Notes under the pieces: model-generated | The model's database searches: none | What the model saw: the letters and a program-made list of their open reading frames with translations, nothing else | What the model was told of the DNA's origin: nothing | Translations under genes and position numbers: made by a program | NCBI RefSeq assembly: GCF_001458395.1 | Contig: NZ_CYSR01000011.1 | Coordinates: forward strand, 248,001-312,000 | Length of the DNA: 64,000 bases | Reading direction: 5' to 3' | Source of the DNA: Leisingera aquaemixtae | GTDB lineage: Bacteria > Pseudomonadota > Alphaproteobacteria > Rhodobacterales > Rhodobacteraceae | Shown: piece by piece, positions 1 through 64,000 of the stretch | Layout of the letters: the number at the start of each line of letters is the position of its first letter | Numbering within the stretch: position 1 is the stretch's first letter

Positions 1-491
1 CGAAGTCGTCTCTTCCGCTGAGCTCATATCTGTTTTCCAGGCCGGACGAGCGGGAGAATCCCCTGCTCCTGATCACTGTGCCAAGGGTGCAAATACCGGT
101 TTTGGCGTCCGGTGCGCAACCATCTGACTCAGCTTAAACTTGCTGTGAGCCTACCGGTTTCTGCGCCGGACGGCAAGAAAACAGAGGGAATTGGTTCTTA
201 AATTGGTTTTCCGGCCGTGTTTTTAAGGTGAGGCGTAAGATCATGTTTTGATGCCGTTTTTGACGCTATTTTTGCCGTAAAGCGATCCATCCGGTCTTAT
301 TTTGGTGCCTTTTTGGTGCGCAAGGTGAAAGAAAATTTCTTGGAGGTGAACCATCTGGCTGCTAGCCTTGGTCCAGGATGGGTCCAATTTGCGTCAACTG
401 GTCCATTGGGTTTGAGCCGGTATCAGGGGGCGCACCGGGGGCCATCCCGAAGAACACACCGCCGCAGAAACAGGCGGGTCCAACATGGGAG
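1..491. other. Intergenic region before the ABC importer
   Basis: No convincing complete gene lies here. On the minus strand an ATG at about position 27 could begin a gene leaving the left edge, but only nine codons are visible, too few to judge. The last 125 bases, before the binding-protein gene, hold three GGTCCA boxes, annotated separately. Open frames over this stretch have no family resemblance and cross the expected promoter. Confidence 0.5.
368..405. promoter_or_regulatory. TGGTCCA box cluster, candidate operator
   Basis: TGGTCCA occurs at 369-375 and again at 399-405, with a related GGGTCCA at 380-386 between them. The same heptamer and its complement occur in the promoter region of the dmm operon at 10803-10841 with nearly the same outer spacing. 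That sharing suggests one regulator for the importer and the dimethylamine genes. The XRE-cupin protein encoded at 5968 is the nearest candidate. The role is inferred; only the repeats are seen. Confidence 0.35.
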
Positions 492-1787
492 ATGAAAATG
501 ATTTCCAAGATCGTGAAATCGGGGCTGACCCGGAGGACGTTCCTCAAGTCGACAGCGGTTACCGCGATGAGCGCCGGGCTGCCGGGCGCGTCGCTGGCGG
601 CGGGCAAGACCATCAAGATCGGCTTTCTGGCGCCGCTGACCGGCGCGGTTGCAGCCTGGGGCAAGCCGGGGCTGGACGGCTGCCAGATCTGGGCCGAGCG
701 GGTCAATGCCGCGGGCGGCATCAAGCTGGGTGATGGCAGTTACAGCGTCGAGTTCGTCTCCTACGACAATGAATACGATCCGGCCAAGGCGCGCACCGGC
801 GCGACCAAGCTGATCCGCGAGGATGGTGTCAGCTTCATCATGATGCTGGGCGGCGACACATGGCCTGGCGTGCAGCCGGTGGCGGACAAGACGGGGATGC
901 TGTTTTCCACCCTGCTGCCGTCGGACTTGTCGCCAGACACCAGCACGCTGATCGCGCCGGCCGAGGTGCATCCGATCTACAACGTGACCGGGGTCGAGTG
1001 GCTGGCCGAGAACAAGCCGGAGCTGAAGACCGCGGTGATGTGCGCCCAGGATGACGCGCTGGGGCTGCCGTCCGTCGCGACCTATCTGGCGGCGTTTGAG
1101 GCGGCGGGCATCGAGATGCTGGACGAGCCGCTGCTGTTTGACCCGGCCACCACCGATTTTGCCCCGGTGGTGACCCGGCTGATCAGCAAGAACCCGGATA
1201 TTGTTTGCCTCGACACCTGCTACAGCGACTATGTGCATCCGATTGCCGAGCAGCTGTTCCAGCAGGGGTTCAAGGGGCAGATCATTTCCTGCACCGCGGA
1301 TTTCTATGACCAGATGATCGCCAAGACCTCGGAAGAGTTCATGGAGGGCTTTGTCTTCCAGTTCCCGGACTTCGACGATCCGGCGCTGAATGGCGACAAC
1401 ATCAACTTCACCGACCCGAACGGCTTTTATGCGGAGTTCAACACCCGCCACCCGGGCCAGTGGGGCGCGGTGAGCTGGGAATATGCCTCGATCATGGATC
1501 TGTGGAAGGCCGCGGCGGAAAAGGCCGGGTCGGCCAGTCCGGATGCAGTGGCGGCCGCGATGAAAGAGGGCAAAGGCAAACATGCCTTTGGCGACGCGGA
1601 CTGGTGGGGCACTGAGCTGTTTGGCATCGACAACGCGCTGGTCGGCGACTGGCCGGTGGTGGCGATTGAAAAGGGCAAAGCCCGGATCAAGGACTTCCGC
1701 TCCATCCCCGACTGGTACGCGAGGCACGGCGATCTGCTGGTCAAGCATATGAAGGCTTATGACCAGATGTGGGATCAGCGCAGCTGA
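492..1787 (+). CDS. ABC transporter substrate-binding protein (LivK/type 1 fold), Tat-exported
   Basis: A 431-residue periplasmic binding protein of the branched-chain amino acid/amide (LivK) class, the recognition subunit of the importer encoded by the next four genes. The chosen ATG gives an N-terminus with a twin-arginine motif at residues 13-19 (TRRTFLK), a hydrophobic stretch and an Ala-rich cleavage region near residue 37, so it is probably exported folded by the Tat system. The mature start, KTIKIGFLAPLTGA, is typical of the family. Longer in-frame starts would spoil the signal peptide. The ligand cannot be read from sequence. The surrounding methylated-amine genes hint at an N-methylated or amide compound, but this family takes many ligands. 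Confidence 0.88.
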   Translation: MKMISKIVKSGLTRRTFLKSTAVTAMSAGLPGASLAAGKTIKIGFLAPLTGAVAAWGKPGLDGCQIWAERVNAAGGIKLGDGSYSVEFVSYDNEYDPAKARTGATKLIREDGVSFIMMLGGDTWPGVQPVADKTGMLFSTLLPSDLSPDTSTLIAPAEVHPIYNVTGVEWLAENKPELKTAVMCAQDDALGLPSVATYLAAFEAAGIEMLDEPLLFDPATTDFAPVVTRLISKNPDIVCLDTCYSDYVHPIAEQLFQQGFKGQIISCTADFYDQMIAKTSEEFMEGFVFQFPDFDDPALNGDNINFTDPNGFYAEFNTRHPGQWGAVSWEYASIMDLWKAAAEKAGSASPDAVAAAMKEGKGKHAFGDADWWGTELFGIDNALVGDWPVVAIEKGKARIKDFRSIPDWYARHGDLLVKHMKAYDQMWDQRS

Positions 1788-1862
1788 CCTGCAAGCCAGG
1801 CCATCAGGCGGTGCGGGACCTGTCCCCGCACCGCAAGAGCCACTGAGAAAAGAGACAATCCG

Positions 1863-2732
1863 ATGCTGGACCTTTTGGCGCAGACCGGCCTCAACGCCGT
1901 GTATGCTGCGAGCTATATTTCCCTTGTTGCTGTGGGGCTTGTGCTGATTTTTGGCGTCATGGGCGTGATCAATTTTGCCCATGGTGAACTGTTCATGGCG
2001 GGTGCCTATGCGATTGTGGCGCTCTATGCCGGTCTGAACGTGCCGTTCTTTCTGGCTGTGGCGGTCGGCCTGCTGTTTGTGGGCTGCTTGGGCCTCTTGA
2101 TGGAAAGGGCACTGTTCCGTCCCTTGAAGGATAATCCCTTGGGCGGGCTGGTCGCCTCGATCGGGTTTCTGATGATCCTGCAGGCGCTGGCGGTGATGGG
2201 GTTCGGTGTGCGGATGGTGCATATCCCGCCGGTCACGCAGGAGGTCATTGCCTTCAGTGACAAGGTGCGGCTGCCGGTGGCGCGGCTTTACGTTATCATC
2301 GCGGCAATCGTGCTGCTGTCGGCGCTTTGGTATTTCCTGAAACGCACCAGGTTCGGCTGGGCGTTGCGGGCCTCTGCGCAGGATCCGGAAGCAGCCGCCT
2401 TGCAGGGGATTTCAATCACCCAGACCGCGCGCATCGCCATGTTCATCGGCGCAGGGCTGGCGGGGATTGCCGGCGCACTGACGGCACCGCTGGTCTCGGT
2501 CAACCCGCATATGGGGCATTCGGTGATCGTCACCGCGTTCATTGTCATCATCGTCGGCGGGGTCGGCTCATTGGAGGGCGCCATCGTGGCCTCGGTCGCC
2601 TATGCGCTGGTGCATACCTTTGTGACCACGTTCTGGGACGGTGTTCTGGCCGACATCGTGGGTCTGTCGCTGATGCTGGTGGTGCTGATCGTCAAGCCGA
2701 CCGGATTGTTTGGGAGTGCGGACCGTGCCTAA
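1863..2732 (+). CDS. Branched-chain-type ABC transporter permease (LivH-like)
   Basis: A 289-residue inner-membrane permease made almost entirely of hydrophobic helices. The family signatures are present: GVMGVINFAHGELFMAG near residue 40 and a glycine-rich IIVGGVGSLEGA segment near residue 230. It should pair with the next permease to form the translocation pore of the importer. The gene starts 75 bases after the binding-protein stop, and its end overlaps the next gene by 8 bases, showing operon coupling. Length matches the LivH family. Substrate is unknown. Confidence 0.9.
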   Translation: MLDLLAQTGLNAVYAASYISLVAVGLVLIFGVMGVINFAHGELFMAGAYAIVALYAGLNVPFFLAVAVGLLFVGCLGLLMERALFRPLKDNPLGGLVASIGFLMILQALAVMGFGVRMVHIPPVTQEVIAFSDKVRLPVARLYVIIAAIVLLSALWYFLKRTRFGWALRASAQDPEAAALQGISITQTARIAMFIGAGLAGIAGALTAPLVSVNPHMGHSVIVTAFIVIIVGGVGSLEGAIVASVAYALVHTFVTTFWDGVLADIVGLSLMLVVLIVKPTGLFGSADRA

Positions 2733-3705
2733 GTTCCTGATCTGGGTCGCGGTCCTTGCCGCGCTGATTGCCCTGCCGCATGGCCTCAGCTTCTCGCAGC
2801 AGGAAATCCTGGTGTTCCTGACCATCAATGTGCTGCTGGTGGCCAGCTACCGGCTGCTGACGCTGACCGGTGAATGGTCGCTGGCGCATGTGGTGATCAT
2901 GGGGGTGGGGGCCTATTCCTCGGCGCTTCTGACCAAGAAGCTGGGGGTTTATGTGCCGGTTTCGATGCTGCTGGGCGGGGTGGTTGCGGCGCTGATCGCG
3001 GTGCTGCTGTCGTTCCCGCTGTTCCGGATGAAGGGGTTTTACTTCCTGATCGGATCGTTTGCCGCCGGTGAAATCATCCGCCTGCTGTGGAAGCGGTTCC
3101 GGGACCCCTTTGGCGGCGCCAAGGGGATCAAGGGGATCGACCCGATGCCGGATTTCTCCATCGGCTTCTACCAGTTCGATTTCTTTGAGCCGACGTCATA
3201 TTACTACTTCGCCGGTGTCATCGTCGCCTTCTGCCTGTGGATCCTGTGGCGGATCGAGAAGTCGCCGGTCGGTCTTACCTTCCATGCGGTGCATTGGCAG
3301 GACAAGCTGGCGCAGGCCTCGGGCGTGAATGTGCGGGCCTACCGGACGCTGGCCTTTGCCATCGCCTCGGGCTTTGCCGGCATCTCGGGCGCGCTGCTGG
3401 CGCATTATGTGGGCACCATCAATCCCAATGCCTTTGATATCGACTTGATGGTCTTTGTGCTGACCTGGGCGATTGTCGGCGGCACCGCCACCTTCTATGG
3501 CCCGATCCTGGGCTGCGTGGTGCTGACGGTGCTGAATGAGATCGTGCTGCGCGAGCTTGGGCTCGAGCAGATGCGGCCGCTGGTCTATGGCGCCATCATG
3601 ATCCTGTCGATCCTGTTCCTGCCCAACGGGCTGGAAAGCATCGTGCAGAAACTCACCAAAAGACGCGCTGCGAAAAGCGCGCCGGAACGGAGCCCGGCAG
3701 AATGA
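2725..3705 (+). CDS. Branched-chain-type ABC transporter permease (LivM-like)
   Basis: The second permease of the importer, 326 residues from a GTG start that overlaps the previous gene by 8 bases. An upstream TTG in frame is possible but would lengthen the overlap. Multiple membrane helices are evident, along with the LivM-type segment GEWSLAHVVIMGVGAYSSA near residue 50 and FRMKGFYFLIGSFAAGEIIR near residue 100. The C-terminus is basic and cytoplasmic. It ends in a 4-base ATGA overlap with the ATPase gene. Confidence 0.9.
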   Translation: MPKFLIWVAVLAALIALPHGLSFSQQEILVFLTINVLLVASYRLLTLTGEWSLAHVVIMGVGAYSSALLTKKLGVYVPVSMLLGGVVAALIAVLLSFPLFRMKGFYFLIGSFAAGEIIRLLWKRFRDPFGGAKGIKGIDPMPDFSIGFYQFDFFEPTSYYYFAGVIVAFCLWILWRIEKSPVGLTFHAVHWQDKLAQASGVNVRAYRTLAFAIASGFAGISGALLAHYVGTINPNAFDIDLMVFVLTWAIVGGTATFYGPILGCVVLTVLNEIVLRELGLEQMRPLVYGAIMILSILFLPNGLESIVQKLTKRRAAKSAPERSPAE

Positions 3706-4458
3706 CCGATTTTCTGGAAGTCAAAGACCTGACCATGCGGTTTGGCGGCCTGACGGCGGTGGACAGCCTGTCGTTCAAGGTGGCGCATGGCTCAATCCAC
3801 GGTTTGATCGGTCCCAACGGGGCAGGCAAGACAACGACGTTCAACATGATCTCGGGCTTTTACAAGCCGACCGAGGGGCAGGTTCTGCTGCGCGGCGAAG
3901 ATATCTCCGGCCTGCAGATGCATGAGGTCGCCCGGCGCGGGGTGGTGCGGACCTTCCAGCACTCGACGCTTTTTGCCGAGCTGACTGTTTTGGAGAATGC
4001 GCTGGTCGGCACCCATATGCCGTTCCGACCCAATATCTTTGCCGCGATCATCGGCTGGGACAGGGAGGACCGCAGCGGCGCAGAGGCGCGTGCGAAGGAG
4101 GCGCTGGAGTTTTTCGGCCTCGATCATGTGATGCAGGAACGCGTCGGGGATCTGTCCCACGGGCACCAGCGGGCGCTGGGCATGGCGGTGGCCTATGCCA
4201 GCCACCCGGATGTGATCCTGCTGGACGAGCCCTTTACCGGCATGAACCCGGAAGAGACCCGGCAGATGATGGACCTGATGGAGCGGCTCAAGGCCGACGG
4301 GATCACCATCCTGATCGTGGAGCATGACATGCAGGCGATCATGGGGCTGTGCGACACCATCACCTGCATGAGCTTTGGCAAGTTCCTGGCTGAAGGCGGC
4401 CCGCAGGAGATCCGCAACCATCCGGCGGTGATCGAGGCCTATCTGGGAGGGGCGCGCC

Positions 4459-4469
<11 letters not shown>
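3702..4469 (+). CDS. ABC transporter ATP-binding protein (LivG-like)
   Basis: A 255-residue nucleotide-binding subunit of the importer. Walker A is GPNGAGKT at residues 37-44, the ABC signature reads LSHGHQ at 151-156 (a variant of LSxGQ), and Walker B is VILLDEP at 171-177, followed by an H-loop (IVEHDM). The C-terminal LivG extension ending in VIEAYLGG is present. The start overlaps the permease stop, and the end overlaps the second ATPase gene by 11 bases. Confidence 0.92.
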
Positions 4470-5166
<697 letters not shown>

Positions 5167-5757
5167 GCCGGATGCAGAGCTGCGGGCCGCGCGCGAGGCG
5201 GGCTGGTCGCGGGCCGATCTGGCCTGGGAGCGGCTGATGGAGCGGGCGCTGGCAGCGGCCGCGGCAGGGCGTTCGCGCCAAGCCATGCGCCTGTTCCGGC
5301 TGGCGGATCTGCTGGCGCGGGCGGCGTTTCCGGCCGCGGACCTGCGCCGGGCCGCGGCGCCTGCCAATCTGGCGGTGCTGCACTTCCGGCGCGGGGCGCT
5401 GGCGGAGGCGGAGCGGCTGCAGGCGCGCGCCCTGCGGGTCTGGGCCGGAGCGGCTGAGCAGGTGGCGGCGATGCGGATTGCGCCGCGCAGCCGGTCGTCG
5501 CTGTTTCACCTGAGGATGGAGGCGCTGCACCGCGACACGTTCCACGCCAATCTGAAAACCCGTGTGGGGCGGATCGCGGCAGAGACCGGGGAAACGCTGC
5601 GCAACCTGACCTCGGGCCGGGCGGCGCTGCACCGGCACGCCAGCCGCTGGCGGGGCGAAAAGCCCACGGTGTTTGACGGCACCCGCAAAGTTCTGGGGGC
5701 CTGCCTGCTGCTGCTGGACGGCTGAGTTAAATCTGCGATTGTGCCGCATGGCGCTGG

Positions 5758-5783
5758 AACCCGGGCCGGATGGCCCGGGTTTT
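5758..5783 (+). terminator. Rho-independent terminator of the importer operon
   Basis: A perfect 10-bp stem, AACCCGGGCC paired with GGCCCGGGTT around a GGAT loop, followed by a short T-run. Confidence 0.75.
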
Positions 5784-5967
5784 GCTGGTTGCGGCTATGC
5801 CGGCCGGTGCCTCGCGGCAACTATTTTCCGTCCGCACCCGGCAAAGGCTTGGGAAAAACCTGTAACGGCAGTAAAATAATTTTCGCGTGGTTTCTTGCGC
5901 CTGGAAAAGTTTTTGCGTATGCGCCGCTGCGCGCTTGTCAGAGGCCGTCAATAAGGAAGATAACACA

Positions 5968-6624
5968 GTGGCTAAACCTAAAGACGATACCGACGCCGTG
6001 GCAAATAACCTTTCCCAAGATCCGCACCGTGTCCGCGAGGGCTCCGAAAAAGTCCTGGAGGTGGCGATCGGCCGCGAAGTGCGGTCGTTCCGGCGCCAGC
6101 AGGGGATCACGGTGGCGGATCTGGCCAATCTGACCGGCTTGTCGATCGGGATGCTGTCGAAGATCGAGAACGGCAACACCTCTCCGTCGCTGACCACGCT
6201 GCAACTGCTGGCCAATGCGCTGAGCGTGCCGATCACCTCGTTCTTCCGCCGGTTTGAGGAAACCCGGGAAGCGGTGCACACCAAGTCGGGCGCGGGAGTG
6301 GAAACCGAGCGCGCGGGCACGCGGGCGGGGCATCAGTATCAGCTTCTGGGCCATCTTGGCGCCAATGCCTCCGGCGTGATGGTGGAGCCTTACATGATCA
6401 CCCTGACCGAGGAGTCGGATGTCTTCCCGACCTTCCAGCATGACGGTATCGAGATGCTGTACATGCTGGAAGGTGAGGTGGATTACCGCCACGGCGACAA
6501 GGTGTTTCCGCTGAAGCCGGGCGACACGCTGTTTTTCGACGCCGATGCGCCGCACGGGCCGGAAAGCCTGGTGAAGCTGCCTGCGCGCTATCTGTCGGTC
6601 ATTTCCTACCCGCAGTCGAGTTGA
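5968..6624 (+). CDS. XRE-family transcriptional regulator with C-terminal cupin domain
   Basis: A 218-residue regulator. An N-terminal helix-turn-helix (about residues 30-85, with TVADLANLTGLSIGMLSKIE) is joined to a C-terminal cupin (about 140-215, EMLYMLEGEVDYRHGDK and PGDTLFFDADAPHGPE) that probably senses a small ligand. The GTG at 5968 is preferred because AAGGAAG lies 9 bases upstream and the residues before it look non-coding. Proteins of this build often sit next to amine or amino acid catabolic genes. It lies between the importer operon and the convergent dmm operon, and may control one or both, perhaps through the TGGTCCA boxes. That link is inference. Confidence 0.85.
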   Translation: MAKPKDDTDAVANNLSQDPHRVREGSEKVLEVAIGREVRSFRRQQGITVADLANLTGLSIGMLSKIENGNTSPSLTTLQLLANALSVPITSFFRRFEETREAVHTKSGAGVETERAGTRAGHQYQLLGHLGANASGVMVEPYMITLTEESDVFPTFQHDGIEMLYMLEGEVDYRHGDKVFPLKPGDTLFFDADAPHGPESLVKLPARYLSVISYPQSS

Positions 6625-6938
6625 GATACCGGCGGGGCGGGCTCCCGCCTGTTCCGGGCGATCTGACGATGCCCCTGCACAGTTGGGCCCGGCGCCGCGC
6701 GATGCGCGGCGCGGTTGCGTTTTGCGGCAAGCCTTGCGGGGCCGCCCGCAGTGCGCGAAGCGCGCTGCCCGGCCCAACGCCGCGCAGGGGGCAGGCGCAG
6801 CCTGCCGTCTGATGCGGGGGCGGGAGGGCCTCGTATTCCCCTGCGCACAAAAAGAAACTGCCGGAGCCAGGGGCAGCGGCAGTCAGTGAAGCGGGCCTAG
6901 GTGACAAGGGTAGGGACGGCCCGCAAGTCCGCTCGGGA
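6625..6938. repeat. Convergent intergenic region with GC-rich hairpin
   Basis: This stretch separates the convergent regulator and dmm genes. It holds no gene I can support. At 6692-6712 a perfect 9-bp stem (GCGCCGCGC, loop GAT) is followed by further GC-rich inverted sequence and a CTGCCCGGCCCAACGC segment. A similar arrangement occurs after glyA at 36412-36480, so it looks like a dispersed GC-rich intergenic element that may also terminate transcription from both sides. Confidence 0.4.
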
Positions 6939-7985
6939 TCAGTCGTCGTCGGGCCAGATGCCGTCCGAGGTCGGGCTGCCGTCGTCAAATTGCGAGAGCC
7001 ACTCCACCATCAGGGGGCGGTTGTCGATGAAGCCCTTGTAGGCCGCCAGCTCCTCCGGCAGGTCGCGGATCACCCGGTGCAGGCGGCGGGCCCATTTCGG
7101 CACCTTCACCAGATCGTTGAAGCTGATCAGGTAGCAGCGGATCGGGAACACCAGCGCGTTGGAGCGGGGCAGCCGGAAGAAGGTCTGCAACTCGACCCGC
7201 AGGTGCTGCTTGTCGCCGATGTTCTCCCTCGTCAGCCCTTGCTTCATCACGCCCCATTTGTGGTAGTTCTCGGGCGAGGTATCGAGCAGCGGGTTGATGG
7301 TCATCGTCCAGTTCAGGCGGCGGGCGGGCTGGCCCTGCTGGATGTTCAGGAGGAACTTCAGGGCGCGCACGAAGATTCCCATCTCATGCGCCTTCGGCAC
7401 CGGGGCGTGCCATTCGAAGAAGTTCATGCCGATGTCGAAGTCCAGCGACCAGTCGGCCTGGGTGGTAACCATGCCGGCGTCCATCCACAGGTTGTCATCG
7501 CGCTGGTCAAGCACCGCAAAGTCGCCCTGGGTCTGGCGGGTGATGTATTCCATCGGTCCGTAAGGCAGGGTGCTTTCATCGAGGAAGGTGAAGGTGTCGT
7601 CGATGCCCAGCGGTTTGTTCACCCAGCGCCAGCGGTTGCCGTCCTTGTGAAGTTCGAAAAGGTCCGGGTATTCGGCTGCCTTGGCTTCCATGATCAGCTC
7701 GACCAGATCCCAGCCCGCCAGCGTCATATGCGGCAGCGACTGGCAGCGCAGCGGGTCATTGGCCAGCACCCTGGCCCGGTCCTTCATTTCCGAGACATAG
7801 TGTTCATCCACGTCGAAGGTGCGTTCGAATACCGAGCCGGGCCGGTAGGATTTGTGCGGCTCCATGTTCACGGAGTACATGTAGCTGTCTTCGTGGAACG
7901 GGAAGGGGAAGCGCTTGATCGCCCAGTCCGAGTTCTTGAAGGTGAAGTCGCCGTAGAAGGTTTCGTCATTGAATTGAATGGTCAT
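6939..7985 (-). CDS. dmmC: Dimethylamine monooxygenase subunit DmmC, DUF3445 haem-dependent N-demethylase family
   Basis: A 348-residue protein of the DUF3445 family, which groups haem-dependent oxidative N-demethylases. The family-like segment GSVFERTFDVDEHYVSEMKDR lies near residue 55, and TPSD-like acidic residues close the C-terminus. It is the last gene of a four-gene leftward operon with the order D-A-B-C described for dmmDABC in Ruegeria and Pseudomonas. It starts 11 bases after the reductase gene. The likely reaction, with its partners, is oxidation of dimethylamine to methylamine and formaldehyde using O2 and NAD(P)H. Subunit letters are assigned from gene order and family and could be swapped. 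Confidence 0.85.
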   Translation of the reverse strand: MTIQFNDETFYGDFTFKNSDWAIKRFPFPFHEDSYMYSVNMEPHKSYRPGSVFERTFDVDEHYVSEMKDRARVLANDPLRCQSLPHMTLAGWDLVELIMEAKAAEYPDLFELHKDGNRWRWVNKPLGIDDTFTFLDESTLPYGPMEYITRQTQGDFAVLDQRDDNLWMDAGMVTTQADWSLDFDIGMNFFEWHAPVPKAHEMGIFVRALKFLLNIQQGQPARRLNWTMTINPLLDTSPENYHKWGVMKQGLTRENIGDKQHLRVELQTFFRLPRSNALVFPIRCYLISFNDLVKVPKWARRLHRVIRDLPEELAAYKGFIDNRPLMVEWLSQFDDGSPTSDGIWPDDD

Positions 7986-7996
7986 GTCTGTCTCCC

Positions 7997-8962
7997 TCAG
8001 CGGTCCAGAACCAGTGTCTTGCCTTCAAAGCGCGACACGCAGGGCATGATGTGTTTTCCGCCGGCCTTTTGCTCATCCGTCAGCCAGTGGTCGTAGTGCA
8101 GGAACTTGCCGTCATAGCCGATGACATTGGTCTCGCACTGGCCGCAGGCGCCGCCGCGGCAGAGGTAGGGGGCGTCGATGCCGGCCGCTTCCAGCGCCTC
8201 CAGCAAGGACTGGTGTTCGCCGACTTGCACGATCTTGTTGGAGACCGCGCATTTGACCTCAAACGGTTTGCCGGAGGCCGGTGCCAGGAATTCCTCGGAG
8301 TGCACCGCCTCGCGCGGCCAGCCCATCTCCTCGGCGGTGGCATGCACCCAGTTGATCATGCCCTTGGGGCCGCAGACGTAGACATGGGTGCCCAGCGGCT
8401 GGTTGGCGAGCAGGGTGTTCAGGTCAATCGCCTCGTTCTGGTCGTCATGGTAGATGTGGACCTTGCCGGGGTAGCGCTCTGAGAGCTCCCTGGCATATGT
8501 GCCGAGCGAGGCTGTGCGGACCGCGTAGTGCAGCTCAAAATGGCCGCCCATCATCGAGAGCTGATGCATTTGCGCCATGAATGGCGTGATGCCGATGCCG
8601 CCGGCCAGCATCAGGTGTTTCTTCGCACGCAGGTCCAGCGAGAACAGGTTCACCGGGTTGGAGATCACCATCTCCATCCCCTCCTTGACCTTTGTGTGCA
8701 TGAACCTGGAGCCGCCGCGGCCCTGATCGTCGCGCCGCACCGAGATGGTATAGGCGCCGCGGTCGGCCGGGTTGGACATCAGGGAATAGGCATTGAGCCG
8801 GGTGATATCGCCGTCCTGCATCTCGACCACGGTATGCGCCCCGCCCGAGAAAGTGGGCAGGTCGCCGCCGCCGGTGCGGACGAATTTGAAGCGGGTGACC
8901 AGATCGTTGACCGGTTTGACCTCGGCCACGGTGACATTCAGCTTTGCGGTGCCAGCACTCAT
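7997..8962 (-). CDS. dmmB: Dimethylamine monooxygenase reductase subunit DmmB (flavin/2Fe-2S, PDR/VanB type)
   Basis: A 321-residue phthalate-dioxygenase-reductase-type electron donor. An N-terminal flavin-binding barrel carries NAYSLMSNPADR near residue 75. A nucleotide-binding domain carries HLMLAGGIGITPFMAQ near residue 135. The C-terminal plant-type ferredoxin domain has the cluster motif CRGGACGQC near residue 270 and the distal CVSR. It should pass electrons from NAD(P)H to the haem subunit. It overlaps dmmA by 4 bases, so translation is probably coupled. Confidence 0.9.
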   Translation of the reverse strand: MSAGTAKLNVTVAEVKPVNDLVTRFKFVRTGGGDLPTFSGGAHTVVEMQDGDITRLNAYSLMSNPADRGAYTISVRRDDQGRGGSRFMHTKVKEGMEMVISNPVNLFSLDLRAKKHLMLAGGIGITPFMAQMHQLSMMGGHFELHYAVRTASLGTYARELSERYPGKVHIYHDDQNEAIDLNTLLANQPLGTHVYVCGPKGMINWVHATAEEMGWPREAVHSEEFLAPASGKPFEVKCAVSNKIVQVGEHQSLLEALEAAGIDAPYLCRGGACGQCETNVIGYDGKFLHYDHWLTDEQKAGGKHIMPCVSRFEGKTLVLDR

Positions 8963-9570
8963 TTGAACAGCTCCACTTTCTCGGGAATGTTGCCCGGATC
9001 CTCAGCATCCACCCGCACCCCCTGAAAGGCGGCCAGGCGGCGCGAGTAGTGATCGCGCACGAACAGGCTGAGGCCGCAGTGGCTGCATTCGAACGGGTCG
9101 GTGGTCACGTCCTCGGTGATGCCCTTGCAGTGCACGCACTGCATGCGCCGCGCGGTGGAGCCGCGGTGTTCGGTCTGGATCGCGGTGTGCGGGATACCGG
9201 CCGCGGTGGCCTCGGCCATGGCCTGGCCCATCAGGCTTTCGGTGCCGGTCAGGTACACCTGGGTGCCCATGTGGCAATCCTGCAGGGCGCGGCGGATGCG
9301 GCCTTGCGCAGCCTCATAGGAGGGGCCGGCGTAGTACTGGCCCGCGCCCAGCTCTTCCAGCTGGCTGCTGTATTTGGTGCCGGTCGTCTTGGGGATGTAG
9401 ATGATGTGGGCCTTGGCCCAGAAGCCCTGGTCCACGGATTTGGCCAGGTCGAGGATCGCCTCGGCGCCTTCGGCATCGGCGATCATCAGATGGCCGCCGC
9501 CGGAGCGGGCCTCAAGCTCGCCGTAGACCGGGCGGCTGGTGATGGAAGGGGGAAATTGTGTCTTGGGCAT
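8959..9570 (-). CDS. dmmA: Dimethylamine monooxygenase subunit DmmA family protein
   Basis: A 203-residue protein recognised mainly by operon position and by a C-terminal zinc-ribbon-like pair, CVHC near residue 147 and CSHC near residue 164. The N-terminal half (HLMIADAEGAEAILDLAK, AHIIYIPKTTGT) looks like a degenerate reductase/nucleotide-binding fold, as expected for DmmA family members. It lies 72 bases after dmmD and overlaps dmmB. Its exact job in the complex is not readable from sequence. Confidence 0.82.
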   Translation of the reverse strand: MPKTQFPPSITSRPVYGELEARSGGGHLMIADAEGAEAILDLAKSVDQGFWAKAHIIYIPKTTGTKYSSQLEELGAGQYYAGPSYEAAQGRIRRALQDCHMGTQVYLTGTESLMGQAMAEATAAGIPHTAIQTEHRGSTARRMQCVHCKGITEDVTTDPFECSHCGLSLFVRDHYSRRLAAFQGVRVDAEDPGNIPEKVELFK

Positions 9571-9642
9571 GTGGGTCGCTTTTCCTGCAGTCCGGGTGAA
9601 CGAAAGCAGGCGCCCCCGGTGCGGGGACGGCCGGTATTCGGC

Positions 9643-10779
9643 TCAGCCTTTTGCGGTCCGGCGTTTCTTTTCCGGATCGTGGAACGGCATTTCCGCTGCA
9701 ACGCAGGGGATTTCGCCGGTGGAGTTCTTGACGGTCAGCGGCACGCCGGGTTCGGCGCAGTCGACCGGCATGCGGGCGATGCCCACGTTGTGCTCGTTCA
9801 GGGGCGAGTACATGCCGATGGTGACCACGCCGACCTGCTTGCCGTCGCGCAGGAGCGGCGCGCCTTCTTCGGCGGGCTCTGTGCCTTCCAGCTTGACGCC
9901 GTAGATCTTGAAGCGCTCCTTGCCCTTCAGGCGGTAGTGCTCCTCGGCGCCGCGGAAGCCTGTTTTGCCCGGCGAGACGGTGAAGTCGAGGCCCAGTTCC
10001 CAAAGGGTGTCGCCGCATTTCTCGTTCTCGAAGGGGTACATCTCCGAGTTGTCATAGGGGAAGAACAGCAGGTAGCTTTCGGCGCGCAACAGGTCGAGCG
10101 TGGTGAAGCGGGTCGGGATGATACCCACCGGTGCGCCCTTTTCGACCAGGTTGTCCCAAATGTGGGGCGCGTCCTGGCCGCGGCAGAAGATCTCATAGCC
10201 GCGCTCGCCGGTGTAGCCGGTGCGCGAAATTGTGACGGGCTTGTCGAAAAGGGTGGTGTGGATGTGGCTGAAGTAGACCACGTCGCGGATGCCGGGTACG
10301 CCCTGTTCTTCCAGGAAATCGACCGCCAGCGGCCCCTGCAGGGAGATGTCGTGCAGGTTGTCGTCAAAGCGGATGTCGACGTCGCGGCCCTGCGCCGCCA
10401 TGGTCAGCTGCTCGTGGCCCTGGCCGGAGCCGTGCACCACCATCCAGCTGTTCGGACCCATGCGGTAGATCACGCAGTCGTCGACGAATTTGCCGTCGTC
10501 GTTCAGCATGCAGGCATAGGTGCTGCGGCCGGGTTTGATCTTTTCCACGTTGCGGGTGGTAGCCCGGTCGATGACGTGGCTGGCGTGGGGGCCGACGATG
10601 TGGACCTTCTTCAGGCCGGACACGTCCATGAAGCCCGCCTTGGTGCGGATCGCCATGTATTCTTCCGTCTGGTCCTTGTCATAGGTCCAGGCGGTGCCCA
10701 TGCCGCTCCAGTCTTCCAGGTCCGAGCCCATCGCCCGGTGGCGGTCAGCAAGGGTTGAGAAGCGCCAGGATGCAGTCAT
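9643..10779 (-). CDS. dmmD: GcvT-like aminomethyltransferase family protein, DmmD
   Basis: A 378-residue protein of the glycine cleavage T/YgfZ fold. Segments typical of the family are [18 protein letters not shown] near residue 50 and [12 protein letters not shown] near residue 195. It is first in the leftward dmm operon. The GcvT fold binds tetrahydrofolate in related demethylases, so it may capture the formaldehyde released by the monooxygenase as methylene-tetrahydrofolate, feeding fhs and folD in this window. That role is inference from the fold and the neighbours. The ATG at 10779 is the first base-supported start; the TGGTCC repeats lie directly upstream. Confidence 0.85.
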
Positions 10780-10802
10780 TGTCTAAGTCTCCCTATTGGT
10801 GC

Positions 10803-10841
10803 GGACCAAAATTGTTGATTTGGTTCCTTTGGTCTGGTCCA
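10803..10841. promoter_or_regulatory. GGACCA/TGGTCCA boxes in the dmm promoter
   Basis: GGACCA at 10803-10808 and TGGTCCA at 10835-10841 form an inverted pair about 26 bases apart, with GGTTCC and GGTCTGG between them. They lie 24-62 bases upstream of dmmD. The same heptamer is repeated before the ABC importer at 368-405. Probably an operator; the binding protein is unknown. Confidence 0.4.
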
Positions 10842-11343
10842 GTTAGCCAAGAGAGGGGGCGTTGTGTCAATGAATATTCCTATCAGGAAAAAGATTTCGC
10901 CTAAAAGGCCGATTCCCCATGGCTTTGCGGCATGGATTGGCCTGAAATGGTCTTTTTGGCAGCCGACTTGGGGTTGCGGGGGCTGCCCGATGACCCGTTT
11001 CAAGCGAGAATCGGAGGCCTTCAGCGCCGGAGATTCGCGCGATTCCGCCGCAAACGGGCGTTCCGGCCAAGCGTAGCCCGCTGTTCCGGGGCCGCCGGCG
11101 CGCGCAGGCGGCTGTGCGGGCTTCAGGCGGCGCCAAGGTGCCCTAAGCCGTTGGAGGCGCGGGCGAACAGAGGTCCGCCGGAAGCGCCAGGGAGAACGCC
11201 TGGGAGCCAGGCGGGTTCCCTGCGAGTGAATAAACTTTCACATGATTGTTGACAGATTTGCGCCTCAGGACCCAATGTAAAGGAAAATAATATTCCCAAG
11301 AGGCAAAAATGCCCGGGAGCACTGCCAACAGGAGGGCAAAACA
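10842..11343. promoter_or_regulatory. Divergent dmmD-amtB intergenic region
   Basis: About 500 bases without a supportable gene between the divergent dmm and amt transcription units. A perfect dyad TTCCT-ATC-AGGAA lies at 10877-10889. Near amt, TTGACAG at about 11249 could serve as a -35 box, and AGGAAAATAATATTCC at 11281-11296 is an imperfect dyad that resembles the AGGAAA elements before other C1 genes. The GC-rich centre (about 11080-11200) shows nothing I can name. Confidence 0.4.
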
Positions 11344-12717
11344 TTGGATGGAAATCTGAACGCGTTAACAACCGTGTTCACCGAGTTCTATTACTGGGTG
11401 ACGGTTGTCTTCATGTTCCTCATTCACGTGGGGTTCTGCATGTATGAGGTCGGCGCCAGCCGCCACCGCAACCACATGCACACACTGATGAAGAACATCA
11501 TGATCATTCCGCTGGTCACGGTGACATTCTTCTTTTTCGGCTGGTGGATCTACTGGGCCTTTCCCAGCTTCCCGTTCTTCGGCGGCCTGAACTATGAGGC
11601 GGGCGCGGCGAACCTGCCGTGGTCGCAGAACATGGCCACCAACCTGTCCGACCGGATCACCGGCGTGTTCTGGGCAGCGTTCCTGCTGTTCTCCTGGACC
11701 GCCGCCTCGATCGTGTCCGGTGCGGTGATTGAGCGGATCCGCTCCTCTGCCTTGTGGGTGCATGCGGTGATGATCGGGTCGGTGTTCTGGATCATCGACG
11801 CCGCCTGGGGCTGGCATGCCGAGGGCTGGATGGTGAAATACCTAGGCTACCATGATGCCTATGCGTCGGGGGTGATCCACGCGATTGCCGGCGGTTACGC
11901 GCTGGGCGTGATCATGGTGCTGGGGCCGCGGCTGGGCAAGTTTGCCGCCGATGGCACCCCGCGCGATATCCCGCCGCATAACCCCTGGATGCTGACCATC
12001 GGGATCTTCCTGATCTATTCCGGTTTCTGGGGTTTTTACGCCGCGTGCAACATCCCTGTGATCTCGCCCGAAGGCATTGGCGGGATGCTGACCGGCGACA
12101 CCTGGACGGCCACCAATATTTACCTGGCGCCGACCTCGCTGTCCGCGATCACCTTTAACTTCCTGATGTCGATGTCCGGCGGTTTGATGGCGGCCTATGT
12201 GGTGTCCAAGGGCGATGCGTTCTGGACCTTCTCCGGCGGTCTGGCGGGCATCATCACTGCCTCGGCGGGCAACGATCTGTATCACCCGATCCAGGCGATG
12301 CTGGTCGGCGCTGTTGGTGTCGTGATCGTCTACAAGCTGCACTACTGGGTGGAGCGCACCTTCAAGCTGGATGACGCGGTGGGCGCGGTTGCGGTGCATG
12401 GCTATTCCGGCGTTGTCGGCCTGATCATCGCGGGCTTCCTGCTGTGGGGCGCACCAAGCTCGCCCTATGAAGGTTTCGCCACGGTGAACCCGGTCGGCCA
12501 GGTCGTTGGCGCGGTGATCATGTTCGGGGTGCTGGGCTGGCTGCCGGGCTTCGTGATCGCCAAGATGCAGGCCGCCGCGGGCGTGCTGCGGATCCCGGTG
12601 GAGGTCGAGCTGCAGGGCCTCGATTACGCGGAACACCATGCCTACGAAGATGCCAAGGCCGAGATCATTGCCGCCGACAAGGCTGCACTGAATGGCGGCG
12701 GCGTTCCAGCTGAATAA
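11344..12717 (+). CDS. amtB: Ammonium transporter (Amt/MEP/Rh family)
   Basis: A 457-residue polytopic membrane channel for ammonium. The TTG start is used because GGAGGG lies 7 bases upstream and no other start occurs before the first helix. Family segments seen include AAWGWHAEGWMVKYLGYHDAY near residue 150, and HGYSGVVGLIIAGFLLWG near residue 355 that carries one of the paired pore histidines. There is no glnK gene beside it. Its place between dmmDABC and mgsABC suggests recovery or uptake of ammonium, or possibly methylammonium, from methylated-amine breakdown. The cytoplasmic tail is rich in Ala and acidic residues. Confidence 0.9.
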   Translation: MDGNLNALTTVFTEFYYWVTVVFMFLIHVGFCMYEVGASRHRNHMHTLMKNIMIIPLVTVTFFFFGWWIYWAFPSFPFFGGLNYEAGAANLPWSQNMATNLSDRITGVFWAAFLLFSWTAASIVSGAVIERIRSSALWVHAVMIGSVFWIIDAAWGWHAEGWMVKYLGYHDAYASGVIHAIAGGYALGVIMVLGPRLGKFAADGTPRDIPPHNPWMLTIGIFLIYSGFWGFYAACNIPVISPEGIGGMLTGDTWTATNIYLAPTSLSAITFNFLMSMSGGLMAAYVVSKGDAFWTFSGGLAGIITASAGNDLYHPIQAMLVGAVGVVIVYKLHYWVERTFKLDDAVGAVAVHGYSGVVGLIIAGFLLWGAPSSPYEGFATVNPVGQVVGAVIMFGVLGWLPGFVIAKMQAAAGVLRIPVEVELQGLDYAEHHAYEDAKAEIIAADKAALNGGGVPAE

Positions 12718-12728
12718 GGAGAATTGAA

Positions 12729-12944
12729 ATGTCTACGATCGGTTACGACAGCTGGGCGGTGGATCTGGCAGAGGTTGGGGCGGTTTATCCGTTCCAGGGG
12801 TCAGAGGGGCTGATGGTGGTCCTTGGGGTGGTCTTCTGGATTGCCTGGCACCGGATCCAGTTCGTCCGCGAGGGCCAGCACCTGGAGAAGGCCAAGCGGA
12901 TGGGAGACACGGAAAAAATCCACAGTCTGCTGGAGAAGTACTGA
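12729..12944 (+). CDS. Small membrane protein following amtB
   Basis: A 71-residue protein that starts 11 bases after amtB, so the two are surely co-transcribed. It has one predicted membrane helix at about residues 28-43 (GLMVVLGVVFWIAWHRI), then a charged cytoplasmic tail rich in Lys and Glu. I do not know a named family. By position it may be an accessory subunit of the ammonium channel. A clear terminator follows 16 bases after the stop. Confidence 0.7.
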   Translation: MSTIGYDSWAVDLAEVGAVYPFQGSEGLMVVLGVVFWIAWHRIQFVREGQHLEKAKRMGDTEKIHSLLEKY

Positions 12945-12959
12945 CCTTTCCAGACCAGG

Positions 12960-12984
12960 GGCGCGCCATGCGGCGCGCCTTTTC
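12960..12984 (+). terminator. Terminator of the amtB operon
   Basis: An 8-bp stem of GGCGCGCC on both arms with an ATGC loop, followed by TTTTCTTT. Confidence 0.75.
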
Positions 12985-13005
12985 TTTCCTTCGTAGGAAA
13001 ATAAG
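12985..13005. promoter_or_regulatory. AGGAAA-type dyad upstream of mgsA
   Basis: TTTCCT-TCGT-AGGAAA followed by ATAAG, about 75 bases before the mgsA start. The right arm with its A-rich tail resembles elements before fhs (17598), the aminotransferase gene (27788) and in the dmm-amt spacer. Role inferred. Confidence 0.35.
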
Positions 13006-13076
13006 TTTCATAAGAGTTGAACGGTAGATCGCAAACTGCTAGCGTTGATTCGAGATGAAAAGCAGGAGGCACACCC

Positions 13077-13973
13077 ATGTGCGGGATTGTCGGTCTTTTT
13101 CTAAAAGACAAATCACTTGAGCCGAAACTGGGCGATATGCTCACCGATATGCTCATCACCATGACGGACCGCGGTCCGGACAGCGCGGGCATTGCGATCT
13201 ATGGCGCGGACGCCGATGGGCGGGCCAAGCTCACAGTTCAGTCCGACACGCCGGAAGCGGCGTTTGACGGCCTGGACGGCGCGCTGGCCGAAGCGCTGAG
13301 CGCCGATGTGTCGATCCGGGTGATCGACACGCACGCGGTTCTGGAATTGCCCGCGGGCAAGGAGGAAGAGGCCCGCAGCGCGCTGGCAGAACTGCGTCCC
13401 GGGATGCGCGTCATGAGCGCGGGCGACACCATCGAGATCTACAAGGAAGTGGGTCTGCCCGAGAAGGTTGCCGAGCGGTTCAACGTGCGCGGCATGGGCG
13501 GCAGCCACGGCATCGGCCACACCCGTATGGCCACCGAATCCGCCGTGACCACAGAGGGCGCGCACCCGTTCTCCACCGGTTCCGACCAGTGCCTGGTGCA
13601 CAATGGTTCTCTGTCCAACCACAACGCGCTGCGCCGCAAGCTGCGCCGCGAAGGCGTGCGGATCGAAAGCCAGAACGACACCGAAGTGGGCGCGGCCTAT
13701 CTGACCTGGAAGATGCAGAACGGCGCCACGCTGGGCGAGGCGCTGGAAGGCAGCCTGGAGGATCTGGACGGCTTCTTCACCTTTGTGGTCGGCACCAAGG
13801 ACGGCTTTGGCGTGGTCCGCGACCCGATCGCCTGTAAACCGGCCGTAATGGCAGAGACTGACCAGTATGTGGCCTTCGGCAGCGAATACCGCGCATTGGT
13901 GAACCTGCCGGGCATCGAAGACGCCAAGGTCTGGGAGCCCGAACCCGCAACCGTTTACTTCTGGAACCACTAA
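13077..13973 (+). CDS. mgsA: N-methylglutamate synthase subunit A (class II glutamine amidotransferase domain)
   Basis: A 298-residue protein beginning MCGIVGLF. After removal of Met, Cys2 would be the N-terminal nucleophile of a class II glutamine amidotransferase. Later segments GGSHGIGHTRMATESAVT near residue 140 and CLVHNGSLSNHNALRRKL near residue 172 match the family. In the N-methylglutamate pathway the three subunits act like a split glutamate synthase and make N-methylglutamate from methylamine and glutamate. The next gene begins one base after the stop. GGAGG lies at about 13064, 8 bases before the start. Confidence 0.9.
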   Translation: MCGIVGLFLKDKSLEPKLGDMLTDMLITMTDRGPDSAGIAIYGADADGRAKLTVQSDTPEAAFDGLDGALAEALSADVSIRVIDTHAVLELPAGKEEEARSALAELRPGMRVMSAGDTIEIYKEVGLPEKVAERFNVRGMGGSHGIGHTRMATESAVTTEGAHPFSTGSDQCLVHNGSLSNHNALRRKLRREGVRIESQNDTEVGAAYLTWKMQNGATLGEALEGSLEDLDGFFTFVVGTKDGFGVVRDPIACKPAVMAETDQYVAFGSEYRALVNLPGIEDAKVWEPEPATVYFWNH

Positions 13974-13974
13974 G

Positions 13975-14658
13975 ATGCAGACATATGATCTTGAAGCAAA
14001 TGGCCTGCGCGGTCTGAATTCGGCCCTGCAGGAACTGAACGGCAGCTCCAACAAAACCGCCTGGGAGATCGTCAACCCCAAGGGCAGCCATGCCATTGCC
14101 GTGGGCCTGAACTCGCCCATTGAAGTCACCGTCAAGGGGTCCACCGGGTACTATTGCGCCGGCATGAACCAGCAGGCGACTGTCAAGGTGGAGGGGTCGG
14201 CCGGCCCCGGTGTTGCGGAAAACATGATGTCCGGCACCGTGATCGTCGAGGGCGACGCCAGCCAGTATGCCGGGGCCACCGGCCATGGCGGCCTCCTGGT
14301 GATCAAGGGCAATGCCTCGTCGCGCTGCGGCATCTCGATGAAAGGCATCGACATCGTTGTTCACGGCAACATCGGCCACATGTGCGCCTTCATGGCGCAG
14401 GCGGGCAACCTGGTGGTGCTGGGCGATGCGGGCGATGCGCTGGGCGACAGCTGCTACGAGGCGCGGTTCTTTGTGCGCGGCAACGTCAAGAGCCTGGGCG
14501 CCGACTGCATCGAGAAGGAAATGCGCCCGGAGCATATCGAGATCCTCAAGGATCTGCTGGCCCGCGCCGGCGCCGATGCCAAGCCGGAGGAGTTTAAGCG
14601 CTACGGTTCCGCCCGCACGCTCTACAACTTCGACGTCGACAACGCGCAAGCGTACTAA
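13975..14658 (+). CDS. mgsB: N-methylglutamate synthase subunit B (GXGXG domain)
   Basis: A 227-residue protein equal to the C-terminal GXGXG beta-helix domain of glutamate synthase. It shows the repeated glycine pattern (VKGSTGYYCAGMN, VEGDASQYAGATGHGG, VHGNIGHMCAF). In glutamate synthase this domain is structural, holding the amidotransferase and synthase domains together. It sits between mgsA and mgsC with minimal spacing, consistent with a heterotrimeric enzyme. Confidence 0.9.
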   Translation: MQTYDLEANGLRGLNSALQELNGSSNKTAWEIVNPKGSHAIAVGLNSPIEVTVKGSTGYYCAGMNQQATVKVEGSAGPGVAENMMSGTVIVEGDASQYAGATGHGGLLVIKGNASSRCGISMKGIDIVVHGNIGHMCAFMAQAGNLVVLGDAGDALGDSCYEARFFVRGNVKSLGADCIEKEMRPEHIEILKDLLARAGADAKPEEFKRYGSARTLYNFDVDNAQAY

Positions 14659-14676
14659 GGACAGGGATCACTAGAC

Positions 14677-16008
14677 ATGGATAGCAATAAAATCCCCCGC
14701 ACGGTCCCGATCCAGTCGGCGACCTTCTCGAACCCGATCAACGCGGAAATCCGCCGCGCGGCGGCCACCGGGATCTACGACATCCGCGGCGGCGGCGCCA
14801 AGCGCCGGGTGCCGCATTTCGATGACCTTCTGTTCCTTGGCGCTTCGATTTCGCGCTATCCGCTGGAAGGCTACCGCGAGAAGTGCGAAACCAAGGTGAC
14901 GCTGGGCACCCGTTTCGCCAAGAAGCCAATTGAGCTGGACATCCCGGTCACCATCGCCGGCATGAGCTTTGGCGCGCTGTCGGGGCCGGCCAAGGAGGCC
15001 CTGGGCCGCGGCGCATCCGCCGCGGGCACCTCGACCACCACTGGCGACGGCGGCATGACCCCGGAAGAGCGCGGCCATTCCTCCAAGCTGGTCTACCAGT
15101 ATTTACCGTCGCGTTACGGCATGAACCCCGATGACCTGCGCAAGGCGGACGCGATTGAGGTCGTGGTCGGCCAGGGCGCCAAGCCTGGTGGCGGCGGCAT
15201 GCTGCTGGGCCAGAAGATCTCTGACCGGGTTGCGGAAATGCGCACTCTGCCGAAAGGCATCGACCAGCGCTCCGCCTGCCGCCACCCGGACTGGACCGGC
15301 CCGGATGATCTGGAAATCAAGATCCTGGAACTGCGCGAGATCACCGACTGGCAGGTGCCGATCTATGTGAAGGTCGGCGGCACCCGACCCTACTACGACA
15401 CTGCTTTGGCGGTGAAGGCCGGCGCGGACGTTGTGGTGCTGGACGGCATGCAGGGCGGCACCGCCGCTACCCAGGACGTGTTCATCGAACATGTCGGCCT
15501 GCCGACCCTGGCTTGCATCCGCCCTGCCGTGCAGGCTCTGCAGGATCTGGGCGTGCACCGCGAAGTGCAGCTGATCGTCTCCGGCGGCATCCGCACCGGC
15601 GCCGATGTGGCCAAGGCAATGGCGCTGGGCGCGGACGCGGTGGCGATCGGCACCGCGGCGCTGATCGCGCTGGGCGACAACGACCCGAAGTGGGAAAGCG
15701 AGTACCAGAAACTGGGCACCACCACCGGCGCCTATGACGACTGGCACGAGGGCAAGGATCCGGCGGGCATTACCACCCAGGACCCGGAACTGATGAAGCG
15801 CCTGGACCCGGTCGATGCGGGCCGCCGCCTGCGCAACTACCTCAAGGTGATGACGCTGGAAGCCCAGACCATCGCCCGCGCCTGCGGCCACAACCATCTG
15901 CACAACCTCGAGCCCGAGGATCTGTGCGCCCTGACCATGGAGGCCGCCGCCATGGCGCGGGTGCCGCTGGCGGGGACCGATTGGTACCCGGGCAAGGCTG
16001 GGTTCTGA
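14677..16008 (+). CDS. mgsC: N-methylglutamate synthase subunit C (FMN-binding glutamate synthase domain)
   Basis: A 443-residue FMN-dependent synthase subunit. It has MSFGALSGPAKEALGRGASA near residue 95, GQGAKPGGGGMLLGQKIS near residue 170, and the phosphate-binding region LIVSGGIRTGADVAKAMALG near residue 305, as in the glutamate synthase alpha-subunit barrel. It should form N-methylglutamate from the glutamate skeleton and methylamine-derived nitrogen. It starts 18 bases after mgsB and ends in a terminator-like hairpin before gmaS. Confidence 0.9.
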   Translation: MDSNKIPRTVPIQSATFSNPINAEIRRAAATGIYDIRGGGAKRRVPHFDDLLFLGASISRYPLEGYREKCETKVTLGTRFAKKPIELDIPVTIAGMSFGALSGPAKEALGRGASAAGTSTTTGDGGMTPEERGHSSKLVYQYLPSRYGMNPDDLRKADAIEVVVGQGAKPGGGGMLLGQKISDRVAEMRTLPKGIDQRSACRHPDWTGPDDLEIKILELREITDWQVPIYVKVGGTRPYYDTALAVKAGADVVVLDGMQGGTAATQDVFIEHVGLPTLACIRPAVQALQDLGVHREVQLIVSGGIRTGADVAKAMALGADAVAIGTAALIALGDNDPKWESEYQKLGTTTGAYDDWHEGKDPAGITTQDPELMKRLDPVDAGRRLRNYLKVMTLEAQTIARACGHNHLHNLEPEDLCALTMEAAAMARVPLAGTDWYPGKAGF

Positions 16009-16016
16009 CGATTGGC

Positions 16017-16050
16017 GGGGCGCGGCTGGCAACAGTCCGCGCCCCATTTT
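16017..16050 (+). terminator. Hairpin between mgsC and gmaS
   Basis: Stem GGGGCGCGG/CCGCGCCCC with an 11-base loop, followed by ATTTT. It could end or attenuate the mgs transcript before gmaS. Confidence 0.6.
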
Positions 16051-16084
16051 CGAAATACGTTCAACAGGGAAAGGAAGTAGGACC

Positions 16085-17416
16085 ATGACGACAGATCTGG
16101 CTGCTTTCGCACAAGAAAAAGGCGTCAAATACTTCATGATCTCCTTCACCGACTTGTTCGGGGGGCAGCGCGCTAAACTGGTGCCGGCGCAGGCGATCGC
16201 GGATATGCAGGAAGACGGGGCCGGCTTTGCCGGTTTTGCCACCTGGCTTGACCTGACGCCCGCACATCCGGACATGCTGGCAGTGCCGGATCCCTCCTCG
16301 GTGATCCAGCTGCCATGGAAGCCGGAGGTCGCCTGGGTGGCGGCGGACTGCGTGATGGAAGGCGAGGACGTGGCCCAGGCGCCGCGCAATGTGCTGCGCC
16401 GCCTGATCAAGGAGGCCGCGGACGAAGGCCTGCATGTGAAGACCGGCATCGAGGCCGAATTCTTCCTGCTGTCGCCGGACGGGGAGCAGATCTCCGACCC
16501 CTTCGATACGGCTGAAAAACCCTGCTATGACCAGCAGGCGGTGATGCGCCGCTATGACGTGGTGCGCGAGATCTGCGACTACATGCTGGAGTTGGGCTGG
16601 GGCCCGTACCAGAACGACCATGAGGACGCCAACGGCCAGTTCGAGATGAACTGGGAGTTCGACGACGCGCTGTCGACCGCGGACAAGCACAGCTTCTTCA
16701 AGTTCATGACCAAATCGGTGGCGGAAAAGCACGGCTACCGCGCGACCTTTATGCCGAAGCCGGTCGAGGGCCTCACCGGCAACGGCTGCCACGCCCATAT
16801 CTCGGTCTGGGACGCGCCGGGCAAGGATGCCCGGGTCAACGTCTTCGCCGGTGAAAAGGGTACGGGCCAGGTTGCCGAACTGGGTCTGTCGGAGCAGGGC
16901 GGCTGGTTCCTGGGCGGCATCATGAAACACGCCTCGGCGCTGGCGGCGATCACCAACCCGACGGTGAACTCCTACAAGCGCATCAACGCGCCGCGCACCA
17001 TGTCGGGGGCCACCTGGGCGCCGAACACCGTGACTTGGACCGGCAACAACCGCACCCATATGGTGCGCGTCCCCGGCCCCGGCCGGTTCGAGCTGCGCCT
17101 GCCCGACGGTGCGGTGAACCCCTACCTGCTGCAGGCGGTGATCATCGCGGCCGGTCTTTCCGGCATCCGCGCCAAGGCCGACCCCGGCCCGCGCCATGAC
17201 ATCGACATGTACGCCGAAGGCCACACCATCACCGACGCGCCGAAGCTGCCGCTCAACATGCTGGATGCACTGCGCTTCTACGACAAGGACGACGGCCTGA
17301 AGGCGATGATGGGCGAAGAGTTCTCGGCCGCTTACCTGAAGATGAAACAGCAGGAGTGGAACTCCTTCGTCAATCACTTCTCCCGCTGGGAGAAGGACAA
17401 CACCCTCGACATCTGA
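16085..17416 (+). CDS. gmaS: Gamma-glutamylmethylamide synthetase (glutamate-methylamine ligase)
   Basis: A 443-residue member of the glutamine synthetase superfamily. The conserved GS segments are visible: GIEAEFFLLSPDG near residue 120, NDHEDANGQFEMNWEF near residue 178, NGCHAHISVWD near residue 235, and the Arg-rich RVPGPGRFELRLPDGAVNPY near residue 325. In context with mgsABC and dmmDABC it is GmaS, which joins methylamine to glutamate using ATP, rather than a nitrogen-assimilation glutamine synthetase. AAAGGAAG lies just before the start. Confidence 0.92.
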   Translation: MTTDLAAFAQEKGVKYFMISFTDLFGGQRAKLVPAQAIADMQEDGAGFAGFATWLDLTPAHPDMLAVPDPSSVIQLPWKPEVAWVAADCVMEGEDVAQAPRNVLRRLIKEAADEGLHVKTGIEAEFFLLSPDGEQISDPFDTAEKPCYDQQAVMRRYDVVREICDYMLELGWGPYQNDHEDANGQFEMNWEFDDALSTADKHSFFKFMTKSVAEKHGYRATFMPKPVEGLTGNGCHAHISVWDAPGKDARVNVFAGEKGTGQVAELGLSEQGGWFLGGIMKHASALAAITNPTVNSYKRINAPRTMSGATWAPNTVTWTGNNRTHMVRVPGPGRFELRLPDGAVNPYLLQAVIIAAGLSGIRAKADPGPRHDIDMYAEGHTITDAPKLPLNMLDALRFYDKDDGLKAMMGEEFSAAYLKMKQQEWNSFVNHFSRWEKDNTLDI

Positions 17417-17449
17417 TTCCCCGGTCTGGCCTGCGGGCCGGACCTCTAC

Positions 17450-17477
17450 GGCCCGGGCAATGCCCGGGCCCTTTTTA
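17450..17477 (+). terminator. Terminator of gmaS
   Basis: GGCCCGGG/CCCGGGCC stem with a CAATG loop, followed by CTTTTTATTT. Confidence 0.8.
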
Positions 17478-17597
17478 TTTGCGGCAGCGCCTGCCGCATA
17501 TGCGCCGTGTTCACTTGGGGTGAAATTCTGCCTGTTTCCTATTGGCGGCGGAAAGGCAGAAAATGCCGGGTCTGGCCCCGGAAAGGGGACAAGAGGG

Positions 17598-17619
17598 TGT
17601 TGACGGTTAGGAAAATAAA
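17598..17619. promoter_or_regulatory. AGGAAA element upstream of fhs
   Basis: TGTTGACGGTTAGGAAAATA lies about 85-105 bases before fhs. It matches the sequence at 27788 upstream of the serine-cycle aminotransferase at 17 of the first 20 positions. TTGAC could be a -35 hexamer, with the conserved AGGAAA overlapping the spacer, which would fit a repressor or activator site on a sigma-70 promoter. Confidence 0.4.
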
Positions 17620-17702
17620 TTGAGTAATAGGAATATATCTGCCTCGCAATCAAAGCTTACCGCGAGGCGTGACCCGGAACGGATGGCAGCAGGGAGATGG
17701 CC

Positions 17703-19379
17703 ATGAGCTACAAGAGTGACATTGAGATCGCGCGGGACGCGCAGAAGAAGCCGATCCAGGAGATTGGTGCGAAGATCGGGATTTCCAATGACGATCTGCT
17801 GCCCTACGGCCACGACAAGGCGAAGGTGAGCCAGCGGTTCATCAACTCGGTGCAGGACCGCGAAGACGGCAAGCTGATCCTGGTGACCGCGATCAACCCG
17901 ACGCCTGCGGGCGAAGGCAAGACCACCACCACCGTGGGCCTGGGCGACGGGCTGAACCGGATCGGCAAGAACGCGATGATCTGTATCCGCGAAGCCTCGC
18001 TGGGGCCGAACTTCGGCATGAAGGGCGGCGCTGCGGGCGGCGGCTATGCCCAGGTGGTGCCGATGGAGGAGATGAACCTCCATTTCACCGGCGACTTCCA
18101 CGCCATCACCTCGGCGCATTCGCTGCTGTCAGCCATGATCGACAACCACATCTACTGGGGCAACGAGTGCGAGATCGACGTGCGCCGCGTCGCCTGGCGC
18201 CGGGTGGTCGACATGAACGACCGCGCCCTGCGCCAGATCACCGCCAGCTTGGGCGGCGTCTCCAACGGTTTCCCGCGCGAGACCGGCTTTGACATCACCG
18301 TGGCCTCGGAAGTGATGGCGATCCTGTGCCTGGCCAATGACCTCAAGGACCTGGAACAGCGCCTGGGCGACATCATCGTGGCCTACCGCCGCGACCGGAC
18401 CCCGGTCTACTGCCGCGACATCAAGGCCGAGGGCGCGATGACCGTGCTCCTGAAGGACGCGATGCAGCCGAACCTGGTGCAGACCCTGGAAAACAACCCG
18501 GCCTTCGTGCATGGCGGCCCGTTTGCCAACATCGCGCATGGCTGCAACTCGGTGATTGCCACCAAGACCGCCCTGAAAGTGGCCGACTACGTGGTCACCG
18601 AGGCCGGTTTCGGGGCCGATCTCGGCGCCGAGAAGTTCATGAACATCAAGTGCCGCAAGGCAGGCATCGCGCCGTCGGCGGTGGTGGTCGTGGCCACCGT
18701 GCGGGCGATGAAGATGAACGGCGGCATCGCCAAGGCGGACCTGGGCGCGGAAAACGTCGATGCGGTCAACAAGGGCTGCGCCAACCTCGGCCGCCACATC
18801 GAGAACGTCAAATCCTTCGGCGTGCCGGTGGTGGTTGCGATCAACCACTTCGTGACCGACACCGAGGCCGAGGTGCAGGCGGTCAAGGACTACTGCGGCA
18901 GCCATGGCGTCGAAGCGGTGCTGTCGCGCCACTGGGAGCTGGGCTCCGAAGGCTCTGCCGATCTGGCGCAGAAAGTGGTGGAGCTGGCCGACTCCGGCAA
19001 GGCGAACTTCTCGCCGATCTACCCGGACGCCATGCCGCTGTTTGAGAAGATCGAGACCATCGCCAAGCGCATCTACCGCGCCGACGAGGTGCTGGCCGAT
19101 CAGAAGATCCGCAACCAGCTGAAGGAATGGGAAGAGGCGGGCTATGGCAACCTGCCGGTCTGTATGGCAAAAACCCAGTACTCCTTCACCACCGACCCGA
19201 ACCGCCGCGGCGCGCCCGTGGGCCACTCGGTGCCGGTGCGCGAAGTGCGGCTTTCGGCCGGTGCGGGCTTCATCGTGGTGGTCTGCGGCGAGATCATGAC
19301 GATGCCGGGCCTGCCGCGCACCCCGGCGGCGGAGACCATCCGCCTGAATGCGGACGGCCAGATCGAAGGCCTGTTCTGA
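17703..19379 (+). CDS. fhs: Formate-tetrahydrofolate ligase
   Basis: A 558-residue cytoplasmic enzyme that interconverts formate plus tetrahydrofolate and 10-formyl-tetrahydrofolate with ATP. The ATP-binding motif [11 protein letters not shown] is at residues 67-77, and the family segments [20 protein letters not shown] and TDTEAEV are present. The ATG at 17703 is chosen over 17697 because AGGGAG then sits at good spacing. Working with folD it can oxidise C1 units from demethylation to formate for energy, or assimilate formate. Confidence 0.95.
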
Positions 19380-19398
19380 GCCGGCACAGACGGAATGC

Positions 19399-19424
19399 AG
19401 CGGCCCGGGGACACCCGGGCCGCT
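19399..19424 (+). terminator. Hairpin between fhs and folD
   Basis: A perfect 11-bp stem, AGCGGCCCGGG/CCCGGGCCGCT, with a GACA loop. No T-run follows, so it may stabilise or attenuate rather than terminate. Confidence 0.5.
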
Positions 19425-19485
19425 GAAGCTTTGAGATGACGGGACCGGATCCGGGGGCGGCCCCCCGGCGGAAAGGAAGAGAGCA

Positions 19486-20388
19486 ATGGCAGCAACAGTG
19501 ATTGACGGCAAGGCCTTTGCGGCCAAGGTGCGCGGCCAGGTGGCGGAGCATGTGGCGCGGCTGAAAGAGGAGCATGGCATCACCCCCGGCCTGGCGGTGG
19601 TGCTGGTGGGCGAGGACCCGGCCTCCCAGGTCTATGTCCGCTCCAAGGGCAAGAGCACCGTCGAGGTGGGGATGAACTCGTTCGAGCACAAGCTGGACGC
19701 GGACACCCCGGAGGCCGACCTGCTGGCGCTGATCGATCAGCTGAACAACGACGCGTCCGTGCATGGCATCCTGGTGCAGCTGCCGCTGCCGAAGCACCTG
19801 GACGAGGATCTGGTGATCAATTCGATCGCGCCGGAGAAGGATGTCGACGGCTTCCACATCTCCAACGTGGGCCTTCTGGGCACCGGCCAGAAGTCGATGG
19901 TGCCCTGCACGCCGCTGGGCTGCCTGATGATGCTGCGCGAGCATCATGGCTCGCTGTCGGGCCTGAACGCGGTTGTCATTGGCCGCTCCAACATCGTCGG
20001 CAAGCCGATGGCGCAGCTTCTGCTGGGCGACAGCTGCACCGTGACCATCGCGCATTCGCGCACCAAGGATCTGCCGGATGTGGTGCGCCGCGCCGACATC
20101 GTGGTGGCTGCCGTGGGCCGTCCGGAGATGGTGCCGGGCGATTGGATCAAGGAGGGCGCGACGGTGATCGACGTCGGCATCAACCGCATCGATGCGCCGG
20201 AGAAGGGTGAGGGCAAGACCCGTCTGGTGGGCGATGTGGATTACGCCTCGGCCGCGGAGCGCGCGGGCGCCATCACCCCGGTGCCGGGCGGCGTCGGCCC
20301 GATGACCATCGCCTGCCTCTTGGCCAACACCGTGACCGCCGCCTGCCGCGCCAGCAACCTCGCGGAGCCGGAAGGGCTGACCGCCTGA
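19486..20388 (+). CDS. folD: Bifunctional methylene-THF dehydrogenase / methenyl-THF cyclohydrolase
   Basis: A 300-residue FolD, the family's usual length. The N-terminal part has [10 protein letters not shown] with the catalytic Lys54 after Tyr50. The NADP-binding part has [18 protein letters not shown] near residue 165, and [18 protein letters not shown] lies near residue 265. It links methylene-tetrahydrofolate from demethylases to 10-formyl-tetrahydrofolate for fhs. GGAAAGGAAGAG lies just upstream of the start. A strong terminator follows. Confidence 0.95.
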
Positions 20389-20421
20389 CGCGCAGACCGC
20401 CAAGGTTCGAACAAAACCGCT

Positions 20422-20456
20422 CCCGCCGGACGCCTCCGGCGGGAGTATTTTTTGAA
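20422..20456 (+). terminator. Terminator of folD
   Basis: Perfect 9-bp stem CCCGCCGGA/TCCGGCGGG with a CGCC loop, followed by AGTATTTTTT. The T-rich arm is also the start of the dispersed GGGAGTATTTTTTGAAAGATGAA element. Confidence 0.85.
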
Positions 20457-20517
20457 AGATGAAGGGGTGAGCGTTTCGCCGGGAACGGGCGGAGCCCCTT
20501 TTGGAAAGATGAAAGAG
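20441..20517. repeat. Two copies of a dispersed 3'-end element
   Basis: GGGAGTATTTTTTGAAAGAT begins at 20441, and a second copy containing CCCCTTTTGGAAAGATGAAA ends near 20514. A third copy lies at 24435. All are in convergent gene ends. Similar elements are common in roseobacter genomes in my experience; the function is unknown. Confidence 0.5.
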
Positions 20518-20524
20518 CTGGGGG

Positions 20525-21367
20525 TCAGAAGCCCAGGTAGGCGATGCCGCCGAAGGTGACGGCAACACTGATCCACTGTGCGCGGTTCATGCTTTCGCGC
20601 AGCACGAGCCAGGCCAGAACCACGGTGACCAGACCGAACAAGGACGCGCCGACCGAGGCAAATTCAGGCCGGGGCAGGGTGCCGGAGTGCAACACCAGCC
20701 CGAGCGCAAATGCGTCCAGCGCGCCCATCAGGCACAGGAGCGGCAGCATCTTGCGGGCAGGCATTTGAACCGCCCGGGCGGCAAGCGCCAAGCTCAGCAA
20801 GATCAGGATGGCGGCGGTGCGGGTCACGATCAGAACCGGCAGTTCCGCGCCTGCCTGGGTGGCGGCCTGGCCTGTGGCAAACGTGAGGGCGAAGCCGATG
20901 GCGCCAGCCAGCCCCCAGGCCGCCGCCTGCAGGCTGGCCGGGCTTCCGTCGTCTTCTGTTGCGAAAACCGCGATGCAGCCGACCCCGCCAACCACTGCCG
21001 CGACGGCGAGCCAGTGGCCCGGGCCAACCGGCTGGCCCTGCAGCATTGCCATGCCAAGCGACAGCACAGGGTAGGCGCCGATCAGCGGCGCCACCAGCTT
21101 GACCGGCCCCAGCGCAAAGGCGCGGTAGAGCGTATAGGACGCCAGAGCAAAGATCGCGCCGGACAGCCCTGCCAGCCGGGCCGCGGGCAGGGTCATCGCC
21201 TGCCAATTGCCAAAGGCAAAAGCCGCGGCGGCCACCAGAATCGCCCCGCTGGCAAAGACGGTCAGCATGGCAGGCAGGATACCGGTTCTTTGTGAGACAA
21301 ACCGCACGCAAAGGTCATGTATGCCCCAGGCAAGGGCCGCGGCAAGGCCAAGGAGCAGCGCGTGCAT
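20525..21367 (-). CDS. DMT superfamily (EamA) transporter
   Basis: A 280-residue membrane protein with about ten hydrophobic helices and a duplicated EamA-type layout (LVAPLIGAYPVLSLGMAMLQG near residue 90 and ASLFGLVTVVLAWLVLRESM near residue 245). The start MHALLLG at 21367 opens directly into a helix; longer frames add non-membrane residues. It is divergent from tdm and shares its promoter region, so it may export or import a product of methylated-amine metabolism. Substrate unknown. Confidence 0.85.
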   Translation of the reverse strand: MHALLLGLAAALAWGIHDLCVRFVSQRTGILPAMLTVFASGAILVAAAAFAFGNWQAMTLPAARLAGLSGAIFALASYTLYRAFALGPVKLVAPLIGAYPVLSLGMAMLQGQPVGPGHWLAVAAVVGGVGCIAVFATEDDGSPASLQAAAWGLAGAIGFALTFATGQAATQAGAELPVLIVTRTAAILILLSLALAARAVQMPARKMLPLLCLMGALDAFALGLVLHSGTLPRPEFASVGASLFGLVTVVLAWLVLRESMNRAQWISVAVTFGGIAYLGF

Positions 21368-21434
21368 GGCGGTTATCCTTTCGTTTGCGGCATTCACCCC
21401 GAGGAAAATGACGCATCCCGGGCATTTTCCGTTT

Positions 21435-21476
21435 TTCCGCTGAAAATCAACATGTTTGTTGATTAGAGTGGCGGAA
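21435..21476. promoter_or_regulatory. Nested dyad in the divergent tdm promoter
   Basis: AATCAACA at 21445-21452 and TGTTGATT at 21457-21464 form a perfect 8-bp dyad with a TGTT spacer. TTCCGC at 21435 and GCGGAA at 21471 form an outer pair. The site sits 70-115 bases upstream of both tdm and the divergent transporter start, a good position for an operator controlling both. No regulator gene lies next to it. Confidence 0.45.
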
Positions 21477-21548
21477 GGCAATATTCTTTTCAATAAATAA
21501 ATATTCCGGCTGTGCAATTTCTGGCCGGAGTTCAGCAGGAGATGCGCG

Positions 21549-23918
21549 ATGAATGACATGAGCTTCCCTGATGTCGTGAAAGGGCCGCCGAAGCCTTCGG
21601 GACTGTATCAGCCGTCGGTGTTTTCGCTGCCGAAAGGAACCGAGCGCTACGTGGTCGAGGGCTGCGGCGCGATCCTGATCCGGTTGGAAACCGGCGACAG
21701 GGTGACTGTGATCAATGACGAGGGCGGCCAGCCCTGCGAGATCATTGCCGCAGAGGACAACGGGCGCATTGACGCGGGGATCATCGGCGCGGCGCCCAAT
21801 AGCGATGCAAGCGGGCTGAAGGCGCTGCTGACCTCCTCGGACCAGTCCTTGCGCGGTTTGCGCATGGGGATGGAAGCGCGCGGCATCGATTTGGCGCAGG
21901 GCGGCGCGGTCCGGTTGTTTGATGCGGCGACGCCTGCCAAGACGGAGGAGAGCTTTACCGCGCAGCGCGACGGCGTCGTGATCGTCGCGGCCCCTGGCGG
22001 TATCATGGATTTTGAGAAGCAGGATACGGCCACATCCCTGACGGTTATGGTCAAGCGGGCGGTGATCAAGCAGGTGGCGCGGTTTGAACTGCCGGACCCG
22101 CTGGCCGAGCCGGTCAATGAGGTGCGGGTGCACAGCGCCACCGCGGAAAGCTATTTCGTGAAGGCCGGCGACTACATCCAGATCATTGACGTGGATGGCC
22201 GCCAGTGCACCGACTTTCAGTGCTTTGCCGCCCGGAAACTGGACAAGGGCGTGGAGCATGCGCTGGATGTGACCACCACCCGGACGCTGATGGGCCATGC
22301 CTATCCGATGCCCGGCCTGCATGCGAAATATTACGATCAGGATATGCTGCCGCTGGTCGAAGTGGTGCAGGACACGGTTGGGCGGCATGATGCCTTTGCC
22401 CTGGCCTGCGCTGCGAAATACTACGACGACATCGGCTATCCCGGCCATGTGAATTGTTCGGATAACTTCAACGCGACGCTGGCCCAGCATGGGGTGACAC
22501 CGCGCGCGGGGTGGATGGCGATCAACTTCTTCTTCAACACCGGGCTGGATGAGCATGGCGTGATGTACGCCGATGAGCCCTGGACCCGGCCCGGCGACTA
22601 TGTGCTGCTGCGGGCGCTGACCGATCTGGTCTGTGTCAGCTCTGCCTGCCCGGATGACACCAGCGCCGCCAATGGCTGGAACCCCACCGACATTCACGTC
22701 CGCACCTACAGCGGACAAGAGAGTTTCAAGCGGGCGATTGCGTTCCGCGCGACCCCTGAATCGGAGCCCAAGATGACCAAGGAAACCGGTTTCCACGACC
22801 GCCTCAGCAAGATGACCCGCAACTTTGTTGAGTATAACGGGTTCTGGCTGGCCAATTGCTATGCCAGTTCCGGGCCGCTGGAGGAATACTGGGCCTGCCG
22901 CGAGAAATGCGTGGTGCTGGACCTGTCCGCCCTGCGCAAGTTCGAGATCACCGGGCCGGATGCGGAGGCGCTGTGCCAGTATATCTTTACCCGCAACATC
23001 AAGAAGCTGGCGGTGGGGCAGGTGGTCTATACCGCGATGTGCTACCCGCATGGCGGCATGATCGACGACGGCACTGTGTTCCGCCTGGGCAAGGACAACT
23101 TCCGCTGGATCGGCGGCTCGGATTATGGCGGCGAGTGGATCCGCGAGCAGGCGGAGAAGCTGGGTCTGAACGTGCTGATCCGGTCTTCGACCGATATGCA
23201 GCACAATATCGCGGTGCAAGGCCCGGAAAGCCGGGATTTGCTGAAGAAGATCATCTGGACCGCACCGCACAATCCGGCGCTGGAGGAACTGGGCTGGTTC
23301 CGCTTCACGCCCGCGCGGATTGGTGATGATCAGGGCGTGCCGGTGGTCGTATCGCGGACCGGGTACACCGGTGAACTGGGGTATGAAATCTTCTGCCACC
23401 CGAAGCACGCGAGCGAAGTGTTTGATGCGGTCTGGGCGGCAGGCCAGGATCATGGCATCCGCCCGATGGGGCTGGAGGCGCTGGACATGGTGCGGATCGA
23501 GGCCGGGCTGATCTTTGCAGGCTATGACTTCTCCGATCAGACCGACCCGTTCGAGGCTGGTATCGGGTTCACCGTGCCGCTGAAGTCGAAAGAGGATGAC
23601 TTCATCGGCCGCGATGCGCTGATCCGGCGCAAGACCACGCCGGCGCGCAAACTGGTCGGGCTGGACATCGACTCGGCGATTGATGTTGGCCATGGCGACT
23701 GCGTGCATATCGGGCGCGCGCAAATCGGGGAGGTGACCTCGTCCATGCGCTCACCGCTCTTGGGCAAGAACATCGCGCTGGCGCGGGTGGACGTGTCCTG
23801 TTCCGAGGTTGGGACCGAAGTGGAAATCGGCAAGCTTGACGGGCATCAAAAACGGCTGCCGGCCAAAATCGTACCCTTTGCGCATTACGACCCCAAGAAG
23901 ACCCGGCCTCAATCCTGA
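21549..23918 (+). CDS. tdm: Trimethylamine N-oxide demethylase (DUF1989 + GcvT fusion)
   Basis: A 789-residue two-domain enzyme that splits trimethylamine N-oxide into dimethylamine and formaldehyde. The N-terminal part (about residues 15-390) is DUF1989-like, with DVDGRQCTDFQCF near residue 214. Cys287, Cys303 and Cys367 are spaced 16 and 64 apart, the same spacing I recall for the three zinc-binding cysteines of the Methylocella enzyme. The C-terminal part (about 415-785) is a GcvT-like tetrahydrofolate domain (TGYTGELGYEIFCHP near 605) that can take the formaldehyde as methylene-tetrahydrofolate. Dimethylamine then goes to DmmDABC. GCAGGAG lies upstream of the start. Confidence 0.92.
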   Translation: MNDMSFPDVVKGPPKPSGLYQPSVFSLPKGTERYVVEGCGAILIRLETGDRVTVINDEGGQPCEIIAAEDNGRIDAGIIGAAPNSDASGLKALLTSSDQSLRGLRMGMEARGIDLAQGGAVRLFDAATPAKTEESFTAQRDGVVIVAAPGGIMDFEKQDTATSLTVMVKRAVIKQVARFELPDPLAEPVNEVRVHSATAESYFVKAGDYIQIIDVDGRQCTDFQCFAARKLDKGVEHALDVTTTRTLMGHAYPMPGLHAKYYDQDMLPLVEVVQDTVGRHDAFALACAAKYYDDIGYPGHVNCSDNFNATLAQHGVTPRAGWMAINFFFNTGLDEHGVMYADEPWTRPGDYVLLRALTDLVCVSSACPDDTSAANGWNPTDIHVRTYSGQESFKRAIAFRATPESEPKMTKETGFHDRLSKMTRNFVEYNGFWLANCYASSGPLEEYWACREKCVVLDLSALRKFEITGPDAEALCQYIFTRNIKKLAVGQVVYTAMCYPHGGMIDDGTVFRLGKDNFRWIGGSDYGGEWIREQAEKLGLNVLIRSSTDMQHNIAVQGPESRDLLKKIIWTAPHNPALEELGWFRFTPARIGDDQGVPVVVSRTGYTGELGYEIFCHPKHASEVFDAVWAAGQDHGIRPMGLEALDMVRIEAGLIFAGYDFSDQTDPFEAGIGFTVPLKSKEDDFIGRDALIRRKTTPARKLVGLDIDSAIDVGHGDCVHIGRAQIGEVTSSMRSPLLGKNIALARVDVSCSEVGTEVEIGKLDGHQKRLPAKIVPFAHYDPKKTRPQS

Positions 23919-23948
23919 GGCCGGCCGTTTGCGGGGCTGGGAGGTTAA

Positions 23949-24365
23949 ATGGCTCAGAAGCTGATTGAGCAGATTGGCGGCGAAGAGATGCTGCGTGCGC
24001 TGGTCGAGCGGTTCTACGATATTGTCGAGGAAACGGAGGCCGGCGCGCAGATCGTCAAGCTGCACAAGCGCGGGCATGGGATGGATCATGCCCGGATCGA
24101 GCAGTTCAATTTTCTGTCCGGTTTCATGGGCGGGCGCCGGTACTACGAGGAAAAGCACGGGCATATGGATGTTAAGCTGATGCATGCTCATGTGCCGATC
24201 ACCGAGGAAGACGCTGAGAACTGGCTCAAATGCATGGACCAGGCGCTGGCGGACCTGTCGCTGGACGGGCCGCATGTGGAGCGGTTGCGCCAGGTGTTCC
24301 GGCGGGTGGCGATGATGCTGGTGAACGATCTGGCCGAGTGGGGCGAGAAGCGCGCCACGGCTTGA
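23949..24365 (+). CDS. Group 2 truncated haemoglobin-like protein
   Basis: A 138-residue globin of the truncated type. The segment FLSGFMGGRRYYEEKHGH at about residues 55-72 and the following LMHAHVPI, with His79 as the probable proximal haem ligand, are characteristic of group 2. The usual distal Trp at the G8 position appears to be NWLKCM near residue 92. It starts 30 bases after tdm and is almost surely co-transcribed. A role in O2, NO or formaldehyde-linked redox chemistry next to Tdm is possible but not shown. Confidence 0.85.
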   Translation: MAQKLIEQIGGEEMLRALVERFYDIVEETEAGAQIVKLHKRGHGMDHARIEQFNFLSGFMGGRRYYEEKHGHMDVKLMHAHVPITEEDAENWLKCMDQALADLSLDGPHVERLRQVFRRVAMMLVNDLAEWGEKRATA

Positions 24366-24434
24366 CCGCATCGTCTGTTGCCGCCGCAGGAGCCGCCCCT
24401 TTCGGCGGCAAAGCCGCCTGCCGGGCGGCGGGAC

Positions 24435-24459
24435 GGGAGTTTTTTTGGAAGGATGAAAG
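24435..24459. repeat. Third copy of the dispersed 3'-end element
   Basis: GGGAGT followed by a T-run and GGAAGGATGAAAG, at the convergent end of the globin and gckA genes. Compare 20441 and 20495. Confidence 0.5.
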
Positions 24460-24473
24460 AGCGGGTGCTCTGA

Positions 24474-25733
24474 TCAGCCTGGACGTTTCAGGAAAACTTG
24501 CACATCGGCCACATTGGTGCCGGTTCCGCCGGTGATCAGCAGCGCGTCCGCGGCTTTGAGGGCGGCGTGGCTGTCGTTGTTGGCCAGCAGCGCGTCCGGG
24601 TCCAGGCCTGCGGCCTTGATGGCGTCCCAGGTGGCCGGGGTCGCGATACCGCCGGCGGCATCTGTCGGCCCGTCGCGCCCGTCAGTGCCGCCGGACAGGA
24701 ACAGCCAGTCGCCGCTGAGCCGTTCCGCGCCCAGTTTGGCGACGCGCAGCGCCAGTTCCTGGTTGCGCCCGCCGAGGCCGCTGCCGCGGAGCTGCACGGT
24801 GGTTTCGCCGCCGAAGATGAGCGCGACGGGTTTGTTTTTGGGGGCATTTTGCGCAGCAGTGACGACAGTTTCAGCAGCCTCTGCCACGTCACCCACCAAG
24901 CGGTGGGAGACCAGCATGCAGGTCCAGCCCTCTGCCGCCGCCATCATCGCCTTCAGGCTGTGGCGGTTGGAGCCGATCAATGTGTTGCTGGCCGGGGGCA
25001 GGTTTTCCTGAGCGTTCTCAAGGGTGCTGAGATGGTTTTTTACGGTTTCAGGCGCTTTGTCCCAGATGCCGGCGCGCTGCAGGATCTCCCGTGCTTGGGA
25101 GCGGGTGCCGATCGGTGCCACGGTGGGGCCGGAGGCGATGGCGCGCAGGTCGTCTCCGATCACGTCCGACAGGATGAAGGCTTGCACCTGAGCAGGCGCG
25201 GCATGGCGCAGCAATCCGCCGCCCTTAATGCCCGACAGCTGCTGGCGAATCAGGTTCATCTCGTTGATCTCAAGGCCCGAGGCGAGCAGCAGCTGGTTCA
25301 CCGCAGCCTTGTCCGCCAGTGTCAGGCCGGGGGCGGGGGCCACCATCAGGGCGGAGCCGCCGCCGGAAATCAGCGCGATCAGCCGGTCACCGGGGCCGAG
25401 CGAATGCGCCAGTTCAATAGCCGCCTGACCGGCGGCGGCGCTGGTTTCATCCGGCACCGGATGGGCGCCGCAGATCACCGTGGCGCCAGGAATGTGCGTG
25501 TAATTTTCAGGGTTTGTGATTGCCAATGCCTGGGCTGCATCCGGGATCAGCGCGAGTGCCTCCCGCATCATCGGGATCGCGGCTTTGCCCACGGCCAGCA
25601 GCAGGTTTCTGCCGCCTTCGGGCAGGGGGGAGAGCGGTGACAACTCTAGCTGCGCACGCAGGGCCTTGGCCGGGTCTGCGCGGTCGACAGCGGCCTGGAA
25701 CAGGGTCCTGGCGGTGGTCAGCAACTCGGTCAT
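24474..25733 (-). CDS. gckA: Glycerate 2-kinase (GckA / MOFRL family)
   Basis: A 419-residue enzyme of the type II glycerate kinase family. It has LLLAVGKAAIPMMREAL near residue 45, DRLIALISGGGSALM near residue 117, and the C-terminal MOFRL region GGRNQELALRVAKLG and LSGGTDGRDGPTDAAGG near residue 345. It phosphorylates D-glycerate to 2-phosphoglycerate, which in the serine cycle leads through enolase to phosphoenolpyruvate for Ppc. It is leftward, 80 bases after the malyl-CoA lyase gene. Family members are sometimes labelled hydroxypyruvate reductase, but the kinase role fits the neighbours. Confidence 0.9.
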   Translation of the reverse strand: MTELLTTARTLFQAAVDRADPAKALRAQLELSPLSPLPEGGRNLLLAVGKAAIPMMREALALIPDAAQALAITNPENYTHIPGATVICGAHPVPDETSAAAGQAAIELAHSLGPGDRLIALISGGGSALMVAPAPGLTLADKAAVNQLLLASGLEINEMNLIRQQLSGIKGGGLLRHAAPAQVQAFILSDVIGDDLRAIASGPTVAPIGTRSQAREILQRAGIWDKAPETVKNHLSTLENAQENLPPASNTLIGSNRHSLKAMMAAAEGWTCMLVSHRLVGDVAEAAETVVTAAQNAPKNKPVALIFGGETTVQLRGSGLGGRNQELALRVAKLGAERLSGDWLFLSGGTDGRDGPTDAAGGIATPATWDAIKAAGLDPDALLANNDSHAALKAADALLITGGTGTNVADVQVFLKRPG

Positions 25734-25813
25734 CCGGATCTCCCAAGTATAGTCGAGTTCAGCCGCCCCGGCACAAGCCAGGACGGCGTAAGGTCTTGAA
25801 ACAGAACGGCGGC

Positions 25814-26791
25814 TTAGTTGCCGGCGATCTGCTTGGCCTTCTCCACCAGCACTTCTGCCTGACGGATTGAGGCGTAGTCAATCAGGCGGCCGTCCAGCGA
25901 TACCGCGCCCTTGCCGGCGGCTTCAGCCTCGGCCATGGCTTCCAGAATGCGGTGCGCCTTGGTGATTTCCGCGTCCGACGGCGACATCACTTCGTTGGCC
26001 AGCTCGATCTGGCTCGGGTGGATCGCCCATTTGCCTTCACAGCCCAGCACCGCGGCGCGTTTGGCGGCGGCCTTGTAGCCTTCCTTGTCCTGGAAATCGC
26101 CGAACGGGCCGTCGATCGGCCGCAACCCGTTGGCGCGGGCGGCAACCACCATGCGGGCCAGCGCATAGTGCCACATGTCGCCCCAGTGAACATCGCGGGA
26201 GCCGTCTGCCGCCGGGTCGGTCAGCACCGCGTAATCCGGGTTCACACCGCCGATGATAGTGGTGCGGGCGCGGGTCGAAGCGGCATAGTCGGCGACACCG
26301 AAATGCAGCGATTCATTGCGCTTGGAGGCTGCGGCAATTTCACTCACGTTCTGCATGCCAAGCGCGGTCTCGATGATGTGCTCGAAGCCGATCCGCTTCT
26401 TGTAGCCCTTGGCGTCTTCGATCTGGGTGACCAGCATGTCGACGGCGTAAACATCCGCCGCGGTGCCCACCTTGGGGACCATGATCAGATCGAGGCGTTC
26501 GCCTGCCTGTTCAACGACATCCACGACATCGCGGTACATGTAATGGGTGTCGAGGCCGTTGATTCGCACCGACATGGATTTCTTGCCCCAGTCGATCTCG
26601 TTCAGGGCCTTGATGATGTTCTTGCGGGCCTGGTCTTTCTCGTCCGGCGCAACCGCGTCTTCGAGATCCAGAAAGATCACGTCGACGTCAGATTGTGCTG
26701 CTTTTTCAAACATCTGCGGCTGGGATCCGGGGATTGCCAGCTCGCTGCGGTTCAGGCGGCCGGGGGCCTGTTCGACGGTATGAAACGACAT
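25814..26791 (-). CDS. mcl: Malyl-CoA lyase (HpcH/HpaI aldolase family)
   Basis: A 325-residue CitE-like aldolase. VDVIFLDLEDAVAPDEKDQA near residue 40 contains acidic residues of the metal site, and the segments MSVRINGLDTHYMYRDVVDV and ALGMQNVSEIAAASKR match L-malyl-CoA lyases of the Rhodobacteraceae. It cleaves malyl-CoA, made by MtkAB, into acetyl-CoA and glyoxylate, closing the serine cycle. The ATG at 26791 is preceded by GAGGAG. It may also act on beta-methylmalyl-CoA in the ethylmalonyl-CoA pathway. Confidence 0.9.
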   Translation of the reverse strand: MSFHTVEQAPGRLNRSELAIPGSQPQMFEKAAQSDVDVIFLDLEDAVAPDEKDQARKNIIKALNEIDWGKKSMSVRINGLDTHYMYRDVVDVVEQAGERLDLIMVPKVGTAADVYAVDMLVTQIEDAKGYKKRIGFEHIIETALGMQNVSEIAAASKRNESLHFGVADYAASTRARTTIIGGVNPDYAVLTDPAADGSRDVHWGDMWHYALARMVVAARANGLRPIDGPFGDFQDKEGYKAAAKRAAVLGCEGKWAIHPSQIELANEVMSPSDAEITKAHRILEAMAEAEAAGKGAVSLDGRLIDYASIRQAEVLVEKAKQIAGN

Positions 26792-26852
26792 GGGTGCGCT
26801 CCTCATTCGCAATGGGGTTTCGTCCTCTCCTCTCTAGGCATTCCTCATGAGG

Positions 26853-26866
26853 ATGTTTCCTGTCAA
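26853..26866. promoter_or_regulatory. AGGAAA element upstream of mcl
   Basis: On the minus strand this reads TTGACAGGAAACAT, about 62-75 bases before the malyl-CoA lyase start. It resembles the fhs and aminotransferase elements with three bases fewer between TTGAC and AGGAAA. Weak evidence alone. Confidence 0.25.
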
Positions 26867-26966
26867 GAAAAAAGTTTTCATTTAAATACATTCGCCCGCG
26901 CGTCGCGCCCTCGCGCGCGTACGCGTATGCGCACCCGCGTGCGAGGCGCGGGGCGGCGAACCGGGG

Positions 26967-27620
26967 CTATTCCTCCAGGCTGAAATCGCCCCGGGCGGCG
27001 CGGTTGGCGTAGTAGAACGCAATCGCCTGGGCGCGGTTCTTGACCGAGAGTTTTTCGTAGAGGTTCGACAGGTGGAACTTCACCGTGTTGGTGGAAATCT
27101 CCAGCTCCTTGCTGAGCTCCTTGTTGGTGAGCCCCTTGGACAGCGCCTCCAGCATCGTGCGCTCGCGGCGCGACAGCTGTTCGATCGGATCGGTCTGCAG
27201 CCCGCGGACGTCGAGGAAGGGGAAAACCATCTTGCCCGCCGCCACGGCCAGGCAAGTGTCGAGCAGCCCCTCGACAGCGCTGGAGCGCGGGGCAAAGCCG
27301 GCCGCGCCTGCGCTCATCGCCTTGCGCGGCACGTCGCCGCTGTCGTCGGCATAGACCACCAGCCGCGGCGCGTTGGCCTGGTCGCGCAGCACCTCGATCA
27401 GCTTGGCACCGCCAAGGGCGGGCAGGTTCCAGTCGATGATCCCGACCTGGACCGGCACCCGCATCACGGTTCCGAGGAAGCCTTCGGCGGTGGCGGAGGT
27501 GGCGACCAGCGAGAATCGCGGGTCCTTTTCGAAGATCTCGGACATGGCCGACAGCACCAGCGGATTTGCGTCAGCAAGCATGACCGAAATAGGGGAAACT
27601 TTGTCGCTTATCGGAGCCAT
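26967..27620 (-). CDS. LuxR-family response regulator with degenerate receiver
   Basis: A 217-residue regulator: a receiver-like domain (about residues 10-125) and a C-terminal LuxR helix-turn-helix (about 145-205, LSRRERTMLEALSKGLTNKELSKELEIS). The receiver keeps an Asp at the phosphoacceptor position (GIIDWNLP), but the conserved Lys of the final strand seems replaced (GFAPRSS). It may therefore be only weakly phosphorylated or work as a pseudo-receiver. No kinase gene is adjacent. It lies between the leftward mcl-gckA genes and the rightward aminotransferase-glyA operon, so it is the obvious candidate regulator of the serine cycle here. An ATG at 27638 is an alternative start. Confidence 0.87.
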   Translation of the reverse strand: MAPISDKVSPISVMLADANPLVLSAMSEIFEKDPRFSLVATSATAEGFLGTVMRVPVQVGIIDWNLPALGGAKLIEVLRDQANAPRLVVYADDSGDVPRKAMSAGAAGFAPRSSAVEGLLDTCLAVAAGKMVFPFLDVRGLQTDPIEQLSRRERTMLEALSKGLTNKELSKELEISTNTVKFHLSNLYEKLSVKNRAQAIAFYYANRAARGDFSLEE

Positions 27621-27641
27621 TTGGTGCCTTTTTGTCAAAAA

Positions 27642-27729
27642 CTACCCGAATGGGTAGGGCCAGTTTTGGTATGCAACGGTATTTTTACCTGTTTGGGTGG
27701 GTAACTTGCCGCCCATTTAGATACCCAAA
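27642..27729. promoter_or_regulatory. GGGTA/TACCC dyads between the LuxR gene and the serine-cycle operon
   Basis: CTACCC-GAAT-GGGTAG forms a perfect dyad at 27642-27657. TTTGGGT at 27692-27698 pairs with ACCCAAA at 27723-27729, with extra GGGTAAC and GATACCC next to them. The cluster starts about 20 bases before the LuxR gene start and about 150 bases before the aminotransferase gene. A binding site for the LuxR-type regulator is a reasonable inference. Confidence 0.45.
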
Positions 27730-27769
27730 AGCAGGATATAGGAATGTTGCGGGTTTTGTCGACCTAAGG

Positions 27770-27808
27770 TTTCCTTGCGTTAACAGATGTTGACCGTCAG
27801 GAAACAAA
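27770..27808. promoter_or_regulatory. TTTCCT...AGGAAA element upstream of the aminotransferase gene
   Basis: TTTCCT at 27770-27775 faces AGGAAA at 27799-27804. The right part, TGTTGACCGTCAGGAAACAA from 27788, is nearly identical to the element before fhs at 17598. Confidence 0.4.
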
Positions 27809-27879
27809 CCTTCCCGCAGCGAAGAAGGCATGTGACCTCCGGCGCATCGGCAACCGCACACCAACAGAGGTTTGACCCG

Positions 27880-29130
27880 ATGACAGAACCCACGATCTTC
27901 CCCAGCCTGGAAATCCCGGAGACCCTGGCCGCCGGCCCTGGCCCGGGCAATACCGACCCCCGCGTGCTGCAGGCCTTTGCCAACACCGGCCTGGCTGACC
28001 ACATGCAGGCGGACGTGCTGCGCGGCATGATCGAGTGCAAGCAGATGCTGCGCGGCCTGTGGGGCACTTCCAACACCTACACCTACGGGGTTGGCGGCAC
28101 CGGCTTCTCCGGCCTGGATTGTATGCTGAACGCGATCCTGCCTGGTGATACCGTGGTTGCCTTCCAGAATGGCACCTTCTCCGGCATCGACGCAATGACC
28201 ATCCGGATGAAGGCCGCCACCCGCGAGGAGCTGGCTGCCAATCCGATGAACCCGCAGCCTGCCTCCGTCACCGTGGTCGACGTGCCGCATGGCGAGTCAG
28301 TATCCGGCAAGCTGGTGGAGCAGGTGCTGGGTGAGAAGAAACCCAAGTGGGCGTTCATGGCGCATTGGGAAACCGGCTCGGGCCGCATTAACGACCTGAA
28401 AGGCTTTTCGGACGCTTGCGTCAAGCACGGCGTGATGGGCCTGATCGACGCGGTGTCCTCGCTGGGCATCGAGGATTTCTCGATCGACGATTTCCCGGGC
28501 GTTGCCGGCTGGGCCTCCTGCCCGCAGAAAGGCGTGCTGTGCCTGCCGCTGACCTATGCGCCGGTGTCCTTCACCGACAAATACATCCAGACCGTGCGTG
28601 AGAACGGCTGCCATTCCTACGTCCACAACCCGATCCTGGAAGCCCGCCACTGGGGCATCGTGGACGGCCAAGATGTTGCGGCCGGCACCTACCACCGCAC
28701 CCATTCCGGCTATGCGGTTGCCGCCTTCCACGAGGCGCTGCGCATTACCCTGCAGCATGGTCGCGCCCAGAAGGCCCGCGATTATTCGTTCCACGAGAAA
28801 GCGCTGCGTGATGCGGTTACCGCCATGGGCTGCGATGTGACCAGCAACATGACCAGCCTGGTGGTTCTGAACCTGCCCGGCGATCTGGCCGGCAAGGAAA
28901 AGGAACTGGTGGGCAACTGCCGCGCCGTGGGCTTTGGCATTTGGCCGACCCTGTCGGAGCCAGTCCAGGTCCGCATCGGCATCCTGAATCAGATCACCCC
29001 GGCGGCCATCACCGACATCGTCAACCGTTTCGGCAAGGCGATGAACGACATGGGCGCAAACGTCGACATGGCAGCGGTCAACGCCTTGCTCGACAGGCAC
29101 TACTCCGCAGCCCTTGAGGCCGCTGAGTAA
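27880..29130 (+). CDS. sgaA: Class V aminotransferase, probable serine-glyoxylate aminotransferase
   Basis: A 416-residue PLP enzyme of the alanine/serine-glyoxylate aminotransferase type. The start region [20 protein letters not shown], the strand [19 protein letters not shown] near residue 200, and the Schiff-base region [13 protein letters not shown] (Lys near residue 219) support the fold. Heading the mtkAB-hprA-ppc-glyA operon, it should convert serine plus glyoxylate to hydroxypyruvate plus glycine. The N-terminal third is unlike the classical methylotroph SgaA I remember, so substrate use is inferred from context. The ATG at 27880 has AGAGG upstream; an earlier TTG start would add an unlikely basic leader. 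Confidence 0.82.
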
Positions 29131-29162
29131 CGTTTTCCGGCATCCATGAGGAGGAGAGAACC

Positions 29163-30362
29163 ATGGATATCCACGAATACCAGGCCAAGGAAGTTCTGAG
29201 CAACTTCGGCGTGACGGTTCCGCCGGGCGCGCTGGCCTACAGCCCCGAGCAGGCGGCCTATCGCGCGCGGGAGCTGGGCGGCGACAAATGGATCGTCAAG
29301 GCCCAGGTCCACGCCGGCGGCCGCGGCAAGGCGGGCGGCGTCAAGCTGTGCAATTCCGAAGCCGAGATCTATGAGGCGACCGAGAACCTGTTCGGCAAGA
29401 AGCTGGTGACGCACCAGACCGGCCCCGAGGGCAAAGGCATCTACCGTGTCTATGTCGAGGGTGCGGTGCCGATTGCCCGGGAGATCTATCTCGGCTTCGT
29501 GCTGGACCGCTCCAGCCAGCGGGTGATGATCGTTGCCTCCTCCGAAGGCGGCATGGAGATTGAGGAGATCTCTGCCGAGCGGCCCGAGTCCATCGTGCGC
29601 TCGACCGTTGAGCCGGCCGTCGGCCTGCAAGATTTCCAGGCGCGCGAGATCGCGTTTGCCCTGGGCATCGAACCGGCCCTGACGCAGCAGATGGTGCGCA
29701 CGCTGAAGGGCTGCTACCAGGCGTTTTCCGAACTGGACGCCACCATGGTTGAGATCAACCCGCTGGTGGTCACTTCGGACAACCGGGTCATCGCGCTGGA
29801 CGCCAAGATGACCTTTGACGACAACGCCCTGTTCCGCCACCCGCAGATTGCCGAGCTGCGCGACAAAAGCCAGGAAGACCCGCGCGAAGCCCGCGCGGCG
29901 GACCGCGGCCTGTCTTATGTCGGGCTTGAGGGCAACATCGGCTGCATCGTGAACGGTGCGGGCCTGGCGATGGCGACCATGGACACCATCAAACTGGCCG
30001 GCGGCGAGCCTGCCAACTTCCTGGACATCGGCGGCGGGGCCACGCCCGAACGGGTCGCCAAGGCGTTCCGCCTGGTGATGTCCGACAGCAATGTTCAGGC
30101 GGTTCTGGTCAATATCTTTGCCGGCATCAACCGTTGCGACTGGGTGGCCGAAGGTGTCGTTCAGGCGCTGAAGGAGGTTCAGGTCGACGTGCCCGTGGTG
30201 GTCCGCCTTGCCGGCACCAACGTGGAGGAAGGCCAGAAGATCCTGGCCCAGTCCGGCCTGCCGCTGATCCGCGCATCCTCGCTGATGGAAGCCGCTGAGC
30301 GGGCCGTCGGCGCGTGGAAAAACGACCTTGATCAAAACACCCGTGTGAGGGCCGTCAAATGA
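29163..30362 (+). CDS. mtkA: Malate-CoA ligase beta subunit (malate thiokinase)
   Basis: A 399-residue ATP-grasp subunit of the succinyl-CoA synthetase family. It begins [17 protein letters not shown], has [18 protein letters not shown] near residue 45, and [20 protein letters not shown] near residue 200. The position between the aminotransferase and hprA, and the presence of malyl-CoA lyase, mark it as malate thiokinase rather than succinyl-CoA synthetase: malate + CoA + ATP to malyl-CoA. GGAGGAGAG lies just before the start, and it overlaps mtkB by 4 bases. Confidence 0.9.
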
Positions 30363-31252
30363 GCATCCTTCTTGATCGCGAAAGCCGTGTCATCGTCCAG
30401 GGCATCACCGGCAAGATCGCCCGCTTCCACACCAAGGACATGATCGAATACGGAACCAACGTCGTGGGCGGCGTGGTGCCGGGCAAGGGCGGCGAGACCG
30501 TCGAGGGCGTGCCGGTCTTCAACACCGTGAAAGAAGCGGTTGAGGCCACCGGCGCCAATGCCTCCTTGGTGTTCGTGCCGCCGCCGTTTGCAGCCGACTC
30601 CATCATGGAAGCGGCGGATGCAGGCATCAAATACTGCGTCTGCATCACTGACGGCATCCCGGCCCAGGACATGATCCGTGTGAAGCGCTACATGTACCGC
30701 TATCCCAAGGACAAGCGGATGATCCTGACCGGGCCAAACTGCGCGGGCACCATCTCGCCGGGCAAGGCGCTGCTGGGTATTATGCCGGGCCACATCTACC
30801 TGCCGGGCACCGTGGGCATCATCGGCCGCTCCGGCACTCTGGGCTATGAGGCCGCGGCGCAGCTGAAAGAGCTGGGGCTGGGGGTTTCCACCTCCGTCGG
30901 CATTGGCGGCGACCCGATCAACGGCTCCTCCTTCAAGGACATTCTTGAGTGGTTCGAGAAGGATCCGGAAACTGAGGTCATTGCAATGATCGGTGAAATC
31001 GGCGGCCCGCAGGAAGCGGAAGCGGCGGAGTACATCCGCGATCACGTGACCAAGCCGGTAGTGGCCTATGTCGCGGGTCTGACCGCACCCAAGGGCCGCA
31101 CCATGGGCCACGCCGGCGCGATCATCTCGGCCTTTGGTGAGAGCGCTTCCGAGAAGGTGGAGATTCTGTCGGCGGCCGGTGTGACCGTTGCCGAAAACCC
31201 CGCCGTGATCGGCGAAACCATCGCAAGCGTGATGAAAAAGAACGCCGCCTGA
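30359..31252 (+). CDS. mtkB: Malate-CoA ligase alpha subunit (malate thiokinase)
   Basis: A 297-residue CoA-binding subunit. It starts [19 protein letters not shown]. The segments [19 protein letters not shown] near residue 160 and [12 protein letters not shown] near residue 245, whose His is the expected phospho-histidine, match the family. It forms a complex with MtkA and makes malyl-CoA for malyl-CoA lyase. Translationally coupled to mtkA by an ATGA overlap. Confidence 0.9.
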
Positions 31253-31351
31253 TCCGGCAACGGGACAGGCGCAACGCTCCACCCCCGACCTGGGGCAATG
31301 GCGGGGGTGGAGCGCATTTACAAAGCACAAGCACGTCAGGGAGTTAATATC

Positions 31352-32323
31352 ATGGCAAAGCCCAAGGTTCTGGTGACCCGCCGCTGGCCCGCCGCAGTTG
31401 AGGCGCAGCTTTCCGAGGCGTTTGATGCTGTGCTGAACACGGGCGATAAGCCCCTGACTGAGGACGAGCTGCGCGATGCGATGACATCTTATGACGCAGT
31501 GCTGCCGACCGTGACCGACAAGATCTCAGCCAAGGCGTTCGAGATCGCCAAGCCCCAGGCCCGGATCCTCGCCAACTACGGTGTCGGCTACTCTCATATT
31601 GATATGCACGGTGCGGCCGGCCACGGCATGACCGTGACCAACACCCCGGATGTCCTCAGCGAATGCACCGCTGATATCGCCATGACGCTTTTGCTGATGG
31701 TGGCCCGCCGTGCGGGCGAAGGCGAGCGCGAGCTGCGCGCCGGCGCATGGACCGGCTGGCGCCCGACCCATCTGGTCGGCACCAAGGTTTCCGGCAAGAC
31801 GCTGGGTATCGTCGGCTTTGGCCGCATTGGCCAGGAGATGGCCCGGCGCGCCCACCACGGCTTTGGCATGAAGATCGTGGTGCAGAACCGCTCCCGCGTG
31901 TCCCCCGATACCCTCGCCCGCTACAACGCCACCCAGGTCGACAGCCTGGAAGACCTGATGCCGCAGTGCGATTTTGTTTCTCTGCACTGCCCGGGCGGCG
32001 CTGCGAACCGGCATCTGATCAATACCCGGATGCTGAACCTGATGAAGCCGGACGCCTTCCTTATTAATACGGCCCGCGGCGAGGTAATCGACGAGCTGGC
32101 CCTGTCCCGCGCCCTGTGGTTCGAAACCATCGGCGGCGCCGCATTGGATGTGTTCGACGGCGAGCCGCGCATCAACCCGGACCTGATGGATTGCGACAAC
32201 CTTGTGATGCTGCCGCACCTGGGCAGCGCCACCCGCGAAGCGCGCGAGGCGATGGGCTTTCGCGTCCTGGATAACCTGACCGATTTCTTTGCTGGGCGCG
32301 AACCGCGCGACCGGGTGATGTGA
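31352..32323 (+). CDS. hprA: D-2-hydroxyacid dehydrogenase, hydroxypyruvate reductase
   Basis: A 323-residue NAD(P)H-dependent dehydrogenase of the D-isomer family. The Rossmann motif is GKTLGIVGFGRIGQEMARRA near residue 150. The catalytic Arg lies in INTARGEVIDE near residue 245, and the His in MLPHLGSATREAR near residue 290. In the serine cycle it reduces hydroxypyruvate to glycerate. The start at 31352 is chosen because CAGGGAG precedes it; an earlier start would add an unrelated leader. The stop overlaps the ppc start by one base. Glyoxylate reductase activity is also possible. Confidence 0.88.
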   Translation: MAKPKVLVTRRWPAAVEAQLSEAFDAVLNTGDKPLTEDELRDAMTSYDAVLPTVTDKISAKAFEIAKPQARILANYGVGYSHIDMHGAAGHGMTVTNTPDVLSECTADIAMTLLLMVARRAGEGERELRAGAWTGWRPTHLVGTKVSGKTLGIVGFGRIGQEMARRAHHGFGMKIVVQNRSRVSPDTLARYNATQVDSLEDLMPQCDFVSLHCPGGAANRHLINTRMLNLMKPDAFLINTARGEVIDELALSRALWFETIGGAALDVFDGEPRINPDLMDCDNLVMLPHLGSATREAREAMGFRVLDNLTDFFAGREPRDRVM

Positions 32324-34983
32324 TGGGAGATCCTGCTGAAACCACCCATGAGGGTGTCGAAGACACTGGCTACGCCGCCGGGCTTCGCAATGAGCTCCAC
32401 GCCTTGTGGCTGGATGTTTTGCGCCAGCGCGCGCCGGAGGTTGCTGCGAAGGCGGTCTCCGAAACCGCTTGGGATTTGTCCGGCGGGCAGCCCGCGACCG
32501 CCTATATGCAGGCGTTCAATATCTGGTTCCAGCTGCTGAAGATCGTCGAGGAAAACGCCGCCATGCGCGACCGCCGCATGGCCGAAACCCAGGACGGGCC
32601 CGAAGTGGTCGAGGGCAGCTTTGCCCGCGCGCTGGATCTGGCCGGGGAGCAGGCAACGCCCGAACGGCTGCAGGAGGTCGCCAGCCAGTTTTCCATCGGC
32701 CCGACCCTGACCGCGCATCCGACCGAGGCCAAGCGCGTCACCATCCTGGAAATCCACCGCCGCATATACCGCGGGCTGGTGTCGCTGGAGGCCAAGCGCT
32801 GGACCCCGCGCGAGCGGGCGGGCCTGCTGGCGGATCTGCGCTCGGAAATCGACCTGTTGTGGATGACGGGCGAGCTGCGCCGCGACCGGCCCAGCCTGCA
32901 GGATGAAATCCAATGGGGGCTGCAGTTCTTCCGGGACAGCCTGTTTGAGGCGGTACCGCAGCTGTTTGAGCGCTACATCGCAGCGGCCGAACCGCGGCTG
33001 GGCGAGAGCGCCGATGCGCCTTGCCTCAAATTCCATTCCTGGATCGGCGGCGATCGCGACGGCAATCCGAATGTGACGGTGGAGGCCACGGCAGCAGCCC
33101 TGACCGCGAACCGCGCAGCGATCCTGGAACGCTATCAGAAGGCGCTGACCACCGCGGCGGAGCGGATTTCCATTTCGGCGGCGGTGTTTGCCTTGCCGGA
33201 AACCACCTCTGCCCGGCTGGCGAAGGTCATTGCCGCAGCACCCGGCGCCGCAGCACTGTCCGCCCGCAATCCCGGCGAAGTCTTCCGCCAGGCGCTGACC
33301 GCGATCCTGGCGCGGATCAGGGCCACTGCTGCCGAGGGCACTGGCGCCTATAAGCACCTTGGCGATTTCGTTACCGGCCTGACAGAAGTGGAAGCGGCAC
33401 TTGAGGAAATCGGCGCCAACCGCCTGGCGGCCCGCTATGTCCGCCCGATCCGCTGGCAGGCCGATGTCTTCGGCTTCCGGACGGTGACGCTGGACGTGCG
33501 CCAAAACTCAACCGTGACCACGGAAACACTGACGGAGATATGGGCGCGCTCGGGCGAAGTGCCGGAGTTCGGCAGCCCGGATTGGTCGGCACGGTTGCGC
33601 AAGGAACTGGGCAGTGCCTCGCTCCCCTATATGACACCGGATGAGCTGAGCTCGCAAAGCGGCGAATTGCTGAAACTGCTGCGGCTGATGCGCGATGCAG
33701 GGGCAGGGGAGGATCCGCAGGCGATGGGGCCGTTCATCCTGTCGATGACCCGCTCCACCGATGACTTGCTGGGGGTTTACCTGCTGGCGCGCTATGCCGG
33801 GTTCGGCGCCGAGAAGGCCGCGCTCAAGGTGGTGCCGCTGTTTGAAACCATTGGCGACCTGCGCGCCGCGCCCGGTATCCTGAACGGCCTGCTGGACGTG
33901 CCCTTCGCGCGCCGCTCTCTGAAATCCAGCGACAGCCGGATCGAGGTGATGCTGGGCTATTCCGACAGCAACAAGGACGGCGGTTTTCTCTGCTCCACCT
34001 GGGAGCTGGAGAAGGCGCAACGCTTGATCACGCGCACCCTGGCGGCGCACCGGATGAAACCGGTGTTCTTCCACGGCCGCGGCGGCTCGGTCTCCCGCGG
34101 CGGCGCACCTGCCGAACGCGCCATTGCCGCCCAGCCTGCGGGCACTATCGCGGGCCGGATGCGGATTACCGAACAGGGCGAGGTGGTCAGCTCCAAATAC
34201 GCCAACCGCGGCACCGCCCTGCACCAGCTGGAGCTGATGGCCTCTTCGGTGCTGCGCCATTCGCTGCAGGACGGCACCCCGCCGGTCAATCCTGACTTCG
34301 ATGACGCCTTCGAGGCACTCGCGGGCATGTCCCAGGCGGCCTATTCCAACCTGCTGAACGCGCCCGGTTTCCTGGACTATTTTCAACAGGCCAGCCCGGT
34401 GGAGGAGCTGGCGATGCTGAAGATCGGCTCGCGCCCTGCCCGCCGTTTCGGGGCCGGCTCGCTGGAGGACCTGCGCGCGATCCCCTGGGTCTTTGCCTGG
34501 TCGCAGAACCGCCACATGATCACCGGCTGGTACGGTTTCGGCTCGGCGGTTGCCAGTTTCCGCAAATTCCGCGGGGCGCGCGGCGATGCGGTGCTGCAGG
34601 AGATGTTCGCGAATTCTCCGCTGTTCCGCCTGGTGGTGGATGAGGTCGAAAAGACCCTGCTGCAAAGCGACATGGACATTGCCGCCGGTTACGCCACGCT
34701 GGTGCAGGACGCTGAAATCCGGGATCGCATCTTCGGGTCCATCCGCAAGGAGTATCAGCTGGCCTGCGACGCGATCCTGTTCCTGACCGGTGACAGCCGC
34801 CTGGCACTGCGCTTCCCGCGGCTGCGCGCCCGCTTTGGCCGCGTCGAAAACATGCTGCGCGAAATCCACAAGACCCAAGTGCGGCTCCTGCAAGAGAACC
34901 GCGCCGAAAAGCCTTCAACAGTGCCTGTCCCGCTGATGCAGTCGATGAACTGCGTCGCCGCGGGCCTTGGCTGGACTGGATAG
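32323..34983 (+). CDS. ppc: Phosphoenolpyruvate carboxylase
   Basis: An 886-residue enzyme that carboxylates phosphoenolpyruvate to oxaloacetate, the CO2-fixing step of the serine cycle. The first active-site block is [18 protein letters not shown] near residue 130, with the catalytic His. The second is [20 protein letters not shown] near residue 585. The C-terminus ends ..AAGLGWTG, the usual terminal Gly. Length is near the bacterial norm. It overlaps hprA by one base and precedes glyA by 13 bases, so it is within the operon. Confidence 0.93.
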
Positions 34984-34996
34984 ACAGGAGCCCCGA

Positions 34997-36280
34997 ATGT
35001 CCAAAAACCTCTTTTTCACCCAGCCCCTCGCCGAGCGCGATCCTGAGCTTTTTGGCGCGATCACGGCCGAGCTGGGCCGCCAGCGCGACGAGATCGAGCT
35101 GATTGCCTCCGAGAACATCGTCTCCGCCGCGGTGATGGAAGCGCAAGGCTCCGTGCTCACCAACAAATACGCCGAAGGCTACCCGGGGCGCCGCTACTAC
35201 GGCGGCTGCCAGTATGTCGACGTCGCCGAGAACCTGGCGATCGACCGCGCCAAGCAGCTGTTCGGCTGCGAATATGCCAACGTGCAGCCGAACTCCGGCA
35301 GCCAGGCCAACCAGGGCGTGTTTCAGGCGCTGCTGCAGCCCGGCGACACCATCCTGGGCATGGATCTGGCCTCCGGCGGCCACCTGACCCATGGTGCTGC
35401 GCCGAACCAGTCGGGCAAGTGGTTCAACGCCGTGCATTACGGCGTGCGCCGCGATGACAACCGGATCGACTACGACCAGATCCAGGCCCTGGCCACCGAG
35501 CATAGCCCCAAGCTGATCATCGCCGGCGGCTCCGCCATCCCGCGCCAGATCGACTTTGCCAAATTCCGTGAAATCGCGGACAGCGTCGGCGCCTATTTCA
35601 TGGTCGACATGGCCCATATCGCGGGCCTGATCGCCGCCGGTGAGCACCCCTCACCGTTCCCGCACGCGCATGTCGCCACCACCACCACCCACAAAACCCT
35701 GCGCGGCCCCCGCGGCGGCATGATCGTGACCAATGACGAGGCGATCGCCAAGAAGGTGAACTCGGCGATCTTCCCGGGCATCCAGGGCGGCCCGCTGATG
35801 CATGTGATCGCAGGCAAGGCGGCGGCCTTCGGCGAGGCGCTGAAGCCGGAGTTCAAGGCCTACCAGAAGCAGGTGCGCGCCAACGCGGCGGCGCTGGCGG
35901 ACCAGCTGATCAAGGGCGGCCTGGACATCGTGACCGGCGGCACCGACACCCATGTGATGCTGGTCGACCTGCGGCCCAAGGGCGTGACCGGCAACATCGC
36001 CGACAAGGCACTGGGGCGCGCCCATATCACCACCAACAAGAACGGCATCCCGTTCGACCCGGAAAAGCCCACCGTGACCTCGGGCCTGCGCCTGGGCACG
36101 CCTGCCGGCACCACCCGCGGCTTCGGCGAAGCGGAGTTCCGCCAGATCGCCGACCTGATCATCGAGGTGATCGACGGGCTGGCGGCCAGCGGTGAAGAGG
36201 GCAACGCGGATGTGGAAGCGTCGGTGCGCGCCAAGGTCGCGGACCTCTGCGCCCGCTTCCCGCTCTACCCGAACCTGTAA
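34997..36280 (+). CDS. glyA: Serine hydroxymethyltransferase
   Basis: A 427-residue PLP enzyme making serine from glycine and methylene-tetrahydrofolate, the entry of C1 units into the serine cycle. It shows [20 protein letters not shown] near residue 30, [15 protein letters not shown] near residue 60, and the PLP-lysine region [16 protein letters not shown] near residue 230. The start MSKNLFF is preceded by AGGAG. It is the last gene of the serine-cycle operon and is followed by a strong terminator. This may be one of two glyA copies in the genome. Confidence 0.95.
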
Positions 36281-36304
36281 GCCCTTTCGGGACTGACAGA
36301 AACG

Positions 36305-36340
36305 AACCGCCGCGGCCCCTCAGCCGCGGCGGTTTTTCCT
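36305..36340 (+). terminator. Terminator of the serine-cycle operon
   Basis: Stem AACCGCCGCGG/CCGCGGCGGTT with a CCCCTCAG loop, followed by TTTCC. Confidence 0.85.
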
Positions 36341-36659
36341 TGCCGCAAAGGCAGCCCTCCCGCGCCCCGCCGGTGCATCGCTGATGCCCCGGCACGGGCC
36401 TTGGGCCCGGCAGCGCCCCTAAGAGGGGCGCTGCCCGCGCCGTGCGGCCCGCACGGCGCCCTGCCCAACGCTTTCGGGACGGCCGCAGGCAGGCCGGATA
36501 AGGGGCGGGAGCGCCTCCGCAGCTGGACGGGCAGTGCGCGCGTTTGCGAGGCGTTTATGGCCCATCTGCCGGAAATCCCAAAAAATTGTGGGAAATTGTG
36601 GGGCGGTGTTGTAATGCGGCGGCGGGCCATGCCTAAACAAGTGAAGACTTCAGTTGCCA
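36341..36659. repeat. Intergenic region with stacked GC-rich hairpins
   Basis: No gene is supported. Two perfect 9-bp hairpins follow one another: AGCGCCCCT/AGGGGCGCT at 36412-36432, and GCGCCGTGC/GCACGGCGC at 36437-36459. Then comes CCTGCCCAACGCTTTCGGG. The pattern resembles that at 6692-6790 and partly 49854-49895. The last part (36570-36620) is AT-richer and has GGGAAATTGTGGG repeats that may belong to the next promoter. Confidence 0.4.
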
Positions 36660-37460
36660 ATGGGGTGCCTCTTGCCGGACTCTCTTGCCCTCTCCCACCG
36701 TGAAATGGAGCTTGTGGACGCCTTGCGGCGCCTTGGCGGCTCGGCCCGCAGTGCGGAGCTTGCCAGGATGCTCGACGTCTCAGAGGAGACCGTGCGCCGC
36801 ACCATCAAGGCGTTGGACAAAGCGGGCGCGGTGCAGCGGGTGCATGGCGGCGCCTTCCTGGCCGGGCCGCAAAGCGCGACCAGCTTTGCCCGGCGGATTT
36901 CCGAGAACCAGAAGGAAAAGGCGCGGATTGCAGCCCGCGCGGCGGCGTATGTCCGCAATGGCATGGCGCTGTTTCTGGATGTCGGCTCCACCACCGCCTT
37001 TGTGGCCGAGGAGCTGCGGCAGAAGTCAGGCCTGACCGTTGTGACCAATTCCGTAGGGGCCGCGCAGACACTGGCAAACCACAATGGCAACCGGGTTCAT
37101 TTCCTGGGCGGTGAATTGCAAAGCAATGAGCGCAGAACCTTCGGCTTTGTCACGGAACAGCAGGTGCGCCGCTTCGCGCTGGACCTGGCGATCCTGTCGG
37201 CGGACGGATTCTCCGCCAAGCAGGGGATCCTCTACCACAGCGCGGCCGAGGCGCAGCTGGCGCGCGTTGTCGCGGAGTGCTCCGAACAGCTTGCTGTCGC
37301 CATTGCGCACCCCAAATTTGACGAAACCGCACCGCATTGCGGCCCGTCGCCGCGCAGGATTGATCTTTTGTTCACGGATCAGGCCCCTGGCAGGAAGCTG
37401 GCCGCAGCTCTCTCCGGCTGGGGGATAAAGACCGATATCGCGCCCGGGGCAGACAGTTGA
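36660..37460 (+). CDS. DeoR-family transcriptional regulator
   Basis: A 266-residue regulator with an N-terminal winged helix (about residues 15-70, SAELARMLDVSEETVRRTIK and VQRVHGGAFL) and a C-terminal sugar-phosphate-sensing DeoR domain (LFLDVGSTTAFVAEELR near 105, DLAILSADGFSAKQGILYH near 175). Members usually repress sugar catabolic genes. No sugar genes lie beside it, so its target is unclear. The start is uncertain: ATG 36660 is used, and there is a TTG two codons earlier. Confidence 0.85.
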   Translation: MGCLLPDSLALSHREMELVDALRRLGGSARSAELARMLDVSEETVRRTIKALDKAGAVQRVHGGAFLAGPQSATSFARRISENQKEKARIAARAAAYVRNGMALFLDVGSTTAFVAEELRQKSGLTVVTNSVGAAQTLANHNGNRVHFLGGELQSNERRTFGFVTEQQVRRFALDLAILSADGFSAKQGILYHSAAEAQLARVVAECSEQLAVAIAHPKFDETAPHCGPSPRRIDLLFTDQAPGRKLAAALSGWGIKTDIAPGADS

Positions 37461-37613
37461 GGGATCTGACATCAGCCCGGGCCTTGCCCGGCGGCTGGAA
37501 ATCCGGGCCGTGCTGCGCGTTCCCGTTGCGCCCGCGGCCGGGCTGTGCTGATACGGTTTTGATAGTCCTCGCGGCAGAGACCTCCTGGCATGGAGGGGAA
37601 ACCGGAATCTGAT

Positions 37614-39290
37614 ATGGCGATCCTGACCTTTCTGATCAGCCTCGCGGGCGCGACGATGCTGCTGCTTTACGCGGTGCGGATGGTGCGCACCGGGATCGAG
37701 CGCAGCTATGGCGCCTCGTTCCAGCGGCTGCTGACCGGGCGGCAGAGCCATCTGCAGGCCGGCATGATGGGGCTGACCCTCGCCATCGTGCTGCAAAGCT
37801 CGGCGGCGGTGGCGCTGCTTGCGTCGGGGTTTGCGGCCAGCGGCTATCTCGCCTTCCCCACCGGGCTGGCGATCGTGCTGGGCGGCGATCTCGGCTCGGC
37901 GCTGATCATCCAGATCCTGTCGTTCAAGCTCGACTGGCTGGTGCCCATGCTCTTGGCGGCGGGCGGCTACCTGTTCGTCAAGACCGAGGCCAAGAAGGCG
38001 CGCCAGCTGGGGCGGATCCTGATGGGGGTGGCCTTCATCCTGATATCGCTCAGGTTTCTGCGCGAGGCGATGGATCCGATCCGCGACAGCGCCTTTCTGC
38101 CCGCCATCGCAGGCTATCTGGCGCGCGACTATATCACCGCCTTCCTGGTCGGCGGCGCGCTGGCCTTTGTGATGCATTCCAGCGTTGCGGCGATCCTGAT
38201 GTGCGTGACGCTGGTGCAGATCGGCGCCCTTCCCTTTGCCGCCGGACTGTCGCTGGTCTTGGGGGCGAATTTCGGCTCCGCCTTCATTCCGGTCTGGCTC
38301 AGCCGCGGCATGGACCTGCAGGCGCGGCGCATTCCCTATGCCAACCTCGCCCTGCGCGGCACCTGGGCGGTGATCTGCCTGTTCGGCGCCAATCTGGCGC
38401 TGCGCCAGGGCTGGCTCGGCGATCCGCAGGGCGGCCAGATGCTGGTCAGCGCGCATCTCGCCTTCAATGCCGCGCTGCTGCTGCTGGCGCTGCCGCTCTG
38501 CACGCCGCTGGGCGGTGTCTTTGCGCGGCTGTTCCCGGATCCGGCGGCGCCCCCGGCGCAGCCGCCGGGGCGGCCGGTCAGCGCGCTGGAGCAGGGCAGC
38601 TACGGCGCGCCCGCGCAGGCCGTGGGCAGCCTCACGCGCGAGCTGCTGCGGATGGCCGACCAGGTTGGCGCCATGTTCCGCCCGGTGCTGGAACTGTACG
38701 AGGGCGGCAGCAAGGAGCAGATCCGCGCGGTGCAGCAGATGGACGGGGAGGTCAACGCCTGCCTCTCGGGCATCCGCCAGTATGTGGCGGCGATCCCGGC
38801 GGAAGCGTTCAGCAAGGAGCAGTTGAAGACCGCCCGCAGCCTGATGGAATACGCCATCCGGCTGGAGACCGCGGGCGATGTGGTGGCCCGCCGCCTGACG
38901 GTGCTGGCCGGGGAGATGCGCAAGAAGGAGCTGCGGTTTTCCCGCGACGGCTGGCTGGAGATCACCCGCATGCATGAGGCGATCCTGGCCAATCTGCAGC
39001 TGGCCTCCAACGTGCTGATCTCCGATGACCTGGAGAGCGCGCGGCTTCTGAGCCTGGAGAAGACCGAGCTGAAGCGGATGGAGCGCGACAGCCGCAAGCG
39101 CCACCTGCGGCGGCTGCAAGGCGGCGGGCGGGAGAGTTTCGACACCTCCGACATCCACCTGGAGACCCTGCGCGCCCTGCGCGAGTTCAACAGCCACATC
39201 GCCGCGGTGGCCTATCCGGTGCTCTACCGCAACGGCCAGCTGCTGGAGACGCGGCTGATCGAGGAGATGCGGCCGGAAGAAACCGATTGA
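37614..39290 (+). CDS. Na/Pi cotransporter family protein with PhoU-like C-terminal domain
   Basis: A 558-residue membrane protein. The N-terminal half (about 1-310) has the duplicated Na/Pi cotransporter repeats (GLTLAIVLQSSAAVALLASGF near 55 and VMHSSVAAILMCVTLVQIG near 190). The C-terminal half (about 340-555) is a helical PhoU-like cytoplasmic domain. It probably takes up phosphate or exports it. An ATG at 37590 would add eight residues; the shorter start is preferred because it opens into the first helix. Confidence 0.87.
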   Translation: MAILTFLISLAGATMLLLYAVRMVRTGIERSYGASFQRLLTGRQSHLQAGMMGLTLAIVLQSSAAVALLASGFAASGYLAFPTGLAIVLGGDLGSALIIQILSFKLDWLVPMLLAAGGYLFVKTEAKKARQLGRILMGVAFILISLRFLREAMDPIRDSAFLPAIAGYLARDYITAFLVGGALAFVMHSSVAAILMCVTLVQIGALPFAAGLSLVLGANFGSAFIPVWLSRGMDLQARRIPYANLALRGTWAVICLFGANLALRQGWLGDPQGGQMLVSAHLAFNAALLLLALPLCTPLGGVFARLFPDPAAPPAQPPGRPVSALEQGSYGAPAQAVGSLTRELLRMADQVGAMFRPVLELYEGGSKEQIRAVQQMDGEVNACLSGIRQYVAAIPAEAFSKEQLKTARSLMEYAIRLETAGDVVARRLTVLAGEMRKKELRFSRDGWLEITRMHEAILANLQLASNVLISDDLESARLLSLEKTELKRMERDSRKRHLRRLQGGGRESFDTSDIHLETLRALREFNSHIAAVAYPVLYRNGQLLETRLIEEMRPEETD

Positions 39291-39329
39291 GGCAGGAGCC
39301 GGCCTGTTAATAGAAGTCCTATCACGATT

Positions 39330-40169
39330 ATGACCCCCTTTATCATTGCCATCATTCTGTCAGCGGCGCTGCTGCACGCGGTGTGGAACGCTATTGTAAA
39401 AACCGCTGCCGACCGCACCACAACGCTGGGGCTGGTTGCCTTTGGCCATGTCATCCCCGCCTCCGTGATGATCGCGGTGCTGCCGCTGCCGTCGGCTGAG
39501 AGTTTTGTTTTCATCCTGCTCTCGACTGCCGTGCATTTCGGCTATTACTACATGCTGGGGCGCGCCTATCAGCATGGCGACCTCAGCGTTGTGTACCCGA
39601 TCGCGCGGGGCATCGTGCCGGCACTGGTGGGCCTCTGGGCGATGATCTTTGCCGGAGAGGTGCTGCCGCTGCAGGCCTGGGCCGGGATTGCGGTGATTGT
39701 GCTTGGCATCCAGCTTAGCAGCTGGAAAGCGCTGCGATCCGGCGTTGGCCGTGCAGCACTGGGATTTGCCGCCGGCACCGGGTTTTGCATTTCGGTCTAT
39801 TCGCTGGTCGATGGCATCGGGGTGCGGCTGTCGGGCAACACGCTCAGCTACTGGGCCTGGGGGGCGTTCCTGCACATCTTCATTGCGGGCTTCGTTGCTT
39901 TGCGCAAGCGCCGCACACTGGCGGCCCTGCGCCCGCGGACCTGGGTCCTGGGAATTGCAGGCGGGCTGGTGTCGATGACAGCCTACGGCCTGGTGCTTTA
40001 TGCGAAGAACTTTGCCCCGCTGGGGGCGGTCTCGGCGCTGCGGGAAACTTCGGTGATCTTTGCGGCGCTGATCGGGTTTGCCGTTCTGAAGGAGGGCTAT
40101 TGGATGCGGCGCCTGGGCGCGGCGGTGCTGATGGCCGCGGGCGTGTCGCTCATCGGTACGGCTGTCTAG
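39330..40169 (+). CDS. DMT superfamily (EamA) transporter
   Basis: A 279-residue protein with about ten membrane helices and two EamA repeats. It has SAALLHAVWNAIVKTAADR at the N-terminus, and LRETSVIFAALIGFAVLKEGY near residue 240, which is typical. It lies 39 bases after the Na/Pi gene and may be co-transcribed. Substrate unknown. It is not closely similar to the DMT transporter at 20525. Confidence 0.85.
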   Translation: MTPFIIAIILSAALLHAVWNAIVKTAADRTTTLGLVAFGHVIPASVMIAVLPLPSAESFVFILLSTAVHFGYYYMLGRAYQHGDLSVVYPIARGIVPALVGLWAMIFAGEVLPLQAWAGIAVIVLGIQLSSWKALRSGVGRAALGFAAGTGFCISVYSLVDGIGVRLSGNTLSYWAWGAFLHIFIAGFVALRKRRTLAALRPRTWVLGIAGGLVSMTAYGLVLYAKNFAPLGAVSALRETSVIFAALIGFAVLKEGYWMRRLGAAVLMAAGVSLIGTAV

Positions 40170-40220
40170 CGCCCGCGCCCCTTGGCGGCCCACAGCCGGA
40201 CAGGGCGGCGGGCCGAGGCA

Positions 40221-43178
40221 TCAGGCACTGGCGCGGGGCCGCCGCTGCGTGTCTTCTGCTTCCGCCAGAACGGCCGCAAGAGTATGCAGCAGCACCGTCT
40301 TTTTCACCGGTTTCGCCAGAAAATGGTCCATGCCGGCGTCCAGGCAGGCCTGCCGGTCGCTGGAGAAGGCATTGGCCGTCAGCGCCACGATGACTGGCTG
40401 GCGAATGGGAAGGCTGCGGATTTCCTGCGTGGCTGAAATGCCATCAAGCTCCGGCATCGACATGTCCATCAGGATGACGTCTGGCTCCAGCTCCCTGCAC
40501 ATCTCCACTGCCGCGCGGCCGTTCCCGGCCTCTTGCAGATCAACCGGCTGGCCGCGCAGGAACTTACGGACCAGCAGACGGTTGGTCTGATTGTCCTCGG
40601 CCAGCAGAACCCGGCAGGGGCGAAGCTGCGGCGCAGCGTCCGGCAGCGCCGGTGCTTCTGTATCCGGCGCCTGGCTGGCGGGGGACATCTGCAGTTCCAG
40701 CCGGAAGCAAGAGCCTTTGCCGGGTTGCGACTGCACCGAAATTCCGCCGCCCATCCGCTTGGCCAGCATGCTGGAAATCGTCAGGCCCAGACCGGTGCCG
40801 CCAAACGCCTTGGTGGTTGCGGCGTCAGCCTGGGTGAAGCGGTCAAAGATGTGGCTGGCCTGGGCTTCGGAAATTCCGATGCCGCTGTCCTCAACCTCGA
40901 CCACAAGACGGCATCGGTCCGCGCCGGCGTGCGAAACCCGCACCGCGATCTTGCCGTCCGGGGTGAATTTCACCGCATTGCCGATCAGGTTGACCAGGAT
41001 CTGGCGCAACCGCCCGTCGTCGCCGTGCAGCCATTCAGGCAGGCCGTTTGCATAGCTCACCTGCATCGAAAGGCCCTTTTCAAGCGCCTTCGGGCGGAAC
41101 AGGTCGGCAGCGCCGCCGATGCAGTCGCGCAGGTTGAAATCCTCCCGGCTGATGGCGAATTTCCCGGCCTCCAGCCGCGACAGGTCGAGGATGTCATTGA
41201 TGATTTTCAGCAGCGCCTGTGCCGAACTGCGGATGGTTTCGACGTTCTGCTGGTCATCGGCCGTCAGGTCTGCCTCCGCCAGCAGATCGGCCATGCCGAT
41301 GATCCCGTTCATCGGGGTGCGGATTTCGTGGCTCATGTTGGCCAGAAATTCCGACTTGGCGCGGTCGGCGTGTTCGGCGGCCAGCTTGGCCTCGGCCAGT
41401 TCACGCTCGCGCTGCTTGCTGCGGGTGATGTCGCGCTCGATACCGATGATCAGGTCGACCTCGCCATCGGCACCGGTCACCGGTACGATGTTGGTGTCAA
41501 ACCAGACCTCCTCGCCGGCCTTGGTGTAGTTGAGCACTTCATTGTGGTAGCGGATGCCGCGCTCCTTGTGGCGGTTCATTTCGCGCACCACGCTGAGGTC
41601 GGTGGCAGGCCCGTCCAGAAGGTCGGACGGGGTGCGGCCGATGGCTTCGTCGGCGCCGTAGCCGGTGGCGCGGGTAAAGGCGTCGTTCACCCAGAGGATC
41701 TTGCGGCTGCCATCGGTCAGGATGATGCTGTCAGAGGCATGTTTGGCGACCAGTGACAGACGGTGCAATTCCGCCTGCTGTTTCTGCAGCTCGGCATGGG
41801 CTTCCTCCAGCGCCCGCTTGCCTTCTTTCAGCTCGGTATTGCGTTCCGACAGCGCCTGGTTGGCGTGGATCAGCTCCTCGCGCAGGCGGACGTCTTCCGA
41901 CACATTCCAGTTGACGCCGATCATCCAGCTGCGCCCCTGCGTGTCGGTGAACGGGCTGGCCAAGGCCCGGATGTGCTTGACGGAGCCGTCGTCAAGCAGG
42001 ATCCGGAACTCGGAGGCAAAATTCGTTTTCGCGCGCTCGGCGGCCTCCAGGGATTTGACCACCCGGTCCCGGTCCTGCGGGTGCAGCCTGGCAATCCAGG
42101 CGCTGCCCGCCAGCGGCCCCTGCTCGCGGGGGACGCCGTACAGTTCATGCATCCGGCTGTCCCAGCTGACACGCTTGTTGCCGGCATCGCATTCCCAGAT
42201 GCCGACCCGGGAGGTCTTGACCGCGATCTCCAGCCGCCGTGAAACCGCTTCCAGCTCCGCCTCCCGGCGCCGCAGCTGCCCGATCACCGTTTGCCGCGCC
42301 GCCGACAGCCTGCCGGCCAGGAAGGTCGGGAAAACAATCAGGGTCCCGGCCGCCAGCAGCGCCAGCCGCAGCTGCCACAGGTTGCCCGGCTGGGCCTGCC
42401 AGCCGCCTGCGGGCCGGGCCGCCAGCTGCCAGGACCCGACCGGCAGATTGATGTCCATCAGGACCGGTTCCCCAGCGGGGATCTCCTCGGTTCCAAGAAA
42501 CTGCTGGCCGGCCGCGCCGGTGCCGTCCTTGCCGGTCAGGGCAATTTCCAGCGTCTGGGCGCCGCCTGTTACGCCGGTTTCCGCATAGAGCGTCTTGGTC
42601 TCGACAACGGCCGACAGAATGCCCCAGAATTTCTTCTTGTCTTCCGGCCCGGTGAAGATGGGCAGCCGGTAGATGAAACCGGTGCCGCCCTGCACCAGGT
42701 TGACCGGGCCGGCCAGCACCATTTCACCGCTGTCGCGGACCCGGTAGGCCGCTTCCCGCTGGGCTGCTGTTTTGGTGTAGTCCAGCCCGATGGCGGGCTC
42801 GTTGCCCTTGATCGGATAGATCAGCGAGACCACCAGCCCCGGGGCCGCGGCAATATGCCGGATCGCGGTCTGTCCCATCAGAACCTGTTCCGCAATCTGG
42901 CTGAACCGCGCCTGCGGCATGTCCGGTTCGGTGGCCAGCATGGCGGCAAGCCCGCGCAGCCGCTGATAGTCGCCGTTCAGTTGGCCCTCTAGGCTGGACT
43001 TCATCAGCCCTGCCTGCTGCTGAACCCTGGCGCGTTCGGACTGGTAGTGGATCGTGTCGTTTTGCCTTTCGGCGTAATACCCGGCAGCGCAAACAACCGC
43101 CAGGGCAAGCAGGGCGGGCAGGTAGGTCCGGTTGCCGAGCCTGCGCAGCCAGCCTGCGGAAATCTTGTTCAGGGCCAT
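40221..43178 (-). CDS. Hybrid sensor histidine kinase (CHASE-PAS-PAS-HisKA-HATPase-REC)
   Basis: A 985-residue membrane sensor. TM1 lies at about residues 20-36, a periplasmic CHASE-type domain at 60-195 (EPAIGLDYTKTAAQREAAYR), and TM2 at about 270-290. Two PAS domains follow (about 315-430 and 470-590). HisKA has the phospho-His617 in NMSHEIRTPMNG. HATPase has Asn734 in LVNLIGNAVKFTP and GTGLGLT. A receiver ends the protein, with Asp905 in VILMDMSMPELDG. It would pass phosphate from His to its own receiver and needs a separate phosphotransfer partner, not seen here. It lies downstream of a chemoreceptor on the same strand. Confidence 0.9.
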   Translation of the reverse strand: MALNKISAGWLRRLGNRTYLPALLALAVVCAAGYYAERQNDTIHYQSERARVQQQAGLMKSSLEGQLNGDYQRLRGLAAMLATEPDMPQARFSQIAEQVLMGQTAIRHIAAAPGLVVSLIYPIKGNEPAIGLDYTKTAAQREAAYRVRDSGEMVLAGPVNLVQGGTGFIYRLPIFTGPEDKKKFWGILSAVVETKTLYAETGVTGGAQTLEIALTGKDGTGAAGQQFLGTEEIPAGEPVLMDINLPVGSWQLAARPAGGWQAQPGNLWQLRLALLAAGTLIVFPTFLAGRLSAARQTVIGQLRRREAELEAVSRRLEIAVKTSRVGIWECDAGNKRVSWDSRMHELYGVPREQGPLAGSAWIARLHPQDRDRVVKSLEAAERAKTNFASEFRILLDDGSVKHIRALASPFTDTQGRSWMIGVNWNVSEDVRLREELIHANQALSERNTELKEGKRALEEAHAELQKQQAELHRLSLVAKHASDSIILTDGSRKILWVNDAFTRATGYGADEAIGRTPSDLLDGPATDLSVVREMNRHKERGIRYHNEVLNYTKAGEEVWFDTNIVPVTGADGEVDLIIGIERDITRSKQRERELAEAKLAAEHADRAKSEFLANMSHEIRTPMNGIIGMADLLAEADLTADDQQNVETIRSSAQALLKIINDILDLSRLEAGKFAISREDFNLRDCIGGAADLFRPKALEKGLSMQVSYANGLPEWLHGDDGRLRQILVNLIGNAVKFTPDGKIAVRVSHAGADRCRLVVEVEDSGIGISEAQASHIFDRFTQADAATTKAFGGTGLGLTISSMLAKRMGGGISVQSQPGKGSCFRLELQMSPASQAPDTEAPALPDAAPQLRPCRVLLAEDNQTNRLLVRKFLRGQPVDLQEAGNGRAAVEMCRELEPDVILMDMSMPELDGISATQEIRSLPIRQPVIVALTANAFSSDRQACLDAGMDHFLAKPVKKTVLLHTLAAVLAEAEDTQRRPRASA

Positions 43179-43446
43179 CTAGCCACCTTTTGCATTTGCG
43201 CGAATCTCCTCTGACAGCCGCCAGGGCTCTGCACGTCAGGTGTCCGGTTCTGCTCCAAGATCTCCTTAAAGTCTGAAAAACAGGTTTTCACAACCGCAGC
43301 TATTTCAGCGGCGGTGCCGCGCCGGCCTCGGCGTCGGCCGGCGGGCGGCGGCGGGCAGACCGTCACACGGGGCAGCAGGCAGCCTGGCCGCCCAGGCCCG
43401 GCCCCGTGCGCGGATCCGGGCCCGCAGCAAGGAGTCCGGCGCGGGG

Positions 43447-45795
43447 TCAGAAATCCTGCCATTTCATCAGGGCGGCAGACCCATCCGGAGCCGGGACGGC
43501 GGCCGGTCCCTCCGGCGCATCAGCCCAGCCCGTGCCATGCGCCGATGGCAGTTCCGCTGCGGCCGGCTGCTTTGGCGCCGCCGTCGCCAGCCCGACATCG
43601 AACCGCGCCACCAGCCCGGCCAGCTTGGCCGCATCGCCGTTCAGCAGCTGGCCTGCCGCGGTCATCTGTTCCACCATCGCGGCATTCTGCTGGGTCACCT
43701 GATCCAGCTGCATCACGCCGGTGTTGATCTCGCCGATGCCGGTGGACTGTTCGGCGGCGCCTTCGGCAATGCCCGACACCAGGCCCGAGATATGGGTGAC
43801 CTGCGAGACGATGCCGTCCAGCGCCGCGCCAGCCTTGCCGACCAGGTCCACGCCCTTGGCCACCTGTTCGCCGGAATTGGAAATCAGCGCCTTGATTTCC
43901 ATCGCCGCATCCGAGGACCGCTGCGCCAGCGCCCGCACTTCGGAGGCGACAACCGCAAACCCGCGTCCGGCTTCACCCGCCCGTGCGGCCTCCACCCCGG
44001 CGTTCAGCGCCAGCAGGTTGGTCTGAAAAGCGATGTCGTCGATCACGGTGATGATCTGCGAAATGTGGGTTGAAGACTGCTCAATCTCAGTCATTGCGGA
44101 TACCGCATTCTGAACCACCTGGCCGCTGGTTTCAGCCTCATCCCGGGCCCTGTTCATCGCGGCTTCAACCCCGCGGGCGCCATCGGCCGCCGCTTTGACG
44201 CTGGCGGTCATCTGATCCAGTGCCGCCGCGGTCTGTTCAAGCGTGGCAGCCTGGCTTTCGGTACGCTGCGAGAGGTCGTCTGACGCCTGGCTGATCTCAT
44301 GCGTGCCGCTGCGGATGCTGGTGGTGGCCTCAACCACCTCGCGCACCGTCGCGTTCAGCGTGTTGACCGTCTGGTTGAAGTCGAGCCGCAGGCCCTTGTA
44401 GGCCTCGGGGAAGGGCTTATCAATCGTGCTGGAGAAGTCGCCGTTTGCCAGGTTTTTCAGGCCGTTGCGCAACTCGCTGACCACATGGCCCTGCTGGCGC
44501 TGCAGCTCTGCCCGTTCCTCTTCGGCGGTCTGGGCATTTTGCAGATCGGTTTTCAAACCTTCCAGAATGCCTGCGATATTGCCGAATTCGTCTCCGTTGC
44601 CCTTGCCCGCAACCGGATGATCGTAATCTTTGGCCGCAATATGCTCGACGCTGCCGGACAGGGCGGCAACCTTGCGGGCGATGCCGCGGGCCGCCGCCCA
44701 CGACAGCAGCGCTACCGCCAGCGCCACCCCAACTGCCTGCAGCATGGCGGCATTGACCAGGCTTTTCTGCGCAGCCAATGCCTCGGCACTGTCGACTTCC
44801 AGCACGATTCCCCAAGTCCGGTCTTCCAGGCCGACGCGGCCGGCCATCGCCTCAACCGGCTGGCCGGACAGCCCCGGCGTGCCGGAGAACGTGCTTTCCC
44901 GGCCGCCGATCGCGGCGCCGATCTGCTGCAGCTGAGGCAGCTGCGACAGGATCTGGTGGCCGCCCGGGCGGCTGGATGCAGTCAAGGCAACGCCATCACC
45001 GCGCACCAGATAGGCCTGGCCGGTGTCCCCCAGCAACGCGGAATGTGACAGAATCCCCGCGATTTCGTTCACAGGCACCCTCAGGACCAGGGCCCCCATG
45101 ATCGCGCCCTTTTTGAAGACCGGCGAGGACAGGAACATGGCGGCAGCACCGCCGCCTGCCTCATAAGCGGCCATTTCCGACAGGAACACATCGCCCTGTT
45201 CCAGCTCCAGCGCCGTTTGGAAGGCTTGGCCCAGGCCGCTGTCCTTGTAGGGCCCATCCAGGTAATTTAGTGCAAAATCGGCATTCTTTTGAACCGAATA
45301 GACCATGTTGCCCTGAACATCCAAAAGATAGGCGTCAAGAAACCCCTGTTCCTCCAAGAACGTGACAAAACCGGTATGGTTCATCTTGTGGCGGATCGAC
45401 CAGGCCGATTTGTCCTTGGCGTCCAGTAGTTTATAACGCTCCCCGGAGGGGTTGGGGTTGCTGTCGGCATATGCAGCGCGCAGGTAACCTCCGGGATCCT
45501 CGCCCAGAGAGTAGAAGCCGTTGGAGAAATCCCGCAGCGCCGTTTCCACCGCCTTGCTGGCAACCAGCGTCCGGGTCTGCGAGCGCAGGTCCGCCACCCA
45601 GGATTCCAGGGCTTCCTTGCGTTCCTCCAGCAGCGTTGCAAAGGCGGCTTCGCGGTTGGCCTTCAGCGCTTGCCCGGCTTCCCAGGCAAAGAAAAAGCCC
45701 GAAGCGAGCGTCAGCAGGATTGTCGGCGCGGCGATGGACAGCGGCAGCTTGCGGCCCAGCCGCATATTGCCCCAGAATTTGGAAAGTCGGGTCAT
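43447..45795 (-). CDS. Methyl-accepting chemotaxis protein
   Basis: A 782-residue chemoreceptor. Starting at MTRLSKFWG gives a short cytoplasmic leader and TM1 at about residues 18-38. A long periplasmic region with double-Cache features spans about 40-300 ([39 protein letters not shown]). TM2 is at about 355, then HAMP, then the signalling domain with the hairpin tip [19 protein letters not shown] near residue 630. The C-terminus KWQDF fits the W-x-x-F pentapeptide that tethers CheR/CheB. A longer in-frame start lacks a membrane-compatible leader and is rejected. Ligand unknown. Confidence 0.9.
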
Positions 45796-46270
45796 CAGTG
45801 TGCAGCTCCCATCAGCATTTCGGTCTGCCCGGCAGCCAGAGTGCAGCGGCGGGCTGTGCCAGCCGGGTGGCGGTTGATGTGAGAAACACTCAGAGGGATT
45901 CGTTTCCGCAGCGTTAATTCCGGTGCCGGAGCCCCTGATTTGCGGCATCTCTCCGCGGCGGGGGCCGCAAAAAGGCCGATTCAGTTTTATTTGCGGACTC
46001 CGCCGATGCGGTGATTCGCTCAGGCTCAGCCGAATTCCGCCGCCTTCCTGCGCCCGCAGCTGCGAATCTGCCGGGCCGGGTGCAGCTGTGCCGCCGCCAG
46101 CCCGGTTCCGGCTGAAAACCGCCCGGCAGACTGCCAACGGCGCACGCGGCGCGAAATTCCTTTATTTTCAGGATATCAAGCCTGCAGGCGATGGCCGTTT
46201 GCATGCGAAAGCGGCATCAAAAACACTCGGCCCAGTTTCAAGCCTTTGAAAACACTGATGTTTTGGAAGA
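45796..46270. other. Intergenic region between chemoreceptor and tRNA-Thr
   Basis: About 475 bases with no gene I can support. It should hold the leftward promoter of the chemoreceptor and, near 46210-46270, the 3' flank of the tRNA. No strong repeats were seen. Confidence 0.4.
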
Positions 46271-46345
<75 letters not shown>

Positions 46346-46430
46346 GCCGGTGAGGGGGCTTTTAGGCATAAACGCGGGGGGGTGCAAGAGCATTCTGGAC
46401 GGTTTTTTCGCACTAAGTTACAGAAGTTCT

Positions 46431-46586
46431 ATGGCAGAGAAGAAAACACCGAAAAACGACGGATCTGCGGCCTCCCGAGAAGACCGGCTGAAGGCCGCGC
46501 TCAAGGCCAACATGGCCCGGCGCAAGGCCCAGGCCAAGGCGCGGGCTGATAAGCAGGACCAGGACACAGGTAAGAGCGGAGAGTAA
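46431..46586 (+). CDS. Small conserved basic protein upstream of murA
   Basis: A 51-residue charged protein, MAEKKTPKNDGSAASREDRL at its start and rich in Lys, Ala and Arg, probably one long helix (about residues 16-42). It ends 6 bases before murA and would share its transcript. A small protein of this kind often precedes murA in Rhodobacteraceae. No function is known to me. Confidence 0.65.
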   Translation: MAEKKTPKNDGSAASREDRLKAALKANMARRKAQAKARADKQDQDTGKSGE

Positions 46587-46592
46587 GAGCAG

Positions 46593-47861
46593 ATGGATTC
46601 GATTCTGGTAACGGGCAATGGCCCGCTGAACGGGCAGATCCCGATCGCGGGCGCCAAAAATGCCTGCCTGACCCTCATGCCGGCGACGCTGCTCAGCGAC
46701 GAGCCGCTGACGCTTACCAATGCGCCGCGGCTCAGCGACATCAAGACGATGACCCTGCTGCTGCAGTCCCTGGGGGCCGAAGTGTCCAGCCTGCAGGACG
46801 GCCAGGTGCTGGCAATGTCGAGCCATGACCTGACAAGCCATGTCGCCGACTATGAAATCGTGCGGAAAATGCGGGCTTCCAACCTGGTGCTGGGCCCGAT
46901 GCTGGCCCGTCAGGGCCAGGCCGTGGTGTCGCTGCCGGGCGGCTGCGCCATCGGCGCGCGGCCGATGGATCTGCACATCCACGGACTTGAGGCGCTAGGC
47001 GCCGAGATCGAGCTGAAAGACGGCTATCTGCACGCCAAGGCGCCGGGCGGCCTCAAGGGCGCGGTGGTCGAGCTGAGTTTTGCCTCGGTCGGCGCCACCG
47101 AAAACATCATGATGGCGGCCACGCTTGCCAAGGGCACCACAGTCATCAAGAACGCGGCACGCGAGCCTGAGATCGTCGACCTGGCGGACTGCCTGCGCAA
47201 AATGGGCGCACAGATCGAGGGCGACGGCAGCCCGGACATCACCATTCAGGGCGTTGACCGGCTGCATGGCGCAACTCACCAGGTGGTCACCGACCGGATC
47301 GAGCTTGGCACCTATATGCTGGCCCCCGCGATTTGCGGCGGCGAGGTCGAACTGCTGGGCGGCCGCCGCAGCCTGCTGGAAAGCTTCTGCGACAAACTGG
47401 AGATGGCCGGCATCGAGATCACCGAAAACGAAAACAGCCTGACCGTCAGCCGCAAGAACGGCCGGGTCCGGGCGGTGGACGTGGTGACAGAACCTTTCCC
47501 CGGTTTCCCGACCGACCTGCAGGCGCAGATGATGGCGCTGATGTGCACCGCCGAAGGCACCTCGGTGCTGGAAGAGAAGATCTTTGAAAACCGCTTTATG
47601 CACGCCCCGGAACTGGTGCGTATGGGGGCGCAGATCGAGGTGCATGGCGGCCATGCCACGGTAACCGGCGTCGAGAAGCTGAAAGGCGCGCCCGTTATGG
47701 CCACCGACCTGCGGGCTTCGGTCTCGCTGATTCTGGCTGGCATGGCAGCAGAAGGCGAAACCAAGGTGAGCCGTGTCTACCACCTGGACCGCGGCTATGA
47801 GCATGTGGTGCGCAAGCTGTCCGGCGTTGGTGCCAAAATCGAACGGATCAAGGAGCAGTGA
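46593..47861 (+). CDS. murA: UDP-N-acetylglucosamine 1-carboxyvinyltransferase
   Basis: A 422-residue enzyme for the first committed step of peptidoglycan synthesis, transferring enolpyruvate to UDP-GlcNAc in the cytoplasm. It begins [22 protein letters not shown]. The loop [16 protein letters not shown] near residue 115 holds the catalytic Cys, and the segment [19 protein letters not shown] lies near residue 300. Length is normal. Its stop overlaps the next start by one base. Confidence 0.96.
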
Positions 47862-48337
47862 TGGCGGATGCAAGTTTCGAGGACGGCCGCGAGGTTCCGC
47901 TGAATTTGGGCGCCCTGGAGGAAGAGGACCTCAAGGTCCTCTCCTCACTGATCCAGGATGCTGTTTTCCCGGCAACCGAAATGAGCTGGCGCGCCTCGCA
48001 GCGCCGCTTTGCCCTGCTTCTGAACCGTTTCCGCTGGGAGGACCGCGACGCTGCAGAACGCCGCGGCCGCGCCTATGAACGGGTGCAGTCGCTGCTGGTG
48101 GTGGACAATGTGCTGCGGGTGGCCTCGCAAGGGGTCGACCGCAAGGACAAGGATCTGGTGCTGTCCCTTCTTGCCGTCAGTTTCGAACCCGGCGAGGACG
48201 GCACCGGCCACGTGCTGCTCACCTTGGCAGGCGACGGGGCGATCCGGTTGTCGGTCGAGGCGCTGGAAGTCTCCCTGCGCGACGTGACCCGGCCCTACCG
48301 CGCCCCCTCGGGGAAGGCACCGGATCACAAATCCTGA
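47861..48337 (+). CDS. DUF2948 family protein
   Basis: A 158-residue protein recognised as DUF2948 from its place between murA and hisD and from its sequence (ALEEEDLKVLSSLIQDAVFP, RRFALLLNRFRWED, RVQSLLVVDNVLRVASQGVD). The ATG overlaps the murA stop by one base; a GTG one codon earlier also exists. Function unknown. It is conserved in alphaproteobacteria at this position, suggesting a cell-envelope or general housekeeping role, which is only a guess. Confidence 0.85.
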   Translation: MADASFEDGREVPLNLGALEEEDLKVLSSLIQDAVFPATEMSWRASQRRFALLLNRFRWEDRDAAERRGRAYERVQSLLVVDNVLRVASQGVDRKDKDLVLSLLAVSFEPGEDGTGHVLLTLAGDGAIRLSVEALEVSLRDVTRPYRAPSGKAPDHKS

Positions 48338-48349
48338 CCAGCGCAAAAC

Positions 48350-48373
48350 AAGCCCGGCCTCTCCCGGGCCTTT
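48350..48373 (+). terminator. Terminator after DUF2948 gene
   Basis: AAGCCCGG and CCGGGC arms with a short CCTCT loop, then CTTT. Weak T-run. Confidence 0.5.
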
Positions 48374-48544
48374 GCAGTAAGGCAGCGCAACCGGACTGGC
48401 GGTCCGGGGGCATTGGCCGCCGGTCCAAAAGGGGGCGGCGTCCCGCGATTGCGTCCATTTGCGCCGCGCGTGCCCATGCATCTTGAGCCCATAGATCTTG
48501 AGACTGCCCGGTCATGCAGCTATGCGAGGGCAAAGGAGATCCCG

Positions 48545-49846
48545 ATGCCGCAGTTTCTGAACACCCGTGACACCGATTTCGAAGCATCCTTCACGGCGCT
48601 GCTGGGTGCCAAGCGCGAGGACAGCCCGGATGTGGACGCCATCGTGGCCGGGATCATCGCGGACGTGCGCGCCCGCGGCGATGCGGCGCTGGTGGAGCTG
48701 ACGGCCAAATTCGACCGGCTGGACCTGGCGCCCGCGCAGCTGCGCATCACCGAAGCGGACGTTGATGCCGCCATTGCCGAAGTCTCCCCCGAAGAACGCG
48801 CCGCACTGGAGCTGGCGGCAGACCGCATCCGCGCCTATCACGCGCGCCAGATGCCGGAGGATGCGCAGTGGACGGATGAGGCCGGCGCAACGCTGGGCTG
48901 GCGCTGGTCTGCGGTGTCGGCTGCGGGGCTTTACGTGCCGGGCGGGCTTGCGTCCTACCCGTCATCGGTGCTGATGAACGCCATCCCGGCCAAGGTGGCC
49001 GGTGTCGAGCGGCTGGCGGTCACGGTGCCAACGCCGGACGGTCAGATCAACCCGCTGGTGCTGCTGGCGGCACGGATTGCCGGAGTCGATGAAATCTACC
49101 GCGTTGGCGGTGCGCAGGCCGTGGCGGCGCTGGCCTATGGCACCGAAACCATCGCGCCGGTGGACAAGATCACCGGCCCCGGCAACGCCTTTGTCGCGGC
49201 GGCCAAGCGGCGGGTGTTCGGCAAGGTCGGCATCGACATGATTGCTGGCCCCTCGGAGATCCTGGTGATCGCCGACAAGGACAACAACCCGGACTGGATC
49301 GCGCTGGACCTGATGAGCCAGGCCGAACACGACGAAAGCGCCCAGTCGATCCTGATCACCGACGACGAAGGCTTTGGCCGCGCGGTGGCGGAGGCGGTGG
49401 ACAAACGCCTGGAGACGCTGGAGCGCCGCGCCATTGCCGGCGCCTCCTGGCGCGATTTCGGGGCGGTGATCACCGTGCAGGATCTGGGTGAGGCGGCGGC
49501 GCTGTCCAACCGCATCGCGCCGGAGCACCTGGAGCTGTGCGTCGCCGACCCGGTTGCGCTCAGCGAAAAGACGGTACACGCGGGCGCGATCTTCCTGGGC
49601 CAGTACACGCCCGAAGCCATCGGCGATTATGTCGGCGGCCCGAACCACGTGCTGCCGACCGCGCGCTCGGCGCGGTTCTCCTCCGGCCTGTCGGTGCTGG
49701 ATTTCCTCAAGCGCACGACGCTCAGCCAGATGACACCGGATGCGCTGCGCGCCATTGGCCCGGCGGCCGAAGTGCTGGCGCAAAGCGAAAGCCTGGAGGC
49801 GCACGGTCTGTCCGTCACCGCACGTCTGGATGCGCTGAACGGGTAA
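48545..49846 (+). CDS. hisD: Histidinol dehydrogenase
   Basis: A 433-residue zinc enzyme for the last two steps of histidine synthesis, oxidising L-histidinol to L-histidine with NAD. It has GLYVPGGLASYPSSVLMNAI near residue 130, IAGPSEILVIADKDNNP near residue 235, and MSQAEHDESAQSILIT near residue 257 with the zinc-site residues. The ATG at 48545 has AGGAGAT upstream; the frame is open earlier, but the extra residues are not HisD-like. Confidence 0.95.
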   Translation: MPQFLNTRDTDFEASFTALLGAKREDSPDVDAIVAGIIADVRARGDAALVELTAKFDRLDLAPAQLRITEADVDAAIAEVSPEERAALELAADRIRAYHARQMPEDAQWTDEAGATLGWRWSAVSAAGLYVPGGLASYPSSVLMNAIPAKVAGVERLAVTVPTPDGQINPLVLLAARIAGVDEIYRVGGAQAVAALAYGTETIAPVDKITGPGNAFVAAAKRRVFGKVGIDMIAGPSEILVIADKDNNPDWIALDLMSQAEHDESAQSILITDDEGFGRAVAEAVDKRLETLERRAIAGASWRDFGAVITVQDLGEAAALSNRIAPEHLELCVADPVALSEKTVHAGAIFLGQYTPEAIGDYVGGPNHVLPTARSARFSSGLSVLDFLKRTTLSQMTPDALRAIGPAAEVLAQSESLEAHGLSVTARLDALNG

Positions 49847-49853
49847 GGGGTCG

Positions 49854-49918
49854 GAGGGGCGCTGCCCCTCTGCGCGCGGGGCGCGCATTCACCCCGGGAT
49901 ATTTCCAGCCAGAAGAAA
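49854..49918. repeat. GC hairpin plus dispersed 3'-end element
   Basis: GAGGGGC-GCT-GCCCCTC stem at 49854-49870, then palindromic GCGCGC sequence, then CCCCGGGATATTTCCAGCCA. It lies between the convergent hisD and SDR genes. The CCCGGGATATTT part resembles the elements at 20441 and 54195. Confidence 0.4.
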
Positions 49919-49930
49919 AGCCGCGCGCCC

Positions 49931-50689
49931 TCAGTAGTGCGCGGTATAGCCGCCATCCACCGCCAGCACCTGTCCGGTGATGTAGGACGCGGCAGGGGAG
50001 GCGAGGAACAGAACGGCGGGCGCCAGCTCCTCAGGCTCGCCCCAGCGGCCGAGGGACGTGGCGGCCTTGAGCTTTTCCGCAATCGCCGGGTCCGCCGCCG
50101 CGGCCATATTGGGCGCGGTCTTAAAAAAGCCCGGGGCGATTGCATTTACGGTGATGCCCATCGGCCCCAGCTCTGCCGCCAGCGCCCTGGTCATGCCGTT
50201 GATACCGGCCTTGGCGGTGGTGTAGGCGGCGTCGCCCGCCTGCGCGATCAGGCCCGCGATCGAAGAGATGTTGATGATGCGGCCATATCCCTTGGGGGCC
50301 ATCTGCGCCGCTGCCAGCTGGCTCAGGCGGAAGGGCGAGACCAGGTCGACCTCCCACAGCGCCTGCAGGTCGGCGCGGGAGAACTCCGGCAGGCTGCGGC
50401 GGTCGCGCTGGCCGACGTTATTGACCAGGATATCGAGCCCGCCTGCCGCCGCGATGTCTTCCATCGACGCAACGCAAGCCTCTTCATTTGCCACATCCAG
50501 AATAAGCGGGCGGGCGGTGCCGGGCATCCGGGCCGCTGCCGCTGCCGCCCGCTCCTCGCTGCGGCCGTTTACCCAGACCTCGGCACCGGCTTCGGCCAGC
50601 AGCCGGGCGGCGGCAAAGCCCAGGCCGTCCGTGGAGCCGGTCACCAGCGCGCGCTGGCCTGCGAGGGAAAACTGTTCAAGCGCTGTCAT
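49931..50689 (-). CDS. SDR family oxidoreductase
   Basis: A 252-residue short-chain dehydrogenase. The cofactor motif TGSTDGLG lies near residue 17, NNVG near residue 92, the catalytic Ser in IINISSIAG near residue 142, and YTTAKAG near residue 158. The C-terminus [17 protein letters not shown] is typical of the 3-oxoacyl-ACP reductase/gluconate 5-dehydrogenase-like group. The start [16 protein letters not shown] at 50689 has AGGAGACAGGACC upstream. It is leftward within a rightward housekeeping block. Substrate unknown. Confidence 0.88.
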
Positions 50690-50848
50690 GGTCCTGTCTC
50701 CTGCACGGGGCAGGCTGGGCAGGCGGGCGCTGTCTGTCAAGCGCTGCCGCATACCGGCCTTGCTGTGACGCCTGCTGCTGCATTGCCCAAGGCGCGCCGG
50801 TGCGATACTCATGGCCGGACGCCTTAGCGCATATAGAGACAAAGACCC

Positions 50849-51328
50849 ATGAGCCGCATCAGCCACATCGAACTGGACGACCGCAACCTGCCGCCTCCGA
50901 CCCCTGAGATCGAGCAGGAGCGCAAGGTGGCTATCTATGACCTGATCGAAGAAAACAGCTTTACCCTGCCGTCCCGCGAGGACCGCGATCTGCCTGAAGG
51001 CCCGTACCATCTGGGCCTGGCAATCCGCGACAAGCGGCTGGTGTTCGACATCAACACCGAAGCAGGTGAGAAGGCCGCGGAATTCCACCTGTCACTGTCG
51101 CCCTTCCGGCAGGTGGTGAAAGACTACTACCAGATCTGCGAGAGCTATTTCACCGCGGTGAAGACCATGCCGCCAAGCCAGATCGAGACCATCGACATGG
51201 CCCGGCGCGGCATCCACAACGAAGGCAGCCGGGTGCTGCAGGAGCGGCTGGAGGGCAAGGCCGAGGTCGACACGGATACCGCCCGCCGCCTGTTCACCCT
51301 GATCTGCGTTTTGCATTTCGGAGGCTGA
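50849..51328 (+). CDS. UPF0262 family protein
   Basis: A 159-residue protein of the UPF0262 family, conserved in alphaproteobacteria. The start [20 protein letters not shown] and the middle segment [19 protein letters not shown] are recognisable. Function unknown. It lies 3 bases before the phosphatase-like gene, an arrangement common downstream of hisD in Rhodobacteraceae. Confidence 0.88.
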
Positions 51329-51331
51329 CGG

Positions 51332-51790
51332 GTGAAGGAGCTGCCGCAGTCCGTTCTGTTCTGTTGCGACCACAATTCGGTCCGCTCTCCGATGGCGGAG
51401 GGCATCATGAAGAAATTCTATGGCACCGGCACCTATGTGCAGTCGGCCGGCGTCAAGAACGACATGGAAATCGACGGCTTCTCCATCGCGGTCTGCCAGG
51501 AAATAGATGTCGAGCTGTCGCGCCACCGCTCGCGCTCCTTTGACGAGATGGAGCGCTGGGGCGATGACCTGTCGTCGTTTGACCTGGTGGTGGCGCTGTC
51601 GCCCGCCAGCCAGCGCCGGGCGCTGGAACTGACCCGTTTTTTTCACCTCGATGTCGAATATTGGCCGATTATGGACCCAACCGGGCTCGGCGAGACCCGC
51701 GAAGCCAAGCTAGATATCTACCGTCAAACACGGGATCAAATCATCCAGCATCTGAAAAACCGCTGGGGCGAACCGACGGAGAGAACATGA
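51332..51790 (+). CDS. Low-molecular-weight protein-tyrosine-phosphatase-like / ArsC-type protein
   Basis: A 152-residue protein with the P-loop C-x5-R motif, CDHNSVRS near residue 11, and a C-terminal general-acid Asp in PIMDPTG near residue 115. These fit the low-molecular-weight phosphatase fold. It could be a protein phosphatase or an arsenate-reductase relative; nothing nearby supports arsenic resistance. The GTG start follows the UPF0262 gene closely, with no better ATG. It overlaps the next gene by 4 bases. Confidence 0.82.
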   Translation: MKELPQSVLFCCDHNSVRSPMAEGIMKKFYGTGTYVQSAGVKNDMEIDGFSIAVCQEIDVELSRHRSRSFDEMERWGDDLSSFDLVVALSPASQRRALELTRFFHLDVEYWPIMDPTGLGETREAKLDIYRQTRDQIIQHLKNRWGEPTERT

Positions 51791-52185
51791 CCGACACCAT
51801 CGCGCGCTATTTCGAAGCCTTCAATGCAGGCGACACCGGTGCCATGCTGGACTGCCTGGACGAGCAGATTGCCCATCACGTCAATGAGGGCAAGATCCGC
51901 GCGGGCAAGGATAAATTCGCGGAATTCTGCGCCCACATGAGCCGCTGCTACAAGGAAGAGCTGACCGATATGGTGATCTTTTCCAATGAGGACGGTACCC
52001 GCGCGGCGGCCGAATTCATCGTCAACGGCACCTATCTGGTGACCGACGAAGGCCTGCCGGAAGCCAAGGGCCAGACCTACCGCCTGCCGGGCGGGTCGTT
52101 CTTTGAGCTGAAGGACGGCAAGATTTCCCGCGTCACCACCTATTACAACCTGGCGGACTGGATCGCCCAGGTCTCCGCCGGATGA
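51787..52185 (+). CDS. NTF2-like / ketosteroid isomerase-related protein
   Basis: A 132-residue protein of the SnoaL/NTF2 cone fold: YFEAFNAGDTGAMLDCLDEQ near residue 8, VNGTYLVTDEGLPEAKGQTY near 80, and FFELKDGKISRVTTYYN near 107. Such proteins bind small hydrophobic ligands or act as isomerases; the exact role is unknown. Translationally coupled to the previous gene by an ATGA overlap and to the next by another 4-base overlap. Confidence 0.85.
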   Translation: MTDTIARYFEAFNAGDTGAMLDCLDEQIAHHVNEGKIRAGKDKFAEFCAHMSRCYKEELTDMVIFSNEDGTRAAAEFIVNGTYLVTDEGLPEAKGQTYRLPGGSFFELKDGKISRVTTYYNLADWIAQVSAG

Positions 52186-52817
52186 CACTCCGGGTCGAAG
52201 CGATGACCGGCGCGGCGCTGGAGGCCGCGCTGGACGACGTGGCGGGCCTGCGGATCAAGGTGTTCCGGGCCTGGCCGTATCTCTATGACGGCGATCTGGC
52301 CTATGAGCGCGCATATCTGCAAAGCTACCGCAACAGTGACCGCGCCGTTGTGGTCGGCGCTTTCGACGGCGATGCGCTGGTCGGCGCCTCCACCGGCGCG
52401 CCGCTGGCTGATCACGCGGATGATTTCGCGGCGGCCTTTGAGGGCACTGGCGTTGAGCTGAAGGACGTCTTCTACTGCGCCGAATCTGTGCTGCTGCCGG
52501 AGTACCGCGGGCAGGGTGCCGGCCACGGTTTCTTTGACGCGCGAGAGGCGCACGCGCGCAGGCACGGTTTCCGCAAATGCGCGTTTTGCGGCGTGCAGCG
52601 TCCGGCGGACCATCCGCTGCGCCCGGCGGATTACGCGCCGCTGGACCCGTTTTGGCGCAAGCGCGGCTACCAGCCCCTGGCTGGCGCCATCGCGCATTTC
52701 TCATGGAAGGACGTCGATCAGGCGGAAGAAACGAAGAAGCCGCTGCAATTCTGGATCCGGGATTTGCAGCACTGCCGGCCCGGTTTGGCCGGAGAGCCTT
52801 CTGCCGGTCCGCTGTAA
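52182..52817 (+). CDS. GNAT family N-acetyltransferase
   Basis: A 211-residue acyltransferase. The acetyl-CoA-binding region is ESVLLPEYRGQGAGHGFFDAREA near residue 103, containing the R/Q-x-x-G-x-G/A pattern. The C-terminus is longer than a minimal GNAT domain. It overlaps the NTF2-like gene and probably shares its transcript. Substrate unknown. Confidence 0.84.
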   Translation: MTLRVEAMTGAALEAALDDVAGLRIKVFRAWPYLYDGDLAYERAYLQSYRNSDRAVVVGAFDGDALVGASTGAPLADHADDFAAAFEGTGVELKDVFYCAESVLLPEYRGQGAGHGFFDAREAHARRHGFRKCAFCGVQRPADHPLRPADYAPLDPFWRKRGYQPLAGAIAHFSWKDVDQAEETKKPLQFWIRDLQHCRPGLAGEPSAGPL

Positions 52818-52932
52818 GAGGGGTGCACAGGGGGTGCACAGGGAGTGTACGGAAGGCACCCCCCGTTTTCGAAGACCCTCAAAAGCAGCCGGGCCTATCT
52901 GCACAGCAGGAATTGCACAAAGGGAAGACAGG

Positions 52933-53811
52933 ATGAAAATCGCCACTGCCGCTTACCCGCTCGACTGGCTCGACAGTTGGGCGCAGTACGAAGACAAGCT
53001 GGCCGCCTGGGTGGCAGAGGCCGCCGGGAACGGCGCCGAACTGCTGGTGTTCCCGGAATACGGCGCGATGGAGCTGTCCACCCTGGACGGGGCCGCGGTT
53101 GCAGGCGATCTGGCGCAGTCGATCCATTCGGTCTCGGAAAAGATGGAGGATGCGGCGGCGCTGCACCTGAGGCTGGCCGCTGAGTACGGGGTGCACATCC
53201 TGGGCGCATCTGCGCCCGTGAACAGCGGGCTGGACCAGCCGGTGAACCGGGCGGAATTCTACACGCCCGGCGGCAGCCGCGATCACCAGGACAAGCAGAT
53301 CATGACCCGGTTCGAGCGCGCGCCGTGGGGCATCGCTGGGGGCGGCCCGCTCAAGATCTTCGAGACCAGCCTGGGCAGAATCGGTGTGCTGATCTGCTAT
53401 GACAGCGAGTTCCCGCTGCTGGGCCGTGCCCTGGCGGAGGCGGATGTGATTCTCGTCCCCTCCTGCACCGAGGCGCTGGCCGGATACTGGCGGGTGCGCA
53501 TCGGCGCGATGTCGCGGGCGCTGGAAAACCAGTGCGTGACCGCAATGGCCTCCGTCGTGGGCAACAACGCATGGTCCGAGGCGGTGGATACGAATACCGG
53601 AATGGGCGGCATTTTCGGCCCGCCGGACAATGGGTTCCCCGGAACCGGGGTGCTCGCCGAGGGCGTGCTCAATCAGCCGGGCTGGACCTACGGCGAGGCT
53701 GATCTGGACACAATTGCCCATGTGCGGGCCGATGGCGGGGTGCTGAACCGGCTGCATTGGGAGGAGCAGATGCCGCGGGTGAAATCAGTCACAAAAGCCG
53801 TGTTATCCTGA
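52933..53811 (+). CDS. Carbon-nitrogen hydrolase (nitrilase superfamily)
   Basis: A 292-residue amidase-fold hydrolase. The catalytic triad is visible: Glu in LLVFPEYGAMEL near residue 42, Lys in HQDKQIMTRFE near residue 120, and Cys in GVLICYDSEFP near residue 157. It should hydrolyse an amide or nitrile in the cytoplasm; the substrate is unknown. The ATG at 52933 has ACAGG upstream; the frame is open further back through the previous gene, but the added residues are not nitrilase-like. Confidence 0.88.
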   Translation: MKIATAAYPLDWLDSWAQYEDKLAAWVAEAAGNGAELLVFPEYGAMELSTLDGAAVAGDLAQSIHSVSEKMEDAAALHLRLAAEYGVHILGASAPVNSGLDQPVNRAEFYTPGGSRDHQDKQIMTRFERAPWGIAGGGPLKIFETSLGRIGVLICYDSEFPLLGRALAEADVILVPSCTEALAGYWRVRIGAMSRALENQCVTAMASVVGNNAWSEAVDTNTGMGGIFGPPDNGFPGTGVLAEGVLNQPGWTYGEADLDTIAHVRADGGVLNRLHWEEQMPRVKSVTKAVLS

Positions 53812-53894
53812 TTGAGGCCTTGAAATATTGGGAAAATGCCCCCATTTAAGCGCACGTCCCGCAGTTTGCGGGTTAACCCAATGATGGAGACAAC

Positions 53895-54113
53895 ATGGCC
53901 AAGGAAGATACGCTCGAATTTCCCGGTGTCGTGAAGGAACTCCTGCCTAACGCGACGTTTCGGGTCGAGCTGGAAAACGGCCATGAAATCATCGCGCATA
54001 CGGCAGGCAAGATGCGCAAGAACCGCATCCGTGTTCTGGCCGGCGACCGGGTCCAGGTGGAAATGACACCCTATGACCTCACCAAGGGCCGGATCAACTA
54101 CCGCTTCAAGTAA
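53895..54113 (+). CDS. infA: Translation initiation factor IF-1
   Basis: A 72-residue S1/OB-fold protein, [20 protein letters not shown] at the start and [20 protein letters not shown] in the middle, exactly the normal IF-1 length. It binds the 30S A site during initiation. A strong terminator follows. It stands alone as a transcription unit, with AT-rich sequence upstream at 53820-53880. Confidence 0.97.
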
Positions 54114-54136
54114 GCCGTTGATCTGCCAAGACAATC

Positions 54137-54168
54137 AAAGCCCGGCATCGCGCCGGGCTTTTGTTTTT
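54137..54168 (+). terminator. Terminator of infA
   Basis: AAAGCCCGGC/GCCGGGCTTT stem with an ATCGC loop, then TGTTTTTG. Confidence 0.85.
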
Positions 54169-54291
54169 GAAGCGGCTTTGCAGCCGCGGCCTCTGGCGGG
54201 GATATTTTAGGCAACAGGAAGCGGGCCAGTGCGCTTTTCCGCGGCCGGAAATCACCGTATGACAGGCGCGAACAGTCAAGAGGGCCAATGC

Positions 54292-54873
54292 ATGGCATTC
54301 ATTCTGGGATCGGGCAGTCCGCGGCGGCTGCAGCTTCTGGCGCAGTTAGGCGTGCATCCCGACGCTGTGCGCCCGCCGGAAATCGACGAGACACCGCTGA
54401 AAGGCGAGCTGCCGCGCGACTATTGCGCCCGGGTGACGCGGGAAAAAACGCAGGCTGTCCCCGCGGGAACGGACGATATTGTCCTGTGTGCCGACACCAC
54501 CGTCGCCCTGGGCCGCCGCATCCTTGGCAAGCCGCGCGATGCAGGAGAAGCGGCCGCGTTCCTTCTCGCCTTGTCGGGCCGCCGCCACCGGGTCATCACT
54601 GCCGTTGCCGTGCGCCGCGGGGACCGGATCTGGGAAAAAGACGTGGTGAGCCAGGTGAAAATGAAAAACCTGTCTGACGAGGAGCTGAATGCCTACCTCG
54701 CCACAGGCGATTGGGAAGGCAAGGCCGGCGCCTATGCCATCCAGGGGCCCGCCGGGGCCTTCATTCCGTGGATCAGCGGCTCCTTCACCGGTATCGTCGG
54801 GCTGCCGCTGTCAGAAACTGCCAATCTTCTGCGCGCCGCCGGGCTGCCGCTGTATCAGGAGGCTGCCGCATGA
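54292..54873 (+). CDS. maf: Maf family nucleotide pyrophosphatase
   Basis: A 193-residue Maf-like protein. It has [20 protein letters not shown] at the start, [34 protein letters not shown] near residue 62, and [12 protein letters not shown]. The family hydrolyses noncanonical or canonical nucleoside triphosphates and may affect division. The start at 54292 is chosen because the family motif begins at once. It overlaps the RNase gene by 4 bases. Confidence 0.93.
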
Positions 54874-55892
54874 AGGGCCGCACCGTTATTCTCGACCACA
54901 TCCAGGACCGTGAAGCCGCCGCGCTTATGGTGGATGGCAAACTGGAAGATTTCCTGATCGAAAGCGATGCGCCTGCGCCCGGCACCATCTACCGCGCCCG
55001 CGCCGACCGGCCGGTGAAGGGGCAGGGCGGCATGTTCCTGACCACGCCTGACGGCCCGGCCTTCCTGCGTCAGGTCAAAGGATTGGCACCGGGGCAAATG
55101 ATCCTGGTGCAGGTCTCCGGCTACGCCGAGCCGGGCAAGGCGATCCCGGTCACCCAGAAGCTGCTGTTCAAGAGCCGCTATGCGATCGTGACGCCGGAGG
55201 CCCCTGGTCTGAACATCTCGCGCAGCATCCGCGACGAGGAAGAGCGCGACCGCCTGCTGGAGATCGCCCACGAGGAAATGGGGGACACGGGCTATGGCCT
55301 GATCCTGCGCTCTGCCTGCGCCGGGGCGGACCGCGAAGAGATCGCCGAGGATGTCGCGGCTATGGCAGCTATGGCGGCTCAGGTGATGCAGGATGAAGGA
55401 GCCGAAGCGGAAGTGCTGTCCGAAGGCGACACCCCGCATCTGCTGGCCTGGCGGGACTGGGTCGAGCCCGCGGATATCGAGCAGGATCCAGGCGGATTTG
55501 AACGCCTGGGCGTTCTGGATGCGCTGGACATTGCCCGGGGTATCCGCGAGCCGCTGCCGGGCGGCGGTTCCCTGTTTATCGAGCCCACCCGCGCCCTGGT
55601 CGCGGTGGATGTGAACACCGGGTCCGACACCTCGCTGGCGGCAGGTGTGAAGGCCAATATGGCGGCCGCCAAGGCCTTGCCGCGTGCCCTGCGCGTCAGG
55701 GGTCTGGGCGGCCAGATCGTGCTGGACCTGGCGCCGATGCCCAAAAAGGACCGCCGCGGGTTCGAGACCGCGCTGCGGGCCGCCTTCCGGGCCGATTCCG
55801 AGGAAACGGTTCTGGCCGGCTGGACCAGCCTTGGCCACTACGAACTGCAGCGCAAACGCGGCCGCATTGCCCTGAGTGAGGTGCTGAGATGA
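54870..55892 (+). CDS. Ribonuclease E/G family protein, short form
   Basis: A 340-residue RNase G-like protein that works in RNA processing or decay. The catalytic metal site is visible in the Asp of [14 protein letters not shown] near residue 248 and [14 protein letters not shown] near residue 287. The N-terminal part ([20 protein letters not shown]) is atypically short, so the usual S1-containing module is reduced. It is much shorter than canonical RNase E or G. It overlaps maf and yacG by 4 bases each, a compact three-gene operon. Confidence 0.87.
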
Positions 55893-56092
55893 GCTGTCCG
55901 ATTTGCGGCGGGGAATCGCAAAAGAGCTTTCGGCCGTTCTGCTCCAAACGCTGTGCCGATATCGACCTTGGGAAGTGGCTGACCGGTGCCTACTCGGTGC
56001 CCAGCCAGGATCCGGAAGACATTGAAAACGCTTTGGAAGAAGCGGAGCGCGCACTGGCATCCGAAGAAAAGACGCAGCAGACGCGTCATTAG
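55889..56092 (+). CDS. yacG: DNA gyrase inhibitor YacG
   Basis: A 67-residue zinc-ribbon protein. CPICGG near residue 3 and [14 protein letters not shown] near residue 20 supply the four zinc cysteines; the acidic C-terminal tail is usual. YacG binds GyrB in other bacteria. It ends the maf-RNase-yacG operon before tRNA-Phe. Confidence 0.92.
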
Positions 56093-56173
56093 CAATTTTC
56101 TTTGAAAAACCCTCTGGACACCGCCGCGCCCTCGGCATAGAAGGCCTCCACCCAAGGCGATCAGCCTTCCCGT

Positions 56174-56248
56174 GCCCGGGTAGCTCAGGGGTAGAGCAGT
56201 GGATTGAAAATCCTCGTGTCGGTGGTTCGATTCCGCCCCCGGGCACCA
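56174..56248 (+). tRNA. tRNA-Phe (GAA)
   Basis: A 75-base tRNA with acceptor stem GCCCGGG/CCCGGGC, discriminator A and encoded CCA. The anticodon loop TTGAAAA lies within GGATTGAAAATCC, giving GAA (Phe). It borders the putative genomic island and is the probable integration target. Confidence 0.95.
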
Positions 56249-56672
56249 CTTCAAATCATTGAAATATTTGAAGTTTTTCCAAAGCGTAGTGGTGTTGCGA
56301 AAAGCTGCGTATTGCTATGGGGACGCACTGGGGACGCAATTTCTCTCGCGTAGCCATCGGGGCCTTCACTACCTTTCACCTACTGTTAGGCTTCTCCGAG
56401 AGAAGCCGAGTGTGCTGTTTCTATAGCAGCCCGTTCAACTGATTCGTTTGCCAGTCTCTGAGACGAGAGTGACACCTGCCATTGAGGCCTGTGCAAACTT
56501 GACGAGGCGAGCGTCGCGCGACGCCTATGTGGGTGCTGGACTTACCGTTGTTTCACGACCACGAGTGAGTTCAAGTCCTACGTCAATCGTCTCTCGGCAT
56601 CCGGACCAGGTATAGCGGCGGAATAGAGGGAAAGGTGCTGGTCGCCCTCTCGGCCGCAATCAAGGAGGCATC
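56249..56672. other. Left island flank without genes
   Basis: About 420 bases between tRNA-Phe and the first island gene. Apart from the two TGGGGACGCA repeats nothing is recognisable. GGAGGCATC lies at the end as a ribosome-binding site for the pRiA4b ORF-3-like gene. Confidence 0.45.
56318..56338. repeat. Tandem TGGGGACGCA repeats, possible integrase arm sites
   Basis: TGGGGACGCA occurs at 56318-56327 and 56329-56338, an 11-base period about 70 bases after tRNA-Phe. An inverted copy lies at 63096-63105. Short direct repeats of this kind often flank tRNA-targeting tyrosine recombinases. Confidence 0.45.
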
Positions 56673-57281
56673 ATGGCAGATCAAATCGCGCGACTTCGGG
56701 TGGAACTCCTGCACATCGAACCACGCATCTGGCGGAGGGTGGAGGTCAGCCTGACCACAAACCTAAGCGCCTTGCATGAACTCATCCAAGCCGTAATGTC
56801 GTGGGAGAACGATCACCTTTATCAATTCTCGATCGGAGAGCGCTTCTATGGGGAACCCGGTCCCGAGGATGCAGTATTGGGACACAAGGCTTACCATGCC
56901 AAGTATATGCGGTTGGGAACCTTGGTCGGGCGCGGCATCGCAGAGTTCCAGTACACCTACGATTTTGGTGACAACTGGCAGCATAGCATTGCCATCGAAC
57001 ACATAGGCGTCGCGGATCCAGATGTAGACTATCCCATATATCTGGATGGTGAGCGCACCGCGCCGCCAGAAGATGTGGGTGGTCCGCCCGGTATCATGGA
57101 TTTCTTGGAGGCCATGGCCAATAACCATCACCCGGAACACAAAAACATGATCCGCTGGTACGGGCGCCCCTTCAATCCGATAGATTTCAGCGCATCAGAG
57201 GTTGCCGCGACCGTCCGCGACATTGCGGCGAAAAGGAAAGTTGCGAGGCTGGCGTTTGAGCGGAGTCGGCAGGAGAGGTAA
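56673..57281 (+). CDS. Plasmid pRiA4b ORF-3 family protein
   Basis: A 202-residue protein of the pRiA4b ORF-3 family: ARLRVELLHIEPRIWRRVEV at the start, LSALHELIQAVMSWENDHLYQF near residue 33, and FQYTYDFGDNWQHSIAIE near residue 92, the hallmark of the family. Its function is unknown; members are common on plasmids and islands. GGAGGCATC precedes the ATG. It appears intact. Confidence 0.88.
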   Translation: MADQIARLRVELLHIEPRIWRRVEVSLTTNLSALHELIQAVMSWENDHLYQFSIGERFYGEPGPEDAVLGHKAYHAKYMRLGTLVGRGIAEFQYTYDFGDNWQHSIAIEHIGVADPDVDYPIYLDGERTAPPEDVGGPPGIMDFLEAMANNHHPEHKNMIRWYGRPFNPIDFSASEVAATVRDIAAKRKVARLAFERSRQER

Positions 57282-58018
57282 GTTGGGGCTCCGCCTGCGC
57301 TTGACGTTTCAAGCGGGCGGCGCCTCTGGTGTCAACAGCGGCACCAAACCCAGCCACACGGCGGTTACCTCCGTGCTTCGCAGTTTTCCAACGGGTCCAA
57401 CTGCTGTTACAGCCCCGGCCTTGCGCGAGCCGGTCATTCTCGCCATTAATCTCCAAGATATCGATATCGTGGGCGAGACGCGCATCCCCGGCAACATTTC
57501 GCAAGCCTTACCGCGAGTGGCGCCCAGGGGAAATTCATGACCTGCTCTGGCTTCCACACTCAGAACGAAATTAAGAGTACACTGATACACCTTGAGCTGT
57601 TTGATCGCACCTAAAGCAATCCCGCTGCTCAGAGGCTGGCTGTCCGATTCGAGCCTCAGAGCAGGTTGAACGCCCGCTTACATTTGGTTTGTACTTCCAG
57701 AAATCTGTGCCCTGCCGCGGAACAGATTCACAAGACCGCAAACCCCGTCGCAAACTTGTCAGCAATTCTCAGAGCGATGCATTCTGGCGCCCATCCAGGT
57801 TTCCTCGACGCTCCAGCAAACTGAACATATCAATTAATTGGAGAGCGATTCAAAAAAAATCCACATTAAGATGAAAAGTACTCCTGCTTAGAGTACTCAA
57901 GAGTACTCTGATTTGGGATGCTGTCCGGACTGCGGCGGTCCGCCTGCCGGCCGCTTGGCAGGAAAGGTTTGGCAGTTTCATTTCAAGTTGTGAAACGGAG
58001 CCCGAACCAGCGCATGTC
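57282..58018. other. Non-coding or decayed stretch in the island
   Basis: About 740 bases with only short frames in both strands and none resembling a known family. The last part is AT-rich and holds three AGTACTC repeats at 57877-57908. Confidence 0.4.
57877..57909. repeat. Three AGTACTC repeats
   Basis: AGTACTC starts at 57877, 57892 and 57902; the last two are within GAGTACTC palindromes. They lie about 110 bases before the recombinase remnant and could be regulator or recombinase sites. Confidence 0.4.
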
Positions 58019-58711
58019 ATGCTCAGTCCTTTCACACTCAAGAGCATGGCTGAAGCGCTCGTGTCCTGGGCTCGCTTCCGGGAGAGCGATACAAGGAGCC
58101 CAATGACAGGTGCCGAATTGAACCGCTTTGCCGAGCATCTACAAACGATTGATGTCTGGCCTTCGGCGGTTCTTTCCACCACCACGAAGGTCTACATGTG
58201 CTACACTCATGTCCTGACACCAGGATTTCGCTCGATAGCTTGCCAAGCAGTTTTGCGAGAGTTGAAGGGACGTGCGCTGATCGCTGGACCATGCCAGAAA
58301 AGGCCTTCCCAGTTCATCCCTGCAAGTTTGATCTACCAGACCGGCCTGAACATGATAGACGAAGCCCAGGCAGGCTCCAGCCATGACATCCACTCCGCAA
58401 CCGTTTATCGGAACGGTCTCCTGCTGGCCATCGCGGCAGCAGTCCCCCTTAGGCGTCGCGCCTTGGCAAGCCTTGATCTGGCAACCAGCTTTCGCCTAGA
58501 AGAGCGCCCTGTCATCCAGCTCGATATTGCAGGACGTTTTTTGAAGCTCCGGGAGGGGCGAAAGAGCTTTGAGCGCTATCAGGCGCACCTCACCAGCCCT
58601 ACTCCTCCGCATAGAACTGGGCGAATTGCGCTTTCAGACAATGCCGCGGGGAACCGGAGAGTGCGAGGGCTTGATCGAATATTCCCTGGCGGAGGCTCGC
58701 CGCTCTTTTAA
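58019..58711 (+). pseudogene. Truncated tyrosine recombinase/integrase
   Basis: The reading frame of 230 residues keeps the SAM-like N-terminal and the first catalytic-domain part of a phage-type integrase: SLIYQTGLNMIDEAQ and YRNGLLLAIAAAVPLRRRALASLDL near residue 130, which includes the first catalytic Arg region. After about residue 185 (LREGRKSFERY) the sequence no longer matches, and the H-x-x-R and nucleophilic Tyr are absent. Its end overlaps the antisense GIY-YIG gene. It is very probably inactive. It points to the former integration module of the island. Confidence 0.6.
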
Positions 58712-59243
58712 GAAAGAGCGGTTTAATTTTTCTGTTGTGACGAGCAAGAAGCACAGGGGATATTGTATATAGCGCCCAGCGGCATGGTAGGTCGAACCAG
58801 GCCGAAGGCATGCCAAATGCGTGGAGAATGGTTCTCGCGATACAGATCGCGATGGAAATACCTTCGGGGCGGTCGGCGTTCCATGCGACGTCTTCGAGTA
58901 GTACAACATCTCTTTTGTTTGTGAGAGATAGAGGAGTGCCGTGACCCCAAAGGAGGGTGTGTAGAGCCGAAATACACAGCTTCTCCAGTTCGAGCCGCGC
59001 ATCTCTTGACGGGAACCGATGCGGATTTAGAATTATGCATATAATAGTATCACCGAAGCCCTGTTCCCGCAGGCTGTCCATCAACCGACTGGCCAGATCA
59101 GCAGATTCCCCAAGGTATACCCGATCATCGGCGTGAAATGCGTAGAGGGCGGCCCCGCGAGGCTGCCAGTTGTCAAGATGTCGGCGCGGCATGCAGTAGA
59201 TGTCCAAGAACGGGCTAAAGGGCAAAACCTGATGGAAAGTCAT
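58599..59243 (-). CDS. GIY-YIG-like nuclease family protein
   Basis: A 214-residue protein whose middle resembles a GIY-YIG nuclease domain: ALYAF at residues 32-36 in place of GIY, VYLGES at 42-47 in place of YIG, Arg53, the Glu in DARLELEKL (85 or 87), and Asn109 in SLTNKR. The C-terminal part (about 120-214) is unrecognised. It starts 40 bases after the AAA+ protease gene with AGGAGG upstream of ATG 59243, so it is the second gene of a two-gene operon. Function is unknown; the nuclease call is by motif order only, and the glycine substitution may affect activity. Confidence 0.6.
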   Translation of the reverse strand: MTFHQVLPFSPFLDIYCMPRRHLDNWQPRGAALYAFHADDRVYLGESADLASRLMDSLREQGFGDTIICIILNPHRFPSRDARLELEKLCISALHTLLWGHGTPLSLTNKRDVVLLEDVAWNADRPEGISIAICIARTILHAFGMPSAWFDLPCRWALYTISPVLLARHNRKIKPLFLKRAASLRQGIFDQALALSGSPRHCLKAQFAQFYAEE

Positions 59244-59283
59244 GCGGTGTCCTCCTGTTGTTGATGAAAAAGGACGGTGGGAG

Positions 59284-61347
59284 CTAGTTGCTGCCGGTGA
59301 TCTGGCTGAGCCAAGGCCACAGCTCTTCAGCATTCATTTCGCGCTGAAGGATCAGCGCACCGGCAAGGCTCTCGAGCAGATCCCGGTGCGGCGCTAGGAG
59401 GTCTCGCGCATTTTGCTCGAACTGTTGGAGCTTGACGCGCACACGGTCCCAATCCGCCCTGGAAAGCCGCGCCATGTCGGGCTCACCGAGCCAGGCGGGG
59501 CCATGGATGCCGAGGCCGAACACCTGATCACAATGCAACTGCAGGCGGGTTGCACGTTCAAGATCGCTGCCCGGACCACCGCCACTGCCAGCGCTGACAT
59601 CCCCGAGCACCAGGTGCTCCGCGGCACGCCCGGCGAGGAGGATTGCCATCTCGCCCTCGAACTCGTGGGTGGTGCCCTCGATGATCGCGGTTCCCCGGGT
59701 CGTCATCCCTACATCTTTCGTGATCACGATGCGTTCGACGGCCGATGCACCGAGCAGCAGTGCCGTGACAAAGGCGTGGCCGGCTTCATGCAGTGCAATG
59801 CGCCGCTCCAGAGCGGGGCGCTCCGGGCGGTTGCACTTCAGGTGCGCGGTAAAATAACTAGCATCGAAGGGGATGCCTTCGCGACGCGCCGTGGCCTTTG
59901 CCGCGCGGACCGTTGCGTCGATCTCCGCCGGCGTTTGGCCGACGCAGAGGCGTGCCAGACCCAACACCTCCTCGGGCTCCGTGAACACTTGCCGGAGCAT
60001 GTGAGCGACCTGCCGAAGATGCGGCCGCCCCAGTTCGACGACTTTGTCGAAGCGCCCTGGTCTGCAAATGGCCGGATCAATCGTGTCCACGGCGTTGCAA
60101 GCTCCCAAGAGGAGGGTGCCGTCAACCGCAAGAAACTTGTCTATTTCTTTGAGCAGCACGTTGATTACTTGCCGGCGATAGTTGCTGTTGTGCTGATCTC
60201 GGCCGTCGCGCGACCCGAATGAGTCGATCTCGTCGATAAAAACGATGCAAGGACGCTGCGCAGCCGCCTGGGAAAATGTACCGAGCATGGCGTTAAGCAT
60301 GTGCCCAAGATGTCCCCGTGCCTGCCATTCGGCTGCACTCGCGATGATGATCGGAAGGCCCGCCGATCTTGCGGTGGCCTGCGCAAGCATCGTTTTTCCT
60401 GTGCCTGGATCGCCGTAAAGAAGCAGCGAGCGCGGGATGTCAGACCAGCTCGCGGTACCCTGCAGGCAAGCCTGCACGTCAGCGGCGAGGGCCGCCGCCG
60501 CCTGGTGGGCAGCGGAATTGCCACCGATCTCTGCCAGTGTCAGGGCCTCCTCCCGGACAGGGCGACGTGGCCGTGTCAGCTTCTGCAGCTTGCGCGCCGC
60601 GTTTTGCGCTGTGGGCGCCCGTAGGGCCATGAGCAATGCCGGGTACTCGAGCCGCGCGAGGGTTTCACGGTCCGGGAGTAGACGCGCGTGCTCCGCCTCG
60701 CCTACCATGTTGTAGTGGTGCGTGATCAGCATAAATAGGATCTGCCGATCGACGGGGGCAAGGCGCTGCGCTTCGGGCAGAGCCCGCCGAAGGGGAGCGG
60801 AAAACTCGAACCCGTCTGGCACCAAGATGAGCATCGGTGCCGGAAACAGGAGCGCCTCCCGAATAGTGTCTTCGAAGACGTCGCGCATGTGGCTAGAGAT
60901 GTCTCCAGAACTGCGGAACTGTGGTGCGCACAGTTGAAGCACGGGTTCGGCCGGATGACGGGGGCCGCGGGTGTATACGCGCATGTCCGGCGGCACTAGA
61001 CTGTGTTTCAGAAGGTATTCCATCCCGCTCAGCTCGCGTGCGTTGATGCCGCCCAGCACCGTCACGGATCCGGAGCTGAGAACCTGACCCCGAAAGCACT
61101 GCTCCGAGCCCCAGGTCGCAGCCCATCGGATGAGCAGGAGTAGGTGGTCTGGGTGAGGCCCTATGGCATCAGTGTCATCGGAGTGCTTCTCCGCCCGGCT
61201 GGCGGCTGTGGCCACAGCGGGAGCGCCGGCATGAGCAGGCGAGCTGTCGCTGCCCGCGTGGTGGCGTCGAATCAGAGCACGGGCGAAAGGCGCCCACTCT
61301 GGCAGGCGGGGTTTGGGATGATCATCTGGGGAAGGGTCTATGGTCAC
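59284..61347 (-). CDS. FtsH-like AAA+ zinc metalloprotease without membrane segments
   Basis: A 687-residue protein. Residues 1-265 match no family I know and lack membrane helices. An AAA+ module follows: Walker A GDPGTGKT at 312-319, Walker B IVFIDEID at 368-375, and the arginine-finger region CRPGRFD at 428-434. The C-terminal part has the zinc motif HEAGH at 520-524 and the third-ligand region GSDLERAT at 593-600, both as in FtsH (M41). So it should be an ATP-driven protease, but soluble, unlike FtsH. The GTG start has GAGAGGAG upstream. It is co-transcribed with the GIY-YIG-like gene. All catalytic motifs are intact. Confidence 0.8.
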   Translation of the reverse strand: MTIDPSPDDHPKPRLPEWAPFARALIRRHHAGSDSSPAHAGAPAVATAASRAEKHSDDTDAIGPHPDHLLLLIRWAATWGSEQCFRGQVLSSGSVTVLGGINARELSGMEYLLKHSLVPPDMRVYTRGPRHPAEPVLQLCAPQFRSSGDISSHMRDVFEDTIREALLFPAPMLILVPDGFEFSAPLRRALPEAQRLAPVDRQILFMLITHHYNMVGEAEHARLLPDRETLARLEYPALLMALRAPTAQNAARKLQKLTRPRRPVREEALTLAEIGGNSAAHQAAAALAADVQACLQGTASWSDIPRSLLLYGDPGTGKTMLAQATARSAGLPIIIASAAEWQARGHLGHMLNAMLGTFSQAAAQRPCIVFIDEIDSFGSRDGRDQHNSNYRRQVINVLLKEIDKFLAVDGTLLLGACNAVDTIDPAICRPGRFDKVVELGRPHLRQVAHMLRQVFTEPEEVLGLARLCVGQTPAEIDATVRAAKATARREGIPFDASYFTAHLKCNRPERPALERRIALHEAGHAFVTALLLGASAVERIVITKDVGMTTRGTAIIEGTTHEFEGEMAILLAGRAAEHLVLGDVSAGSGGGPGSDLERATRLQLHCDQVFGLGIHGPAWLGEPDMARLSRADWDRVRVKLQQFEQNARDLLAPHRDLLESLAGALILQREMNAEELWPWLSQITGSN

Positions 61348-62054
61348 TGTACGCTCCTCTCGGGAGGGTGCCCAATAGGGGGGGGCTGCGCGGGACGCAA
61401 GAGTCTAATTTTCCGTGTAGTGAATTGAAAATATTGATTTTTTTGTTTTCGCACATGTCAGTTTCGGGGTTTCTGAACGCAGGCCTGAGCCGCTTTGGTG
61501 CAGTGCGCCTCTTGTTCCATTGGCATCTCCAGCAGCGTAGCAAGTGCCGGGCTTGCGAAAATCAATTCAGCAGACAGTTTTTCGCATTGCGCCGATCCGG
61601 GGCGGCGGGCCGGAGTAACTTAATGCCACGTTCGGGATGCGATGTCCTACTGCTGGCGGCTTACGGCTTCGGCGAAGATAGTGGCGTTAGACAGCTTGGC
61701 ATGGCCAAAACATTTCTGCAGCTAGTGGATTGGCACGCCCAGGACCGTGGCATGTACGCCAAAGCCTTGGCGCAGGTCCTTCTGACTGCGGTGTTTCGTG
61801 GAATGTTCCCGGTTCTTCAGGGCGAGTCTTGAGGGCCGTAAGCGGGGAGGCCATAGTGGCAGGCCTAAGCAAGATCGCGCTCTACCGGAATGTGCATCAG
61901 CTTGGTCTTGACCCGCCAGTTGAGAGCTCACTCATTGGTGGGAGCGCCGCTGCGGAGCATTTTCCGCGGCGGCTGGGCTCCTGATCCGACCCGAACTCCC
62001 CCGAAACGAGTTTGCGAAAAACTGGCTTTCGGAACGATGCCGTTTGACCGCCCT
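61348..62054. other. Island stretch without recognisable genes
   Basis: The first part should hold the leftward promoter of the protease gene. From about 61430 to 62050 frames are open but short, and none resembles a family I know. Probably decayed sequence. Confidence 0.4.
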
Positions 62055-62348
62055 TGGGTTCGGAGACTGCGATGGGACAGCGTCAGCGACATAGCCGAGA
62101 TCCTAGTTGATTGCCGACGAGTGTTTCTATGCCATTATCCGAAGATTACCTTTCCGGGTGCCCGCCGCAAAGCGCTTCAGCTGGTCGGCCACGTCCACAA
62201 AAATCGGCCGGGAACGCGCAACAGCGTGAATGTTGGCGCCGACTTATGGGGTTTTCGACCGGTGAGCCTGTCAGAGATCGAGCAGCGTGCCCGAAGTTTG
62301 CCTGTGAACCATTACTGGGAAGCGGTGGAACCTGGTTGTGATCTATGA
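62055..62348 (+). pseudogene. C-terminal fragment of a calcineurin-like phosphoesterase
   Basis: The frame from about 62055 to the stop reads like the second half of a metallophosphoesterase of the phage/YfcE-like type: VFLCHYPKITFPGARRKALQ, then LVGHVHKN, the metal-binding GHxH motif, then VNVGADLWGFRPVSLSEIEQ. The N-terminal metal-binding motifs (DxH, GDxxD, GNHD) cannot be found upstream in any frame. It is therefore a remnant, another sign of decay in the island. Confidence 0.55.
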
Positions 62349-63275
62349 ACCGTCGGTTGCAGCTGTCCGGGCCGCATCGGTGCAGCCTCAAGGGGACCGC
62401 AAGCGCGAAACCAACTGTGCCTCCCATCCAAAGCGGCCTATCAACCGCTCATGCACATTGACGGCAACGCTGCGGTCAGCACCAGTGGCGGCGAAGCGCA
62501 GAAAGCGCCATTTGCAGAGTCACACTCCTGTCGCCGGTCGGCCGCGCAAACCGACTTCAAATAGCTGCGGCGCGTCCCGTCATTCCTGCCGTTCGCTGTA
62601 ATTGCAAAGTTACAGGCCGAACGACCTCATCTTGTCGGAACGAGGCGGACGTAGCGTTTCGGCGGATCGGGCGAGCAACTTGAAACCGCTGCAGGTGCTC
62701 AGTTCCGCGATCTTGACAGGAAAAACTGACGTTCATCACCCGATGATGTTCAGTTGGCCCGCACTTGGGTTGAGAAGGCGGCTGGCTGTGCGAAGCAAGG
62801 CATCGCAGCCGAAGCAACAGACCAACGAGAGGAGTTCCTCTGCTCGTGTAAGTACCGCCAGAACGGCAAGCCGCGATTTGTGTCCGCTCTGGACCGCGCA
62901 GAATCACAATCAAGGCGGACGCCCGCCCCCCCTTAGCAAAACCAGCGTTAAACCGGATGATCATGGCAACGAGCTCGCCCTGATCAAACTTGGGCGCCTC
63001 ACGCGGAAACACTACCGTGACCGTCATTAAGGGGTTGGTAACCATATTCAAGTTGTGCGGATATTTAGTGTATCAAGGATGAAATTCATACTACATGCGT
63101 CCCCAAGCTCTATTTTTTCTTTGCTCTAATTATCAAAAGGCAGCATTCGGCCGCGCAATAAAGTTGCGAAAGGAAGCGAGGCGTTACATGGGATTTGATG
63201 CATTGAACTTTTTGGAAACTTTTTTGATGAAGTAATGAATTGTTCAGTGAGTTTTGCCTTGAGGAGGCACGTATA
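62349..63275. other. Right end of the island and spacer to the next gene
   Basis: No gene can be supported. Open frames on both strands (for example 62557-63051) have no family resemblance and unlikely composition. The inverted TGCGTCCCCA repeat lies at 63096-63105. From about 63060 on, the sequence becomes AT-rich and should hold the promoter of the CHASE3 gene, which has GAGGAGG at 63261-63267. Confidence 0.4.
63096..63105. repeat. Inverted TGCGTCCCCA repeat at right island edge
   Basis: The exact reverse complement of the two TGGGGACGCA repeats at 56318 and 56329, placed about 170 bases before the next gene. Confidence 0.4.
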
Positions 63276-64000
63276 ATGAAAACAAGCGAATCAACCAAAA
63301 GAAGAAATTGGATTTTTAAATTCTCCAACTGGTCCACCAAGGCAAAAGTATTGGTAGCCACGGCAGCGCCATTGGTACTGACGCTGGGAATTGGAATTGT
63401 CGCGCAAATGAACCTCGCAAAAATGGCGGAGACCTCCGGCTGGGTCGAGCACACCCAAAAGGTTCTGAAGCAGGGCGACACGATTGTAGCTTCTGCAGTG
63501 GACATGGAAACCGGCATGCGGGGCTATCTTCTGGCGGGCGAAGAGACGTTCCTGGCGCCGTACCATAGTGGCGAAACAAATGTTTATTCTTCATTGGACT
63601 CCTTGCGGACAACAGTCAGTGATAACCCGCCTCAGGTTGAGCGCCTGGCAGAGGCCGAAAATATCCTGAGGGAATGGCAATCGGAAGTGGCTGAACAGCA
63701 AATCGCTATGCGCCGCGCCATTGGAAACTCCCAAACTATGGTCGATTTGGCGCGCAAGGTTCAAAAGGCTGAGGGAAAACAATATTTTGATCGGTTTAGA
63801 GCCCTCGCGGCTGAATTTATAGAAGTGGAAGAAAAGCTTTTGGAGCAACGCACCTCCGAATTCTACAAGCTTCTGGACCGTGGTGAAACCACGGGAGCGA
63901 CCATCCGGAATGCCATGGGCATGGTGAACCATACTCACGAGGTTATCGAGCAGGCCTTGAGTATTGTAGGTGCTGCAGTAGACATGGAGACCGGGATGCG
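63276..64000 (+). CDS. Tandem-CHASE3 chemoreceptor or sensor protein, 3' end beyond window
   Basis: The frame is open from ATG 63276 to the window end (241 codons); GAGGAGG lies 8 bases upstream. A membrane helix spans about residues 24-43 (AKVLVATAAPLVLTLGIGIV). A CHASE3 domain follows, with AVDMETGMRGYLLAGEE near residue 75. At the window end AVDMETGMR recurs near residue 233, preceded in both places by a similar helix (WVEHTQKVLKQ and MVNHTHEVIEQ). So two tandem CHASE3 domains begin the protein. The output domain is off the window: chemoreceptor or histidine kinase are both possible. Confidence 0.8.
   Translation, partial: MKTSESTKRRNWIFKFSNWSTKAKVLVATAAPLVLTLGIGIVAQMNLAKMAETSGWVEHTQKVLKQGDTIVASAVDMETGMRGYLLAGEETFLAPYHSGETNVYSSLDSLRTTVSDNPPQVERLAEAENILREWQSEVAEQQIAMRRAIGNSQTMVDLARKVQKAEGKQYFDRFRALAAEFIEVEEKLLEQRTSEFYKLLDRGETTGATIRNAMGMVNHTHEVIEQALSIVGAAVDMETGM

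Follow-up and report, generated by a model that had tools for sequence, protein, structure and literature searches.

FtsH is a membrane protein whose AAA+ and M41 parts, with their catalytic positions, are shared by the protease described here (ORF1). In contrast, ORF1 is without a membrane segment, carries another N-terminal domain and is encoded beside a nuclease-like gene. A genomic-island copy of the membrane FtsH is on record in Pseudomonas. The IetAS defence system pairs an AAA ATPase with a separate serine protease. The likeness of IetA to ORF1 is confined to the AAA part, and IetAS differs in that ORF1 fuses its AAA part to an M41 protease and has a nuclease-like partner; an FtsH-like domain (PF06480) has been noted in ietA (PMC10924106).

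Antiviral nuclease-protease pairs made of a metallo-beta-lactamase-fold nuclease and a trypsin-like or caspase-type protease were reported by Tuck et al. 2025 (PMC12799240). These pairs resemble our locus in having adjacent, recurrently acquired nuclease and protease genes, which serve defence there. They differ in the proteins combined, since here an M41 protease is found with a GIY-YIG-type, PD-(D/E)XK-like or CoiA-like partner, all putative nucleases; the terms AAA, FtsH, M41, metalloprotease and GIY-YIG are absent from the main text of that paper. A GIY-YIG nuclease domain serving defence is known from SNIPE (PMC13190303), an anti-phage nuclease with DUF4041, which is a single membrane-anchored protein as opposed to the gene pair found here; in the accessible part of that work, FtsH appears only as a labelling control. 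Finally, MUG113/T5orf172-type GIY-YIG proteins are weakly matched by some members of the commonest partner family described below (F1, a zinc-finger GIY-YIG gene), which adds conserved Cys pairs, whereas the partner in our locus (ORF2) is of a different GIY-YIG type without a Pfam match. A literature search, mostly of papers outside subscription, found no description of the protease-nuclease pair. The module is a member of none of the families tested and looks like an undescribed, possibly defensive, system of mobile cassettes in marine-type bacteria.

The protease and its neighbour in the Leisingera island

The window analysed here is a stretch of 64,000 nucleotides from Leisingera aquaemixtae (contig NZ_CYSR01000011.1, positions 248,001–312,000). 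ORF1, a soluble AAA+/M41 (FtsH-like) zinc metalloprotease, occupies positions 59284–61347 on the minus strand and encodes 687 amino acids from a GTG start. It contains an AAA domain (res. 308–440, E 3.2e-31) and a Peptidase_M41 domain (res. 515–675, E 2.3e-12) in Pfam, with Walker A at res. 312–318, Walker B at res. 370–375 and HEAGH at res. 520–524. Ten positions (K318, D372, E373, N418, R429, R432, H520, E521, H524 and D595) do not vary across 19 aligned sequences, the window protein among them, in agreement with the original prediction, which saw all AAA+ and M41 motifs in this frame. The AAA+ and M41 parts of the protease family profile align lengthwise with solved FtsH structures. The NCBIfam FtsH model (TIGR01241) gives ORF1 160.5 bits, below its cut-off of 600, and the best PADLOC match is IetA (E 1.7e-25), restricted to the AAA part, the only part of the protease with matches in PADLOC.

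The peak hydropathy of ORF1 over 19 residues is 1.7, compared with 2.4–2.6 in four FtsH-type proteins (two from the same genome and two from others), and a membrane segment is therefore not indicated, as had been predicted. The N-terminal region, first described as new, matched no library tried: residues ~60–300 have no Pfam match, and a PDB sequence search returned nothing credible (best E 0.35). This N-domain is partly conserved among 23 aligned sequences. Its identity as a degenerate AAA domain is not supported, given that hhalign against the family's own AAA part yielded a probability of ~4% and a PDB profile search found nothing credible. A single-sequence structure model of ORF1 was poor, with a mean pLDDT of 38.3.

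ORF2 (positions 58599–59243, minus strand) starts 40 nt past the ORF1 stop on the same strand and encodes 214 amino acids from the ATG at 59243. The longest open frame runs from 58599 to 59333, yet the ATG at 59243 is the better start: it is preceded by the Shine-Dalgarno sequence AGGAGG, and the 30-codon extension lacks the codon-position GC pattern of ORF2. Both frames are open, and the intact two-gene unit of the original prediction stands; its interval, 59243–61347, covers ORF1 and takes in only the start codon of ORF2. Four ORF2-type sequences, from the window and three plasmids (loci L080, L081 and L082), keep Tyr43, Gly45, Arg53, Glu87 and Asn109 invariant, and the window protein is 25–33% identical to the other three. 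The succession Tyr, Tyr-x-Gly, Arg, Glu, Asn is what we take to be the GIY-YIG motif set. The first motif reads ALY in the window and GIY in L080 and L082, while L081 was aligned from an annotated start that leaves out this part; the motif order with an altered first motif was thus correctly read from the window alone.

Profile matches are faint. ORF2 weakly matches the NCBIfam model of excinuclease Cho, which is related to UvrC, (E 0.18) and PDC-S14 of PADLOC (E 0.02), and a search of its profile against the PDB up to E 10 returned UvrC GIY-YIG domains alone, at a weak E of about 0.5. Against the GIY-YIG family profile, the L082 relative scores weakly (E 0.093) and L081 has no match. A single-sequence AlphaFold model has a mean pLDDT of 41.8, too low to establish the fold, though its strand-strand-helix-strand-helix order fits GIY-YIG. 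We regard ORF2 as a putative GIY-YIG-type nuclease on its conserved motif positions.

The pair lies in an island whose left edge is a tRNA-Phe(GAA) gene (positions 56174–56248, plus strand). Sequence to the left of this gene is present in 21/21 genomes of the genus, the window's own included, and the G+C content is 58% over positions 56250–63100 versus 64% over 1–56000. A 71-bp repeat of the 3' part of the tRNA, 94% identical, is found on another contig of the same genome (C3), beside frames that we named integrase-like by eye. The right edge was not found in the window, nor was a direct repeat closing the island inside it. To the right, the genus offers nothing beyond short or low-identity matches, which suggests that the island continues past the window end. 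At positions 61626–61793 (minus strand), a 56-residue remnant corresponds to the C-terminal end of the small integrase encoded upstream of the protease in the Alloyangia and Thioclava plasmids (59–61% identity); the Thioclava copy matches PF00589, and the Alloyangia copy is annotated as an integrase. Because only this piece is left in the window, the protease and nuclease genes stayed open while a former neighbour decayed, which upholds the earlier view of an intact pair in decayed surroundings.

Relatives of the pair and exchange of the nuclease partner

Among the relatives found, the closest to the protease are encoded on plasmids of Alloyangia pacifica (59%) and Thioclava sp. GXIMD4216 (61%). 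Each has an ORF2 relative 42–45 nt downstream of the protease and the small integrase upstream, and the ORF2 relative of the Thioclava plasmid lies next to a SAVED effector and a nucleotidyltransferase. A fourth ORF2-type gene, on a Pseudosulfitobacter plasmid (L082), stands without such a protease in the 20 kb examined. These four clear instances make ORF2-type genes rare. A profile search of 394 genomes from the same family recovered the window's own genome and two short matches of marginal score (E 2.5e-5 and 8.3e-4), pattern scans of genome contigs found no relatives, and among the 21 genomes of the genus ORF2 occurs in its own only. A phage collection contained no match to ORF2 or F1. The protease alignment matched at least 49 AAA-containing loci in viral contigs, nearly all in the AAA region only, with two reaching the M41 part. 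ORF2 diverges faster than the protease, as L080 and L081 share 83% of protease residues and 47% of ORF2 residues.

A profile of the N-domain matched 50 times in 38 of the 394 family genomes, a patchy distribution. We retained as full-length the 39 matches covering at least 200 of 243 positions and set aside 11 partial ones. A nuclease-like gene of one of four types lies beside 34 of the 39 full-length copies, always on the same strand, which supports the recurrence of a protease-nuclease pair. The partner is F1 in 24 copies, F17 (a PD-(D/E)XK-like gene) in seven, a CoiA-like gene in two and ORF2 in one, the window itself. The remaining five have no recognised nuclease: L015 (with insertion-sequence debris), L168 (at a contig start), L171 (on a short contig), L173 and L174. 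To the question whether the GIY-YIG-like gene of the window is always adjacent, the answer is divided: an ORF2-type gene directly follows the protease in three of its four instances (window, Alloyangia and Thioclava) and accompanies only one of the 39 full-length copies.

In all 24 copies partnered by F1, this gene precedes the protease on the same strand, with 210–888 nt between the matched stretches. Conversely, the protease is downstream of F1 in 26 of 35 F1 matches, two of the 26 with a partial N-domain. Four of six F1 proteins scanned weakly match MUG113/T5orf172, one of them above the T5orf172 cut-off. F1 keeps Tyr200 and Glu255 in 43/43 aligned sequences and Lys214 and Arg224 in 42/43, and its conserved Cys pairs are of zinc-finger type. 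The F17 assignment rests on PDDEXK_5, which L086 matches above the curated score, L067, L095 and L169 match weakly, and L063, L164 and L172 do not match, with L165 and L170 left out of the scan; E51, D75, Q88 and K90 are kept in 9/9 aligned F17 sequences. The CoiA-like assignment derives from weak matches (E 0.05–0.13). Of the proteins compared with PADLOC at E 0.1, three F1, one F4 and one CoiA-like had no match, and one F17 weakly matches a homing endonuclease (E 0.021). F4 is a small gene without a Pfam match; across the family, a small gene often precedes the nuclease.

A pooled set comprised 81 loci, 63 of them with the N-domain protease. Partners in the 63 are F1 (42), F17 (10), ORF2-type (3), CoiA-like (2) and none (6), and F4 lies within 3 kb in 44; these counts are biased, as 12 loci (L179–L190) were chosen for an adjacent F1 and near-identical copies come from at least three genomes. 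Beyond the window's own bacterial family, one further genome (G675) among 289 of the class has a full-length N-domain, with F17 upstream. Distant proteases of Hyphomicrobiales, with little N-domain similarity, lie near a 3'-5' exonuclease or metallophosphoesterases, neighbourhoods that are suggestive at most.

Within the genus, dN/dS is 0.20–0.36 for seven proteases and 0.21–0.38 for six F1 genes, which indicates purifying selection on both. The selected function first proposed for the pair is supported in this way among its relatives; for the window ORF2 itself, synonymous changes are saturated.

We compared partner type with a quick tree of 46 proteases, supported by SH-aLRT only. Parsimony over five partner states, 'none' counted as one, requires nine changes, where the least possible is four and the shuffled mean is 16.0. 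Taken by itself, F17 needs five changes, three of them forced by well-supported branches, and four are so forced for F1. The three proteases with ORF2-type partners group in a single clade (100), whose sister group is three F1-bearing proteases (93), all within a clade of eight (97). The window lineage is thus nested among F1-bearing lineages, and ORF2 looks like a replacement that took the place of an earlier partner. The window copy has neither the usual zinc-finger GIY-YIG gene nor the small upstream gene; ORF2 is found downstream of the protease instead, and no convincing remnant of the usual upstream partner was found near this copy (best E 0.005, in the wrong place). Judged by the tree, the nuclease partner is exchangeable, and the specific pair first noticed is one lineage of a wider protease family.

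Genomic surroundings of the module

Many of the family's copies are plasmid-borne or adjoin tRNA genes and recombinases, a mobile context in line with the original prediction. In 30 of the 63 loci, a large serine recombinase gene is found no more than 3 kb from the protease. Scanning 32 loci for tRNAs revealed 13 in which the serine recombinase gene is overlapped at its end by a tRNA-Met gene.

We also searched the neighbouring genes for defence families. PADLOC at E 1e-10 matched 79 families in 130 neighbour ORFs and nine in 119 control ORFs; the 79 overlap strongly, each listed family being represented by one ORF and one Thioclava protein alone accounting for 15. The neighbour ORFs, taken from 33 module loci, are 130 of the 142 drawn, the other 12 (module genes, one integrase, or frames that overlap module genes) having been removed manually; the controls (119 of 120 drawn) came from 20 stretches of ordinary chromosome in related genomes. 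Among the matches listed are at least eight differently named components: DruE, a CBASS cyclase, a SAVED effector, PD-T7-1, PD-T7-5, MzaC, MzaE and a type II methyltransferase. Control ORFs matched RtcR, a DRT reverse transcriptase, GlgB and mad3. Defence families are thus commoner near the modules than in the controls, as anticipated. Because the families overlap and the controls are ordinary chromosomal regions with a DRT match of their own, the comparison speaks to the surroundings, which it shows to be defence-rich or mobile, and says nothing of the function of the module.

Possible control of the nuclease by the protease

Tentatively, and with slightly more doubt than conviction, we read the ORF1-ORF2 pair as one lineage of a mobile anti-invader module in which the protease controls an exchangeable nuclease and its action licenses cleavage. 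The N-domain, together with the small protein where present, would sense an invader or recognise the partner. The protease, which presumably forms a hexamer like other members of its family, would then act on the nuclease or on a nuclease-bound protein, such that DNA is cut only when appropriate; the outcome would be protection from phages or rival mobile elements. We infer the defence role and the direction of control, like everything beyond the finding that the neighbouring genes are conserved, under selection and often set in mobile, defence-rich surroundings. Licensing, with the protease required for activity or removing a block, seems the likelier direction because intact nuclease genes persist where the protease is broken or missing. 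Specifically, an intact F1 lies beside a broken or absent protease at six loci (L066, L068, L074, L175, L177 and L178); for the last of these, the whole genome (G101) lacks an N-domain match. This persistence argues against a protease that restrains a lethal nuclease and mildly for one that licenses or helps it, on the assumption that the nuclease is toxic and bearing in mind that three of the six genomes hold a second, intact protease copy and that frameshifts in draft genomes may be errors.

The same loci bear on an addiction or antidote arrangement, in which the protease would keep degrading a toxic nuclease. Once the protease was lost or saturated, through loss of the element or phage shut-off, the nuclease would be freed to kill or arrest the cell, stabilising the island or aborting the infection. 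FtsH-type proteases degrade whole proteins processively, which suits such clearance better than precise cutting, and the two genes adjoin, often on mobile elements. Against it stand the six intact F1 genes without a working protease alongside, a counterpoint weakened by a second, intact protease copy in the genomes of L066, L074 and L177 that could protect in trans, and we consider the antidote arrangement unlikely. Maintenance or homing of the element, with a nuclease that nicks or cuts DNA for transfer, integration or rival exclusion and a protease that strips recombination proteins, would account for the nearby serine recombinases, the tRNA-Met genes that overlap them and the integrase beside ORF2-type modules. 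The PDDEXK_5 and GIY-YIG classes are, moreover, found among homing endonucleases too. However, 33 of the 63 loci have no same-strand recombinase within 3 kb (some are cut by contig ends), most of these retain the nuclease-protease order, and recombinase types vary by lineage, which leaves maintenance or homing a doubtful explanation. That the genes are chance neighbours, the protease serving general soluble quality control and the nuclease-like genes being unrelated cargo, fits the resemblance of the AAA and M41 parts to ordinary FtsH and the five full-length copies without a recognised nuclease. It fits poorly with close, same-strand nuclease-like genes of four types beside the other 34 and with a distribution that is patchy and not core, and we hold it to be very improbable.

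Returning to licensing by the protease, the broader proposal is one we advance with still more reserve: the modules may constitute a new family of mobile immune systems, mainly in one alphaproteobacterial family, in which a conserved soluble AAA+/M41 protease with its N-domain, in most cases accompanied by a small upstream gene, is the fixed control unit, four nuclease types have repeatedly been swapped, and ATP-driven unfolding or proteolysis licenses cleavage. If this is true, an ATP-powered unfoldase-protease would join the few known restraints on bacterial DNA-cutting effectors. The modules would also offer a natural series with a constant controller and a varying nuclease, making the acceptance of a new effector by its controller testable. 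The soluble FtsH-like group, with its N-domain, would provide a lead on M41 proteases away from membranes.

Additional proteases and a solitary nuclease gene

Besides the copy in the window, the L. aquaemixtae genome carries two more copies of the protease, one on contig C17 (locus L015) and one on contig C40 (L016, 278500–290000), which share 42% and 39% identity with the window protease, respectively. The C40 protease is accompanied by a zinc-finger GIY-YIG partner, and debris of an IS481-type transposase lies upstream of the C17 protease. The zinc-finger nuclease gene was also found intact with no protease nearby, flanked by ordinary chromosomal genes (L178, G101:C1:8500–18500); the frame preceding it, judged by eye, is possibly similar to the small upstream gene of the module.

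Plasmid-borne relatives

A set of genes encoding ~190–204, ~620, and ~450–515 amino acids near the ORF2-type putative nuclease gene is common to Alloyangia and Pseudosulfitobacter plasmids. One of these genes has a weak phage-integrase match, and the Thioclava plasmid carries genes of similar size; the plasmid loci concerned are L080/L090, L081, and L082. Hyphomicrobiales plasmids at L093 (Methylorubrum pCMU01), L089, L091, L092, and L094 encode an AAA-M41 protease that is related but differs in its N-terminus, and close to it lie DUF6634 genes or genes for a 3'-5' exonuclease, metallophosphoesterases, or an unknown protein of ~329 aa. These proteases and their neighbors possibly constitute a sister system.

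tRNA genes at the island edge and recombinase end

Barely inward of the island edge lies an intact gene similar to ORF-3 of plasmid pRiA4b (PRiA4_ORF3, 56673–57281, forward strand; Pfam E = 3.6e-56). Partial 3' repeats of tRNA-Phe occur at other places in five genomes of the genus (G006, G010, G012, G016, and G017), and this tRNA gene, found at 56174–56248 in the window and in several genomes of the genus, looks like a recurrent integration site there. At 13 of the 32 loci scanned (L015, L049, L051, L052, L054–L057, L059, L062, L063, L065, and L079), the end of the large serine recombinase gene adjoining the module overlaps a tRNA-Met(CAT) gene, which is a recurrent integration site.
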